From Glutinoglossum americanum (taxonomy: Eukaryota; Ascomycota; Geoglossomycetes; Geoglossales; Geoglossaceae): DNA of 64,000 bases. The notes under the pieces were generated by a model. The model was not told the DNA's origin. It saw only the letters and a program-made list of their open reading frames with translations, and did not search any database. This document shows, in pieces, positions 1-64,000 of the stretch. The stretch covers positions 1 to 64,000 of the forward strand of contig JAGHQL010000093.1 of assembly GCA_020080175.1 (NCBI GenBank). Direction: 5' to 3'. The first letter of the stretch is position 1, and every line of letters begins with the position of its first letter. The translations under genes were made by a program, and so were the position numbers.

Positions 1-777
1 TCTGAGACTCCGTTGCGCGAGTTCGCCAAAATTGCCAACTCGTTAACTATACAGGAACGACTTTTCCCATGGAACAGGGTCGTCACGCCCAGAATTGCCA
101 CGTGCTCGCCCTCAGGGATTTAAAATTTTAAGAGACGCTCAATGTCCGAATAGCCCCCAAAGAACGCAACATTGCGCGGCGACAACCAAGTGTCGCACGA
201 GGAAACAGGGATCGGCATATTGCCTACGGATATCTAGTTGGCGATTCTAGTCGCTAGAGCCAGAGATTTCGATCCAAACAGCGGGGCATGCCCCATATCC
301 ATCCAGCACAATATTTAGATAGTTAGCGCTTCCCAAGACTGGCGGCTGGATACATATCTTCTATTCTACCTGCCGCACCTCCATGTAATAACTAGCTACA
401 TGGATTAGCCATGCGCTGCAGTCTATATATCAGCTGCTGGGTCTTTGCTCAACCCCCGTAAAACTCTTTCCGGGGACTTTGATGAGTTAATGGGCAGAGG
501 CGCTGGAGGCATGGGTGTTGGCGAGGCGCATACATGGGCTGTCCATGCTCAGCCTCACCGCTTCGTTTCCGCAAGGGGATTCACCCACGATACGGCGACC
601 ATACTTTCCAGCAAGGCTGCGCGGCGCGACCAGCCTACATTATTTATATTCAACCCGCCAGACCCTTAGCTTCCAACAACACCGACCAAGAACGGGGCGT
701 CTTGTCCATCTTCCTTGGCTATACGTCACGTTAGGGTCCCCGGTCTTCCCCGGACTTCTATCAACCCTCTGTTGGCA
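1..777. other. Left-edge intergenic sequence
   Basis: No convincing coding region is seen here. Short open frames between 445 and 860 overlap in several frames and share no recognisable domain. The stretch presumably contains the upstream region of the CorA-like gene that begins at 778; no clear TATA-type element was picked out. Confidence 0.4.
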
Positions 778-2288
778 ATGGATGATCGTGGAGAACCGGA
801 CCCTTATCGCGATAAGATCAGGGCGAGGCTGCGAGAGGCACCCGGGTTGGCAATCCTAGACCAGTTTATGCGGCTAGAGTCCCCACCACGTTTCGAGGGG
901 GGTGTATTCGATATTGATGTCCTGCACATTCTTGAGTCTGGGGAGCTCTGGCCGCCTCCCGGGACCCGTGGGACTTGTAGTACGCCTGAAGAATTTTGCG
1001 TCGCTATCGCGGAAGCGCCTCCAAATCGAATCGGCAGCTTCGCCCTCGTGGACGATATATCACCAGAGGTTATCGAGACGCTCGGAACGGAGTTCAATCT
1101 GCGTCCCGAATTCTTCGCGTTACATCTCCGAGGGACACAGTGCTATCGATCTAAAGGCAGGTTCGATAGTCCAACGTACCCCGAGTTGGAGGTTTCCCCT
1201 TCATTCCTCCAGAGGGCTCCTTTCTACTGCCTCGAGATCTGCAGACCTTATCCTTTCCCCGACGGCTCACGCGGGGTGGAGGAGGCGCGAAGATCTAGGA
1301 CTAATACTCCGAGAGGCTGTCTGCTGATGAAAGGACTGGAGAATTTGTCGATGCGGGAGAGAGTATCAGTATACAGAGCCGAAACTTCTGATGGCAAGCA
1401 AATTGGTGGGTGATGGCTCGCACTGGTTGAATATCGACAAATGCTGACTAAGACTGTTGTCTAGGCATTGTTTTAACTGACCATCTTTTGAAAAAAGAAA
1501 TCCCAACAACTGGCATAGATACCCTAACTATACTCAGAGACGAATACTTGCAAGACGGCTTCAGAGGCCCCGATAGAAGGAATCAAGTATCTTGCAGGGA
1601 GGAGGTGACGTGGTATATCCAGACCCTCAAGCCCTCGGAAAGAAAATCTCTGTTTAACCCAAAGATCCTAATAATCCGCCCGCTTCTCCACGTCATAATA
1701 GCCACAAACTCCTGGTTCGTGAGCGAATACCGCTTCAATCTTACTCGGATCAACGGTTTACAACACGACGACATGTTCCCCAATTCCTGCCTCGACAGCG
1801 TCGCGCGGTACCTCCACCTTAGTCTCTATTACCACTTGAAACACCTGAAGAACAACCTCAGGGTTGTGGGGGCGAAAGGGGGTATCGGCGGCGAGGATGG
1901 CATGCTTAGTGATATCCGCAATTTAGAGGATGATATGGAAACTCTGTTCGGCAGAGGGGAGCACGAAGCCAAGTTACTAGGTTCTAGACAGACTATGGAG
2001 CAGACAAGGGCATCGGTATTACAGGCAAGACAGGTCAACTTATTGGCGAAGATTGGTACAATATTTGTGCCTCTAAACATCGCCGCTGCGGTTCTGGCCA
2101 TCCCTGGTCCTTGGTATAGGCTGGTAATTTGGGTTGGATTCGCTGTAGTTAGTATTTCAGCTATTTGCTTCTTTATGCTTTGGACCAGACGCGAAGGCCC
2201 GGGTGAGGGCCTAGGTACGGAGATGCTGAAGCTGGTGAGGTTTAGCAATCGCCAACGACGTGGGGAGAGGTCCGGGGGGGAAGTTTAA
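778..2288 (+). CDS. CorA-like two-TM membrane protein
   Basis: Predicted as join(778..1405, 1465..2288), 483 aa. The 59-bp intron has donor GTGGGT, a CTGAC branch-like motif and acceptor CTAG, and the phase is kept across it. The N-terminal two thirds is a soluble region with the FALHL-type motif and 'pfyclEicRPY'-like stretch seen in fungal CorA-like proteins. The C-terminus has a coiled-coil-prone helix (about residues 355-395) followed by two hydrophobic segments around LLAKIGTIFVPLNIAAAVLAI and LVIWVGFAVVSISAICFFML. This is the layout of the CorA Mg2+ transporter-like superfamily; many fungal members lack the GMN signature, and I do not see one here, so metal transport should not be assumed. 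The ATG at 778 is the first in frame; an upstream exon cannot be excluded. Confidence 0.72.
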
Positions 2289-2414
2289 CGCGATGCATTA
2301 GTAACCCGTTATGTTGCCGGGTAGCGACTTACCGTCATGTAATTGGGAAGGCGCGTATACAATGGCATTGGCATTAGCAAAGAAGGAGTATCGTATGTAG
2401 AGTTTCTAGAATAG

Positions 2415-3825
2415 AGTCCGAGAGGGCCAATCGGGACGCTTTTCGCGACTCGGACACATCAATGCCGCGCGACCACAATACATAGGCCGCTACCAAAAGT
2501 ATACTGCCCTTCTGGATTCTCATCAGCCTGCACGATATCTCGAACGGGCGAAAACTCTCTACCATCATCCGTTGATAACGCGTACAGTACAGTCTGGAGT
2601 CTTCTGGAACCAGGTGAAACAGCTGTGCTCTGCTGTCTATCGTGAGTAACCTTTACTCTTTGACCCTTGCGCGCACTGAGATGACCATAGATTGCTAACT
2701 GAAAGTTCAATTATCATCAGTGAATATGTTTGCCATACAGGTCTTGGGGGTTGGTGCGTATGGAGTGGAACGTCTGGCTATGCCTTTTCAGGGGTGGTGT
2801 ACGGCACTAAATGCGCTCCTACATTCACCACTCTCACTCATGGGGGCCTAACGACCGTCCGGAGTGACGAAGATGGAGTGGTGCTCGTTACACGGGGTCA
2901 ATACACTCCACCAAGGACAACGTCTCAATCCACGCAGGGATTAACACTTCAACCTACACAGACTAAAACCCAGCAGTCCACACGATCCACATTCAAGGTT
3001 AGGATCTCAGTAGGCATTCTCGTCCCCCTAGCTGTTATTGTTACCGCCGTTGTCTCGTTCTATCTCTGGCGCCGCCGCTTGCAAAAACCAGGACAGAGTG
3101 AGCCCAGTCATGGTGTATCGTACGGCGACGCCGGAGGGAGATCCGATATGGTCTCATCAGAGAAGCCTGAACTAGAGGCCGGTCACAGAGTAGCGACCGG
3201 GGGCATGGGAGGGAGCGGATCTGATAGGGGTGAGATGGAGCCACAGGTGACAGAACTTGCAAGCGTTCTGTCTACAACTGAAACGGCTACTGAACTGGCA
3301 GGCCAGCAGCTGGATGAGTCCGTGGATGGACATGGCCAGAACCGTGCAACTCCTACCGGACCTGCTGCCCAACACGAGCTTGAGAATAATGAACAGAGAC
3401 AGATCACAGAATTGGATGCCACCAACCACTCAAATTTGCCGCAGGGAGGGTTCAGAGACAGTTGTGCGTTGGTTGAGGCACCATCTGACGGCGGTAATAC
3501 ATCATCAATCCCTTCGCAGCAGCCACCCCCCAGTGCTCCACAGCAATGGGTCGAGCCCTCAGATAAGAACGGCCAGCACCTCTTGGACGGCCGGTTAGAG
3601 TTCCTCACTCATACCCTACCTGAATCTAGCGCTAGGGCTGCAGCATCTAGGGTCAACCAAGACGCCAATTCGGCCCAATTAGAGAAACTCAGGGCTGAGG
3701 AGGCAAGACTAGAGGCGCACATATCGCGGATTCAGGACTTGGTAAGGCTTGACCAGGAGCGCCAGAAGGTGAGGGAGGAAATTCGGAGGCTCGAAGCAGA
3801 GAATAATCCGCAACAGCAATACTAA
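2415..3825 (+). CDS. Single-pass membrane protein with Cys-rich ectodomain
   Basis: The well-supported part is join(~2415..2641, 2721..3825): a 79-bp intron with GTGAGT donor and ATCATCAG acceptor keeps the frame. No ATG is found in the first exon after an upstream in-frame stop near 2414, so a further 5' exon (probably with the signal peptide) is missing. The ectodomain has spaced Cys motifs (KVYCPSGF, ETAVLCCLSEYVC, GGWCVW) seen in a family of uncharacterised fungal surface proteins. A Thr/Gln-rich stalk, one TM helix (IVPLAVIVTAVVSFYLW-like) and an RRR stop-transfer follow. The cytoplasmic tail is long and acidic and ends in a charged coiled coil (LEKLRAEEARLEAHI and on). A sensor or surface role is only an inference. 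Confidence 0.6.
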
Positions 3826-4187
3826 ATATCACCCGACCAACACGTTTAATCATCTTCTCGAGCTACTTCCTAGTCTCAGTTCTTTCCTCTTTTTCTCGTA
3901 GTATTTGGGTGAATCAGGCCAAATACCACCTCAAGTTGCATAGAGAATCCAGCCTTCGATGGCGGCGATAAGGCTCTAGGCAACACTAAACACCAAACAC
4001 AAAGGGAAGTCTTTCGCTATCAGTAGTCGACGGGAATTTCTGCGATCGCTTTCAAGCGCCGAGTGTTGCGATGAGCCAGCCGTGGGCCATGTAGAATAGG
4101 CTTGATCGAGTTGGGTCGAAAGATGCGGTAGAGGGGCACTTCAGCCGCAAGATGCGAAGGGATTTGAGACATTCGCTTCTCGTTAAG
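3826..4187. other. Intergenic, 3' ends facing
   Basis: Nothing coding is seen in this stretch between the single-pass membrane protein gene and the minus-strand DUF6604-like fragment. It probably holds the 3' untranslated region of the former. Confidence 0.4.
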
Positions 4188-4403
4188 TCAGTCGAGAGCT
4201 TCCTTCCTGGCTCTGCCTTTGAGACGACCAGAAGTTGAAGGGGTGTTCGCGACAGTTACGGAGCTCTCGGCGTCGGTCCCTTTCGAAGCCCGAGTTTCGG
4301 GTTGATATCCGCACTGCTCCGCGGTATCAGGAAGCCATTGAGCAATTTGGTCTGTTTGCTTCTTGTAGAGCTGGTAGGTTTGGGTGAAGAAAGCGGATGA
4401 CAT
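4188..4403 (-). pseudogene. Fragment of a DUF6604-type gene
   Basis: A 71-residue minus-strand frame begins MSSAFFTQTYQLYKKQ and continues into a WLPDTAEQCGY motif and a GRLKGRARKEA segment. Aromatic-Lys-rich 'Y..YK..T....WL...A...GY' followed by 'L.GKARK' is the N-terminal signature of the fungal DUF6604 family, whose members are normally many hundreds of residues long. The frame stops at 4188 and no continuation with family character is found downstream, so this looks like a broken remnant, although an unrecognised splice junction is possible. It fits with other remnants of fungal STAND-like genes in the window. Confidence 0.4.
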
Positions 4404-6318
4404 CGTGCCTAGTTCCTTAGTTGAGGCGCTTGCTTGAATCAAAGGATGTGGGTGGGACGTTTGACGTGTGGCGTCTGACGTCCCTTATGGCAAAATCCCT
4501 ATTTACACTGTTTGTGTGCTGAAGGCTGACCTTCAAGTACTTTTATTGGGAGGACATGTAGAGAGAATGAAAAAAGCAAGACTAGAATCTTTGCCGCCTT
4601 TGACTATATACAAAGTGCCAAGAAACTAAGCCAGGCAGTTAGGGCTCCTCACCAAGCCCTCATCGCCTCCGCCCGATTCCTTACTCCTCAGCGCCCCCTC
4701 AGCACCCCCTTTCAATACGCGCCTACTTTTCGTGTCAACACGGAGCCGATTTCAAACACGTCACAACTCACTCACAACGATCGCACAAAATCTGCAATTG
4801 CAGATTTGAAGCCTCAAGAGCGCCCCGATTTTAGCAATACTGCTAAAAAGCGATTGTTGAATTCAAAAGGCAGTTCTGTAGGGGATAACAAAGGCAGATT
4901 CTCTCGGCAGAATTATACTTCAGCGGAATGGCATCGTATTCCGCATTCAATCACCTTATTATTTACGTTTTCAATTCGAGTAGGGAGAACCTTTGACCAC
5001 CCGCATTCCAATACAACTGCCACGCCACTTCAATTTTCGATTTTTATCCCTTACAGCTTTTATTCTAATCTGTCTAACCTGGTAATTCCAAACCCACAGC
5101 CCTCGCCTTGGAAGTGGATAGGTGTCGCGTCAAAAAAGCGAGCAAACGGCATCGACGCAACTTCGAGATGGCGGTCGGATCGTAACGAGTTGAGAAGGAG
5201 AGTACATTTAAATGGTACTTATTCACCCTCTAGCACCTTGTCTATAACCTATGACATTGTTTGCCTTCCTTCATGCTGGGTACAATTCTCTGAGCCACAG
5301 CGGGGATGCAGATGAAACTATTCCTTTTTCCGGATGGCGTGAGGCGGCAGGATAGATCCGCCGTGGCATCTACAAATACAGCGAACTCCACCAAACCATA
5401 TTCTGGTGTTTTGAGCCTCGGTTTTTCGGTCGCAAAATGCAGTCTGGGCAGTAGTAGATTGTTAAAGAAAAGCCTCAGTTAGAGGCAGCTAAAGACTCTG
5501 GTTGAGCGACAACTAAAAGAAACCACCTCCAAATTCTAGATTGTTTGAGTGCACGGCGCCTCACGGAAGGAAAGAAACAAATGCCAGGATTTACGCCTTA
5601 TCCACTCTATTTGCCAAACGTGTCATAATTATTATTTCCTTCTATTCTGCATCTTGAAATCTCGGGCTGTTGGGGGAGAAGCCGAAAAGACCCTGCAACG
5701 TCCGTGCGTTAATACTTCTTCTAGGCAACCAAGGCTTTGCGCACCGCGAGGTGGTGGGAGAATAGGCATTTACTTCGTATTCGTGAAATGAGGGTTTTGC
5801 TGTCCGCGCCTTTCTACGCTATGGATCTGCTGCAAAGCTGCCAGACCACAAAATACATCGGCTGCAACCACCCGGCATGCCAGACGAGAATCCCCTGATG
5901 GCCCAAGGATTCAAACCTTATTTACCCTCGATTCTGCGCTCACGGCAACCCAGCCGGGACGCACAACAACCACGATACCTTCGCGGTCGATGGAGGAGAT
6001 ACAATGCCCCATAGCACGCGTTTTGCCTGGCTGATTTGGTTGAGATGGCGGGAATAAGCGCAATGGCGGTCGACGCGACAAGAGCACAGAAGAGCCAGAG
6101 AGGATAGCTCAACGGGTGATATAATCCTGGCGTTTGTTCCCTTCCGCGAGGCCATGTGGAGTATGTCAGCTTAGCATGTCAAATAATCCGTATCCGTATC
6201 CGTATATGGCAACTGAATGATCAGGTTGCCGCTGCTCGGTCTTTGTCGCTCTTGCGATACCGTTCCCCAGCGGCCCGTGGCACAGTTTCTTCTGACTTCC
6301 TGTTCTCCCTTCTAACAC

Positions 6319-6324
<6 letters not shown>
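4404..6324. other. Gene-poor region with hairpins
   Basis: No supported gene. The open frame across 4806..5315 starts only at TTG and shows no domain, so I do not call it. Three short inverted repeats cluster at its left end (4788..4807, 4829..4848, 4923..4944) and suggest a decayed mobile element. From about 5550 to 6300 I see nothing identifiable; the right end is upstream sequence of the chitinase gene. Confidence 0.4.
4788..4944. repeat. Cluster of three perfect hairpins
   Basis: 4788..4807 is a perfect 20-base palindrome (AAATCTGCAATTGCAGATTT). 4829..4848 is an 8-bp stem (TTTTAGCA/TGCTAAAA) with a four-base loop. 4923..4944 is a 7-bp stem (GCGGAAT/ATTCCGC). The last hairpin recurs with its 3' flank at 9361..9382, mostly with transition differences, which suggests a dispersed element. 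Confidence 0.5.

Positions 6325-6362
<38 letters not shown>
6325..6362 (+). repeat. (CT)n microsatellite upstream of chitinase
   Basis: A run of CT dinucleotides interrupted only near its start lies about 160 bp before the chitinase ATG. Pyrimidine-rich tracts are common in promoters and 5' leaders of filamentous fungi; a promoter role is inference. Confidence 0.85.
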
Positions 6363-6364
<2 letters not shown>

Positions 6365-6519
6365 TTTGCTCCCCTCCTTCACGGACCTGCCACTCACTCT
6401 GCAGACCATTGTCTGCGTTCACTCGTTGACGGACATTGTTAATACCACATTCGCTCCTTAGGCTTCGGTCGTACGTTCTTTTCAAGACTATTTCATACTT
6501 AAATATTTTTCAAGTAATC

Positions 6520-8805
6520 ATGCTGCGGCAGCCTCAATTATCCCTAAATATCGCCGTATTCCTCTCCTTATTTTCTGTCCTCATTAGTGCCTTCGATCTG
6601 ACTACCCGCACCAATGTTGCTGTATATTGGGTATGTCGTCTTAGAGATGCCCGTCGGTGGGCATGGATGTGCTAATAGGCCACTTTTCTTTCAGGGTCAA
6701 GGCGGCGGCCAGGAGAGACTAGGCCACTACTGCCAGTCGACCAGCATTGACATTATTCCAATCGGATTCGTGAACGTTTTCCCACAGCAGGGTCCAGGAG
6801 GGTATCCTGGGTCAAACTTTGGCAATGCGTGCGGCGGTTATTACAAAATAAATGGCACGGAAACCTTGTTTCTGGAAAGTTGTCCCTTGATTGAGGCCGA
6901 CATCATAGCATGCCAGTCCCTCGGGAAAAAGATCTTCATCTCCCTAGGCGGAGCAACCCCTGGAAATAACCACCTCAGTGGGGCCCAGTCCGCGGAAGAC
7001 TTTGCTGACTTTCTCTGGAGCGCGTTCGGGCCCCAGGATCCCAGCTGGACCGGCCCTCGACCATTTGGGTCTGCTGTGGTTGACGGCTTTGATCTCGACA
7101 TCGAGAGCGGTGCTAGCGAAGGTATCGCCGCTCTAGTTAACCGGTTGCGGGGGGTATTTTCACAGTCGCCAGACAAGACTTACTATATCTCTGGTGCTCC
7201 TCAATGTCCCATTCCTGATCCGCAACTTGGCGACGCAATCGCGAACTCGTGGTTCGACTTCATCTGGGTTCAATTCTATAATACTCATCCGTGCTCCGCT
7301 CGTGATTATATTAGTTCTGGCTCAGGCAGCAGTTTCAATTACGGCGAGTGGGTCCAGGTCATTAAGGGTTCGATGAATCCCAATGCAAAACTCTTTATTG
7401 GTCTGCCCGGCGGCCCGACAGCAGTGGAGGACCCCACGTTCTACCTTGGCCCAACCGATGTTGGAACGATTGTGGAGCACTTCATGCCGTCATATCCATC
7501 TCAGTTCGGTGGCATAATGCTCTGGGACGCAAAAAGCTCCGGAGATAACGTCGTCGCTGGCGAAGTATTCGCCGACTGCGTTAAGGCGATCTTGCTCTCT
7601 GCCCAAACCAAAATATACACGAGCACCAGCACCACGCCCATGTCCACGTATATCACGCCATCGACAGCTACAACGACAGAGCTGAGCACAACTACTAAGG
7701 CCTCGAGCACAACGACCACTAAAGACTGGGCCACAACAACCACCGAGGAGACGAGCACATCTACTAAGGCCTCGAGCACTACAACCACTAGAGCTTCGAC
7801 CACAACTACTATAGCCTGGAGCACAGTAACCACTAAAGACTGGACCACAACAACCACCGAGGAGCCGAGCACAACTACTAAGGATGGGAACTGGACCACC
7901 AAAACATCGAGCACAACGACCACCAAAGACTGGGCCACAACAACTATTGAGGAGCTGAGCACGGATACTGAGGATTGGAGCTGGACTACTGAGGCTTCGG
8001 CGACAACGACTACTGTTGGCTCGGCTACAACAACTACGGAGGAATCAAGCTCAGCTCCGTCCACTTACTCATATTCCACAATTCACTCGGCCGTCTACAT
8101 CACTACCGTGGTGACTAGTAAGTGCCCCCCCCCTTACTATCGATTAAGTCCGACCTACTCGAGCACCAATGCTAAAGAGTGGCCCCCATAGCTGAATACG
8201 TTGACATCTGTCCTACGGGCTTAACGACTATCACGGAAACCTATACCACCCTCATCTGTCCAACCGCAACCACGACTCCTGTCATTCCAGAAGGCTGGAC
8301 GACAGTGGTGACCGTTTGCAGCCACTGCTATCCAACACCTACGGTCGTCACCCTGACCCTGCCGCAAACTAAGGTTGCCACCGAGACTCCCATGGATTAC
8401 GCGACACCCTCCTATGCAGTCCCCACCCTCGCACTTAAACCAGGCTCAGGCTCATCGACAGGAATAGCTCCTATCATGACACCCATATCGAAATTTGCAA
8501 CCAGCACCAAGACCAGCATTCCCGTCAACGGGGGTCCCTCACTGTCGTTGCCAAAGGCACCGGTTGCTCAGACCATCACACAAGTCCCACCAGCACCCTG
8601 CTATGGTCCCAACTGCCCTGCGAGCCCTAGCTCCGTTGGCAAGAACGGGACAAGTGTGTATGTTGATAGTTCTGGGACTGCGGGACCTAGCAATCCGTAC
8701 GATGGTGCGGTTCCAAAACCGTTTACGGGGGCTGCGATGAAGATGAGTGTTGATATGTTGGGTGCGGTAGTGATGGGTGCTGTTGGATTTGTGTTGACGC
8801 TTTAA
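6520..8805 (+). CDS. GH18 chitinase with Ser/Thr-rich tail and GPI signal
   Basis: Predicted join(6520..6630, 6695..8117, 8192..8805), 715 aa. Introns of 64 and 74 bp have donors GTATGT and GTAAGT, acceptors TTTCAG and CCATAG, and keep phase. The protein starts with a signal peptide (residues 1 to about 24), followed by NVAVYWGQGGGQERLGHYC, typical of fungal/plant class III GH18 enzymes. The SLGG motif and the catalytic DGFDLDIE (about residues 167-174, acid/base Glu174) are intact, so it should hydrolyse beta-1,4-linked chitin in the cell wall. A Thr-rich region of imperfect repeats (KDWATTTTEE-like units, about 345-510) follows, then a conserved-looking Cys-containing module (EYVDICPTGLTTITETYTT) and a hydrophobic C-terminus (MLGAVVMGAVGFVLTL) consistent with a GPI anchor. 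It resembles wall-bound chitinases such as yeast Cts1 and the ChiA types of aspergilli; I do not assign a symbol. Confidence 0.9.
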
Positions 8806-9563
8806 AATAATTGTTGAGCCATGTGTTGAGATTTTAATGGGGACTTTATGTCGGAAGAGAAGAGAGGTATCGGATTACTAGAAACGGTTTGAACACAAGC
8901 CGCTGATCGACATCTATAGATGTACTGGGGCAATTTATACATATAATTCTACATATAGTTCTATACCCAATACAACCTAGATCTTAGGCTCCAGCACAGG
9001 AAGCTTTACATGTTGACGCAAGAATCTGCTCTGTTCCGGTTGCATGAGGCGCCACAGCCACTAGCAGACTTTGGATGCGCCCAAGCGAAAAAGCCCATCC
9101 TTGTGGCAAAGCGCATTGCAGTTGTAACGATAGGATCAAAGGCTCGAAAGGCAGGAAGGATAAGAAGGGGGGCAAGACCAACTCCCGCCGCGGAAGCCGT
9201 ACCATCCGACGTCTACTCAGGAGAGTCTATTACGCTGGAATAGATGCATTAGGATGCCAGAACGAATGCAAGCACTCTAATGCTTGAATGACTGCATCCG
9301 CTCGACTTAAAGCATGCAGGTCCGAAAGCATGCCCGCTGGTATGCAGATCCATTACTTAGGCGGAGTGGCGTTGTATTCCGCGTTCAATTACCCCGCTGT
9401 TTTTATATTTAATTCAAGCATGAGAGCCGCTATTCTTATGATACTTTAATTAATCTAATTCTATGCTTCTTACTATACAAGACATCACTAATACAACTAA
9501 TACAACAATACATCAGGCTCGTTGCAGGTGAGCCCTACCGATCCCCATCCCTAGTCATCTTTC
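8806..9563. other. Intergenic with copy of dispersed hairpin motif
   Basis: This lies between the 3' ends of the chitinase and ABC transporter genes. No gene is seen. At 9361..9382 a GCGGAGT...ATTCCGC hairpin with following TTCAATTACC matches the motif at 4923..4956, differing mainly by A/G and C/T changes. Confidence 0.5.
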
Positions 9564-12500
9564 CTATCCCGGTGCCAATTTGCTGCTTTCATCCTCAAAG
9601 AAATCCTCCCGCTTGATACCGCTACGTTCACACATTCCCCGGAAAATCGAGCCAGCTTGGTCGTATAGATTTAGTGGAGTATCAAGCTCCACAATTCGCC
9701 CTGCGTCCATTACGCAGATACGATCATAGTGGAAAATAGTGCGTAGACGATGCGCAATACATAGCAGCGTTTTACCCTTAAATCCCATGGCAATTGTACG
9801 TTGGATCCTCCGGTCGGTTTCCATGTCCACTGAGCTCGTTGCTTCGTCGCAAACAATGATCTGACTACCGCGAACCAGCGCGCGTGCTAACGCCACCAGC
9901 TGGCGCTGGCCAAGACTGAAATTCAAGCCCTCCTCTTCAACGGCGGCGTCAAGGTGTATCCGTCCGGCGGACTTGTCATCTAGGGTAGCGTCCTCGGCGA
10001 CCAAATAGCTCTGTCGTAGAGCGGACCATAGTTCCAGGTCAGTATGCTCGCCGAAGGGGTCGATATTAGACCGGATGGTACCCCGGAATAGTGTAGGGTC
10101 CTGTGGAATGATCGACAAACGGGAGCGGAGGTCGTGAAGGCCAACAGTACCTATGTTAACACCATCGATAGTAATAGAACCATGTGAAAGTTCGACAAGC
10201 CGGAATAGGGTGGACATGATGCTGGATTTCCCAGCGCCTGTCCGGCCGACTATCCCGATCCGCTCGCCTCCTTTAACATGCAGGCTTACCCCCCGAAGAA
10301 CAAGAGGCAGACCTTCTCTGTACTTCATCTGCACGTCCGAGAACACGATCTCCCCCTTTTCTGGCCAAGAAGGACGAACTGTCCCGAGGTGTAAGGGCGC
10401 CTCTTCCTCCAGCTGGGTACCATAGTAGTGAATGCGCTCCGTAGAGTTCATGGCATTTTCCACCTCAGCGAGCTGTCTAACCGTAAATTGAATTATCTGT
10501 ACAATAGACAACATATACGATAGGACTAGGCCGCTGATGCTAGGCGGGACACTGAACCTCGACGTGACAACAAGGATTCCAGTAGTCATAACGAGCATAT
10601 TGCCAATAGCATCGAGTCGCACAGTGAGCCATCTCTGATTGGCAAATGTCAGGAAGTAGGCCGCGTCCATCTCATCAATAGCATTCCGGAGGTTCCGGGT
10701 AAAACGATCCTGTAAACCATAGGCCCGGATGCAAGCCGTGCCAAGCAACGCTTCCCCAAACCGGGCAAACACGTTAGAGCGCAATACGGATTCATGCCGT
10801 TTAACTTCACGCGCCGAAGCCCGATAGTAGCTGGCAGAGTAGATGAATACCAGGAACAGGGGGACAAGAGCAACAGCAAACTGTGTATCTCTTAGTTGTA
10901 GTTTCCTACTCCCAACGCCATTAGAGTACTCACATAGGGGAAGTAGACGGTGATCAGAATGAAGACGGCTATGATCACTAGAGAAGGGTTAGCAACACTT
11001 TGCAAGGTGGATGTAAGAACATACTGGACAACGATAGGAGGTACATCCGTATTGCATCTGTCAAATTATTATCCATGGTATCAGCGTCCTTTGAGAACCT
11101 GTTTGTAATACGGCCAAGTGGCGTTGTATCAAAGAACGACATGGGAGCACGCAAAGTGCGCCTCATCGCACGGTGAAGCATAGCCTTGCTTGCAGTCGTA
11201 CCGGCTATCGTGAGGGTAATAGAGAACCAGAATATGAGAAGCGCTTGAACCACACTCAACCCCACATATCCGCCGATCTTGACAGAGGTTAGCTTTCCAA
11301 TCCCAGTAACAGACACTGTAGCAGCATACATACATATTGACCCGTAGACAAACGCCATTTACCCGCGGACCACCACGAGAGCCACAAGCCCGTCACGATG
11401 TTGCCGGCCTGCGAGATGATCAACAGCGCAAGCGCTAAGGGAGCGTTCAGAATGTTGCCAGATGCAGAGATGTATGCCCCATAAACACTCCATGGCACAC
11501 TAGATACGGCCCGTTCCTCAACCTGCATCAGCGCGCCCCCATTTTTCTTTGGCTCCGGGGAGCCTTTTAGGTAGTCGTCAATCTTGTCACCATCAGGGCC
11601 CTTCTCCTCCCCTTTCTCTTCCTGCGATATCCTGGCCATCATGGTTGAAAAGGCTTCATTATGAGTAATCAGGTTCTTGAAAGTGTCTATAGCCACGATC
11701 TCACCCTCTTCTAGCCAGATAATTCTGTCACACCGGCTAAGGACATGAAGCTGGTTTGTTGCCAGGATCCGGCACTTGTCTTTTAGGAGCCCACATATCG
11801 CATGATCAAAAATGTGACGACCGACATGTGCATCCACAGCGGAAAGAGGGTCATCTAAGAGAACGATATCAGCACCAAAATATATTGCTCTCGCGATATT
11901 CAACCGCTGCCTCTGACCCCCCGAGACCGTAATTCCGCGCTCGCCGATCTCCGTAAGGTCACCATCAGCCAGGACCTCAATATCCGGTCGAAGAGCACAA
12001 GCGTCGAGAACATTAAGGTACCATTCGGCATCATAAGGTCTCCCAAAAAGTATGTTGTCTTTGATAGTTGCATTCTGAATCCAAGCATATTGGGGACAGA
12101 AGCTTCGAGGTGCTCCCATTGTCATTCGCCCGTTCGTCATACGCATGTCGCCCGCAAGGGCAGCCAGAAGCGAGCTCTTGCCAGACCCAACCCCGCCAAT
12201 AACAGCTATAAGCTCTTTCCGACCAATAGAGAAACCCAGGTCGCTAAGCTTGAACGGCTCCTGCTCGGCGAGCAGAGGAGAGCTGGCTGTGCGGTCATTC
12301 GTTCGCGGAACCGGACCCCCCTCGCTCATTGCTGCCTCTCGGCCACGGCTAGATTCTGGTGCCTCTGGTGCATCAGGGACAGTCGTTCTCTCCCACGTAA
12401 ACGAAGCACCTTTCATTTCCACAGCATTTTTTCCCTCAAAGTCCCAGATTGTTTCGTCTTTGGTTTCCTCGGCGGATAGGTATTCCTGGATGCGGCAAAT

Positions 12501-14097
12501 TGAAGACCACGCATCAACGGCCTGACCGATAACCCATGGCAGGACGCTAAGAGGCGTCCTAAGAGCGTTGAAAAGGGCCAACGACGAGAATATTAGCGCC
12601 GGGTCGAGGGAGTGCTTCGTTAGGGAATATGTGATGAAAGCGAGCATCGATGCAAAAATGGGGAGCGACTTCATAAAATCGTCAGATGCGTTTCAATTTC
12701 CAACTTTGGAGGGTAACACAAACCATAGAAACAGCGTTTATAGCACTCCGAATTGCCAAGAGTATCCGGATCGCCCAAATTTCCCCCTTCCGAATGTCGC
12801 TCAACCTTTTGAGGAAGCTATCCTCCCAACCAAAGTACTTGACGAACCGAACACCCTGCAGGATTTCCTGCGTTAAGCTAACCCGCTGGTCGGTTATCCT
12901 GTTAATCCAGTCACGCCGGGCGAACATCTCATGGACAGCCTTAGTCATGATAGGTGCTCCGATAAGGAGGAGGATAAAGCCGGCCAGGGCACTGTAAGTC
13001 AGGTTTACCAGCAAAAGAATTAGAATTGCGATGATCGAGACTGGCGCAGTCCAAATAAAGTGAAGAAATCCCAAGCATTGGTCGATCCGATTGGTGTCTG
13101 TCGCCATGAGGTTGATGACCCTCCCATTTGACCAGCCTACGCCATCGTGATCGTCAACGTCCCCACGCAGCTTTCCACCTCTGTCATCCTTCTCACTTGC
13201 CTTAACGCCCTCAGATGGGGGTCTCTTCTCAGCGTCGCTTCCACCGGCCTTCGCACGACCCGATATCCTCAGAGATTTCTCAAATATCACTGAAATCAGG
13301 GCCGCTCTACATTGCCCGCCCACTATCATCCCTCTGTAATTGAATTGGCTGTTCGCTATGCTCTGCAAGAACTGCATCAAAGTAATCCCGAAAGCGAGCG
13401 CTAAGCCCTTCCAAATATGTGGAGTGCGCGGACTTCGACCCGCGTAATAGGCGTCGGTTGCGAACTGGATTAGATAGCGAAGTGCGAATGGAGAGAAAGC
13501 TCCGAATATGTCCCCCCAAAGACGGCAGATGCCCCCGATCCAAAACTCGAACTTAAACGTTTCGTGCATGGCCCATATCAGAGGATATTTGTCACCCCTA
13601 GCAAGCCCTTTCTGGAATAATGATTGGAGCTTTGCGGACATTGCGTCGACTCTTCTATCGGGGTTCACAAGCCAGATGTCGTTCGGCTCGAGGGGACGCC
13701 GATAGCCAACCTACAGAAACGCACCGTTAGCAGTCTAATACCGTACTAGAGCAACCATGTGCTATAGACTAACCTTCATGAGCGGAGCGATCCACTGAAA
13801 GGTAAGCGCACTGAGGATTGATGCCTTGTATTCCCGCGAGACACGGCGTTCCTCTGGAACTGGAGGTCTAGGCCCCCAATCCAGTGGATTCAACCTTCTA
13901 TACCATTTCCTCTCGGGACCGTCTTCCACAATAAGACCCGTCCGCTCATTAAAGGTCATTGAGAAGCGGACTGTCGGCTGATTTATAGGGCTGGTAGGAT
14001 CAATGAGGCCATAGTCGTTCTCGTCTGGGTCCGGTAGCACAGCTAGGCCGGCAAGATCTGCCTTCCCAGCTGCTGTTGGATATAAAAATTTCTCCAT
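9564..14097 (-). CDS. ABCC-type full ABC transporter (YOR1/MRP-like)
   Basis: Predicted complement(join(9564..10880, 10934..10977, 11025..11277, 11334..12668, 12724..13710, 13774..14097)), 1419 aa. All five introns are 47-63 bp, have GT..AG ends and keep phase, and the length fits fungal ABCC exporters. Order: cytosolic N-terminus ending in GYRRPLEPNDIWLVNPDR, TMD1, NBD1, TMD2, NBD2. NBD1 has Walker A GGVGSGKSS (about 595-603), signature VSGGQRQR (about 685) and Walker B VLLDD. NBD2 has Walker A GRTGAGKSS (about 1193-1201), signature FSLGQRQL and Walker B IIVCDEATSS. In many ABCC proteins the first site is degenerate. Here NBD1 has Asp after the Walker B aspartate (LLDDP), the usual ABCC NBD1 substitution for the catalytic Glu, while NBD2 keeps DE. 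The protein should export organic anions or drugs at the plasma membrane or vacuole using ATP; the substrate is unknown. The ATG at 14097 is chosen because the longer frame starts at GTG. Confidence 0.93.
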
Positions 14098-16030
14098 CGC
14101 GTGGCGCGGCCTCGACACGATCTAAGGGGGCCCAGTTGCGCGGGCCAGAGTATAGAGAAATGCCAAGATCAGACAGCAGCCCAGTGCAGTCGCTGTCGCT
14201 GCCGTTGCCGCTGTCGCTGTCGTCGCCGTCGCAGGAACTCCGTCTTTCGATCGGACGGGATCGTAGCCAAGAACCCTCGTACTAGATTAAACCGTATCGC
14301 CGAGAAGACACGGCCAAGGAGGATCGCGGCCAGGAAGGAGGGACAAGGCCAAGTTAAAGTATATGCGAGTGCAGTAGGCGAAGCGAACGGCTGGCCAATG
14401 CCGAGCGCAGACAGATGCACTAGTTGCAGTAGTGGTGAACTTGCTCGGAATCAGCCACATCCGAACAGGAAGTCGCCCGCGAGTGGCAGAGAGCGGCAGA
14501 GAGTGGCAAAGAGTGGCAGAGAGAGAGCGGCAGAGCAGAGCAGCAGAGCAGAGCAGATCCACCAGCCACTCGGTATCAGCCATATCCGAATCATCAGAGG
14601 CAGTGCGGTTGAGACGATCCGGAGCTGCAACAACACGATAACCACTCGTCGCAACGACTCAAAACCCAGTGGAGATGCTAACCGTACGTCGAGGAATAAG
14701 TTATCACCAAAAAAAAAGATAATCTCATACCGCATTAACCGCGTGTTCGAAGACCCCTCAACCATCCGGCTATGCATACTCTCGACGTATGTATCCATCC
14801 CATTCTCTCCACGCCTAGCCGGTCCTACTCTTCCTGAACAGCTTTTCCGGCCTCTGCGACAAGTCCTGGGTTGGTGTTCACGATGGCTTAATTCGTTGTT
14901 TTTCACTCAGAACTCGTCCATACTTTTTTTCGATTGGGTTGACCAAAGTTAGGCGATCGACCGTCCCGTTCTCAATGTGACCACCAATACTTTTAAACCC
15001 TACTCTATCCTTGATAATCCCTCCATGCGTGCCAGCAACACCGGGTGGCCCATGACCCTCCGAACACTTTTAGATCACCTGCTGGTGCTATATATTTTAC
15101 GCCACTTAGGCCCAACCTGCAACTATTCTCCTTTGAGTCTTTCCGTAATTATTGGCAGTGGTATAGGCGATGCCTGGAAGTTCCATTCCATCGTGTTTAG
15201 GGAAGCTCGGTGTTTAGCTCTTTTGATGCTTTGATGTTTGATGTTTGGTTTGCTGCGGGCGCGGGCGTTGTTGAATAAGTGGGAGTCGGTGGGCACTTGA
15301 GAGTCAGTGTCAGGATAATTTTTTTATATTTAATAATGGAATCAGGATTGGCGGATATGCACAACTCTCCACATCTACAAGACGCCTCCTGGCGAAGCGG
15401 TCCTCGTGTCAACAACGATGGCATTAAAACCCTCAATATAGGGTACCGCTATTGGTAGAGCCGCTAGATCGTTGCTAAAGTCAGATTAGTTTTCAAGTTT
15501 TGGGTCAGACTCCTCGCTTTCTCCAAATTAGCTCCTGGGCAGCCTTTACCTGGTCCCTGAAGTGAGGACCAAGATTGGCTAAGGCTGGAGTCCGCGTCAA
15601 GGCATTTAGATGAGCTTGTTTGGGTTTTCAGCTGGTCAGAGTTTCGCTCTCCCGCCCCAAACTGCCAAAGAGTGTTACTGCCAAAGTCGCGGCGAGAGTT
15701 GAGGGTCCCTCGCCGCTTTTATTGGAATTGGGAATAATCCGCTGAGGCTTGAGTCGTGATGGGTTATATGCTCTACTCCGCAGTTAAAAGCAGCAATAAT
15801 CCAGCTACGTGGCTTAGATGGAAAAGGACGCATTGAGTTAAGAAAACCCTGGTAATTAATTTATTTATTGTAAGAGCTACCAACTAACGGTTACTCAAGA
15901 TTTTCTGATAAAGCTTAGAAGAAAAAAAAGGCTTGACTACCGTAACCACAACATATAAGTTCGCCATAGGCTTACCCGCGGTTTCGACTCCGTTATCTCA
16001 TCAACCCCTAATAGTCTGACAGCCTAGGGA
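14098..16030. other. Gene-poor region with low-complexity repeats
   Basis: No supported gene; the long frame 14101..14952 is an artefact of simple repeats. About 14186-14236 holds GTCGCY-type hexamer-like repeats. About 14486-14560 holds GAGTGGCA/GAGCGGCA-type repeats, flanked by a partial duplication of an ATCAGCCAYATCCGAA segment near 14448 and 14575. This is upstream of the ABC transporter and may include its promoter. From 14980 to 16030 I see only AT-variable sequence without a recognisable element. Confidence 0.45.
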
Positions 16031-16107
16031 GTTGCTATGCCTGTGCTCTCGTTCGCGCCTAGGGCGTTGGCGCGAAATCATAGCAACCGCTTTCTAGCGT
16101 TCGCTAG
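16031..16107. repeat. Nested inverted repeats
   Basis: GTTGCTATG at 16031..16039 pairs with CATAGCAAC at 16079..16087, and inside it TTCGCGCC (16052..16059) pairs with GGCGCGAA (16069..16076). Immediately after, CTAGCG/CGCTAG (16094..16107) forms a third hairpin with a two-base loop. The layout suggests a recombination, replication or transposon-end structure, or a structured RNA; nothing in the sequence decides which. Confidence 0.55.
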
Positions 16108-17266
16108 GGGGCTGCATATTCGGACCAAGGTCCATTACAAGCATACACATAGCCAATCTTATTGAACTCATATCCAAGAATATTTAGATAAAAAGAGTCC
16201 CCATTTCGCGGTATGCTGACCTCAGCGTAGGCTTCAGAAAAGCTTAGAGTATGGTGTTGCTACTACAAGTAGGCTACGAGTGCCGAGGAAACAGAAATAA
16301 TTGAATCGACCCTAACTAAGAGAACCGCGCACCCAGGAGTCCTCATATGCCCCTAGGTACCAAAAGAGAGACTGAGGACGAGGCCGGAACCAGCGGTTCC
16401 CGAGCCATAGATACAGACCCATCGGACCCCATGACATAGGGAGCTATATGGCCCGGCATTAAATATACATACCCCTGAGCGGGGAGATCTGTTGTAGGTA
16501 TGGCCACGCAGCAGGAACGAATGCATTGAATTGATCGTAAAAGTGCTGCAAGCGGCAGAAAACTATATAGATTCGCCCGCCAGGGGCTCCCTAATCTCAG
16601 GGGCTGCGGCACGGAATTTCCGTCTCAGGGGTAGCTGAGTCGCATACTGCAACAAGATCAGAGGCAATGCCCTACAACAGCTGCAGGACCAAGTGCGCAA
16701 AAGTGGCTCAGAGGGCAGGGAGAAGGATCTAATCTACCCGCAGCTCCTACTCCTTGTTCGTAAGTAGGGCCACAGACTTAATAGGCGTATTGGGGAGAAA
16801 AATAGCAATGGTAGCTACAAGGCAGTCATTTAGCGACTATCTTCACTTCTTGAGTAATTGGCTCCTCCGATCCTGGATCCTCCCCTCCTCCTACTCGAGC
16901 TGGCGAATCTCGACCTCTTCTGCCGTGAGGGGTGTTTGTGCCGGCTTAGAGGCGTCCGCCGATCCTGAGGCTAGGGGTACGGTAGTTTGAGGCGTGCTGG
17001 GTGCTTCGAGGGGGATTGGTTGGGAGCCATACTGGCGGAGGAAGGCTGAGGAGCCGGATCGGAGGTTTGGAAAGTGGACGCTAAAGCCGCTGGTCTTTCC
17101 GTGAGGGTGTTGCTCGATGAGTGGGTAGCAGAACGTCGTTGTGGAAGTGGTGCATATTCGCTGTAGTCTTCGTAGCTGGAGATGGGCTGGGAGCCATGCT
17201 ATTGTCTAGGTTCCAGTTGCGGCTCTGTGCTGATTTCTTTGTTTTCCGGCGGTCAAGGATATCCAC
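16108..17266. mobile_element. Possible fossil of a retroelement
   Basis: This stretch has a patchy coding look on the plus strand from about 16345 to 17000 but is interrupted many times and gives no recognisable full domain. The preceding repeat-like sequence makes a decayed element plausible, perhaps LTR-type. The family is not identified and it is clearly not whole. Confidence 0.18.
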
Positions 17267-17947
17267 CTAGCTCAGCAGTGTGGCCGGCAGGGGGGAGGTG
17301 GATGGCCCGGGCTTGCTTGATCCATCGAGTTTCGTGTGTGCTTTCTCAGAGCTAGTGCTCAGCTCATATTTCTCACCGTCACGGCCGATCTCATGGCGTG
17401 AAGCTGCAGTTGGCGTGGTTGCCCCATCGAGTTCTGAGTGCACCCTCTATTGTTTGGATTGGCGCATCGAGCTCAGGATGCATTTTCTCAATATCCGGAC
17501 TCAACCCGCTGACAACAGCCTGTCCAGCCGCACCACTATTATCCGAGGCATCAAGCTCCCGTCGTGCCACCTTCGAACCTGGGTTCATTTCGCTGATTTG
17601 CTTATTTTCTAGATCCGATCTTTCAAGAGCGGCTGGGGATACATCCTTCGTCTCCTTCAGGGGTTTCCTTCGATACCGGAGGATGAAAAGTATCGCTCCT
17701 ACCATGAAGAGGGCAGCTAATGCGCATCCAACCCCAATGCCTCTTTCGCCCCTGCGCTTAAGGTTTTGCTTGGACCGTTGGGCGAGGGAGTTGCCAACAG
17801 AGATGGAGGAATTGATGAGATGGCGCCTGTGGGAAATAAGGTGAGGTCATTCTGCGCATAGAAAACAACATAAGGAGGCTCTTCATGCAAAACCGCAGAA
17901 GTGACGAGCTGGCTGGGATTTGAAGTCATAGCCATATTAGCTTCCAC
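17267..17947 (-). pseudogene. Decayed single-TM membrane protein gene
   Basis: Read on the minus strand, three frames join up into one family-like protein: an ectodomain part (PPYVVFYAQNDLTLFPTG), an alanine/glycine-rich TM segment (GIGVGCALAALFMVGAILF, then RYRRK) and a tail with repeated H-x-ELDG-type motifs (HPELDA, SELDG, HTKLDG) common in fungal single-pass proteins. The frame shifts once just before the TM segment (around 17745) and once around 17440, each consistent with a one-base indel, so it is unlikely to be expressed as a full protein. The 5' part upstream of 17947 continues open for a little way without a clear start. Confidence 0.55.
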
Positions 17948-18820
17948 TTGCTTGGCCGAGGCAGACTTAGCGGAACTCGTGCACCAGGGGAGCGGGTTGT
18001 CCCGGGGCAGTCAAGCTTCGCAGTCAACTGCAGAAAGATGAATTTGGCTGACCTGGAGATTTGGCCCACAATGCACTATATTCTAAAATGGCAGCGAGCA
18101 TTCGCATATGCTCACTGCTATTTTGAGAAAGACATATTCATGTTGGAAAGGTATTGAAATACCACTAGATGCTGTAGTAGAGTACTGAATATATAGCTAA
18201 TGGCGGATAAGGAAAGGCTGGTAATGACAAGAGTCTCGGCGAGGGTACAGGCAATTCAGGATATTCAGAGGGTTCGGGAGACACCAGCGGTCATACCCAC
18301 TCCAGGGAGGCACACTAGAAGCCACAGGGCAACAGAACAAATCGCAAACCAGTTACAGAGGGATGTTATTAAATGAATGTAATTAGTTTTCTATTATTTA
18401 TATTATTCTATGCCTTACTTACATTGTTTGAATGCTCCGTTGTGGTGGTGCGGACCTCCAGGGCAGCCGAATTCGAATCTCTGTAGTCGACTGCGAAACT
18501 CGGTGGCAGGGAACTACAATTCCAGACTTTAGGCCTGCATCTCTTTTCCTATACTTCCTGCTGGAGGTGGCGACTCGGCATTGTTGCCACGGCGTCAAGA
18601 TCACAGAAAAGGGGTTGGTGATGGCGAAGTCATCGCCCATCTGATGTGTATTTAATGCGGGCTTAACCCGCGCCCAATTCAAGTCTATCGGCCGCCCCAG
18701 AATATTGCAACACTTTCACTTTGTGATGGCCCTCCTACGATGTCGAGCCTACAGGCGACCCGGCTGGGAGAATGCCTTGGAAAATTTGAGGTCTAAGTAT
18801 CCCTGGCCCACACCTGGTGC
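17948..18820. other. Intergenic, nothing assigned
   Basis: Short overlapping frames exist on both strands (for example 18419..18682 minus and 18432..18644 plus), none with recognisable domains. I see no repeat or RNA gene here that I can support. Confidence 0.35.
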
Positions 18821-19321
18821 CTACCCCCAGTCCACTATGCTACTTGCCCTAGCAGAGGTTATTGGTGATGCTGGTGATGCTGGTGAGACGTATCTGAGGA
18901 ATTGGCTCGTGAATATAAATTTGGACAGCCAACAGAGCTCGCCGCAGACGAGGAAGCGGAGATTGTAGGAAGGGTTGTGGAGTGTTTTGATGAAGGATAG
19001 GGGGATGGCAGTAAGGAGATAGAAGATGAATGGAAGTGGGGAGAGAAGGGCAATGGGAATGATGAAGAGGAAGAGAACGATGGAATGAAGGGAGACGATG
19101 ACGAGGAGGGCACCAGGGAGTTGCCACATGGAAATGAGAGCTATTGACGGCGAGATGCTGGTAAAGGAAATCAACGACACGGCGCTACAGGGGAGTTTTG
19201 TGAGATCGATCTCTTGATAGTACACAGTAGTGGGATCTTCCAAGCATAGCCTAGGCGTAATCAGCCGACTAGCCAGATCGGTTCCGGATGCCCCATGTTC
19301 AAGCGCGGAACAGATGTGCAT
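18821..19321 (-). CDS. Hypothetical multi-TM protein, possibly partial
   Basis: A 166-residue minus-strand frame starts at a real ATG at 19321. Residues about 50-125 are strongly hydrophobic and can form three or four TM helices (SPSIALISMWQLPGALLVIV; LFLFIIPIALLSPLPFIFYL; IPLSFIKTL). It contains FLVCGELCWLSKFIF, which looks like true coding sequence rather than chance. I do not recognise a family. It could be an exon of a longer gene whose other exons were lost to the repeats on its right. Confidence 0.35.
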   Translation of the reverse strand: MHICSALEHGASGTDLASRLITPRLCLEDPTTVYYQEIDLTKLPCSAVSLISFTSISPSIALISMWQLPGALLVIVSLHSIVLFLFIIPIALLSPLPFIFYLLTAIPLSFIKTLHNPSYNLRFLVCGELCWLSKFIFTSQFLRYVSPASPASPITSARASSIVDWG

Positions 19322-19694
19322 AGACTCGGGCAGCTGAATGAGTTAAGGGTATAGGCGCTGTTCGCAACGCCATTAGCACTAGGAAGTACGATTTTATTTG
19401 GCGTAGGCTAATTGCATTACCTCGTGCAACATGTAGCTGTCACAGAGTAGCCGGTCTGTAAAATCCTTACTAAGGAATAGGTTGCAGTTGTCGTACCACT
19501 AAGACACACGCCGGGACTCCAACGGATGTTCATAACCCTGCCTGGGGGATAACAGGCAGGACCAAATATAGTCCCACATAATCACGCATCAATCGTTTTG
19601 TCGCCGTCGGCTCTAGTGGGTGAAATGTCCATGATGTAGTACAACTGGCTGGCCGTGTGAACAGTGTGGTAAGCGGTAGGGTGTTCTCCCGTAT
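19322..19694. other. Intergenic left of inverted-repeat element
   Basis: No gene seen; this directly borders the 19695..20013 element. Confidence 0.35.
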
Positions 19695-20013
19695 ACGCTG
19701 ATATCGCCGTGAGTTGCGCCATGGCTCGTAGTAGTAATTACCAGGCGGGCGCAAATTATAGAAGGAGCGTCATATGAAAGAGGGGAATGGTTGCATTCAG
19801 TGCGCATCGAAGCTCGTATTAATCATGCGGTCACGCGCAAAATCCGCCGCCAAGTAAAGCGGGAACGAGGTACTGCAGTTATGTGTGTACCACCGTAGGG
19901 TGGTAGGCCGGTGCAGCTCCCTAGCGCTTATATTGCGACCTCCACGCGGGAATTTGCGCCCGCCTAGTAATTACCACTACGAGCCATGGCGCAACTCACG
20001 GCGATAGCAGCGT
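19695..20013. mobile_element. MITE-like element with ~63-bp terminal inverted repeats
   Basis: The arm at 19695..19757 (ACGCTGATATCGCCGTGAGT through GCGGGCGCAAATT) is matched in inverse orientation by 19951..20013 with very few differences. The ~193 bp between the arms is not symmetrical and has no coding potential. Length about 319 bp, long imperfect TIRs and lack of a transposase fit a non-autonomous DNA transposon. I could not define a target-site duplication by eye, so the outer boundaries may be off by several bases. A simple inverted duplication is the alternative. Confidence 0.65.
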
Positions 20014-20410
20014 GCTTCGGGCGGTTTGGCAGCGAAAACGTCCGAGCACTTCCCGCATACACTGTACCTTGAGAACAGCCAATGAACAGTTCCAATCTTT
20101 CGCTGAAAACGCCACGCCCCCACTTCGCAAGGCAGATATCTACTACCCCGACACCACCGAGAATACGCTACATTGGGGTGCGGAAAGTCTTCACACCCCT
20201 GCGAATTGCTCTCGGCCTAAGCCAAAGCCAGGGGCGTGAAAGCTTTCCGCACCCTAGGCTGCACTGCCACTCGCCGATTTTATAAGTACAAGGCTAGCCC
20301 CGGGTTTGGGAGAAAAGCTATATCAATCTTCTTTTTGGTTACTGTGGAGCAAGCTGTCCGCTGTTGCTGTTGCACTCCTCTGCCGTCCTCATCCTCCATT
20401 TGGAGCAGTC

Positions 20411-22557
20411 ATGTCTGGCGCAGTCGTGGGAGACCCTAGCATAACAACCGAGAAGCTGCAAAGCCTACCGCCTCGCTCCGAACACACTCTAGAAGGCGGC
20501 TCCGGAGATCTCCCAGCACATTCAAACGAGCCTCAAGCGCAGGCCTCTATGCGCTCTAATTCCCCCAAGACGGCATTAGCAAAATCACAAATAGCGCCAG
20601 TCGAGATACGACTCCTGAATACTGAGCCTTCACCACAGATAAGTAATAACCGGTGGAAGCCTCGTCAAATCCGTCAGTGGAAGTCCCCGCTCGCGATGCT
20701 AACCTTTTGCGTTATTGGCTTGGGAATGAGCACTGGACATTGTGTCTTCTATCCTAAGCTTAATGGTGTTATGGTGGGCAATTCAAACAATCAAGAACGT
20801 AATATAAGGCAAGCACCACCCCTATCCCCGACATCGCTGCTTTTGCAGAGAACAGAGTTACCCCCGTTCAGAATAGCTAACGCTTCCATGTTAAGATTCG
20901 GCACTGCTTTCGCCTTCTTGTCTCAGATAGCTCTTACGGCAAGTGTGTGGCTCTCTTACACGCAATGGCTATGGAGATCGGTAAAAACGGTGGAGATGTC
21001 TGTCAAGGGCCTCAACGCAGCTTTTGGCGCCGACACTTCTGTCTTTTCCTTGCTGAATGTTGAAATGCTCCGGAAATTTAAGATAGGGTCTGTGATGGCA
21101 CTATTTGCCTGGTAAGGTCTTGGATATCACGAGATCGAGTGCACCAAGTTTACTTACAAATATGGAGGTGTCTCATGCTTCCTCCTTTCTTCACGCCAGC
21201 CACTCTATTCATCTATCCCAGCACGAACATGGTCGAGGTCGAGCAATCAGTGCCATATCTGGCCATTGCGGACAGCAATTCCAGTCATAAGTTCGCGTAT
21301 TCTCCACCTTATAATAACGAAACCAAATCCGCGGATGATGGCAGCAGAACTTTCAATGGACCAAGGACTATCCTTACCCTGATCTCTACGGCAACAGCTT
21401 CTCTCGGTCAGATCCTCCCAATAAACGCGCCATACAACCACTCGACGTACTCGGTTCGGTTCTTTGGGCCGGTTGTTCGGTGTGATATGGCGAACTCGTC
21501 CGCTGCAGCACGCATGGATAACCTGCTCCAAGCCAAGATGGCCACTTCCCCCGGTATAGCTAAAGAAACGGTTAATGTGTATTATGCCTTTGTTCCCGCA
21601 TTCAATACCACCGGGGAGTTGATAGCACTATCAAAACCGCGGTTGCAGTCACCCTCTAACGCTACCAACCAATTGTGGATGACCTTCTTGAGATACGCTA
21701 TCGATCCGGGTGGAAATCGCATCAAAGAGCGACGCTACCAAGTCTGCCAGCTCTATAATGCTAGTTATGACCTTAAGCTTGAGTGGGATCGTGGTTTTCA
21801 AAACGCCACAGGCTCATATGGGGTTCTAGAAGAAGTGCGCTTCCCCAACGACAAATCAGACGTAGTATCCGACTTGCCCCAACACTCGTACTCGGCATTC
21901 ATGTGGGCTCTGACGGATCTATTGGTTGGTGCATTCAGTTGGTTCGTAGAGTCAAATCAATCCCAGTTCGGCGCCATTGATACGACAGTACCGCGCACCA
22001 GCCTTCTCGGTAGCTCAGACCTAGATGTGTTTTTCGACTTGAACAAGAACAATGAGGACAGTGACGAGACTCAGCTGTCAGATCAAAGGCTACAAGACAA
22101 AGCCTTGGCGAAAAACCGTACGCTGGGCGTTTTGATTGAGGAGCTGAGCTTCAATATGACTGTCAGCCTGATGCATAATGAGCTTCTCAAGTAAGGGGCA
22201 TCTCTAGTTCTACTGTCTGTTTTATTTAGTTAGCATGGATCCATGAACTGACGGCAATCTACCAGTCACAATACTACTGCCAAGGTCACTCGGTGGGACT
22301 CCGTGAATCGCTATGGATATAACCCCTATGGCCTCTTCATTCCATACGCCCTCGCAAACCTCTTTACCCTCATCACTGTCCTTCTTGGTATCGTCTCTTA
22401 TTCCCATAACGGCGTTCTCCCTGATAAGAAATTCCAGGATATTGTCAGTGCGGCGGAAGATCCACGTATCATCCACGTCGCTAGAGACCGGAGGAAGTCT
22501 ATGACGGCAGAGCGTGTTGAGGGACGACTGGTTTTGCGGCCTGGTATGGATCGCTGA
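20411..22557 (+). CDS. Large fungal multi-TM protein of unknown function
   Basis: Predicted join(20411..21111, 21168..22190, 22266..22557), 671 aa; introns of 56 and 75 bp with donors GTAAGG and phase kept. A Ser/Pro-rich cytosolic N-terminus (about 1-95) precedes TM helices around residues 100-115, 160-180 and 225-240, where the SLLNVEMLRKFKIGSVMALFAW motif and a FFTPATLFI(Y)PS motif are typical. A long N-glycosylation-rich extracellular loop (several N-x-S/T sites, about 260-570) follows, then RYGYNPYGLFIPYALANLF and a last TM. This is a widespread, uncharacterised ascomycete family often labelled 'formylmethionine deformylase-like' in databases on weak grounds. No enzymatic function is supported. 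The ATG at 20411 is preferred because the longer frame starts at TTG. Confidence 0.8.
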
Positions 22558-23794
22558 CAAGTGAGATTGTTGAGGGGGTGGATTGAAAAGCGTTACGGTA
22601 GTTGTTCGATGAACAGTCGGGGTTCGGTGTGCCGTTGCGGGGGAAGGAGATGTGTGAATGGCGTTTCAGCTTGGAGCGAGCTGATTTTGCCGCGCAAATC
22701 TATTGTACATCCCCCCCTTTTCATCATCCTTTTGTGGCTAGCTGGCTGCACCACAAGCGATGCGAGGGTTACTATATGTATATAAACCTAAAACGATGAT
22801 GCGTGGGACGCCATTGGGCTAACTTGTTTCTTTTCCTGGCTGGCAAAATAACATATCCTTTTACTTAGTGGGACTCCAGAAAGAGAAGGGAGAGGACGGA
22901 TATTCTACGGACATTTGCTAGCATACCAGGAAAGAAAATTTTGTTTACTAACATACCATGGTTTTGCGTTTTTATTACCTGCTTACCACAATTCTACTAC
23001 GAGCCGGATATGCATTGCATATTCCTACAAAAGCTGTTTCAACCACAATCTTTTTATCCTTTTTCCTCTACAAGTATTTATACTATCCCATCTACCTAAT
23101 AAGGCGCCTGTTACACCTATCCCGCAGCCCTTGAGTGCTGAGATTAGGTCTCTTGAAGCTACACCTCTAGCAATTTTTTATGGAACAAGGAGAATCCTAT
23201 ATTGCTCCTCATGCCGATCGGGCACTTTATATCATTACTTATTACGACACCCCCTACAGGTTGGGCATTGAGGAGGCAAAAGTGTAACCGGCGGGTAGAG
23301 GGATGGTGAATTAGAATGAGAGCAAGCCTCATGACTAAAGCTACCCCCCCGCCCAAGCTTACGACTAAGAGCTAGCTAGTATTAATACTCATAAGGGCTT
23401 ATACGTAGGCATAGAAATACCCTCCGCGATGCTTTTACCGGTTACTTATGATATTATTTCGGGTGTGTCTATTTTATTTTCTTCCAGATATCGATATCTA
23501 TAAGATACTGTTATATAAATCCTACATCTCTATCACGTCTAGGATAATTCTTTTTTTAAAAATTGGGAGTTATATGCTATTTTTCAAGGGGATCGATATT
23601 TCGGTAAAACGCAAGAAAGATAATCAAACTTCTCCGTTTTCCAAGGCCAGCATATCACCCCTAATAGTATACCCACTGCATCGATAGTCATTAGGGAGAT
23701 AAAGAATACGATGACTATTCCATGTCACCCACCGGCAGTCCTATCTAAGGAAAATAACGACTGATATTGGCTATGATTATGATGTGATGAGGAA
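22558..23794. other. Intergenic, AT-rich
   Basis: No supported gene. The first ~250 bp should contain the 3' end of the multi-TM gene. From about 22900 to 23700 the sequence becomes AT-richer and looks like decayed repeat sequence; I identify no element. Confidence 0.35.
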
Positions 23795-23963
23795 AGTCTG
23801 AGTTGAATTTGTTCTCGACCCAAGTCCGATTTCGACCCATTCGTACTGAATGATAGACTACCAATATCGTATTCAGTGGTAAATTGCTGGAGTGGCTCCC
23901 TTGTCTCTACATCCCAGAGCTTGACTATACGGTCGCTCTACCCGGAGGCGAGAAAGTGGCTGT
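23795..23963 (-). pseudogene. WD40-repeat remnant
   Basis: On the minus strand the frame reads DSHFLASG, a stop, then SDRTVKLWDVETREPLQQF and further WD-type sequence, that is one WD40 blade with its GH-like and WD ends. The in-frame TAG sits where these blades usually have another residue. Such blades form the C-terminal sensor of fungal NACHT-WD40 (NLR-like) proteins, and a NACHT remnant lies only ~130 bp away, but on the other strand. The pieces were therefore probably rearranged. Confidence 0.55.
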
Positions 23964-24093
23964 CCAGTTAAAATGACTTATCACTATTTCTAGAAGGCCT
24001 CCATCTGCTACTTCTTTAAAAATGACGATGCCAATCGACAAAGCGGTACGAATTCTCTATGCGCTATACTACATTAGCTATTCACACAGGAGC

Positions 24094-24302
24094 CGCCACT
24101 CCTCAAACATGCTATACCTTATTATAAGAGCAACGGAAGTCTTCTCCGCAACATGTTCAGCACATTATAGGATATTCTAAAGGAAGCTGCTGCAAACCCT
24201 GAAGCTGATGAAGTCATATGCGTCTTAGATGCCCTCGATGAATGTGAAAAATCGGCGTTGGGGGTTCTTATTGATTTACTAGGGAAATTCTATTCAGATT
24301 CA
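24094..24302 (+). pseudogene. NACHT-domain remnant (STAND/NLR-type)
   Basis: The plus strand reads PLLKHAIPYYKSNGSLLRNM, a stop, then ILKEAAANPEADEVICVLDALDECEK, which is the Walker B region of fungal NACHT NTPases (hhhhDALDEC). The stop falls exactly where the family has Trp (TGG to TAG), a change expected from RIP-type C-to-T mutation. No P-loop or N-terminal domain is left upstream, and the frame decays after about 24310. A dead fragment of an NLR-like gene. Confidence 0.6.
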
Positions 24303-24633
24303 GGCGGGTGACGATGAACAAGAGGTTGAAGATTTCAAATTACGAGTCGACTGTACTGTGATATCGAACGCGCTTTCGATAGTACGATTAAGGATTCAAC
24401 TTCTATCAATTTGAACGGTGAGGAGAAGGAGTCAGAAGAGATCAGTAAAGAAATTTACTTGGTTTTACGTCCGAAAAGCAAGAATAGGGGTTCTATCCTA
24501 GCAGCCCGTTTCTATTAGCAATGGAGACGAGTTGATACTCAGCCTCCTAGGGCTAAAACCCACGGAGCAAACCCTAATGGTAGGTTCCGGGCTGCCTCCG
24601 GAAACTGCCGTTTCCAACGGGGGTTTATGCAAC

Positions 24634-24665
24634 TGCAAGGCTGCAAGGCTGCAAGGCTGCAAGGC
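24634..24665 (+). repeat. Tandem 8-mer TGCAAGGC x4
   Basis: Four perfect head-to-tail copies of TGCAAGGC. No coding context is supported; this is probably slippage within decayed sequence. Confidence 0.85.
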
Positions 24666-25138
24666 TGGGTTATCCCCCCAAATCTTTGACTCCGTAGCCT
24701 TGTCCCCTAAATAATACGGCACGAGGCCCGTATTTCCAATTAGTTGGTGAGCGTTTGCTGTGCGTGGGGGAACCGCCCCTAGCGGCAGAATACTTGTGGT
24801 AGCTATTAAGCTGAACCACCCGTCCCAATCCCAATGCGGCCTCATATTCCGCGGGCGATGGGGCGTCAACAAACATGCAAGCGGGACGGGCGCATGGACA
24901 CGAATCAGTCCCGCAGTAGGATATCAAATACTTCTCACAGCCTCGTTGGGCTCATTCTAGGATATAGATAGTCTGGCGTGGGCGTGTAGGGATTCTGTGT
25001 TCCTCTGCCCCCCTCTCGTTGTTGCACCACCATAAAGGCCGTCCGGGGAAGAGCATCGTGTTTCTCTGCCTGCTCCGTACTTGGTTACACAACGCCTGGG
25101 GAAAAGACACGGGAGAATAACAGGCGAAACGAATTGAG
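24666..25138. other. Upstream region of kelch gene
   Basis: No gene is seen on either strand. The last part is expected to hold the promoter and 5' leader of the kelch-repeat gene. Confidence 0.35.
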
Positions 25139-27544
25139 ATGTGTGCGGTCTCGCTACGCCGCCTGCTCCTCTGGTGCCTCCTCCTTGGCCTCGCGACGGC
25201 CGCAGAATTCGAGCTCGTCAACCCCGACGAAGTGCCCTTGCAATATCGGGACTACAATCAGCGGGACAACTTCTGCAGGCTATGGACTCACCGGAGTGAG
25301 TCTGCGATCTTTAGTTTTTCTGCCCTTTGTCTTTTGTCTATTGCTTATTCTCTTTCTCTTATTTTTGGTTCGAGTGGCCATGGAACCACGTGACTTGCTA
25401 ATACAGTACTTGGGTCAAGGCATACTAATAGGGGATTATATTGTTATTGACGGAGGTTGTACGGTATACCAAGTTCTACCTTCTGGCTCTGATCCTCTGC
25501 ATGTCGTGGAACTAAGTGTGCCCCCGTCTTTCCCTTGGTCAGCCCTTCGAAGCTGCCGACAACGAGGCTAATCAGAGCTAGATGGCTACACCCTCGTCGT
25601 TGACATTTCGTCGTCGTTCTCTGCAGGCGGTAGCCTTCGCCTTTCTTCGTTCAAAAAGCCCCTCCCAGTCAGCAAATCCAGCCCCCCGACCCTAATTCGG
25701 CATGCGATGTGGCGCTCATCCTCCCTGAACGAGATATACATCGCCGGTGGACTCTTCCAAAATGAATTTGGGGGCGACCAGTCGGAGTTCTTTACGAATG
25801 TGGAAGATATTCCTGATTTTTCGGTTTGGAAATTCTCCTTGCTTACTAAAACCTGGAGTCAGGAACCATTTAGGAATATCTCTGAGGGTAATAGGGTCCT
25901 TGAGCGGACCTATGCTGGTGCAGGAGTGAGCGTGGAATCGTTGAATTTATCATTTTATCAGGGGTAACTACAGCAGTCCAGCATATGGTTGCACAATGCA
26001 ATGCTGATTTTCTCGCAGGGGTCTCTACGATAACCGGACCTCACCCCGGCATGCAAACCTCACGGGCGATCACCCCCAGGATGGGATGCTCATATTCAAT
26101 CACACCGAGGGGACAATCAAGAACCGTTCTTTGGCAGATAGCCTTGGGCCGAAAGACCAGTATTGGGGCACGCTGAGACATTTTCCAATAGGGAAATTCG
26201 GATTCTTGCTAAGCTTGGGGGCGGAAGAGCTGAATTTAACTAGCTCATTGGCTAATAGAAAGTCTTATGGTCCATCGGTGGGTATGAAACCTGTGAGGTT
26301 ACTTCACGTTTCTAACTGAATGCAGGTAGCCTGGAATGTCGTTCATTTATATGACATCGAAAGAGACAAATGGTTTCAGCAATACACCTCTGCCTACCGC
26401 GGAGAATTCCCCACCCCGCGTACGCGGTTCTGCTCTGTTGTTGCGGGAGGGGCAGGTTCGCGAAGCTATGAGTACACAATACTTCCTCCTCTGTCTAATA
26501 AAGCTAATGCAGAATAACCCAGGTTATGGATATACGGTGGACAGATTGGGACGGGGGCTAATGCGACTGGGGTCAGTGATTTTTGGGTGCTTTCTATTCC
26601 TGGCTTCCGGTCTGTTTTACGCACCTCCCCACCGACCCTCCCACTGAAACGCCACTAACTGCTCATGGTGAGGGCACAGATGGTTTAAAGTTACCGACCC
26701 CTATGCAGAAAACCGTCGACGCTCAGCATCTTGCCATAATGTCGGACAATACCTTCTCGTAGTTGGCGGGAACAACCCGAGACAAGAAGACATAATTGAG
26801 AGCGCAAACTGCGATTCCGCTTTGGTCAAGATATATAATCTGAATACTCAGTCGGTGAGATCTTCTCCATATCCTACATTCTTTTGCCAGCAGCTAGAAG
26901 TGCTAATCTCGCGGTGCGATGTCAAACAGTGGACGGATCAATTCGAATCGCCTCCAACCCCCTACATTCCATTCAAAAACATAACTACATGGTACGCGGA
27001 GCACGGATATAAACCGATCGATGGGTTCGGGGACACCCGCATCGAGGAGATCTTGAGAGCACTGGTCCCAGATCCTAAGAAAGTGAAGGGTAGAAAGGCT
27101 GGAATTGCTATTGGGACGATTGTGGCAGCCGCACTAGCTGGTTGGGCGGGGATATGGCTATGGAGGAGGAGAGAGCCGGTCAAGGAGATGATTGAAAATG
27201 GAGTTAAACGGATACGGGAGTGGGTGATGAACCTGTGGCAGAATCGGCCGCGGAGCAGGCCCACCAACGCCACCACCGGCACTGCCAGCGCCCCCACCGG
27301 AAATGCCAACGTCATGACTGGTGTCACCATCGATGCCTCCAACGCCACAGCCAACCCCGTTGAGTTATCTTCGCGAGGGGAGGGAGGTGGCTCACAGGAT
27401 CCCCAGCCAGAGGAATTAGAGTCACCTCAGCCGTATGGGGCGAGGCAGGGGAGTCAGGGATCTCATGAGCTGTGGACTTCCATGCCGGTGGATGGTGAAA
27501 CTGCAATGCATCAAGGGGAGGAGAGCAGGAACCTTTTGAGTTAG
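25139..27544 (+). CDS. Kelch-repeat single-pass membrane protein
   Basis: Predicted join(25139..25295, 25375..25463, 25578..25963, 26019..26277, 26326..26471, 26523..26609, 26680..26854, 26930..27544), about 637 aa. The seven introns are 48-114 bp; the last (75 bp) is in frame and would otherwise read through. The first junction is the least certain, because the alternative acceptor at 25406 would suit the family better but breaks the phase. A signal peptide (LLLWCLLLGLATA) is followed by FCRLWTH and kelch-type blades (DYIVIDGG, IYIAGGLF, LWIYGGQ, YLLVVGG), a TM helix (IAIGTIVAAALAGWAGIWLW) at about 510-530 and an acidic cytosolic tail. Kelch blades fold into a beta-propeller; fungal proteins of this plan are common and unassigned. 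Role on the cell surface is inferred. Confidence 0.75.
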
Positions 27545-27734
27545 GATCATTCCGTCGGAGTCAGCATGGGGAAGACGGGACACCAGGGAGGGGTAGGGAA
27601 CGTTGAATCATCAAAGGGGAAGGAGACAGAGGCGGGCTCATCGCCGTTGCTGGCTGGAGTAGACGGGTCGGAGAGACGACTACTCGTGGAAGGGAAGGAG
27701 GAGCTGGGCTAGGGAGAGAACATCTATATCAATC

Positions 27735-27891
27735 GGTACTATGGAGGTGATTTCTATACTGTGGAAGTGATAGTTTTATTAGCTAGTTATTAGTAATTCT
27801 CTCGGCGGAGGTAGCTTACCTACCGCACCCACGACCTGCTTAATCCAACCATCCTTCTACCTATCGGTTGAACTTATGCCTCCACAGTACC
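27735..27891. mobile_element. Short TIR element, copy 1
   Basis: About 157 bp bounded by GGTACTATGGAGG and the inverted CCTCCACAGTACC. A second copy lies at 40585..40743, with at least 53 consecutive identical bases in the 3' half (starting GTAGCTTACCTACCGCACCC). The paired ends, small size and two dispersed copies make a non-autonomous DNA transposon (MITE) likely. No target duplication is obvious. Confidence 0.7.
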
Positions 27892-29160
27892 CTGCACGGT
27901 AACGCTAAAGATTTCATACCCGCAACAAATACACGGATGCCAATCAGATTGGGGGGGTGACGCAGCAGCAAAGGCGGAGGGGTGGCTTTAGTGGGACCAG
28001 TGGATCCTGGCTGCATCCTCATCTCCCTTGTATTTCCAACGTTCCTCATCCTCATTTGCGGTGAAACTGCCTAGCGGCACGAAACCCTCCGGGAATGGTT
28101 ATGAGCCTCGAAAGCTATAGAGGAAGCTCCCTTGCCGATCACCTTGGACGAGACACAGGTAGTGTCTCTGTTGCGCTAGAACTAATATATAGCTGTTGGA
28201 CCTACGGGGTCACTCCCGTAATGTTGTTGTATCAGATATGCACCGAATTAGTGCTAATGCTCGAAACGAACCGGATGCTGAGGAGGACCTGTATTTTGCC
28301 AATCGTGATAACAGCCTGCCAGTATATTCTTAGCCCATGGTCCGTCCCCGCCAATCGGACCTGATTTAATTCTGGTCTCATGGGATGATAGGTAGGTTGG
28401 TGATAGAAGTCTCTAGTGCACTCTCATCAAGATTCCGTCGCCATTCCATGTCGCCCCGCGCATTGCTCACAACGGATATAGATGTTTCCACTAAGCTGAA
28501 TTTCGTCATATCGCTTGAGTGCTGGTCCCTGTGGACCCCTTAATGCTCTGGGTGGTCAAGACTTGTCTTGTTACTGTTCTTAAGTAACGCCTAGACATTT
28601 TCCCGAGGTTTTTAGGCTGGGAGGAAGTGACCAGAGCAATACCGTGTCCCTCTTTGGAAGTTTTCGCAACTGTTTCGCCCCTTACTCCATATGTATTTTT
28701 GCCATCTTCCATTTGTCTAATGCAGTATAAAGACCAATTCCACGTATCTTTTTCAACATCAGCAGTACTACGGGTTCGAGAACTTGATTTATATAATCCA
28801 CTTTAATTACTCCTTTTGAGGGACCTGTTCCCTTAACTTCGATTAACAGGGTTTTAAAATCCTGGCCAATGCCTCCCTAGATCGCAAATGAAGGTCGACC
28901 GTTTTTCCAGTGCCTTCGCCTGTCCGAAGCACACACCGTAAATCGAAAGTTAGCCATTGAGATAGAAATTCTTGACAAAGAGTTGGTCATCTCTCTTTAG
29001 CTGATTTAGAGATGTAGGGTTTTCGCAGGCCATGCATTTGAAATAGCCAGCCACAATTAGTCCCTATCAGCGAAAGTTTGAAGATGGCAGCCTAGGCGCG
29101 AACGATCCCGTTGAGCAAATAGGGAACGAAGCTTAGAAACTGCGGAACATGAAACTCCAA
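27892..29160. other. Gene-poor stretch beside the permease
   Basis: Only short frames without domains are found. Parts of 28500-28720 look weakly coding on the minus strand but I cannot assign them. The right end should carry the 3' end of the permease transcript. Confidence 0.35.
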
Positions 29161-31635
29161 CTAATAAATCCACCACCAAATTTTCTTGGCAAACTTCTTT
29201 AGCTTGTGTCCAACCCCATTCAGCTCCTCGTGCTCCTCCAGTTTCGCAGTCAAAAAAGTGTTTACATCGATCCTCGCCGTATCCGGCCTCAGCCGTGGCG
29301 GCCCTCCTCCAGCCACCCAATTCCACACCTTCACACCACCCCACAATAACACAAACACTAAGTTCTATAATATCTTAGTAGAAGATTAGATCAAGCACGA
29401 ACACGGAAACTTACGGCGATATAACAGCTGATAAAACGATCCCATTGAAAGCGGTTACCTTTGCCTACAAACACCCACCATCCGCCGAAGATAATAAAGA
29501 GCGAGGTGGCGATAATACCAACCCAGCTGCGGTAGGGTTGGAAGTGGCTTTTATAAGCATATATTTCTAGTGGCACGGGTTGGATATCTTCAATTTCTAA
29601 TGGTGCGAGCTGGATATTCCCAATATCTACAGCACCGTTCGGTATTGAGTTATTCGCAGCTTCCCTAGCGGCACCCTCTCCGAATTCGCGGTCCACTCTT
29701 GGATCTCGGGGGGGCGCGGCCGGAACCCTGTCTTCGAGACTGAAAAGTAATTAGTATGGCAGTAAGTAGCAAAGCTGGTGTGCATATTACAAGTGATAAT
29801 AGCGAATGAACGTGATGCTGAGGCCCAAAAATGTGATGCTCCAGAATATCGTGCCAACGCGAGACAGTGCATCCAGTGCCTTCTGTAGTCAGTCACATAT
29901 CCGAACTTGTCTTGGGGGAATAGTACCAGCTGGGCCTGCGGCTTCTTCCCAATGCTCAGAAACCCCAGAAAACCAAAGAGGGTGCATGCGATGATCGAGT
30001 TCAACGGAACGCCCCTACTTGTTGTAGTTGCTAGCTTTCCTCTCAGACCCCCAAATTTTGGCATATACCGGTTCGCAGCAAGCGAATACAGGATCCTCGA
30101 CGCACTGTACATATTGCTTAATGCACACGACCACGTCGCAAAGATGAAGAAGCCGTTTGAAGCGTGTGCGAGGCCGAAAAAACCCGCCTCTGCCATAGAT
30201 ATTATGAACGGCGATCTGTTACCTGAGAGCTGTTTATGTGAATTAAACACGAGGAGATTTTTGTGGTCATAGGGAACATTAAAGGACAACAGAAAAATAC
30301 CCGACATATAGAGACATGCCAACCGGAGCATGGTTTTTCGGTTCGCGGATTTAAGATCTTGACCTCGATGACGGGCCTCTGCTGCTGCTATTGAGATTGT
30401 TGCACCGCTGATAAATGAGAAGGTGGTGTAGGTCACTCCAGTCCTGTGTGCAGAAACTTCAATATGATTGCATCCTAACAGGTGAGCACGGTAGAGGAGG
30501 ACGTACCACACAGCCATCAACCCTGCCCCTCGACCATAATTTTCATAAAGATTCGACCCCTCGCCGATTTGGAAAATATCCTTCATAAAGCCGGTGGAGT
30601 TATGGCATACAGATGGGTTTTTGCAGCTAAACCAATCTTAAGCCAATCAGACAGTTGGTTTACAGCACGGCGGTGGGTATTCTCACATCTGTCACCAGTG
30701 CTTCCGGCACCATTGCTAACTCCGGGTGCCAAATGTCAGCTAAATAATCTCTTACCAACAGGATTAACCTTGAGTCTTACTTTTGCCATGAAGATTAATG
30801 GGCACTTGTGCAGTAATAATCACGGTTAGGCCAATAATCTTCAGATACCCGAACCAATACTCCAGCTCACCATACCACTGTACGTACAGGTTCGTTATCA
30901 GATGCCTAAGAAGTTGGAAGAAGGCACCTACTCTCACTGGCAGCAAATTCACAGCAAATGACGTGACCAAAGTTAATGCTGCCCAGATGCCTGAGTCAAC
31001 TCCTTTAGTTCTAATCCACGTCAAACGGGGCTCATCGCCATAGTCAAAGCCAAACAAGCGCGCTGTCGCGCTTATCTCTTCCGCGTAAATGGTGAGATAC
31101 ATAAATCTTTCCTCCATCCCGTCAGTGTATTGGCATCCTGGTTATGGAAATCCTAGGGCACATACAAGAACATATATCCCAGTGTTCCCCCGAGTGTAGT
31201 ATCAATAAACAGAGCAGGCAGCTCCCAGACTGGGCCTGTGACAGGAATTACCGAAGACATCTCCACAAATGGCCCCATCAAAGCCCAGGCTAAGAAACAG
31301 GAGACCGCATAAATGATCAGCGCGCCGCCTGGACCGGCTAGTGATAACATTGTTCCGGAACGTATCGTGATACCTGCGCAGCGGAACTCAGCATGTGAGC
31401 AAGAGAGTTGATGGACTGCAATAGAACATACCAAAGCCAAATTGTGCACTGAATGCGATCATCTAACGCACAAACATTAGTACCGAATTCTCTCCTAACA
31501 GAGCTCGGAACAACGAACAGATATATGGCGTTCGGTCAAGTCTCGTCTGTATTATATAAATGCCCATTTTGTAAGTTAGATACCTCCTGCAGTCGACCAT
31601 TAAAGGATAGCTAGAGTGTACCTCAGTTCATTCAT
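29161..31635 (-). CDS. Amino acid permease (APC superfamily, fungal type)
   Basis: Predicted complement(join(29161..29364, 29415..29739, 29791..29882, 29927..30443, 30507..30636, 30781..30877, 30932..31106, 31166..31373, 31432..31462, 31519..31546, 31622..31635)), about 606 aa. Reading phase is kept through ten introns. Diagnostic stretches: RDLTERHIS..MIAFSAQFGFGI, RSGTMLSLAGPGGAL, VEMSSVIPVTGPVWELPA, EISATARLFGFDY, YWFGYLKIIGLTVI, FSFISGATISIAAAEA and ASRILYSLAANRYMPKF, all in family order for a ~12-TM amino acid/H+ symporter at the plasma membrane. The last loop before the KSHFQPYRSW TM region carries an unusual acidic, repeat-like insert. The splice at 30637..30780 is unsure, and the true start may lie upstream of 31635 because the first exon is only 14 nt in this model. 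Confidence 0.72.
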
Positions 31636-33108
31636 CGTTGCGGAAGATTGACTGGAAGGAAGAGAGGTAGGTAGTTCCGTAGAAGAGCTGACCGAAAGTC
31701 TATGGTACCACGATGAGCACTGCGTTCCATGATTTGCTGACTTGCCGCTCGAAAGGCCGGGCAACTGGGCACAGCAAATCCAAAGAAAGGGATGAATGAG
31801 CAAGGCTTTCCAATCGACCGGATGGCTGACTCCCGGAGCCAAGAGCTTTTGTCCAAAACCCCACTGTGTCAGGCTGCCATTGTAGAGACTTTTTTTTTGA
31901 TTATGACAAGCATCCAAGCGTCAAATTCGCAAACCCCTCTACAGCAACCCAAGGCCCTCCTCATACATTACCTATCGAGCTGTAGCCGGAACCGGAACCG
32001 AGCCTTAGGAAGACCTTCGTTCTTACCCGCCTCACCAGATCGTGATACGCAACAACCGCAGCATTAATCCTATTCATCAGATCGGATGAAAATGCATTGG
32101 GTTTAGTTCGTCAGTACACCAACAACTGCCAAGAGTCTAGATTTTGATCTATCGCTCTTCCCGCAACTCTTGGCTAAAAGCTAAACACAAGTCAAATCTT
32201 AGCGAGTCTTAGCAGTGAGGACCCAGTGTCTTCATAGGCTCATTCGTAGGGTTGTGAGTCAAAGCTCTGCCTTCAAATATTGTCCTAACTACTGCAAACG
32301 TATGGTGGCGCCTAGAGACGGGAAGGTCACGTTGATGGTTAAAGATATCATGATCAGGCAGGCAGCCAGTCCCTCGGGTGGTTTTGTAGGTAGTCCCACA
32401 ACAGACGGGTAGGTAGAGGTGCGGTTAAGCAGTCTAGGCACTCTAAAAATTCCCGTACTGATGGCCCGTATCACCTATGGATTCTCTAGTACGGAGGTCA
32501 GTGTCAAAGCATTAAGACTAATCGTTTAGGCTTGACCTCACTGGATTCCAGTTAAAGGGACGCCAGCTGTAGCCACCTATCGCGAAATTTTTGATAAGGC
32601 TCTCACCAAGGCTTAGGTAAGAGTCTGAGGACTCTTGGTATGATCTATGATTGTATTGTTGGGGCTCAGCGAATCAAACGGTCGGTAGCCGAATTTGATC
32701 GGGCGAATTGGATCTCAGCGAGCTCATGCTGGCTGAGGATGCGAGCGGCTAAGGAGCGGGGTAATATTTTCAGGGTCTAGCAGAATCCCCGCTGGAATTC
32801 TCATATATCGAGTAAGAGAATTCTCCATGTGCGCTAGAGTTAAGAATGGATTCGAGATAGTCTCTAGCATATATCGGACATCATGGCTCCTAGTGGGCAT
32901 TTTATGCAACGGATACCCAGACCCCTGCGCCGATCCGTACTAGCGGCGGGAACGAACTGTTACGGGTCTGGCCGAAAGTGAGCACATCTCAATGGCTGAA
33001 TTGTCGAATGACATGAGTTTTTATTCAGTGGCACGGATCGCAAATGGACTGGAACCCCGAATTACAGAGTATGTAGATACGTGTAGCCTAGGTATCTAGC
33101 CAAAGTGG
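31636..33108. other. Intergenic, nothing assigned
   Basis: The part nearest 31636 may hold further 5' coding or leader sequence of the permease. A weak open frame runs through 31640..31917 on the minus strand. From 32000 to 33100 I see only short frames with no domain and no clear repeat. Confidence 0.35.
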
Positions 33109-34458
33109 TTATTCATTACATGAGAACAACTGGATTGTGCCCATCCTATCCATCACGAGAATCTTTTCCTGTTCATCAATGTTGCCATCCTCCAGCTTTA
33201 AATGAGTGAAAGCCAGAGCAGCTATGAAAAGGTTGCTTCCGTGCTTCAGATCTGTCACGCGTGTTTTTACTGCTATCCCGCTGTTAAATCTTCCTTGCGG
33301 CGAGCCCTTCACGAGAATGACTCTGTGTCTATAGCTATCGACAAACACCAGGCGTTTTTCGGAAGGCGAAACAGCCAAAGATTGTGCATCTAGGGTTTCG
33401 TTTTCGCCACCAAAAGCTATCCGTGTCTTTCTCTCTATGTCGAAAACGCTAGGACAGCCTGCTGGAAACCTCGAGTCTGTGGTAATGGCAATGCTATTTT
33501 CGCTCAAAAAAGCGATCGCAGTGAAACGTATAAATCGAGATGTCCCAGTGCCCTTCCCCCGTTAGTTGGTGCGATGCAGTACAAGGAGATGTCTGCTTAC
33601 AAAGTCGCCCTTAAGCTCAATCAGCTTGGGCGGCGACGAGCCATCTCCTCCCAATTCGTAAATATATATATGCCTGTTCCTCGAGCCGACACAAACCCGC
33701 GAGCCGTCATGATTGAAGGCCATCGCAGATGGTATGTCTAGTGTTGTTCCATTATAACCCTTTAAGGACAACTCTTTCTGAGGCTCACCACCGCCGCCGC
33801 GCCGGATGCCCCATATCAGAAGTCTGCCATTTCCAGTTCCTGCGCATATCCAACCGCTGATTTTAGGCGTCTTGGGGGGTAATGCGATAGCTCTTAGGTC
33901 ACTGAGTCCCATTACTTGCATCACAGGCTTTTTCTCTTCCGATGTTTCGATTTCATCCGTACTGAGCTCATAGACTTCAAATCCATCCTCAGCAGCCACA
34001 ACAACAAGGGAATCTGACAAGGCGATAGCTACCATGCGTTCGGACGCCTTTACGCATTCCCGAAGCATAGTTCCAGCCCAGCAGCAGGTCCAGCGCAAGT
34101 CTGCCTTCCGATCCCATGAGAAAATCTTCAGCTTACGACCCGCGGCAACTGCTGCGAACCCCGCTGTGGGCGAGAAAGCAGCAAAGTCGAGTCCCTTCCT
34201 CCGCTGGATCTCCAGTGATTGCAGCTCGGTCCCCAAGCTTTCTGTTGCTTCAGGTGCCTTGAGCATTTCCTTCATGTAGAGCGATTTTGTTGTCGTTCGT
34301 CGGAACAAAGAAAATGGATTCGAACGGGCACTGTCGCCGCTACTGGCTAGAACCATAGGACATTATGTTAGCAGCCTCCGAAGCGGGGCCAGAGCAAGCG
34401 AAGGCTCAGCGAAAGTATTACCTGTCCTGTTGCTGTCATAAGAAGTTCGCGAAGACAT
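33109..34458 (-). CDS. WD40-like beta-propeller protein
   Basis: Predicted complement(join(33109..33552, 33601..34346, 34422..34458)), 408 aa. Introns of 48 and 75 bp have GTAAGC/GTAATA donors, CTAAC branch sites and keep phase; the 37-nt first exon supplies the ATG (MSSRTSYDSNRT). The N-terminus is Ser-rich; from about residue 60 the sequence alternates short hydrophobic strands typical of divergent WD40 blades (DFAAFSPTAGFAAVAAG, AMAFNHDGSRVCVGSRNRHI, IAFLSENSIAITTDSRFPAG, LAVSPSEKRLVFVD). No enzymatic motif is present. Likely a fungal cytosolic scaffold; the family is not characterised as far as I can tell. Confidence 0.75.
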
Positions 34459-35401
34459 TGGTTAAGGAATCGTTAGTTAGGAATGTGGATGTATTAAGTG
34501 GAGCTTGACTCCGGACAAAGTTCACTTTCGGTTCGATTTAAACTGTCCCAAAAATGCACCGCCACACCCCACACACACAACCACAGAGATCTTTATAGTT
34601 AAGTAATTAATGTATTCAGATCTAAATGCTGACTAATACTCATTATAGCAAGATTCACATCGAATTCTTGCATCGTATCCTCGAACTGAGCGATCGTCTT
34701 CACTCGTACCTTCACCTTTTCACCTCTTCACATGCTTCTTTCCTTTGTATCGCTTCGACCTTCTTAATCGTTCTCTTTTTGAGATCTCATCACTGCTGCG
34801 ATTGAATCTTTCGACTGAGAGCTCTAGCCCTGCTTGAGAACCAACGATAAAGCGTCCTTCACGCCGGCTTCGACCTTCAAATCATTATTAAGTTTGCTCC
34901 TTGTTGAGAGCCTGACTAGTAGCCATCGCGGACGTAAGAAGAAAGATTCTCCTCGAGTCTCTCCGCGATCCTTACTCACAGTCGAACAAGCACTCTTTGA
35001 GCCCCCTAGCTCCTCCCTACTTCCTTTGCAATCTAGTTCTCTTGGAGGTAACAGTGCGACAGAAAACTACTTTCTGCTCATAAAAGCCTCGCCTAGTAGG
35101 TTCCGCTTTAAATAGTGAGCCAGGTGGTGCTCACCCCGAGCTTGCATGAACATATCTGTAAGATCCGTCGGGTAGGTCCCTGAGAATGTAATAATAGTCG
35201 GTCCACTGGTCGACTAGTGCTTTGGTCGATTTGACCTACGGTCGATAGGAACTCAATTAGGTCTGCAATCGAGATGCGAGGTCGGTCCGAACGTAATATT
35301 ATTTTGCACTATTACCTTTTGCGTAAGAATGAAAGACCGACCGCATACAATGGTGCAAGAAGATAAGGCTGTTCGTCACGTATACTTGATACAGGAAGCA
35401 G
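34459..35401. other. Intergenic upstream of WD40-like gene
   Basis: The first part should be promoter of the WD40-like gene. The 34834..35115 frame is Ser-rich and has no domain. Nothing else can be supported. Confidence 0.35.
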
Positions 35402-35609
35402 TGTTTAAGGAGTTATTGAACGTATGGTGTGAATAGACTTGATTAGCTAGCTACCATACGGAGTAGAGAGAGTGTGTAGTGTAGTATATAGAAGAAACTA
35501 AGTACATTGGTGTTCGCGGGACCTTATATACTCCGAGTGTTAAGTTCCCGCCGGCCACCCCGTGTCAGTAAATAGGGGCCACACAATCTAAGCCACGCCT
35601 ATTTGTTAA
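35402..35609 (-). mobile_element. Candidate solo LTR, weak
   Basis: About 208 bp starting TGTTAACA and ending TTAAACA on the minus strand (TG...CA ends), with a TATATAAG box in the middle. These features fit a solo LTR of a retroelement, a fossil without internal region. No clean target duplication was found, so the call is weak. Confidence 0.2.
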
Positions 35610-36727
35610 CACCGGAAGTTGTTTGGCACGTCACCCCCAACATATAGTCTCCGTTCCACAGGAGTTCACAGTCGAAGTGCAGCCCGGAAGAATGCACACC
35701 AGGAGTGCATATTGGAGGGGTGTACATACACTAGAGAAAACAGGTCAAATTTGTTTCTCTCTTCCACAATTCCCACGATCTTGAGCGCAATCAACTTCTT
35801 CATAATAAACAAATAAACAATAACCTACCGGTCTTTAAATCCACTCTTATCCGCAAATTCTATAATATTAAACCACTCAAAGTGTAATTCCCCTAAAGTA
35901 CATACAATGCAGCTATACTCATCAGCACTTTGATTGATCACTAGTACTCCAAATTACGCTCTAGCGATTGCCTTCAGCCCTAATTCATCCACGTAATCAA
36001 TGGCTCCAATAAATCTTGCATATGTATCTAAACTAATCATGTAGAGTCTATTAAACAAATAACTGAAGAGCTTTTCATATCTTACACTATTTCCTAGAGC
36101 CAGGTATCTGTGCGAGATTTGCGCATGAAGGTAATCAACATCTCAATAAGTTTCCTCTCGTCTGCGGTTCGCTCAGGGGCTGCTGCGTACGCACGCAGTT
36201 CCTTGTGGTAATGAAACAGTGTATGGTAGGGATGTGGGATGGCTATGATCTTTAATTTAAAAGTATAACTACATGACCCCATTGAGCCAACGTCAATCGC
36301 GAAGCGTACATTTCAAATTGAACTGAAAGTGAACTGTTTGGAGTCAGCTTAATTGAGAGTCTAGCAACATGACGCTTCCCATTTATGTTGCCTTTGACGC
36401 AATGTGACTGAAGTTGACTTCTTCGTACCTTGGAAAGGATGGCAGCACTCTGCTGGTTGCCTTAGTTAGAACTCAAGGCTTGATGCATGATACTTGGGCT
36501 CTTGAAGCGTCCACTCGTTGAACTCGTGGGCCAAGCCCACCGCAAAACGCCACAGGCGCCTTGGTAGAGTCATGCCGAGCACAAAGGATTTGGGCAAGAG
36601 GCGGGGTCAGCCTGTCGGACACAAAGTACAGAGGATAGTGAAGAATTCCCAGTTTAACTCTCAAGATTATCGCCACGGCTCAATCTATTAAGCACATGAT
36701 CTTTCATCGCCACTCTACTGTGAGATA
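35610..36727. other. Intergenic, small frames only
   Basis: The minus-strand frame 36094..36282 (with HYHKELRAYAAAPERTADER) has a coding look but no identifiable domain, and may be a remnant. The rest shows nothing. The last few hundred bases should contain the promoter of the patatin multidomain gene. Confidence 0.35.
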
Positions 36728-39700
36728 ATGACTTCTCCAGTCCCCAATCCCATGGTATGCGTCAAATGTGGTAAGGCTGCGAACTACCACTGCCACCCTT
36801 GCGATGACCCTTACTGCTCCAGTTGTCAAGTTGACCACTGTGATCGTCACGCAAACCGAGGCATCCCCTACGAAATCTATCAACAAGTAGAAGCAGTGCT
36901 TGCTACAGAACAAGATGAATCACTACGACGCCAAATGCATGACTGTGACTCTTTGGCACGGTGGATCGGCATCACCATGCCAGACAACATAGGCAACGCA
37001 CAACCAAGTCTCTGGGGCTATTCACGAATAGCAGACCTTCTGACTGGCAACCACGTTCCGGAAATACAGTATCCCAGCCTCGTATCGTTCATCGGTGGTA
37101 CTGGGACTGGGAAAAGTACCTTGATAAGAAGCCTCATCCGCTTCAGCTGTCAGAATACGCCGACTCCCGGTATGGAACCGATAATCTCGGATCCTAAAAC
37201 ACCACACAGGTCAACAAGCAGTGATGTGCATCTATACAGCGATCCTGGCACCGAACACGAAGAGCGCCCGCTGCTACTAGCAGACTCGGAAGGGCTTCGT
37301 GGAGGACCGCCTGAAGCATGGCCTAGGTGGCTCGGCAAGGACGAGGTCGGTGGGGCTGTCGTGACCACAATTAATAACAAGAGAACAATTACATGGGCCC
37401 AAAACGAGAAGGCGGATAGGATGTACATCGTAGAGCATCTGTATCCAAGATTTTTATACACCTTCTCTGACCTGATTTGCTTCGTGGCTTCCACAGCACG
37501 GTATGTGAAGTTGCGACATCCCTAGATCCCTGGTGCATAGTGACTTACAATGGCGGCGTTTAAGTGAAATCGAAAGAGATACCGTTGATCTCTTGGAATG
37601 GGCGTCGTTGGGCTATGAAAAGACGCTCAACCAAAGAACGCCGCCAGCACTGCTAGTTGTGATAAATAATGCCGTGGGGCTAGAGGATCGGTCCTGGTAT
37701 GATGTGAACGAAGCTACACGAAAGTGGCTCACTCGACTTGACGAATCCGTTGATCCGGCACGTAATATAACGTTTTCAAAGTATGAAGAACTTAAGAACA
37801 AGTGGTCTCGTCAGGGCACAGAAATTTCTAAGCCTTCTCAGCTGCTGTTGCACTATTACTCGGACTTCAAGGTAGTGTGTATCCCAAGCAGTTCGGCCAA
37901 ATTGCAAACACACGGCGATATCTACTTGCAATATCAGAAGCTGCACGACGAGATCAGAACCTTGGCTTTGCTAACAGCTAAGAAAAAGGAAGAAGCGAAT
38001 CTAATTCTGGACACGACTACTTTCCAGATGTATGTCCAGCAAGCTCTGAACCACTTTGCCGAAGAGCATGGGAAGCCATTCGACCTTGAGGAGGTCTCGG
38101 GAAACATGAGGCCAGTACCAAACAAATTCAAGAACCATGTAGTTAATGTCCTTCTACATATGAGAGATAAGATCGGAATCGATAAGGAAAGGGTTTTGCT
38201 GGAACGGATGGCTCCCCTGGTAGCAGCCACAGTGGCGTTCTCAGCCAGCCAGAGCGGAAAAGACACAGGTCTGCAACCAGTATGACTTGGTTATTGCAAA
38301 ACTGACTAAAAGACAGACGTTCAGACTCACTTCGACCGAGTCTTTGCCCGATGTTGTGTAGAGGCTTGTGATAAATTTTATCAAGAGCACTGGCGATGTG
38401 AACAGTCTCTGAACAACAAACGCTGCAAAAATGTCAAAGGGGGTCACACAAAGGGGCACCAATACGTACACAACCCAAAGGAAGGCAGTGGAATCTGGAT
38501 ATGTAGTGGCGAATTCACCGCATCATACGATCCGTCGTTGTTCACCAAACTTGTTGTTGAACACCTTCGATCTCTGACTATATATAATACTGAAATTCAC
38601 AGACAGACACTACAGCAAGCACTTATAAAGGACTGGGTGTGCAAAATCCACACCAACAGAACCTGTCTTTCCTGCTTATCCAACAATCCCGAGCATCTAT
38701 TGCCTTGCAGACATGTTTTGTGCAGCGCTTGCGCAACAAAGTTCGATCTCGGCAGCGGAAGAAATGAGCATTCAGTCAGCATATGCATAACAAGGTGTCC
38801 GTTTGGGTGCGTTTCACATGGACCAGAGTGGCCTTGGGTATCTTTCGTGAAGCCACCTTCGGCCGGCGTGCGGGTACTTACCCTCGACGGAGGTGGAGTC
38901 CGTGGTATCCTGGAGCTCATCGTGCTTAGGTACTTGCAGGATTATGTTGCAGTTGAACTTGGTGCATATGTTCCCGTCATTGACATGTTTGACTTGGTGG
39001 TGGGAACTAGTACCGGAGGAATCATAGCTCTAGGCCTCGCCCATTGCCTCTGGGATATCCCAGGTTCCATAGTCAAGTTCACTCATCTTGCCAGCAAAAT
39101 CTTCACTCCACGCCCCCCAGGAACTCAACGGCTTTACCGATATTTAATCGGTCACAAATATCGGACGAGCGTGGTTGAAAACGCGTACAGAAACCTCTTT
39201 CCTAAGGATGGACCGCTGGTCAGTAGTCAAAGGGCCTCGCCTATCAAAGTTGCGGTAACAGCAGTATCCGATATAAGCGGTTCATACAGGCCATATTTAA
39301 TAACCAATTATAGTCGACCATTCGTCCGTATGTAATTCTTAATCCCGGAGAGTTCCCTTCTGACAATGCTCGCAGATTCTAAGGAGTGGCTGGTCAGGCC
39401 TGATACCTATGAACAGGAGGTGAAGGTCTGGGAGGCGTGAGTATCTATTCCTACATCAGCAGAAGTTCCACTCTCATGGGAATACGCATAACAGAGCACG
39501 CGCGACCTCAGCAGCTCCAACGTTCTTCAAGCCATACACACACGATGCCACTGGCGTCGTCTATAAAGACGGAGCCCTAAAATGCAACAACCCTATCCGC
39601 ATCGCCGATTCTGAGCGACGCTCAATCTGGCGATCCGGAAGCAACTCCCTTGATCTCCATCTCTCGATCGGCACCGGCGTCAATCCGGAGCTCGGAGGCG

Positions 39701-40344
39701 CAGTTCAGAGCTACGACCGCCGCAGCAGAACCGGCATTGGAGTGCTTATCGACATTGCCACAGACGCAGTCAAAAGCACAATGGACTCAGAGTCCGAATA
39801 CGAATCGTTCCGGCGGGACCTTCATGACGAAGAAATCCGCAAGCGCTACCACCGCTTCAACGTCTGTATCAACGATGGACAGCCCACACCGTCCTTTGAC
39901 GACTGCAGACACATCCAACGCTTAAAAGATTTAGCTAAGAAGCATTGTGAAAGCAAGGATATAGAACCGCAGCTTCGGCAACTGGCCAGAATTCTCGTCA
40001 GCTCCACTTTCTACTACGAAAAGAAAAGCTGGCACAGATTACCGAGACACTGGGTGTGTCAAGGAGCCATACATTCGAGGCTAACAGCTGAGCGGCAGAA
40101 AGCATTGAGCGCATTGGTGACAAAAGGGGTGAGTTTTATGGTGGGAACTGAGAGCCCCCCAAATGCTGGCGGAGAACCCAAGTTCGAGACCGCGACTACC
40201 GTATCGGCTTCCGTTACTCCATGGCCTATGCCGCTAGAATTTGCGGTATCAGAGGCGTCGAAAGATAGAAGGATCTGTATTGACCTGATATTCCCAGACG
40301 GACTCCACTGTGCAATAAGTGGCTTTCCGAGGACCATCGCGTAG
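36728..40344 (+). CDS. Zinc finger-GTPase-RING-patatin multidomain protein
   Basis: Predicted join(36728..37500, 37565..38268, 38317..39327, 39376..39436, 39495..40344), 1132 aa. Four introns (48-64 bp) have good donors and acceptors and keep phase. Order: a B-box-like Cys/His finger (C11, C14, C22, C25, C30, C33, H37, C38, H41); a P-loop NTPase with Walker A GGTGTGKST (123-131) and a DSEG switch/Walker B (186-189), like dynamin/septin-type GTPase folds; a long helical region; a Cys/His-rich stretch and a RING-like C3HC4 finger (about 609-657); then a patatin domain with DGGGVRG oxyanion motif (about 683), GTSTGG nucleophile elbow (Ser near 724) and catalytic Asp in DGA (near 875). The dyad is intact, so lipid acyl hydrolase activity is expected. 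This plan recurs in fungi among NLR-like/patatin proteins. A role in self/non-self or membrane-damage response is inference. Confidence 0.9.
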
Positions 40345-40584
40345 ACATGTTTCTTGTTTCTCGCTGTCAAATTTTCACGGCCGAGGGGTTTGATTGGAGG
40401 AGAAACATCACAGAAAGGCATGAGGAGACCAGGAAATGCTCACACATACCGCCGCCTGCAGCCAAAATTTGTTCACGTCGGATGCTGCAGAATCGCCAAA
40501 GCGAAGGAACATATATACGTGTACTTAACAACCTGGCATTTCGTCTGCCTGGATGCTATAACCAGAATGCCGCGCCATCTGTAT
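40345..40584. other. 3' flank of patatin gene
   Basis: No coding sequence is recognised. The short element copy follows at 40585. Confidence 0.3.
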
Positions 40585-40743
40585 GGTACTGTGGAGGAGG
40601 CGATTTCTATGCCGTGGAAGTGGTAATTTTATTAGCTAGTGGTTAGTCATTCTCTTGGCAGGGGTAGCTTACCTACCGCACCCACGACCTGCTTAATCCA
40701 ACCATCCTTCTACCTACCGGTTGAACTATGCTTCTACAGTACC
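40585..40743. mobile_element. Short TIR element, copy 2
   Basis: About 159 bp, bounded by GGTACTGTGGAGG and an inverted copy with one or two changes (CTTCTACAGTACC). It is the same orientation and family as 27735..27891. It has inserted ~240 bp downstream of the patatin gene's stop codon. Confidence 0.7.
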
Positions 40744-41652
40744 TCGTACGACAATGCGTTACTCATCCAGCCTCTGCACGGGGCTAGCATCGCGGGTGCG
40801 ATGCCACGCAAGGTTGTTGCGTTCAACATATCGCAGCTTGGTCGGTCACAGGCTGCCATGTCAAAATGGAGCTCACCCTCGACCCCTCCATCGGCAACCT
40901 GGCCATTTCGCTCAAGCTAGCAAGGACTACAGAGACTAAGTGTACGCTGTGGAGATTTCCTGGTAAAGCGTGCTGCCTTGGAAGCTTCTTTTATGCACGT
41001 ATTGTGGGGGGTACCTTTATGTCCGCGTTTACACCCTTATGTAGTATTAATGTCGGGCAGCTTTATTAACGAGGCCTATCCCCATTTCAATTCAACGTTC
41101 TTCTGCCCAGCGGTTGAGCTTTTGCCTAATGGAGCGTTGCAAGCCTACTGGCTGGAATTGTCACCTTCCTAGCCCCTCGGCTGTGGCTCGAGGTGTTCTC
41201 GGCCATCGGAATCCCTGCTTGAAATGCAGTCAAATTGCTTGATACTGGAATGGCTGGAGTTTCGTGTAGTAAATATATGCTGTAGGTTTGATGCAACAAA
41301 ACCTCCGTGCCGTGAGCACGCCTCGTACAAGTACATGCAGTACTGGGTCATAAGTTTTGGAACGTTTTATGCGGCCGGGAGATTTGACTTGATCAACAAA
41401 GCTCACCACCGGAAAAATAGAAGGCCATGTCCTACAGGTATAGCTGAATTATTGGGGACAGATGCAAGTATATCTCTACGAAAAAAAAAAGTATTCTATA
41501 CATCTGCTACTTGGAGGCAGTTGGTGCGGACAAGCTATTGGCGAGGTCGCTTCGCAAGTGTTGCGAAGCTTTTGTACCTCAGTTGTATCTTTCCGGCTGA
41601 GTGAGTCCACTTCCAGTTAGCTAGCATACCATAGAATCGGAGAATCAGAGAA
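40744..41652. other. Intergenic, possible coding traces
   Basis: Open frames at 40780-40960 (ELTLDPSIGNLAISLKLART) have a coding look but no recognised family. Nothing else is assigned. Confidence 0.3.
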
Positions 41653-42063
41653 TCAGAGCTTCCGGGTTGCACTCCTCTCAATGGCTGAAGTCATGGCTGG
41701 CAGCCGTGGCAAATCACCATCAACAGCAAAAATTATCGATTCAACAACCAAATGCCTGATAGCTATTTCAAAAGGCCAGCTAGTCTTCTGAGCTTTAATG
41801 CTATCCTCTACAAGTGTGCAAGGACATCCTTCAAACACTCTTAAATACTTCCACTGGTCCCACTTGCTCTATTTTCCGGAACGAACATTGATGATGTCTA
41901 TATTGCAAACGGGAGCACCTAGCCTTTCCACCTCATCTCTAGGAAGAAAAGTTCTGATGGTTTTGTTTCCAGGATTATGGCATTTTTCGTCTGTTTCTCT
42001 GCCGAAAGCGGAACGTCCACTGGATGGAATCGATCGCTTGGATCCAATTAAAAAATGGAGCAT
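41653..42063 (-). pseudogene. Possible gene remnant of unknown family
   Basis: Two minus-strand frames, 42063..41869 and 41838..41653, are in the same phase and are separated by one TAG. Together they read through PRDEVERLGAPVCNIDIINV and SWPFEIAIRHLVVESIIFAV, which looks like real protein sequence. The TAG may be a mutation, or the end of an intron since it forms an AG acceptor. I do not recognise the family. Confidence 0.25.
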
Positions 42064-42411
42064 TTCAAGGCCTCCGTAGCTTGCGACTCTGGGTAGCTAC
42101 GTTCCAGGTAGCCGGGAGAAACGTCACTGAGCCTTTCGGCAAGCAGCCAGTCTCGGCTTTCTGAACTTTTTGATAATATATAGGCTTTGCTTGGGAAACT
42201 AAAACGGTAGTAACGGGAAGGGAATAAAGAACCACAAACTAAGGGTGGAGAAAATACTCAAGAAAATTGAAAATAAGGGGGGATGGCTACGCTAAATCGT
42301 CAACGGTAATGTGCTCTGGTCCTACCATAATATGGGTCACTTCATGACGGAGGTGAATGTAGCTCTGCCGGCTAGCTCACCGCAACACTGTTAAAACCAA
42401 GACGACGACAT

Positions 42412-43787
42412 CTAAGTCAGATACTCGGTCCTCCCGTCCGCGTATGTATACTTAGTGCCTCCAAAAAAATCATACCGCATCTTCGCAGTCGCCTGATCCA
42501 CGCTGGCCGTCGCTCGCGCGTACTGCGCGGTCTCATTCTGACTCCTCGCCACAATAGCCGCCTGGACTTCCTCATTTCTCCGCTGCGCGTCTGGGTCCGG
42601 AGTCTCCGGGAACGCGGTACGAGGGATCGTTCGTGGAAGTGGCGAGAGGCCATCTGTGGGGTTCAGTAGTGCTGTGTGAGAGAGGAGCGTCTGGAAGCTG
42701 GCGTGTTGAGCGGAGGGATCGCACTGGATTTTGAGGGTTTGGAAGGCGATGAAGCCGTTGAGGGTAAGGAGGGGCGTCTGGGTTTTGGGGAGGAAGGAGT
42801 TTAGAGAGGGGGTGGAGTGAGTGGCCCGAGGAGCGCTGGTATAGGGGAAGGAGTAGGCTTGATAAACAAGAGCGAACTGCTGATCGATGAAGCCGGCACC
42901 GAGGCCGGTCATTGCGGCGGCAGATTGGAAGATCCCGTCTGTCTCGTTCATTAGCACGCGAAGTTAACAACGCTCCGACGACCGGATCCTGATGCCTTTT
43001 GCGAGCGGTCCGCCCGTTTCTCAAAAGCGGCTTACATACATAAATTTTTCTCGGGGCTAACGCCACACATCTCCGCCGCCTGTCCCATCTTTTCGGGAGA
43101 CAACCCTCCCTGGCAGGGCGGCGCAACGGTACGATCAAGGAGATTGTAGAATGCCGTCGCGAGCGTAATGAAGCTTGGAGAAGGCCTCTTGTCAGCCGCG
43201 ATCATTTCGCCCCAGAATTCGGCCGGGTCGGGAGCAGGGGGTGCATGCTGCTGTCGTTGTGGCATTGGCTGTTGTGGCGCTGGCTGTTGTTCCGCTGGCT
43301 GTTGCACCGGCTGCTGTGTCACTGGATGTTGTTGCACTGGCTGTTGTGGCAGTGGCTGTTGTGGCAGTGGCTGCTGTGGCAGTGGCTGCTGTGGCAGTGA
43401 CTGTTGTGGCAGTTGCGGTGGGACTAGGGCAGGTGGAGGAGGGTAGTACTGCGGCTGTTGCTGTGGCGGTGGGGCCTGGGTAGGTGGGGGAGGGTAGAAC
43501 TGCGGCTGCTGCGCTGAGTACTGGTGTGCGATCGGGCCAGGCGGCTGCCATTGGTTTGGCGATTGCTGCGGTGCCGGCAGGGGCGCAGACGGTGGTGCTC
43601 CGTATAAACTCGCTGTCGCTGCGCTTTGTGCCAGATACTGCGGAGGGCATGCGCCCTGCGGAAATGGCGAATAGGGCTGACTAGCGTGGTGACCAGGAGG
43701 AGGGACACCGTATCCAGTGGTGGTGGGGCTCAATTGTGGAGGGTATTGTCCAAACAGGGGAGCGCCATAGCTTCCGGAGACGCTATA

Positions 43788-43833
<46 letters not shown>

Positions 43834-43901
43834 GGGTGTGTGTTCTGACTGGACTTGTTAGCGGCTCTTTCGAGGATCTTTCCGAGAAAGTGAGCGGCCA
43901 T
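42412..43901 (-). CDS. Gln/Pro-rich protein, DUF7514-like C-terminal part
   Basis: Predicted complement(join(42412..42938, 43040..43901)), 462 aa; the 101-bp intron has donor GTATGT and acceptor GACAG and keeps phase. A short N-terminal helix (MAAHFLGKILERAA) is followed by 15 consecutive Gln (about 24-38), then a long Pro/Gln/Tyr-rich disordered region with about ten PQQPLPQQP-type repeats (about 165-235). The folded part starts near 245 (FWGEMIAADKRPSPSFITLA, LSPEKMGQAAEMCGVSPEKN). This resembles fungal DUF7514 proteins, but the match is from memory of the motif and is tentative. Function unknown; polyQ/prion-like composition suggests condensate or transcription-related behaviour. The gene is divergent from the Helo-pseudokinase gene, sharing a ~780-bp intergenic region. 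Confidence 0.7.
43788..43833 (-). repeat. CAG/CAA repeat encoding polyglutamine
   Basis: A (CTG/TTG)n tract on the plus strand encodes the 15-Gln run of the Gln/Pro-rich protein. One half is pure CTG, which tends to vary in length between strains; the other half mixes CTG and TTG. Confidence 0.85.
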
Positions 43902-44683
43902 CTCTCTTCGCTATGTAGAACTGGGACTGGAGAAAGGCGAGGCCTCTCCAGGATGGTATTTGAAGTTTGACTGGCATGTCACTAGAGCCTCCTGTGGGGA
44001 GTCCACCGCGGGGCGTGTCTTGGCGGCGCTGAAAAGGAATATATTCATACGGAATCTTCCATAGCTTGTTGCGTGCTTTTTCCACCTCGGCGAAGCAGAT
44101 TCTTCCATCCCGAGCCTTTCCTCTACATGGCGCGCATAGGGAAGCAAGAGAACAACGCGCGAAGTCGATGTGTGCATTTCCAGATGCGAGGTGAAGGCGA
44201 GAGGGTCCTACATCAAGTACTAGGGCTAAGGGTCATGTTCTTGCCCAACATTAAAAATTCTCCAATACTTTTTGGCTTACCTGCATGATATGAAAGTATT
44301 CGAAGCCGCGAGTCCTGCGCTTTTTTTTGGTCGTATGCGATACGACCTCGTCCGAATAATGCCGCACCATTGTTGGCCATTGTTGGCCATTGTTGGCCAT
44401 TGTTGGCCATTGTTGCCTAGAGATACACCACCATGCGGGAATTGTTTGTCCGATTCGGCAGCAAATTAAGCCAAACCGGACAAAACGCTTCCGACTGCAG
44501 AGTCCATTTGTTTTGCGAGGTGTTTACGGAGTATGCCTCACGGCCTGCCAATCTTCGCACGCTTTGCTTAGCAGACGGCAAGACTGAAGGAGACGCAAAC
44601 CTTCAGTTACTCTTGGAGGAATTTCTTGGATAATATCACCTCTCTTCTCGTGGTTCTAGGTAGCATGACTGCACGATTTCGCT
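43902..44683. promoter_or_regulatory. Divergent intergenic region
   Basis: This lies between the start codons of the Gln/Pro-rich gene (minus) and the Helo-pseudokinase gene (plus), so both promoters are expected here. It contains the 10-bp minisatellite at 44367..44415. No known transcription factor site is called. Confidence 0.45.
44367..44415 (+). repeat. Minisatellite CCATTGTTGG x ~5
   Basis: Four perfect copies and one nearly complete copy of the 10-mer CCATTGTTGG lie head to tail. Each copy contains CCATTGTT; the repeated unit sits about 270 bp upstream of the Helo-pseudokinase ATG and could affect its promoter. Confidence 0.9.
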
Positions 44684-47355
44684 ATGGATCCTTTAAGTGT
44701 CGCAGCATCGGTTGTCGGTTTACTTATTGCAGCAGGCAAGATGGCTCAATCGCTGAAGCAGTTGACCTCTTTGGCTGATGCGCCAAGTTCAGCAAAAGCT
44801 GTGCTTACAGAGATGAGCGACATGGCAGCAGCACTAGAACACCTTCAGGACTATCTAAATGGAACAACCAGCGTACCTGCCGGCCGTGGACAATTTATCC
44901 TGCTTGAACACGTAGTTGTAACTCTAACTGGATGCGTCACCACATACTCGGAACTCGAGTTAATCATCGACAGCGTTCACGTTGATCCTGAAATGGGTGC
45001 CTTCGACCGTATTAAGTGGGCCGTTAAAGAAAAGGAGATCCTGGACATTGTTCGGCGGATACAGAACCACAAATCTTCCCTCACATTAATGCTGACAATA
45101 TTGCAATGGTACGTTCGACCAACAGTTAATAGTCACCAACTTTATTCTCGAAAACGATTTAACATCGCCCTAGTAAATCAAATCAAGAGGCTGAAAACTC
45201 TATGGCGAGATTATGTAGTCTTATAGAGCGGGTCGCAAGAAGCAATGAGAATCTCTCATCGCGCCTTCACAGGCTAGAAGGGAGACAACTCTCACCCGAT
45301 GCTGGAAATCCACCAAGCGTCCTGGGAGATGACAGCTCTACGATTCGTCCAGCAATAAATAATCGGACAGACCAAGTATCTATTACTGCCGCGACCCGCT
45401 CGGTTAGATTCTCCTTCGAGGAAACTTTACAATCATCCCGGGTCTACTTAAGATCCATGTTCCGCCACTCAGAATCATCCCTATCCAGCTCCGTACAGCG
45501 AGCTGCTGCCATTTCCATGTTCTCATCGCTGAGTCTCGCAGATGTATCCAACATCTCAGTATTCTCACTGCCGATATACGCTATTGATATCAGCAATAGC
45601 TACTGGTATACATTTGATCTAGGTGGGACGCAGCAAAACTCCCAGCTACAGGAAGTTCAATCACTCTCAGGGGACCGAGAAGTGGCGGCTTCTGTCAAGG
45701 CTCTCACCAGGGAAACGACAACTGTCGGTGTTCCTCCTGTGGACGTATGGTGGGTCGAGCAGAGGATAGAGGCGACAGTCACTCGGGATTTTGTGTTTGC
45801 TAACCTACAGGAGGAGGAGCAGAAGTTCCTAGATGAGCCGCTGGTGTTTGGAGGCGGGCTTACAGACGATACGTATATTGAATGGATCTTGAAGAAGGCC
45901 AAACGAATATTTCTTATACTGAAGGAGTTGGGTGTAACAGATCGGATTCGCCTTATTGCTGATGACTCCTGGGACGACAGCGACCTTCCACTTCCCTTAG
46001 AGGCCATTAAGCGCCTTCAGCTTACCTACAGTAGAGATGGAGCCTTGGAGAAGAGATTTTATAAGATGCAGTTCAAATTCCTCTTACAAGAGATTAAAGA
46101 AGGGGAGCATATCGTATTTGGAACCGATGAATTTATCCCCATTGAACCTGTCAACAAGCGTTCAGGGTTCACATTTGACTACACTGCTGAAAAAGTACAT
46201 CTACCTGGGCGGCCAGGCGAAATTTACAAGCGGAGACGAATTGTCCTCAGTGGTGCTCCCGACAAAGCTCCAGAAGAGGACTTCATTGCCAAGATACAAG
46301 TAATGAAGTCCGCGGTACACCCGCACATCGCCCCGTGGGCTTCTTACACATACCGGGGGTATGGATACATACTTCTAAAGTCGGTGAGCGATGTCAGTCT
46401 GAAGGATTTTATCCGGTTTACCCCTCAGCAGTTCAAGATTCTCCGGGAGCGGGAGCGGCAGTTAACCTTATTAACTTGGCTACACTGTCTTGCGAACGCG
46501 TTGGCATTCCTCTACCGACATGGCTTAACCCATGAAAATATCAAGCCTTCAAACATTATGATCGATGAGTCAAATAACATATTCTTTACAGACATTTTGG
46601 CGTTTAAGTGGGGAGACGCCGATAAGGAGGCCTCTGGGATTGAATCGTACGAATATGGAGCCCCGGAGAGATGGGGCCGGACATGGGTTATCTCCAAACC
46701 AAGCCTCACAAAACACCGTTCTGGTGGGGAAGCTTCGTGGAAAAGGAATTCGGATACTTCAACTTCTAGTGGCCCTTCGATATCTACGAATACCTACTCC
46801 TCCAATCCCCCGACCGAGCCTTCAGTCGTCTATATCGACTGGCAAAATAACACTCCCGATTTCCAAAAATCAGATGTGTTCTCCCTCGGCTGTATCTGGC
46901 TAGATATTATGACCATCCTCCTCAAGCGAAAGAGCACCTCCTTCTCCTCCCATCGATCCGCTAAGAACAAGAAGCCTGGTATAGGCGGAGGCCTTCCAGA
47001 CATGTCTTTCCATGCAAATATCGGCCAACTGGAGTCATGGATAGGATTACTCAAGAGAGACGCATCGAAGAAAGAAGATAGGATCTTCCGCTTTGTGCCT
47101 TCCATCCTCGCCCTCACACAATCCATGCTCTCAAGAGACCCGAATATTCGTCCTAGGCCGCACGAGTGTGAGGAACTCCTCCACCGGGTACTAGCTAGTG
47201 CCCTGTTCCCTGAGATAACACACTGCGACACTCAACAGTTGGCCGAGGGCGATTGGGAGTTTGGCAGTCCGTCGTCAGCTGAGGGTTCGGACACCATATC
47301 AACACCGAGACAGTCTGCAGTGTCCAGCTTTATTACAAAGCGTCTCTTTGTGTGA
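44684..47355 (+). CDS. Helo-like N-terminal domain fused to pseudokinase
   Basis: Predicted join(44684..45108, 45219..47355), 853 aa; the 110-bp intron (GTACGT donor, TTATGTAG acceptor) is the only junction that keeps phase. Residues 1 to about 140 (MDPLSVAASVVGLLIAAGKM and on) match the Helo-like N-terminal domain of fungal STAND proteins, a helical bundle related to HeLo and the MLKL four-helix domain. A Ser-rich linker and an uncharacterised middle part follow. From about residue 445 comes a kinase fold: 'DF..KI..MK...HPHI' alphaC region where the usual Glu is Lys, HENIKPSN at about 580 in place of HRDxKPxN (catalytic Asp lost), TDILAF in place of DFG, YGAPERW, and KSDVFSLGCI. Loss of catalytic residues indicates a pseudokinase. 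Likely a membrane-acting cell-death or signalling protein; that is inference from architecture. Confidence 0.85.
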
Positions 47356-48742
47356 GAATGTCTGTTGGTACGTGAATGTCTCTGCGCTAGAACCGTGTTG
47401 GAGAGTTATGGTTTAGGTGAGGTCAGATTGATGGTTATAACACAAAGGGGAATAGTACTGTCAATGCGGGATGGCACTGTAGCAACTCCTAATAACCGTT
47501 TTATACAGCGACTATTTGGTGATTCTCATATATACAGCTTTGTCGACAATTAATTGTAAAATTCTTCAATAGCCTTCATCCAAGCGAGCCGCCTCCTGAA
47601 AGACCCCACACAAAGGCCGGCATTTCAATTACCGTATTAGGGAATCTACGTCTGGAGTCCTCTCCTGCCCCCTCAGCGCACCCTCTATATACCCGCAGGG
47701 CTCTTGCGAGAATAGCTCAACCTCAACCGGCGGGGGCCACAGGGGGATGTGATGATTGTGATGACCGCGACTTCGAATCTATGGATTAGGTCTAAGATGG
47801 GAACTCAAATTCGACCTCCCTAGATGGCTCAAGTGCCCTAGCTATGGCATGTTCACTCAACCCGAAGGATGGGGGGCCCCTCATCAGTCTGTGCGAGTAG
47901 TCTCCGTATGGGATATGATAAAGGCAGGGATCATAATAAGAGTGACAGCCGATAGTGCGGTAACTGCAACTATGAGGACAGGAACCCGCCCTTTCTAATG
48001 GAAGTGGGGGCTGTCTCTCGAATTCCGATGTCTTCGGGCTGTAAATAGACGCTAGGTGCCGAGAGATAGGCGGTGGTTAGTATTACCCACTAGGACTTAC
48101 TGGAGCGTGAGGCACATACCTGGGTGAATTCGCAATGGGTTTTACTTAGAGCTGTTTCCATTGGGACGCCCATCCAGCTCACACCTTCAGCGTGTGTGGG
48201 CGCGACTAAACCACCTTCCTATCTAATAAAACTAGACTCCCATACAACCGGGGAGCCGCTCATTTCGGGCCTGGCGATACCAACTTCCATAATTGCGTTT
48301 TGAAGGCCTCTTTAAAGGTAGCGCTTTCCATGTATGAGTAAGTAGATTATCTAACAATACCCGTTAGCTCAGGCTTAGGATTTCGCTAGGCGAAGTCAAT
48401 CTCGCGAATGCCCCTCACCGGGAGATATGGCGTGGAGAATACTAACCGTGCTCCTTAACACTCGCCTCAATTGTGGCCAGCAAAGCCGTCTTGCTCCAAA
48501 CCTCTCACACCGATGTGACCGAAGTATGATAGAAGCTTCACCTAGTTTAGTGTCCGTGCAGTCTATACTCCGCAGCTCACCCTCCCCATCTAGTGCCAAC
48601 TCCGATATCCCCTGTACTAGGATTGATTGGACGACCCAGAAAATTCGTTAACCAGCGAACGCGGAGATAGTAGGTGCACGGCCTCTAAGTCCAGGCTGCC
48701 TGGGAAATTCGACCAAGTATCCCCCAGCAAACCCACTCTTCC
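47356..48742. other. Intergenic, nothing assigned
   Basis: Separates the 3' ends of the Helo-pseudokinase and C2H2 zinc-finger genes. Small frames such as 47365..47553 have no domain. No repeat was recognised. Confidence 0.35.
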
Positions 48743-50925
48743 TCAACCCACCACCTCTTCCGCTGCTGCCACCGCAGGCGGCCTAACCTCCCTCCTACAG
48801 CCCTCCACCAACCCCGCTATAAATTCGATTCCCACCGCATGCGCATTTGCCACATGCCTCACAAACTGCTCCTCCCTATAAAACCTAGCATTATGCGAAC
48901 ACCTCGCAAAGCCATGTGCTCTTTTTAGATGCCGGATGCGCCGCGGCCAGTTGCTAGGTGGATAGAAGTCACCACAGAGGAGACACATATCGTTGTCGTG
49001 ATCATAGGTGTCGAAGAAGAGGCCGGGAGTTTGTGCAGAGGTGAGCGGAGGGCAGATAAAGCAGGTGGGCCAGGAATGCCAGATTTCTGTGTGCCTCATG
49101 GCGGTGGTGGCGTCGGGGAAGCCAATATCGCAGAGGTGACACTGGTGACGTCTTTCCTTAAGGGAGCTAGATCTGCATTTTTCGGGTATGCTGCATGTCA
49201 GAAGGTAAAGGCGGTACGCACAAGGAGAAAATGGAAGATATTGAAAGAAATTCACACTGACCCATTATCCTCCTCATTGCCCAATCGCTGAGCCCCCAAC
49301 AGCGTTCCCAAACTCCAACACGCTGGAAACCCACGCACAGGCGAAAAGTCGTGCCTCTGCATCGGATACGGCGATGCCAATGGATCCCAAGATGCCATAG
49401 TTGTTCCTTCCCCATAGTGGTCGCCGATATGCTCTGTACGCTCAAACCAGGTCTTCAGAAGAACGGAACAAAAACCGCAGGAATAGAACCAGTTATCATT
49501 ATCGTGCTCTATAGCACCATCATACCCCTCATTGTCACACACTTGCAGGATGTGTGACTCTTCGTGATCGAGCCATGCGGCCCTGTCACTAAGCTGCTCC
49601 AGGCAGAACGTGCACTGCCAGGGCTTTAGTGTGCCCAGAGGGGAGGGGGATGGTTGGGTGCATATATGCGGGATGACCGTAAGTGAGGAAGAGAGGCTAG
49701 ATGGGACAGTCGAGGGAGGAAGGAGGTGTGAGTGTAAGGATGGATTCGTACTAGGGTCGGAGTCCGTAGGCGTGGTCGCTTGTCTTCTGGTCTCGGTGCT
49801 AGATGGCGGTGATGGCGGCAGTAGCACATCCGATCCACCCCCACCTCTTTTCGACGGTGATGATCTCGGTGATCTCGAGCCAGCTAGAATCTTTTGTCCC
49901 GCTTTCACGATCCATGAGCCTGCCGTTGAGAGCGGACTTCGTGTCGCCTCAGATTCCGGATCTAGGCTGAGACTACTGCGGGGGCGGAACAAAGCTTTGA
50001 GCCTAGAGAGGGTGGAAGTGGAAAGGTTAGTAGGAGTGTTGGACTTCATCCATTCCTCGAACCTATCTCTCCTTCTTCCCTTCTTGAGTCGCCTAGGTTT
50101 CTTGCTCGAGGATGAGCCTTCAGTCCCGCGGGATTCTGTATAATCCGAAGATGACTGCTGTGAGGAAGGGATTGGGATGGTATAATTGCTACTGGAGTTT
50201 GCTCTGTCGGGCTTCAAGGGGGGGGTTTCTTCCCCTTTCTCCTCTTCGATTAGCAGTCTCGGTTCGGCGGTTGGTAGAAAGTCTATTGGATCTTCCTAGA
50301 CGGTGATATCAACTAAGTAGGGATGCCAGCTGTGAGGAGATTGAATCTTGGAACTGACAGTAGAAGGCAAGTCTTGAGAGGGGATAGGAGCCTGGTATTG
50401 TAATATAATCGGTATTACACCAGTATCAGAAGCTTCCTGCACTTCTTTATTAGGTAGTAAGGGGAGGGAAGCTACTGGTGGACGGGGGAGAGGTTTCTAT
50501 TTGTCGTTCCAACGAGTCAGCAGAGCAACCTATGGGCGCAGGGAGGATTGGATAGGTTAGGTACTCACAGTTAGACGAGTCTCAGTTGATGACGCTGGTA
50601 GTTGTCGTTGCGAACGGAAAACCCTAGCCGCTGTGGAAGTTCTTTGATCATTTCCGTTATTCACAAAATCGATCCCCTTGCCGGAATAGATGTATGCGAA
50701 CTCCTCGAGCTGTGAGAGTATTTCAGCGTCATATAGGGAACTGTTTCGGTTTTGTGTTCCCGCGGGAACCGAGATCTCCTGTACTATTTGAGACGATTCT
50801 TTCCCGAAGAGGAGCGGGCTTGGTTTTCGCAAAGTTGTCATTCTAATGCCTCCCCCAGGGCTTGCCATTTCCAGACTCGGAATTTGTTGTACGAGAGGGG
50901 GCCTGATGTTTCTCGCTTGAAACAT
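48743..50925 (-). CDS. C2H2-type zinc-finger protein
   Basis: Predicted complement(join(48743..49172, 49262..50295, 50359..50496, 50569..50925)), 652 aa. Introns of 89, 63 and 72 bp keep phase; a stop codon at 50296 and the lack of an ATG in the long exon show that the upstream exons are needed. The first ~340 residues are Ser/Pro-rich and basic (KKPRRLKKGRRRDRFEEW), likely disordered with a nuclear localisation signal. From about 390 come C2H2/C2HC fingers: WQCTFCLEQLSDRAAWLDHEESH, YSCGFCSVLLKTWFERTEHIGDH, HQCHLCDIGFPDATTAMRHTEIWH and a last CLLCGDFYPP...HLKRAH unit. This arrangement occurs in uncharacterised ascomycete proteins, presumably DNA-binding or ubiquitin-related. No target is known. 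Confidence 0.75.
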
Positions 50926-53900
50926 ATCTAGATCGCAGGCTTGATCTTAAGGGCGCTGTAGATCTTAGGTTTAATGAACGAGAGCAACTACAGCGTGACT
51001 GTTTTGCAATTGTAGCCTTCGAGAAAGGTTCGTAGATGTGATCACCTAGGCTCTAGGCTCTCGCCAGCGAAGGCTAGAGTCTGTTGACCAGTATTAGACA
51101 GCACAGAGTGTTCCAAAAAAGCGCACGTCGCAGCAATAAGAACTAGACAGCTCGAGGACCCAAAATCATAGAGATGCGCTAAATGAAGGACTTGGCTAGC
51201 GGCGGTATGAAAGTAAGTAGACGGTAATAAAATACCTCGCCTGGTTAGACACGAAAATAAAAGCAAGAGATCCGAGCAGCTTTGCATGTGAAGTCGTTCA
51301 AATCTCCTATTTTGCCCAGCGGGTAAAGCGCTCCCCGAGCGTGTCCACGCATTTCCAGTATCGAGGGTCGTGAACAATGGTTCGCAGGTCCTGCATGGCG
51401 GGGAGGAAGAACACGTAGGTGGCGGATCATGAGGTGTTGGCGCGACGAAGAAGCTTTGAAGTGTGACCTCGTCGAGGGGAAAGCGGTCTTTGCGGTGCCA
51501 ACACACTCACTTCGATTAAGTCTTGTGTCCTCTATTGGCAGTTGTTAAACGAAGCTTCATGATACGAGGATTTGAAGGTCTGTCGGAAGTGAGAGGTGGT
51601 TGGAGGGCTTGCTCGGCTGCTTTAATTAAGCAGAGTAATTTAGAGCAAGCATTAGGGCGGCGTCTTCCGAAACATCCTCTCACCATTCCCCCACACTTCT
51701 CAAACGACTTGTCCACGATCCGGAGGGACTTTGACCAAAGTATGTACATGAATTGGGAAGGAGCTGCTGTATCTGCCTCTACCACCGCTAAGTGCCTAGT
51801 TCACCCTGTTGCCTTGCCATCTCCGCCTCCGCCATCAATACGCTTTGCCCAAGCTTCTCACAAGTCTACCCGGCTCCTCCAAAACTGCGAGCGCCTCCCC
51901 TCTGCTACAGACTAAGTTGTCAGATATTTCTATTGACTCTAGCTCGTTATGCGGTACTGGAGTAGAGGGATGTAGAATAAAAGACAAATATGTTGGCGAC
52001 CAATTGACAACTATGGTTCCAGTTTCCCATATGACCGACAAGCCTTCAAACTATTTGTGCATATGGTCCGACAGCATTTCGCATAGTATGCTTCCCACGC
52101 TAGGCCACGGCCTGTAGAGGTCCTTCTTAGTCTAAAGCGCCTTGCAAACTGCCATCTCGATCGACTGCTTAGAGATTTGCTGTTGCCAGGACCCGGAGGC
52201 AGCACTAGATGCACCGTCCTCACGAATTCCCGAGTGGAACCCCTAACTGCCAATCTGGAGTTTTTCTCTCATACAGGGCATAGCGGGGTACGCTGCCGAG
52301 TACGAGAGGGTATTTTCCTCTCCTAAGTGCCATTGAGGTGATGGCAGGCTGCCTCTGAGTACTCTATCAGCCATCAGAAGGGCGAGAGGGGGTACCATTG
52401 GGCCAGGGATCCCGCCACCCCTGGGTAGGTAAAATGGACACTGAGCCTATGTGGAGATGGTCATGCGCTCTCTAGATCAGCACCCCGCGATCCATCCACC
52501 AGACCCAACCAAATGAGAACCCTAAAGCCATGTTAGTACAGCGCTCGAAGCACACCACAAATTGAACGGTTATTTTGGAATATCGCCGGCGAAAATGCAC
52601 TGGCCTGGATTCTCGATGCAAAGTCAGTATCTCTCCTCACACCGTAGGGCTCGTGCGACTTGTTGTCATATGCTAAAAACCACCTCCTACGCCCACCAAT
52701 ATGTGAGTAGAGTCGATGACGACATAACATTGGCCATTGCGGTGACAATTGTTTACTCGTGGTTCCACATGCTAGCATCTGACTCGCATGTGTTACCATG
52801 TGCCAGGAGGCTGGTAGAATGCTCGAGGCACATAAATAAGCCCCCAAGAGCACTAGCCTTTTTACATATAGCGCTAATAAATTCTATTACGCTGCCTACT
52901 CACATCATTACCTCTTTTTCCGGAACCACAAGACCCCCAACACAACTCACCCACCCCGTCTACCGATAACATGTGCGAATAGCCATTCAAGCGGAACATC
53001 CGACCTAGAGCGAGCGTTCGGAAGTAATCCAGACAACGCTAATCGTTCTCACGTAAAACACTTCGTGATGCCGTGGAGCTTCTGCACCCCTCAGTCGCCA
53101 ACCGAAGCTCATAGGGCGAAACCGCCACCTGGATTCCAATTATTTCATGTAAATAGTGTTCCCCTGAACCTCAGCACCGTTCTGGTGAACCTCACTTCCC
53201 CCAGCCCCGAGAGAGATTTCCAAACTCGACGCGGCCAAAAGCAAAGAGGGCAACTGAACCCCATCATCCCCGAAACAGTAAAGGTTCATCCTGGAATGTA
53301 TCCTTTAGTATAAATGCCACTTGATAGGTTCGATTTCATACCGTCTAACATGCCGTGTGAGTGACTCAGTGGGCTCCAGGTCCATTCTGTGTTCATGTGT
53401 CGGGTGGTGTAAGGTAGTTTGACTCGCTGATGCGAACAAGCCGAAGAGACTACTGAGGTGAACTAGGAGAATTGCTAAATGCCATACGCGGATTGAACTA
53501 TCGGAGTCATACATATCTTGTAGGCCCTAGCCCCTGAAAGTGCCTCTCTGATAGACATCATCGATAGACACACGTCTTTACCATACTAATATCTCCTCAC
53601 TCCTTTCCACCTCCACGCCTGCAACCCCATAAGTTCTAAACCAAATGCGGGGTGACAGCCCTGATGGTGGAGTAGATATGCAATTATCGCCCCACCACGT
53701 TCAGCACCACAACCACCACGCGCCACTTCTCAGCCCACTCCACATAGCGAAGCTACCCCAATAAACCCCGGACCACTCGAGAGGTTCGAAGAGTATAATT
53801 TTCGTCATGAGTGTCGTTTAATCAGCCGTTGAGCCCAGGATCTATAACCCTAAATAGTAACTAACCAATGATTAATACCGCAACTGTGACGGCGGAAGAG

Positions 53901-54319
53901 CGAAGCGCGGAATCGCGCTCTCACCGTAGATAGTGCAAGGGCATCTCTCCGGGGGCGTGGTGACGATGAGATCCGACCCACAAAAAGGACTAAACCGGGG
54001 TAGAAAAGAAGTCGTGGACTAAACAGAATCGAAACCTGTTGTGTATAGTAGAGATACCTGAGCCCACCCATACTCAAACTGCTCATGGCGAAGATCTTGG
54101 CTCTGTCGCGAAACCATAGCTATCGCCGTTGTGAAAATGGGCCAGCCACACCAATCCCGATCGTAATGGTCACACTCCCACCTACTCTTCCGCAACTCCA
54201 TTAAACTTGATGCATGTATGGCTTTAACTATCTTACAGTCTACATGAACGCCTATCCACGCGCCCCCAACTGCCTTTCAGAATCCTTCTCGATCGCGTGG
54301 GTGAAAAAAAAGGGGGGCA
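50926..54319. other. Long gene-poor region
   Basis: No supported gene over 3.4 kb. The frame 51042..51506 (minus, no ATG) has CRTCEPLF-type sequence but no known domain. The frame 54019..54201 (minus, ATG present; WECDHYDRDWCGW) is short and ends at a possible donor site, so it could be an exon of a small gene. The rest shows only scattered short frames. Confidence 0.35.
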
Positions 54320-54606
54320 ACAAAAAAACCGCACCAAGCGAGAATCGAACACGCTCCTTTTCGACATCACCGAAATACCCACCCCCTCCACTCCGCCCTT
54401 CGAAAAACAAACCTTCCTGGTATCCAAATCAGACAATTGGACAGCCAACAGAAAGCCCGCGAGAACAGCAAAAAAAACTTAAAGCCCCGAGGAGTTTCGA
54501 CTGCCAGATACGCCCGCGTCGGGCATTGTAACGGACAGGTCCTCAGGTGTTTAAGGGAAAACCTGGTATTAGCAGTCGGTGTTCATAACCGTTAGGCCAC
54601 GATGGT
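54320..54606 (-). repeat. tRNA-like (Pol III type) repeat, copy 1
   Basis: On the minus strand the unit begins with an A-box-like TGGCCTAACGGTTA, followed by ACACCGACTGCTAATACC (a Ser-GCT-like anticodon region). Nearer the end it has a B-box-like GTGTTCGATTCTCGC forming a T-arm with one mismatch, then a T7 run as in Pol III terminators. The segment CACCGA can pair with TCGGTG just before the T-arm, so the ~190 nt between could be an intron-like insert. The 5' and 3' ends do not form a proper 7-bp acceptor stem, so a working tRNA is doubtful. A SINE-like or tRNA-derived repeat is the better reading. Confidence 0.4.
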
Positions 54607-54797
54607 TTTTTTTGTGAGAGGAGCGGTGTTAAACTTGTTTATAGACAGACCGTGCCCCTGAGTGTGCCACCAAAACCTTTTACATAGCACGACCCCGATC
54701 TGCTGCATTGCGAGATAAGTTGAGATTAAAAAAAGGGAAGGTGCTGAGGTGATTTCTCTACCTCCCTCGATGAAAAAGATACGAACGCGTGGAAAAA

Positions 54798-55108
54798 TAA
54801 AAAAGGGGAGGCGAAAAGCCGCAAGCCAGAATCGAACACGCTCTTCTTCGCGGCCACCCACACAAGCACCCACCCCCTGCCCTGCACCTACAAAAAAGAA
54901 CATCTTCCCATCACTCAAATCAAACAGTTGGACATCCAAAAGAAACGCCGCGAAAACGGCAAAAAACTCAAACGCCTCGAGGAGTTTAGACTGTCCTGTT
55001 GTCCCAATCGCCGAAGAATGGGTACAGTGGGGGACAGGTCCGAGAAGAGGATATCGAGGAAAACCTCCGTATTAGCAGTCGGTGTTCCTAACCGTTAGGC
55101 CACGGTGG
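54798..55108 (-). repeat. tRNA-like (Pol III type) repeat, copy 2
   Basis: A direct copy of 54320..54606 about 490 bp away. The A-box end is almost identical over ~40 bases and the B-box core GTGTTCGATTC is identical, while the T-arm and the middle have diverged. A T-rich stretch follows the B-box on the minus strand. More decayed than copy 1. Confidence 0.4.
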
Positions 55109-56946
55109 TTTTATTATGGAACAGACCACGCTAAAATCGATTATGTGTCAAACGGTGCCCCTGAGTGCATCCAACCTCACTAAAAATTTTCCCTTACCCG
55201 CGCTTTTGTCCACACAACACACTGGTTTCCGCAACGCACCTTCGCGGTGGACGAGTCTCAAGACAAGGCGTTCCGGTTTTCCGGTTTGAGGGCGAGGTAG
55301 ACCTTCAAATAACATCAGCGAATGCAATCATAACGACAGCATTGACAAGTTTTTGGCCTCGCAAAACGGTATATCTCTGCTCCGCACCGGACAATCTCCA
55401 CCTCGGAGCCCCTGCGAGCGGTGCAGAGGCCTTCAGGATAGCTGCAGCATCGACCCATGGGCGTCGGTGCAGGAAAACACGAGTAGGTTCGCGATAAGAA
55501 ACCCGACAGGCAAGCCCTCATAGCCTCGTTGCAATTCCCTTACGCACATACATAGTTCTCTCACATCAATAGCTGCGCCCCACCCAATCCCTTCTTCTCT
55601 TCTCTGGGGGTAGGGTGAATGCCACACCGAAGGAACATACAGAAGCTTACGCAACCGATTCAAGAATCACAGCTAATGGCACTCATATCATACGAACGAA
55701 TAGCTCAAAGAACGCTCTCTAGACAGAGGCTAGATGCGAGAGCACACAGATGGCGGTACTTATGGAAAGAGATAACGAAGACTCGACTCCCGACACGGTA
55801 TGACGAGACGCCTTGACGGTGAATCCTTAGGGCGCCCTTGCCCATAAACAAAAGGTCAGACGGAAGGAGCGGCAACATACACATACTTACATCCACACAA
55901 GCCATAAAGCAAAACAGGATCACCCCCCCCATACTTCATTCAAACCTAGGGAGAATCTGGACAACCCAACCTATCAACCACACCCCCACTCCATTCCTTC
56001 AATTCCAACCCCCAAATCCCGCTCTCGAGAAGCTCAACCCTCGACGAGCCGGTCCCCCACGAGGCACAGGACGCAAAAAGAGAGAGCACGGAAGCGGAGG
56101 GATCGTGGCCAGAAGCCGGGCATACCTCCTCTACACAATATCCTCGCTCCCTGCATCCACACCTCCAATCCCTCAATTCTCTCACTCCCTTCCCTAAGTA
56201 ACTAGCATAAGCCCTCAAATACGCACCTCCAACGACACATACATGCTCCCACAGATACCTCCCAAATCCCAACCAATATCTTACCCTAAGTGGATACGGG
56301 AAAAATGGCGGTGTGGGGTGAAGACAAAGGAGATCGAAATTCCGCGAGCTCATGCCAGTCATCACGACAAGATGCAGACGCATCTCTGCCCCAATATAGG
56401 AGCTAATGATATCATTTCCTTCTCCGGATCTCCCGATGCCGCAACGGTTGTCCAAGCCCGATATGTTGGTACGACCGAAGGGGAAAAAATCGGGAGAGGC
56501 AACGCTATTGCTAGCATTCGGAGATCACCACTCTCTTCGCAAACATTGATCCTCGGCGACGGGATAACCCAAGCACTTTCACAATACGCGACCGAAAGAG
56601 CAAGGCACGCGTCATTCCCAGAAAAGCACAGTATTACCATATCAAATCTTTGCTCGATAGAGAAGAATATGCTAGACGGAGAAAAAGAAAACCGTTATAC
56701 ACATTCCTCCAAAAAAAAAAAAAATGGAGATGCTCAAGCCCCGCTTTCCTCCGCATCGCAATCAATGATCCGACATGACACTTCGTGAAGGAGAAAAAAA
56801 AAAATCAAAAACTTTTTGCACCTCTTTGCAAACGCTTTCCACCAGTTGATGAGGGTCTTGAACCGAGTCAATAATAAGAAAATGTGGGTAGATTGCACCT
56901 CCTAGGAAAGGCGATACTGAAAGTAGCCAGCCAGATGCTCATATCA
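55109..56946. other. Gene-poor region left of Rei1
   Basis: Overlapping frames on both strands (for example 55946..56455 minus and 56243..56788 plus) are mutual shadows with no domains and are not called. The right end is 3' flank of the Rei1 gene. Confidence 0.35.
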
Positions 56947-58699
56947 CTATTGCAACAGTGGATCCTGAAATCGAAGCGGTTAGTTTGAATATTTCCCCTC
57001 TACACCGGAGTTAGCTTTACTCACCCGGAAATGCTGCTGCATGTTTCCCCTCTTTTCAATCCCCCACTGATACCGATCTCGTGCTCTACCTTCCCGTTTT
57101 CGTTCCCGTTTCTCGACCGCTTTGATCTCCCGCTTCTTGGCGTCACTCACACCAATCATCCCTAAACCCCCGCTAGCACGAGTAACCAGCTGACGGCCTC
57201 TCTGTGCACTAGCATCTCCATCCACACCACTACTGATAGTACGGACTTCGGGCTGCTGCGAACTCGACGATGGGTACCTGTAGAGATTCTGGCGGTAGTA
57301 GCGCGCTAGCGACCTGTGGCCGGCGGAGCGGCCAGTTGGGAGGTGAAGCTCATACTCGGAATGGTACACTGCGTGAGCATGAGCGTGATGTGCATGCGAG
57401 TGCCACCCGTCTGCGCTTCTGTGGGGGAGAGCGTCGTGGTGTGAGTGATGCGGATGCTTGTGAAGTTTTTCGTACTGGTGGCTGTGGTCATCCAAGGGGA
57501 CTGCAGTAAGGTCTGCAGAATCTAGTGATGACTCTGAAGTGTCAGTTTCCCATCCATCAGCATCGGCGACATCCCGGTCAATATCCGCATTTTCGTTCCC
57601 ATCAAGGCCAACAGCGGTAATATTTGTCTCACGCCTCGCTCCAAGCTTAGCCCCGGCATTCTGCTTCTCCGCTGGCTCGTCTTCGTCTTCGCCTTCCACA
57701 GAATCTCCCTCGGAATCCGGGTATGTACTCCGGAAGTCGTAAAACTGCCCAACCTCAATCATCTGTTCCTCGGTATCAAAGGCTATCATGCAGTGACCCT
57801 TGTCTCTCATGTGAGTCTGTAGGCCAGTAGTTGTGCCCTTGACCTTCCCGCAGTACAAACACTCGTGAAATCGAGTAACTTTCTTGATCAGATATGCAAT
57901 AAGGCCTTCCAGATCGACAAGATAAGACTGCTCTGGAATGAACATTCCATGAATCTTTCCCATATGCGATACGTTCAGGCTAAGCGAAGGAGAGATGTAA
58001 TTGCAAAATATGCAGGACAGCGTAGGCAATACTGGAGTATTCTCCACACTTTCCATAGCCATAGAGGGAGTGGCAGTTGATGTCGAATTCTCCGACTTCT
58101 CTCCCTGCTCGACGACCGAAACGCTCTTAAGGCCTTTGATAACCTGGGACAGTTCAGCCTCTCCCAGTGCACCCGGTGATTCCTCTGCACCGACCGGCTC
58201 GCCTAATGAAAATGTAGAGCCTATAACGGATGCGGCCTCATCGTCTGCTTCAGCGCTTCCACTCGCAGTGCCGTGGTGCATCGCCAAAACCCTCGCCTTG
58301 TGCTTTTGGCTAGCGACATGGTTCCGATATGCATTCTCGCTATAGTATGTCTTTTGGCAAGCCTGACAGACCGTCTCATAAGAAGCCTTTGCAGCTGCCG
58401 CCGATGATGATGCTTGGGCGGTCAGGACCTTCTCCGCAAAGACCTCTGAAGGTAGTGGTGGAAGTGAGGAAACTCTTCGTTTAAGGTTGTATCGGCTATA
58501 TAGAAGTTAGATGACGCTTCGAGGAGGACGGTCAATATACTCACTGCCAGTCAGTATGCATGTGTCCACGCTGCAGTCCACTGCTCCGAAACGCCACTTG
58601 ACAAGTATTGCAGGTGAACGGATGCGACGATGGAACGTTCGATGAAGGCGACGTTTGGGAAAGACCCATTGAAGCTCTGCTCGACACGATTGTGGCCAT
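56947..58699 (-). CDS. rei1: Rei1-like pre-60S ribosome maturation factor
   Basis: Predicted complement(join(56947..56964, 57025..58495, 58545..58699)), 547 aa. Introns of 60 and 49 bp have GTGAGT donors and keep phase. The 18-nt last exon is chosen because it restores the family's C-terminus: QQHFRDPLLQ, where read-through would give an unrelated tail. Fingers: FTCNTCQVAFRSSGLQRGHMHTDWH near the N-terminus, VCQACQKTYYSENAYRNHVASQKH, CIFCNYISPSLSLNVSHMGKIH and CLYCGKVKGTTTGLQTHMRDKGH, the standard Rei1/ZNF622 set. In yeast, Rei1 acts in the cytoplasm on late pre-60S particles, releasing Arx1-Alb1 with Jjj1 and probing the exit tunnel with its C-terminus. A His-rich stretch around residues 350-400 is extra. 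Divergent from the HECT ligase gene. Confidence 0.93.
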
Positions 58700-59698
58700 T
58701 GTGGCAAGAATTTAGGCGTTTAATACCAACTCTATGAGCAACAGACGTTGCCTTTTTAAATGAGCTTCCGACGGGCAGACCAGAGCAATATTTCGGGGCG
58801 TAAAAGAGGTTTCGGCCTTATCGGCGGGCGTGGAGATGCGCTGGTTGTGGACGGATATTTAGCTTCGGTGGATTTAAGCTTGTGGGTGCGGGTCCTCCTC
58901 CCATACCCTACCGCGTAATCCGTAAGGCGTCGCCGACCCTGTCGACCCCGAGGGTTGAGTAAGCAGAACCAAAAGCGCCACAAAGCTTCGCCCAAAAGCA
59001 CTTAATATCCACGAGCCTCAGTATAGCAAGTCAATGAGTGCGTGGGGGTGTTTTGGCATTTCCGAGTTTATCGAGTTGTTTGTGTGTGCGCGGAATTGCA
59101 GCGCATTAGTTAATACGGTTAGTAACTGGTTTAGATCAGGCGACCGGGACAGACCGAGACAGGGCAGTCCCATCTGGTCGCAAGAATATGGCCGGGCCAG
59201 CGGCGGCTTTCTTATATGCCTCAATGTTGTGGGAATCCAGGCCAATTCCCTGGTATCACGTGATCCATAGTGTCCATTTCGGCAGCTTTTGGGGCATTTG
59301 GGGGCCAAAGCAGGGACTGGGGGCCCTAGAGCTCACCCTTAAATCACAACTTGATGCTCTCAGCCACTTCGCATAAGAATTTAGGTAGCGGCGGGTGAGA
59401 ATAGTCTATAGGAAGGATATTCTTGCTACTATCCGCCGGGACCGAGCCACTTGTTCTTAGTGACGAGGATATTCCTGCAACGAGCGTCCTTGTAGCCGTC
59501 AGGCTGTACCCGCTGACATCAGACTCAGGTATCAAATCACTTCAGTTTGTCCAGTATCGGACACACTATCCAGTCGCTACGCAGTGCATAAGTACTTGCT
59601 GCACGGTCAGCGGCAGGAGCGCTCGGAACAGGTCCCTTGCTTTGTGCCAAGATTTGCCAAGAGACTGAATCTTTGGACTGCGGCTCCGCTATGGTGAT
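58700..59698. promoter_or_regulatory. Divergent promoter region Rei1 / HECT ligase
   Basis: About 1 kb separates the two start codons. No coding sequence is supported in it. Both promoters and 5' leaders must lie here; I do not name individual sites. Confidence 0.45.
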
Positions 59699-62600
59699 AT
59701 GAACACAGTTCAGCATCCGCCTCGACCATTGAAGGAGCGAGCAAAAGACATGACCCGGTCAAAGGGAAGGCCTTTGGGTGAAACCATGGACGACACTCTC
59801 AGCACCTTGTCCTCGAGATTCAACTTAAGCTCTCTCTACGATAGCGGGTTTGCTGTCTTGCCCGAGAGCGCCCCCGAAGTCCTCTCCAAGAACACCATCT
59901 ATGTAAGGGATCCAGATAGAATCGTGTCTATACGGGAAACAGATAGACAGAGGGCATTCAACGCCCTAGTTAGACGGTAGGCTTATCCCAGCTGGTTTCC
60001 CAGAACTCAGTGCAACTCTTTTGCTCACACTTGGCCCTGTGATGCTCATTGATTTATGACTTCAGGTACATATCACAACTGCTTTACGGTTGCCAGAACC
60101 CCTATTGCACCACCCCAACGTGCTTTTCCTGTCGGCGGCGCATTACAGTAGCACCGTTACGCAGGCTCACGGCGGTCAGCGCCAGAACGATTGCATGCTA
60201 CCTGGCTAGCCAAGATGACGCGGAAAAAGCGCTTTGCCCCCACAAGCCTGTTGTCTCGATAGAGGCAAAGAACGCAAGATCTAAGCGTACAAACGCAAGC
60301 CGCTTGTGGTCTACAAGGATCGGAACGACCGAAGCAGGTTCCAAAGGAACCGAGGAGGCTAATCTTGGCACTACTTCGAAGCGCGATACCGATCCAGACA
60401 ATCCGAGGACGAAGGCCATAGAACCAAGTGAGGCAAACCCGGCTCCAGCCTCACCCGATGGAACGGAAACAGTGGAACGGTCAGGCGAAATTAAGCCCGA
60501 GAAATGTGAAATTCGGACAGAATTCCTGGGGAAGAAACAGACACGGAAGGATCCCAAGTCGTTCACACAAAACCTCTTTGACGCTTTTCATTTGAGGATG
60601 TTGGAATGGCTATCTCTCCCGAAAGTAGCCCACGCAATTCCCTTCGCACCTGAGGGGAGAGAAGATGAAGGCTCTCCCAAACCGCCGAGTTTCCCGCAGA
60701 ACAGAGATCATTTTACGATAGGAGATCCTCCCAAATGCCTACCAACTGCGCAGCAGCGAAAACCCAAGGAGATCACGTCATCTTCAAAACCTTCAACGGT
60801 CACAAAACCCCACTCGAGTGATCATTCATTATCCATTCAAACGCCGCCACCAATTCCTGCCCAACAGACTGATTATGAGCCACTTTCCACACCAATGAGC
60901 CTCGCTACATCACCAAAGGTGCGCAGGCGACGCTCCTTGGGACACCCAGATATGCACCGCCCGCAATCACCCCAGGTAATAAAAGAAAAGCTACAATCAT
61001 CAGGATTCCCGAGGCAGCCCCGAATCCCTCCGCCTATCACGCCATATGGCCACCCCGGTGATATGGGTCCACCGAGCCTTCCGCCTCCTGTCAACAAGCA
61101 CCACCAGCAAGCCCAGCATGGCGGACTCGCCAAGGGTTGCAATGTCGTTGGAATGAAGCTTGAGAATCACAGACGAAACTCATGGAATGGCGCAAAGACG
61201 CCGCAACTCCCGCAGACAACCCCTTCGAGGATTAACGAGAAGGACCTAGCAAGCAAGGACCGAAACTTGGTCGACATTTCAAGAGATTCTGTTATTATGG
61301 AGACCGAGAAGTCTCCTACCAACACCCCTTGCTTCATTCGACCTCCACAGTCGCTATCCCATCTCTCTTGTGAGGCCATAGCAGCACTTGTACAGCTGGT
61401 CGAATCTACAGATACCGTGCCGAAGGAGGAACGCATCTTCACTCGGTCCTTTGGAACTGTAAAGGCTGCCCAAAAAGCAGTCCTAAAACACATTGATACC
61501 TTGAAACATCCTGACCTGACTATCGGAGGTCTAATCGAGGACTTGAGTAGGCTCAGACACAATCCTCATGTCGAAGCGGAACGGTTTACAGAGCAGAGCA
61601 TATTTTATGTTCTGAGCAATCCTAGCGCGATTCTTGAATCGTTTACGGTCCGCGAATCCAAGACTTCAGTTGGGTACCCTGAACACACCTTAGCCCGACC
61701 TCACCCCCAAGACATGGATGAAGCATTCCGGCTATTAATGAGGAAAAACTCAGCCCTCATTTTCAATAGCCTATGGCTCGCGGTGGAAGCGTTATTTACA
61801 CCGCCGCCTGAACTCATTCCTCCGAGTCCAAGGTTAAAGGCCGCCCTAAGTACACCCTCGCCATATTCGCCAAGTTCCCCAATTGAAACATCGCCTAGAG
61901 TGCCCCCTCCGAAAGCCAGATATTTTACAGATCTAGAAGCTGCACATATTGTCGTCGTCTGCCTCCACGCACTGGTGGCCAGCCTACCAAAGGCAACGCC
62001 AGAGGCTTGGTTCGCTATCCACAAGCTACGAGCTCAAGGAAAGGTAGTGCCTGACTCCAACTTAGCCAGAGCAGGCACGGATTCCGTCGCTTCCATGCTG
62101 GATGTAATTGAAGTCCTGGAGGATGAGATGGCCTTGAGGTTGATGAAAAGGCTTTCCAGGGCCGTCGCGGCGAGGACCTACTTCACCGAGATAGTAAAAA
62201 CCAAGAGCCGAAAAGGGAAGAATTCAAAGGGCAAAAAACGTGATCGACGCGGCGTGATGGAGATAGTATGCGATCACTTCGCGCGGTGCAACAAGGCGGG
62301 CTCGGCACCCCCACACGGCAATACCGGGAAATTCCCGTCAGAGTGGAACGAAGAACAGGGCCCTACTGGGTGGTCAATCCCCGCTCTCCTCTTGGAATGG
62401 ATTCGAAGTGCATTGCTCAAAGAATGGGACGGGAGGGAAGAAGTCTCTAGATGGAGTATCGCAGGCGGAGCGATAGGGATGCTCTCAAGTTTACGTGAGT
62501 ACATTCGATCACCTCAACTTAGGTCCACAGTAGGCTGACATGCCCTACAGATGAGAGGCACGATTGTCTCGGCCTTGCGCCAGAAACGTTTCAGGCTCCC

Positions 62601-64000
62601 TTCATCTCCGACCGCCTCGACTCCTTAGAGATCCCCGTCGAATGGCTATCCTCAAATCCCAACAACAAAGTTATCCATCTCCTCTCCTGTCCATTTCTAT
62701 TCCCACAGTCCGCCCTTGTCACCTACCTCCGCGCCATAAACTTCTCAAACATGTCACGCTCTTTCGAAGCATCTATGACAATGCTCCGGCTAGTGACACA
62801 GATGGCTTTTGTTGATCCCCTACCGGATGCTGGGGGTCTATTGCCGCGCCTGCAAAAAGCCGTCGGTCATTACTTGGTTCTCGAGGTACGTAGGGATAAT
62901 TTGTTGGTTGACGCCCTCAATCAGCTCTGGAGGAGAGAAAGGAGAGAGTTGATGCGACCGTTAAAGGTACGGATGGGTATGGACGAGGGAGAGGAAGGCG
63001 TGGATCATGGTGGCGTCCAGCAAGAATTCATTCGAATGGCGATGAGCGAAGCGTTTTCTCCAGAATACGGTACGTCACTCTCTTGGTGCTTCTAGCTCCT
63101 AATTAGTTGGACCTCTAAACAGCTAGCTAATCCGTGATCCCAACTAGGTTTGTTCACTACGGATCCCCAGACGAGAATCTCCTGGTTCCAACCCGCTTCT
63201 CTCGAACCCCTTTACAAATATGAGCTCATCGGTCTTCTATTCTCCCTTGCCATCTACAACGGCCTCACCCTTCCCGTTTCATTCCCCCAAGCACTTTACC
63301 GCAAACTCCTCGGTCTGCCCGTGGCAGACATCGAGCACATCCGGGATGGCTGGCCCGATCTCGCAAGAGGTCTTACCAAGCTCCTTACCTGGATGGACGG
63401 CGATGTCGGGGATGTATTTCTCAGAACCTACGAATTCAGCGTCGAGGGTTGGGGCACGGCTTTGACGGTGGACATGAAAACCCGGAAAGGGAATCTAGTG
63501 TCGTCAGCACAACTAATACCTAGCGAAAATGAATCAGCGGACGCAGAAAGCGACGGAGGGGTCGCCCTCGACTCTTCATTCTCCTCATCCTCATCCTCGT
63601 TCACCCAACCCCTCGATACCAGCACTCCACCTCCCATGCGGCCAGCAGCGGGAATCATCACTCCTGCTGAAAGCTCCACGACCGAGGAAGCCGAACTAGT
63701 CACAAACGCGAACCGCGAGCAGTACGTTAAGGACTACATTGCCTGGCTAACCGACCATTCCATATCCGCCCAATACGAAGCCTTCGCCCGCGGCTTCTTC
63801 GTCTGCTTAGACCGAAAATCCCTCACTGTTCGTCTCCTCCCTTACCCCAATAAAAGAAAAAAAACCCTACTAACCACCGTCTCCCCTAGCTATTCACACC
63901 ACCCACCCTCCGTCCCCTTCTAGAGGGAACCCTCGAAATCGACATCTCCGCCCTCGAAAAATCCGCCCGCTATGATGACGGCTACTCCCCTAATCACCCC
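59699..64000 (+). CDS. AZUL-HECT ubiquitin ligase (UBE3A-like), 3' end cut
   Basis: Predicted join(59699..59976, 60066..62494, 62551..63069, 63148..63827, 63890..>64000); 1339 residues are visible. Four introns of 56-89 bp keep phase. Residues about 93-155 form an AZUL zinc module (YISQLLYGCQNPYCTTPTCFSC, then LTAVSARTIACYLASQ and CPHKP), the N-terminal domain of UBE3A. A long Pro/Ser/Lys-rich region (about 160-520) is probably disordered. From about 900 the sequence becomes the pre-HECT and HECT N-lobe (SFEASMTMLRLV, VDHGGVQQEFIRM, YELIGLLFSLAIYNGLTLPV, FLRTYEFSVEGWG). An acidic-Ser insert occurs near 1175-1230. The window ends in LEKSARYDDGYSPNHP, before the catalytic Cys. It transfers ubiquitin from E2 to substrates; substrates are unknown. 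Confidence 0.93.

What the first reader, a model, noticed from the sequence alone, without database searches (positions are those of the whole stretch)
44684..47355. MLKL-like layout: Helo-like bundle plus pseudokinase
The N-terminus matches the Helo-like domain of fungal STAND proteins, and the C-terminal half keeps kinase landmarks (APE, the D in KSDVFSLG) but has HEN instead of HRD, Lys at the alphaC Glu position and an altered DFG. A membrane-active helical bundle joined to a pseudokinase is the plan of animal and plant MLKL necroptosis executors, and HeLo-type bundles are related to the MLKL bundle. If the pseudokinase acts as a switch for the bundle, this would be a fungal counterpart. 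Helo/HeLo-kinase fusions exist in fungi, so novelty lies in whether this one is a dead kinase that triggers death.
Basis: partly seen in the sequence, partly recalled or inferred. Interest (0 to 1): 0.8.

Follow-up and report, generated by a model that had tools for sequence, protein, structure and literature searches.

The report
Fungal HeLo-like protein with dead kinase
A fungal gene joins a suspected cell-killing helical bundle to a kinase domain that has lost most of its catalytic residues, a layout like the animal cell-death protein MLKL; the layout has been mentioned for fungi before, but this one looks like a separate assembly, and the same genome holds other such proteins encoded next to working-looking kinases.

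Summary
Observation confirmed. Window 44684-47355 (+) is a two-exon gene for an 868-residue protein: HeLo-like domain (PF17111, residues 1-178, only 0.1 bit over cut-off), a conserved linker motif, and a kinase domain with APE and the F-helix Asp but Arg for the beta3 Lys, Lys for the alphaC Glu, HEN for HRD and DIL for DFG. Of 24 relatives in the same genome, those with sequence at the position keep Lys (22/22), Glu (22/22), HxD Asp (23/23): very probably a pseudokinase. The MLKL mechanism is plausible but not shown: structure models were too weak, and no partner kinase was found in the window. The N-module recurs in four other genes with other C-termini (ubiquitin-like, ankyrin, live-looking kinase, unknown), and the pseudokinase has a relative without a detectable HeLo-like part, so the gene looks like a shuffled fusion. 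A 2025 review already mentions HELL-kinase/pseudokinase proteins. Followed further: another HeLo-pseudokinase kind (PF14479/DUF7580) in this genome has a live-looking kinase gene head-to-head at 7 of 14 loci (7 of 23 with nine more DUF7580 loci; under 0.5 expected), reminiscent of RIPK3 and MLKL.

The parts
44684..45108 (+). Exon 1: residues 1-141 and part of 142; the four modelled helices of the HeLo-like domain, with a hydrophobic first helix
45109..45173 (+). Intron, 65 bases, GTACGT...CCCTAG
   Evidence: same break point in the C306, C74 and C310 genes, no intron in C286 (by eye)
45174..47355 (+). Exon 2: end of residue 142 to 868 and stop
45184..45282 (+). Residues 146-178, last part of the PF17111 match; helical by eye, not modelled; possible brace-like helix
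45400..45579 (+). Residues about 218-277: linker motif (SRVY ... SLADVSNISVFSLPIY) shared with the four other genes that carry this N-module (in C310 only its second half)
45739..46164 (+). Residues about 331-472: region before the kinase lobe; homology to the paralogue C259 begins here (residue 328)
46165..47166 (+). Residues 473-806: pseudokinase domain
46165..46197 (+). Place of the Gly-rich loop (GFTFDYTAEKV): no GxGxxG
   Evidence: by eye
46225..46245 (+). beta3 strand YKRRRIV: Arg 496 where 22 of 22 covered relatives have Lys
46279..46305 (+). alphaC DFIAKIQVM: Lys 515 where 22 of 22 covered relatives have Glu
46531..46557 (+). Catalytic loop HENIKPSNI (HRD to HEN; Lys 599 and Asn 602 kept)
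46588..46605 (+). TDILAF: DFG to DIL (Asp 615 kept)
46657..46674 (+). GAPERW: APE motif
46867..46890 (+). KSDVFSLG: F-helix Asp

Best explanation
A HeLo-like effector module (N-terminal helical bundle with a hydrophobic first helix) fused to a pseudokinase that acts as its regulatory or sensing part. Most likely course: at rest the protein is held inactive; when the pseudokinase is phosphorylated by another kinase, or binds a ligand or nucleotide, the protein oligomerises and the bundle goes to a membrane, giving a regulated-cell-death or incompatibility-type reaction. Shown: gene, domain order, loss of catalytic residues, the N-module reused with other C-termini. Inferred: membrane activity, switching, trigger, cell death.
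For: PF17111 match and clear relation to 14 HeLo-like domains of the same genome. Hydrophobic first helix: residues 3-21 are the most hydrophobic 19-residue stretch of the protein, and in 13 of the 15 aligned domains the most hydrophobic 15-residue stretch lies in the first 30 residues. Four helices modelled. Degenerate kinase against 24 relatives. Purifying selection: pN 0.22 against pS 0.72 over 477 codons with the C259 paralogue; dN 0.222, dS 1.53 for the bundle with C286 (dS near saturation). The N-module is joined to other C-termini, as an effector with changing regulators would be. HeLo/HELL domains are described as membrane-targeting cell-death domains related to the MLKL bundle (PMC12881547, PMC10197012, PMC9815663; passages read).
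Against: PF17111 passes its cut-off by 0.1 bit, and the genome-wide PF17111 search did not list this exon. No significant structural or sequence match to MLKL or HET-S was seen (capped lists of 50 of 699 and 60 of 217). The bundle model is of low confidence and the kinase model useless (pLDDT 33.6). No second kinase was found in the 64-kb window. About 150 residues, in part low-complexity by eye, separate bundle and kinase, unlike the two-helix brace of MLKL (recalled). Pfam names PF17111 after a pigment-cluster protein, and HeLo-like domains were listed as of unknown function in 2014 (PMC4986451, passages read).
Confidence: 0.42

Rival explanations
1. Integrated decoy or bait: the pseudokinase mimics a kinase that microbial or non-self factors attack, and its disturbance fires the HeLo-like module; it is a sensor, not a phospho-switch.
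For: Pseudokinase under purifying selection; kinase domains in fungal NLRs have been proposed as integrated decoys (PMC12258605, passages read); the same N-module carries other possible sensor parts, ankyrin and ubiquitin-like.
Against: No guarded kinase identified: apart from C259 the matches in the genome are 24-42% identical over parts of the domain; no NACHT or NB-ARC in the protein.
Confidence: 0.25
2. Non-death scaffold: a helical oligomerisation domain plus a pseudokinase in ordinary signalling or secondary-metabolism control.
For: PF17111 is borderline here and widespread (24 matches in this genome, 18 over the cut-off); the function of most PF17111 proteins is unknown (recalled).
Against: Hydrophobic N-terminal helix and the published link of HeLo-like domains to the MLKL/HeLo superfamily (PMC9815663, passages read).
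Confidence: 0.22
3. An atypical but active kinase that works without the usual residues.
For: DFG Asp 615, Lys 599 and Asn 602 are kept; kinases without a Gly-loop can be active (start of the abstract of PMC6442604 in the listing).
Against: beta3 Lys, alphaC Glu and catalytic Asp are all replaced, and GxGxxG is absent.
Confidence: 0.06
4. Artefact: two neighbouring genes joined by a wrong gene model, or a decaying pseudogene.
For: No transcript evidence is available; the closest homologues of the two halves lie at different loci.
Against: One open frame of 730 codons runs from the end of the HeLo-like domain through the linker motif to the kinase end; the only break is a canonical intron at a position shared with relatives; low pN/pS.
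Confidence: 0.05

Closest known systems
HELL-kinase/pseudokinase proteins of fungi, as mentioned in PMC12881547 (figure legend, passage read)
   Same: HeLo-like (HELL) domain in one protein with a kinase or pseudokinase domain, likened there to MLKL
   Different: The passages read give no sequence or mechanism; whether its examples belong to this lineage cannot be told
HeLo (PF14479) + DUF7580 (PF24476) proteins of the same genome
   Same: HeLo-type N-terminus and a degenerate kinase domain (HKS, HKN or HKE for HRD in eight of eight examined)
   Different: Neither Pfam family is reported for the window protein at E up to 1; no phmmer match of its kinase part to the eight; several have a neighbouring live-looking kinase, for this one none was found
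Animal MLKL and plant MLKL
   Same: Order: N-terminal bundle, then pseudokinase
   Different: No sequence or structural match obtained; long linker; no RIPK3-like partner known
Wheat Pm13 (PMC10951266, passages read)
   Same: HeLo/MLKL_NTD plus C-terminal kinase
   Different: Pm13 keeps the kinase residues; in this it resembles the C310 gene of this genome rather than the window gene
HET-S / HELLP
   Same: HeLo or HELL bundle as presumed effector
   Different: Those are controlled through C-terminal amyloid motifs (PMC9815663, PMC12881547, passages read); here a pseudokinase takes that place; amyloid motifs were looked for by eye only

Membership tests
HeLo-like / PF17111 | Pfam profile match over the curated cut-off | tested here: met
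   27.3 bits against 27.2, residues 1-178, but not listed in the exon-wise genome search; identity to relatives of the same module 68-71% (C286), 46-47% (C306), 42% (C310), 41% (C74)
HeLo-like / MLKL-bundle superfamily | Four-helix bundle fold matching HeLo or MLKL | tested here: inconclusive
   Four helices 3-30, 35-58, 68-98, 106-141 at pLDDT 67.6; Foldseek against PDB: 0 of 699 matches at E 0.001 or better, no MLKL or HET-S among the 50 shown; profile against PDB: best hits are coiled coils, the plant CC domain MLA10 at E 0.006 among them, no MLKL or HET-S in the 60 of 217 shown
Pseudokinase | Protein-kinase domain by sequence | tested here: met
   PF00069 E 4.8e-14
Pseudokinase | Loss of catalytic residues | tested here: met
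   beta3 Lys, alphaC Glu, HRD Asp, DFG Phe and Gly replaced; DFG Asp kept
Pseudokinase | No phosphotransfer | not testable with these tools
   needs an assay
MLKL | Bundle - two-helix brace - pseudokinase order (recalled) | tested here: inconclusive
   bundle and pseudokinase are in this order; whether a brace exists was not modelled, and the linker is about 150 residues
MLKL | Pseudokinase homologous to MLKL | tested here: inconclusive
   560 PDB sequences matched at E up to 1, best BRSK2; only 60 shown, none MLKL
MLKL | Activated by an upstream RIPK3-like kinase | not testable with these tools
   no kinase neighbour found in the window
MLKL | Membrane permeabilisation | not testable with these tools
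   needs an experiment
HeLo-DUF7580 proteins | PF14479 and PF24476 | tested here: not met
   neither reported at E up to 1; no phmmer hit
Fungal NLR (STAND) | NACHT or NB-ARC domain | tested here: not met

The most novel reading that the evidence does not exclude
This fungus holds two-gene modules that work like RIPK3 and MLKL: a HeLo-pseudokinase executor (PF14479/DUF7580 kind) and a neighbouring, mostly head-to-head, live kinase, in several cases with ankyrin, Sel1 or WD40 parts behind it as possible sensors. The window gene is a second, independently assembled executor of the same plan (HeLo-like module + another pseudokinase lineage), whose activating kinase is encoded elsewhere, for instance the HeLo-like protein with a live-looking kinase on C310.
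Probability: 0.25. Interest if true: 0.88.

Novelty: new variant of a known kind. Interest (0 to 1): 0.58.

Why it matters
If the pseudokinase gates the bundle, the MLKL plan was assembled more than once in fungi, and even twice in one genome. The gene pairs of HeLo-pseudokinase and live-looking kinase would give a direct, genetically simple test of whether fungi have a kinase-to-pseudokinase death switch; in the reviews whose passages I read, the fungal side of the comparison is told mainly through amyloid-triggered HeLo proteins.

Tried and rejected
Structure: the kinase part (residues 350-827) folded alone gave pLDDT 33.6 and was not used. The second look with VIA-align was not available. 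A profile of 15 HeLo-like domains against PDB gave mainly coiled coils (viral spike regions and the like); the plant CC domains MLA10 and MLA13 appear (E 0.006, 0.12), but in such company this counts for little. A search of the genome with the linker-motif alignment was not possible. Relatives in other fungi could not be searched: the window's genome has no relatives held, and the other collections are of bacteria, archaea, viruses, plasmids and metagenomes. A kinase neighbour for the window gene was sought with ten kinase queries (tblastn, E 0.01): hits in the window lie in this gene only, one of them in its linker; the four queries of the DUF7580-neighbour kinase type found nothing, not even this gene's own kinase part, so sensitivity is limited, and the remaining 38.8 kb of the contig were not so searched. 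The PF00069 list of the genome (123 of 239 candidates scored) has no entry on this contig, but it also misses the window gene itself. Considered and dropped: NLR (no NACHT), HeLo-DUF7580 member (no match), SltB-type pseudokinase (seen in a listing, not compared).

Limits of the pair result: 14 loci are what remains of the 19 rows after joining rows of one gene. Three of the seven head-to-head pairs (C300 twice, C176) and the convergent C250 were seen before the test was framed, and C176 supplied both queries; leaving the three out, 4 of 11 remain. Nine further DUF7580 loci that one search did not find have no listed kinase head-to-head within 4 kb, which gives 7 of 23; the kinase lists are incomplete. 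Convergent neighbours: C250 (3.9 kb) and C80 (1.5 kb); C310 also has a second kinase on its other side. Of the eight pseudokinase proteins examined, HeLo PF14479 is over its cut-off in 4 (C300a, C300b, C176, C250), under it in C8 and not found in C263, C111 and the C310 candidate exon; DUF7580 is over its cut-off in 6, under it in C111 and C8. The C111 kinase is of another type; the C8 kinase reads WGD for HRD and lacks APE; the C310 kinase lies in several frames, with a stop inside the match, so introns or decay. Kinase N-lobes of C263, C8 and C310 were not checked.

Full report
Gene and protein. The window lies on contig C311 of a 25.8-Mb genome in 317 contigs, taken as fungal from its gene content. 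At 44684-47355 (+) there is one gene of two exons. Of the GT/AG pairs tried around the frame change (45080-45300, introns of about 40-160 bases), 45109-45173 has the best-looking splice signals and restores a sequence typical of the family. In the related gene on C286 the same stretch is uninterrupted, and in the genes on C306, C74 and C310 the frame breaks at the same point (by eye). The product has 868 residues.

Domains. Pfam reports PF17111 at residues 1-178 (27.3 bits, cut-off 27.2), SesA below its cut-off (16.2 against 26.3) and Pkinase at 509-641, profile positions 42-168 (E 4.8e-14). The N-lobe with Gly-loop and beta3 is not recognised. NACHT, NB-ARC, PF14479 and DUF7580 are not reported. 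The borderline PF17111 score is a weak point: the genome search with that family, 24 matches, does not list this exon. The assignment rests more on relatives: the window's domain is 68-71% identical to C286, 46-47% to C306, 42% to C310 and 41% to C74, and in an iterated profile search all 14 loci given to it matched over most of the domain (they were chosen from earlier PF17111 and protein searches, so this is not independent).

Kinase residues. The kinase part was compared with relatives in the loci fetched from the same genome. Of 34 matching open frames nine duplicates or fragments were dropped, leaving the C259 paralogue and 24 others. Those with sequence at the position keep the usual residue: beta3 Lys 22 of 22, alphaC Glu 22 of 22, HxD Asp 23 of 23, catalytic Asn 23 of 23, DFG Asp 21 of 21, DFG Gly 20 of 21. 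The window has R496, K515, N597, N602 (kept), D615 (kept), L617; C259 has R, E, D, T, D, G at these places. Both lack GxGxxG by eye, both have Arg for the beta3 Lys and Ile for the DFG Phe; they differ in the rest. Between them pN is 0.222 and pS 0.716 over 477 codons: the protein sequence is conserved although catalysis is most likely lost. With dS about 2.3 the ratio is rough.

Origin. Homology to C259 begins near residue 328; nothing of the HeLo-like part is found in the roughly 4 kb held upstream of that kinase, and the genome search with this domain lists nothing on that contig. The N-module recurs with its linker motif around SLADVSNISVFSLPI (eight invariant columns in five sequences) and other C-termini: ubiquitin-like on C286 (PF00240 E 5.7e-10), ankyrin repeats on C74, a kinase with VALKK, HGDVRSDN and DFG on C310 (PF00069 E 2.2e-27 and 1.7e-19 for two pieces), and no recognised domain in the part of C306 examined. 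So the window protein looks like one product of module exchange. Which state is ancestral cannot be told.

Fold. A single-sequence AlphaFold2 model of residues 1-142 gives four helices, mean pLDDT 67.6; the other four models are at 42-46. Foldseek found no PDB match at E 0.001 or better. This neither supports nor refutes a relation to the MLKL bundle. The kinase model failed. The relation of HeLo-like domains to MLKL is taken from print (PMC9815663 and PMC12881547, passages read).

Known before. [quoted passage not shown] So the plan is not new. Ten searches of the held open-access library showed in their listings no paper that, by title or abstract start, describes this protein or kinase-paired HeLo-pseudokinases. 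Several listings were cut (25 of 91, 20 of 38, 20 of 114, 15 of 39, 15 of 7,135, the last being uninformative); DUF7580 occurs in no paper held. Most subscription papers and all bioRxiv preprints are outside that library. I read passages of six papers: PMC12881547, PMC10197012, PMC9815663, PMC4986451, PMC12258605, PMC10951266.

Side result. The same genome has another HeLo-pseudokinase kind: DUF7580 (15 matches, 14 over cut-off), in part with PF14479 HeLo in front. Eight such proteins examined all have HKS, HKN or HKE in place of HRD. In an inventory with one of them (C176; 14 loci) and with its neighbour kinase (30 rows), a kinase lies head-to-head within 4 kb at seven loci: C176, C300 (two), C263, C111, C8, C310; at C250 and C80 it is convergent. 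With the nine DUF7580 loci that one search did not find, it is 7 of 23. Fetched DNA shows both partners at the seven loci and at C250, with Pfam support of varying strength as told under Tried and rejected. All eight kinases keep the catalytic Asp and DFG (the His is Trp in C8). With 30, 131 or 250 kinase loci placed at random, 0.03, 0.14 or 0.27 such pairs are expected among 14 loci and 0.05, 0.23 or 0.45 among 23; the estimate assumes uniform placement and was framed after three of the seven pairs had been seen. In the open frames behind the kinases of C250 and C263 are ankyrin repeats, behind that of C300b a Sel1 repeat just under its cut-off, and in the C111 frame WD40. For the window gene no such neighbour was found; its own head-to-head neighbour matches DUF7514.

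Judgement. It is filed as a variant of a kind already mentioned, not as a member of the MLKL family.

Noticed in passing
L072 (C176:8800-13000), L060 and L062 (C300), L076 (C263), L077 (C111), L078 (C8), L074+L079 (C310), L073 (C250): HeLo-type/DUF7580 pseudokinase genes beside a live-looking kinase gene: head-to-head at seven of 14 loci (seven of 23 with all DUF7580 loci), convergent at C250 and C80; some kinases followed by ankyrin, Sel1-like or WD40 parts.
   Followed up: partly
L041 (C286:4830 onwards): HeLo-like module, 68-71% identical to the window's, fused to a ubiquitin-like domain (PF00240) in one open frame.
   Followed up: partly
L044 (C310:46368 onwards): HeLo-like module fused to a live-looking protein kinase (VALKK, HGDVRSDN, DFG), the reverse case of the window gene.
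   Followed up: partly
C310:34000-48300 (L074, L079, L044): A live-looking kinase, a DUF7580 pseudokinase, a second kinase in broken frames and the HeLo-like kinase fusion within about 14 kb.
   Followed up: partly
L002 and L063 (C80:53324-56300): PF17111 domain, followed by ankyrin-like repeats (by eye), head-to-head with a kinase-ankyrin gene (HHDLKPENI); the latter is convergent with a DUF7580-type pseudokinase at C80:57231-57952.
   Followed up: partly
window 36692-40344 (+): Patatin-like phospholipase (PF01734) behind a region with weak P-loop and B-box matches below cut-off, about 4 kb from the gene; patatin is another effector domain named for fungal NLRs.
   Followed up: partly
window 42412-43910 (-): DUF7514 (PF24355) gene with a Gln-rich frame upstream of it, head-to-head with the finding.
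   Followed up: no
window 44370-44415: Short tandem repeat of the unit TTGTTGGCCA upstream of the gene (seen by eye).
   Followed up: no
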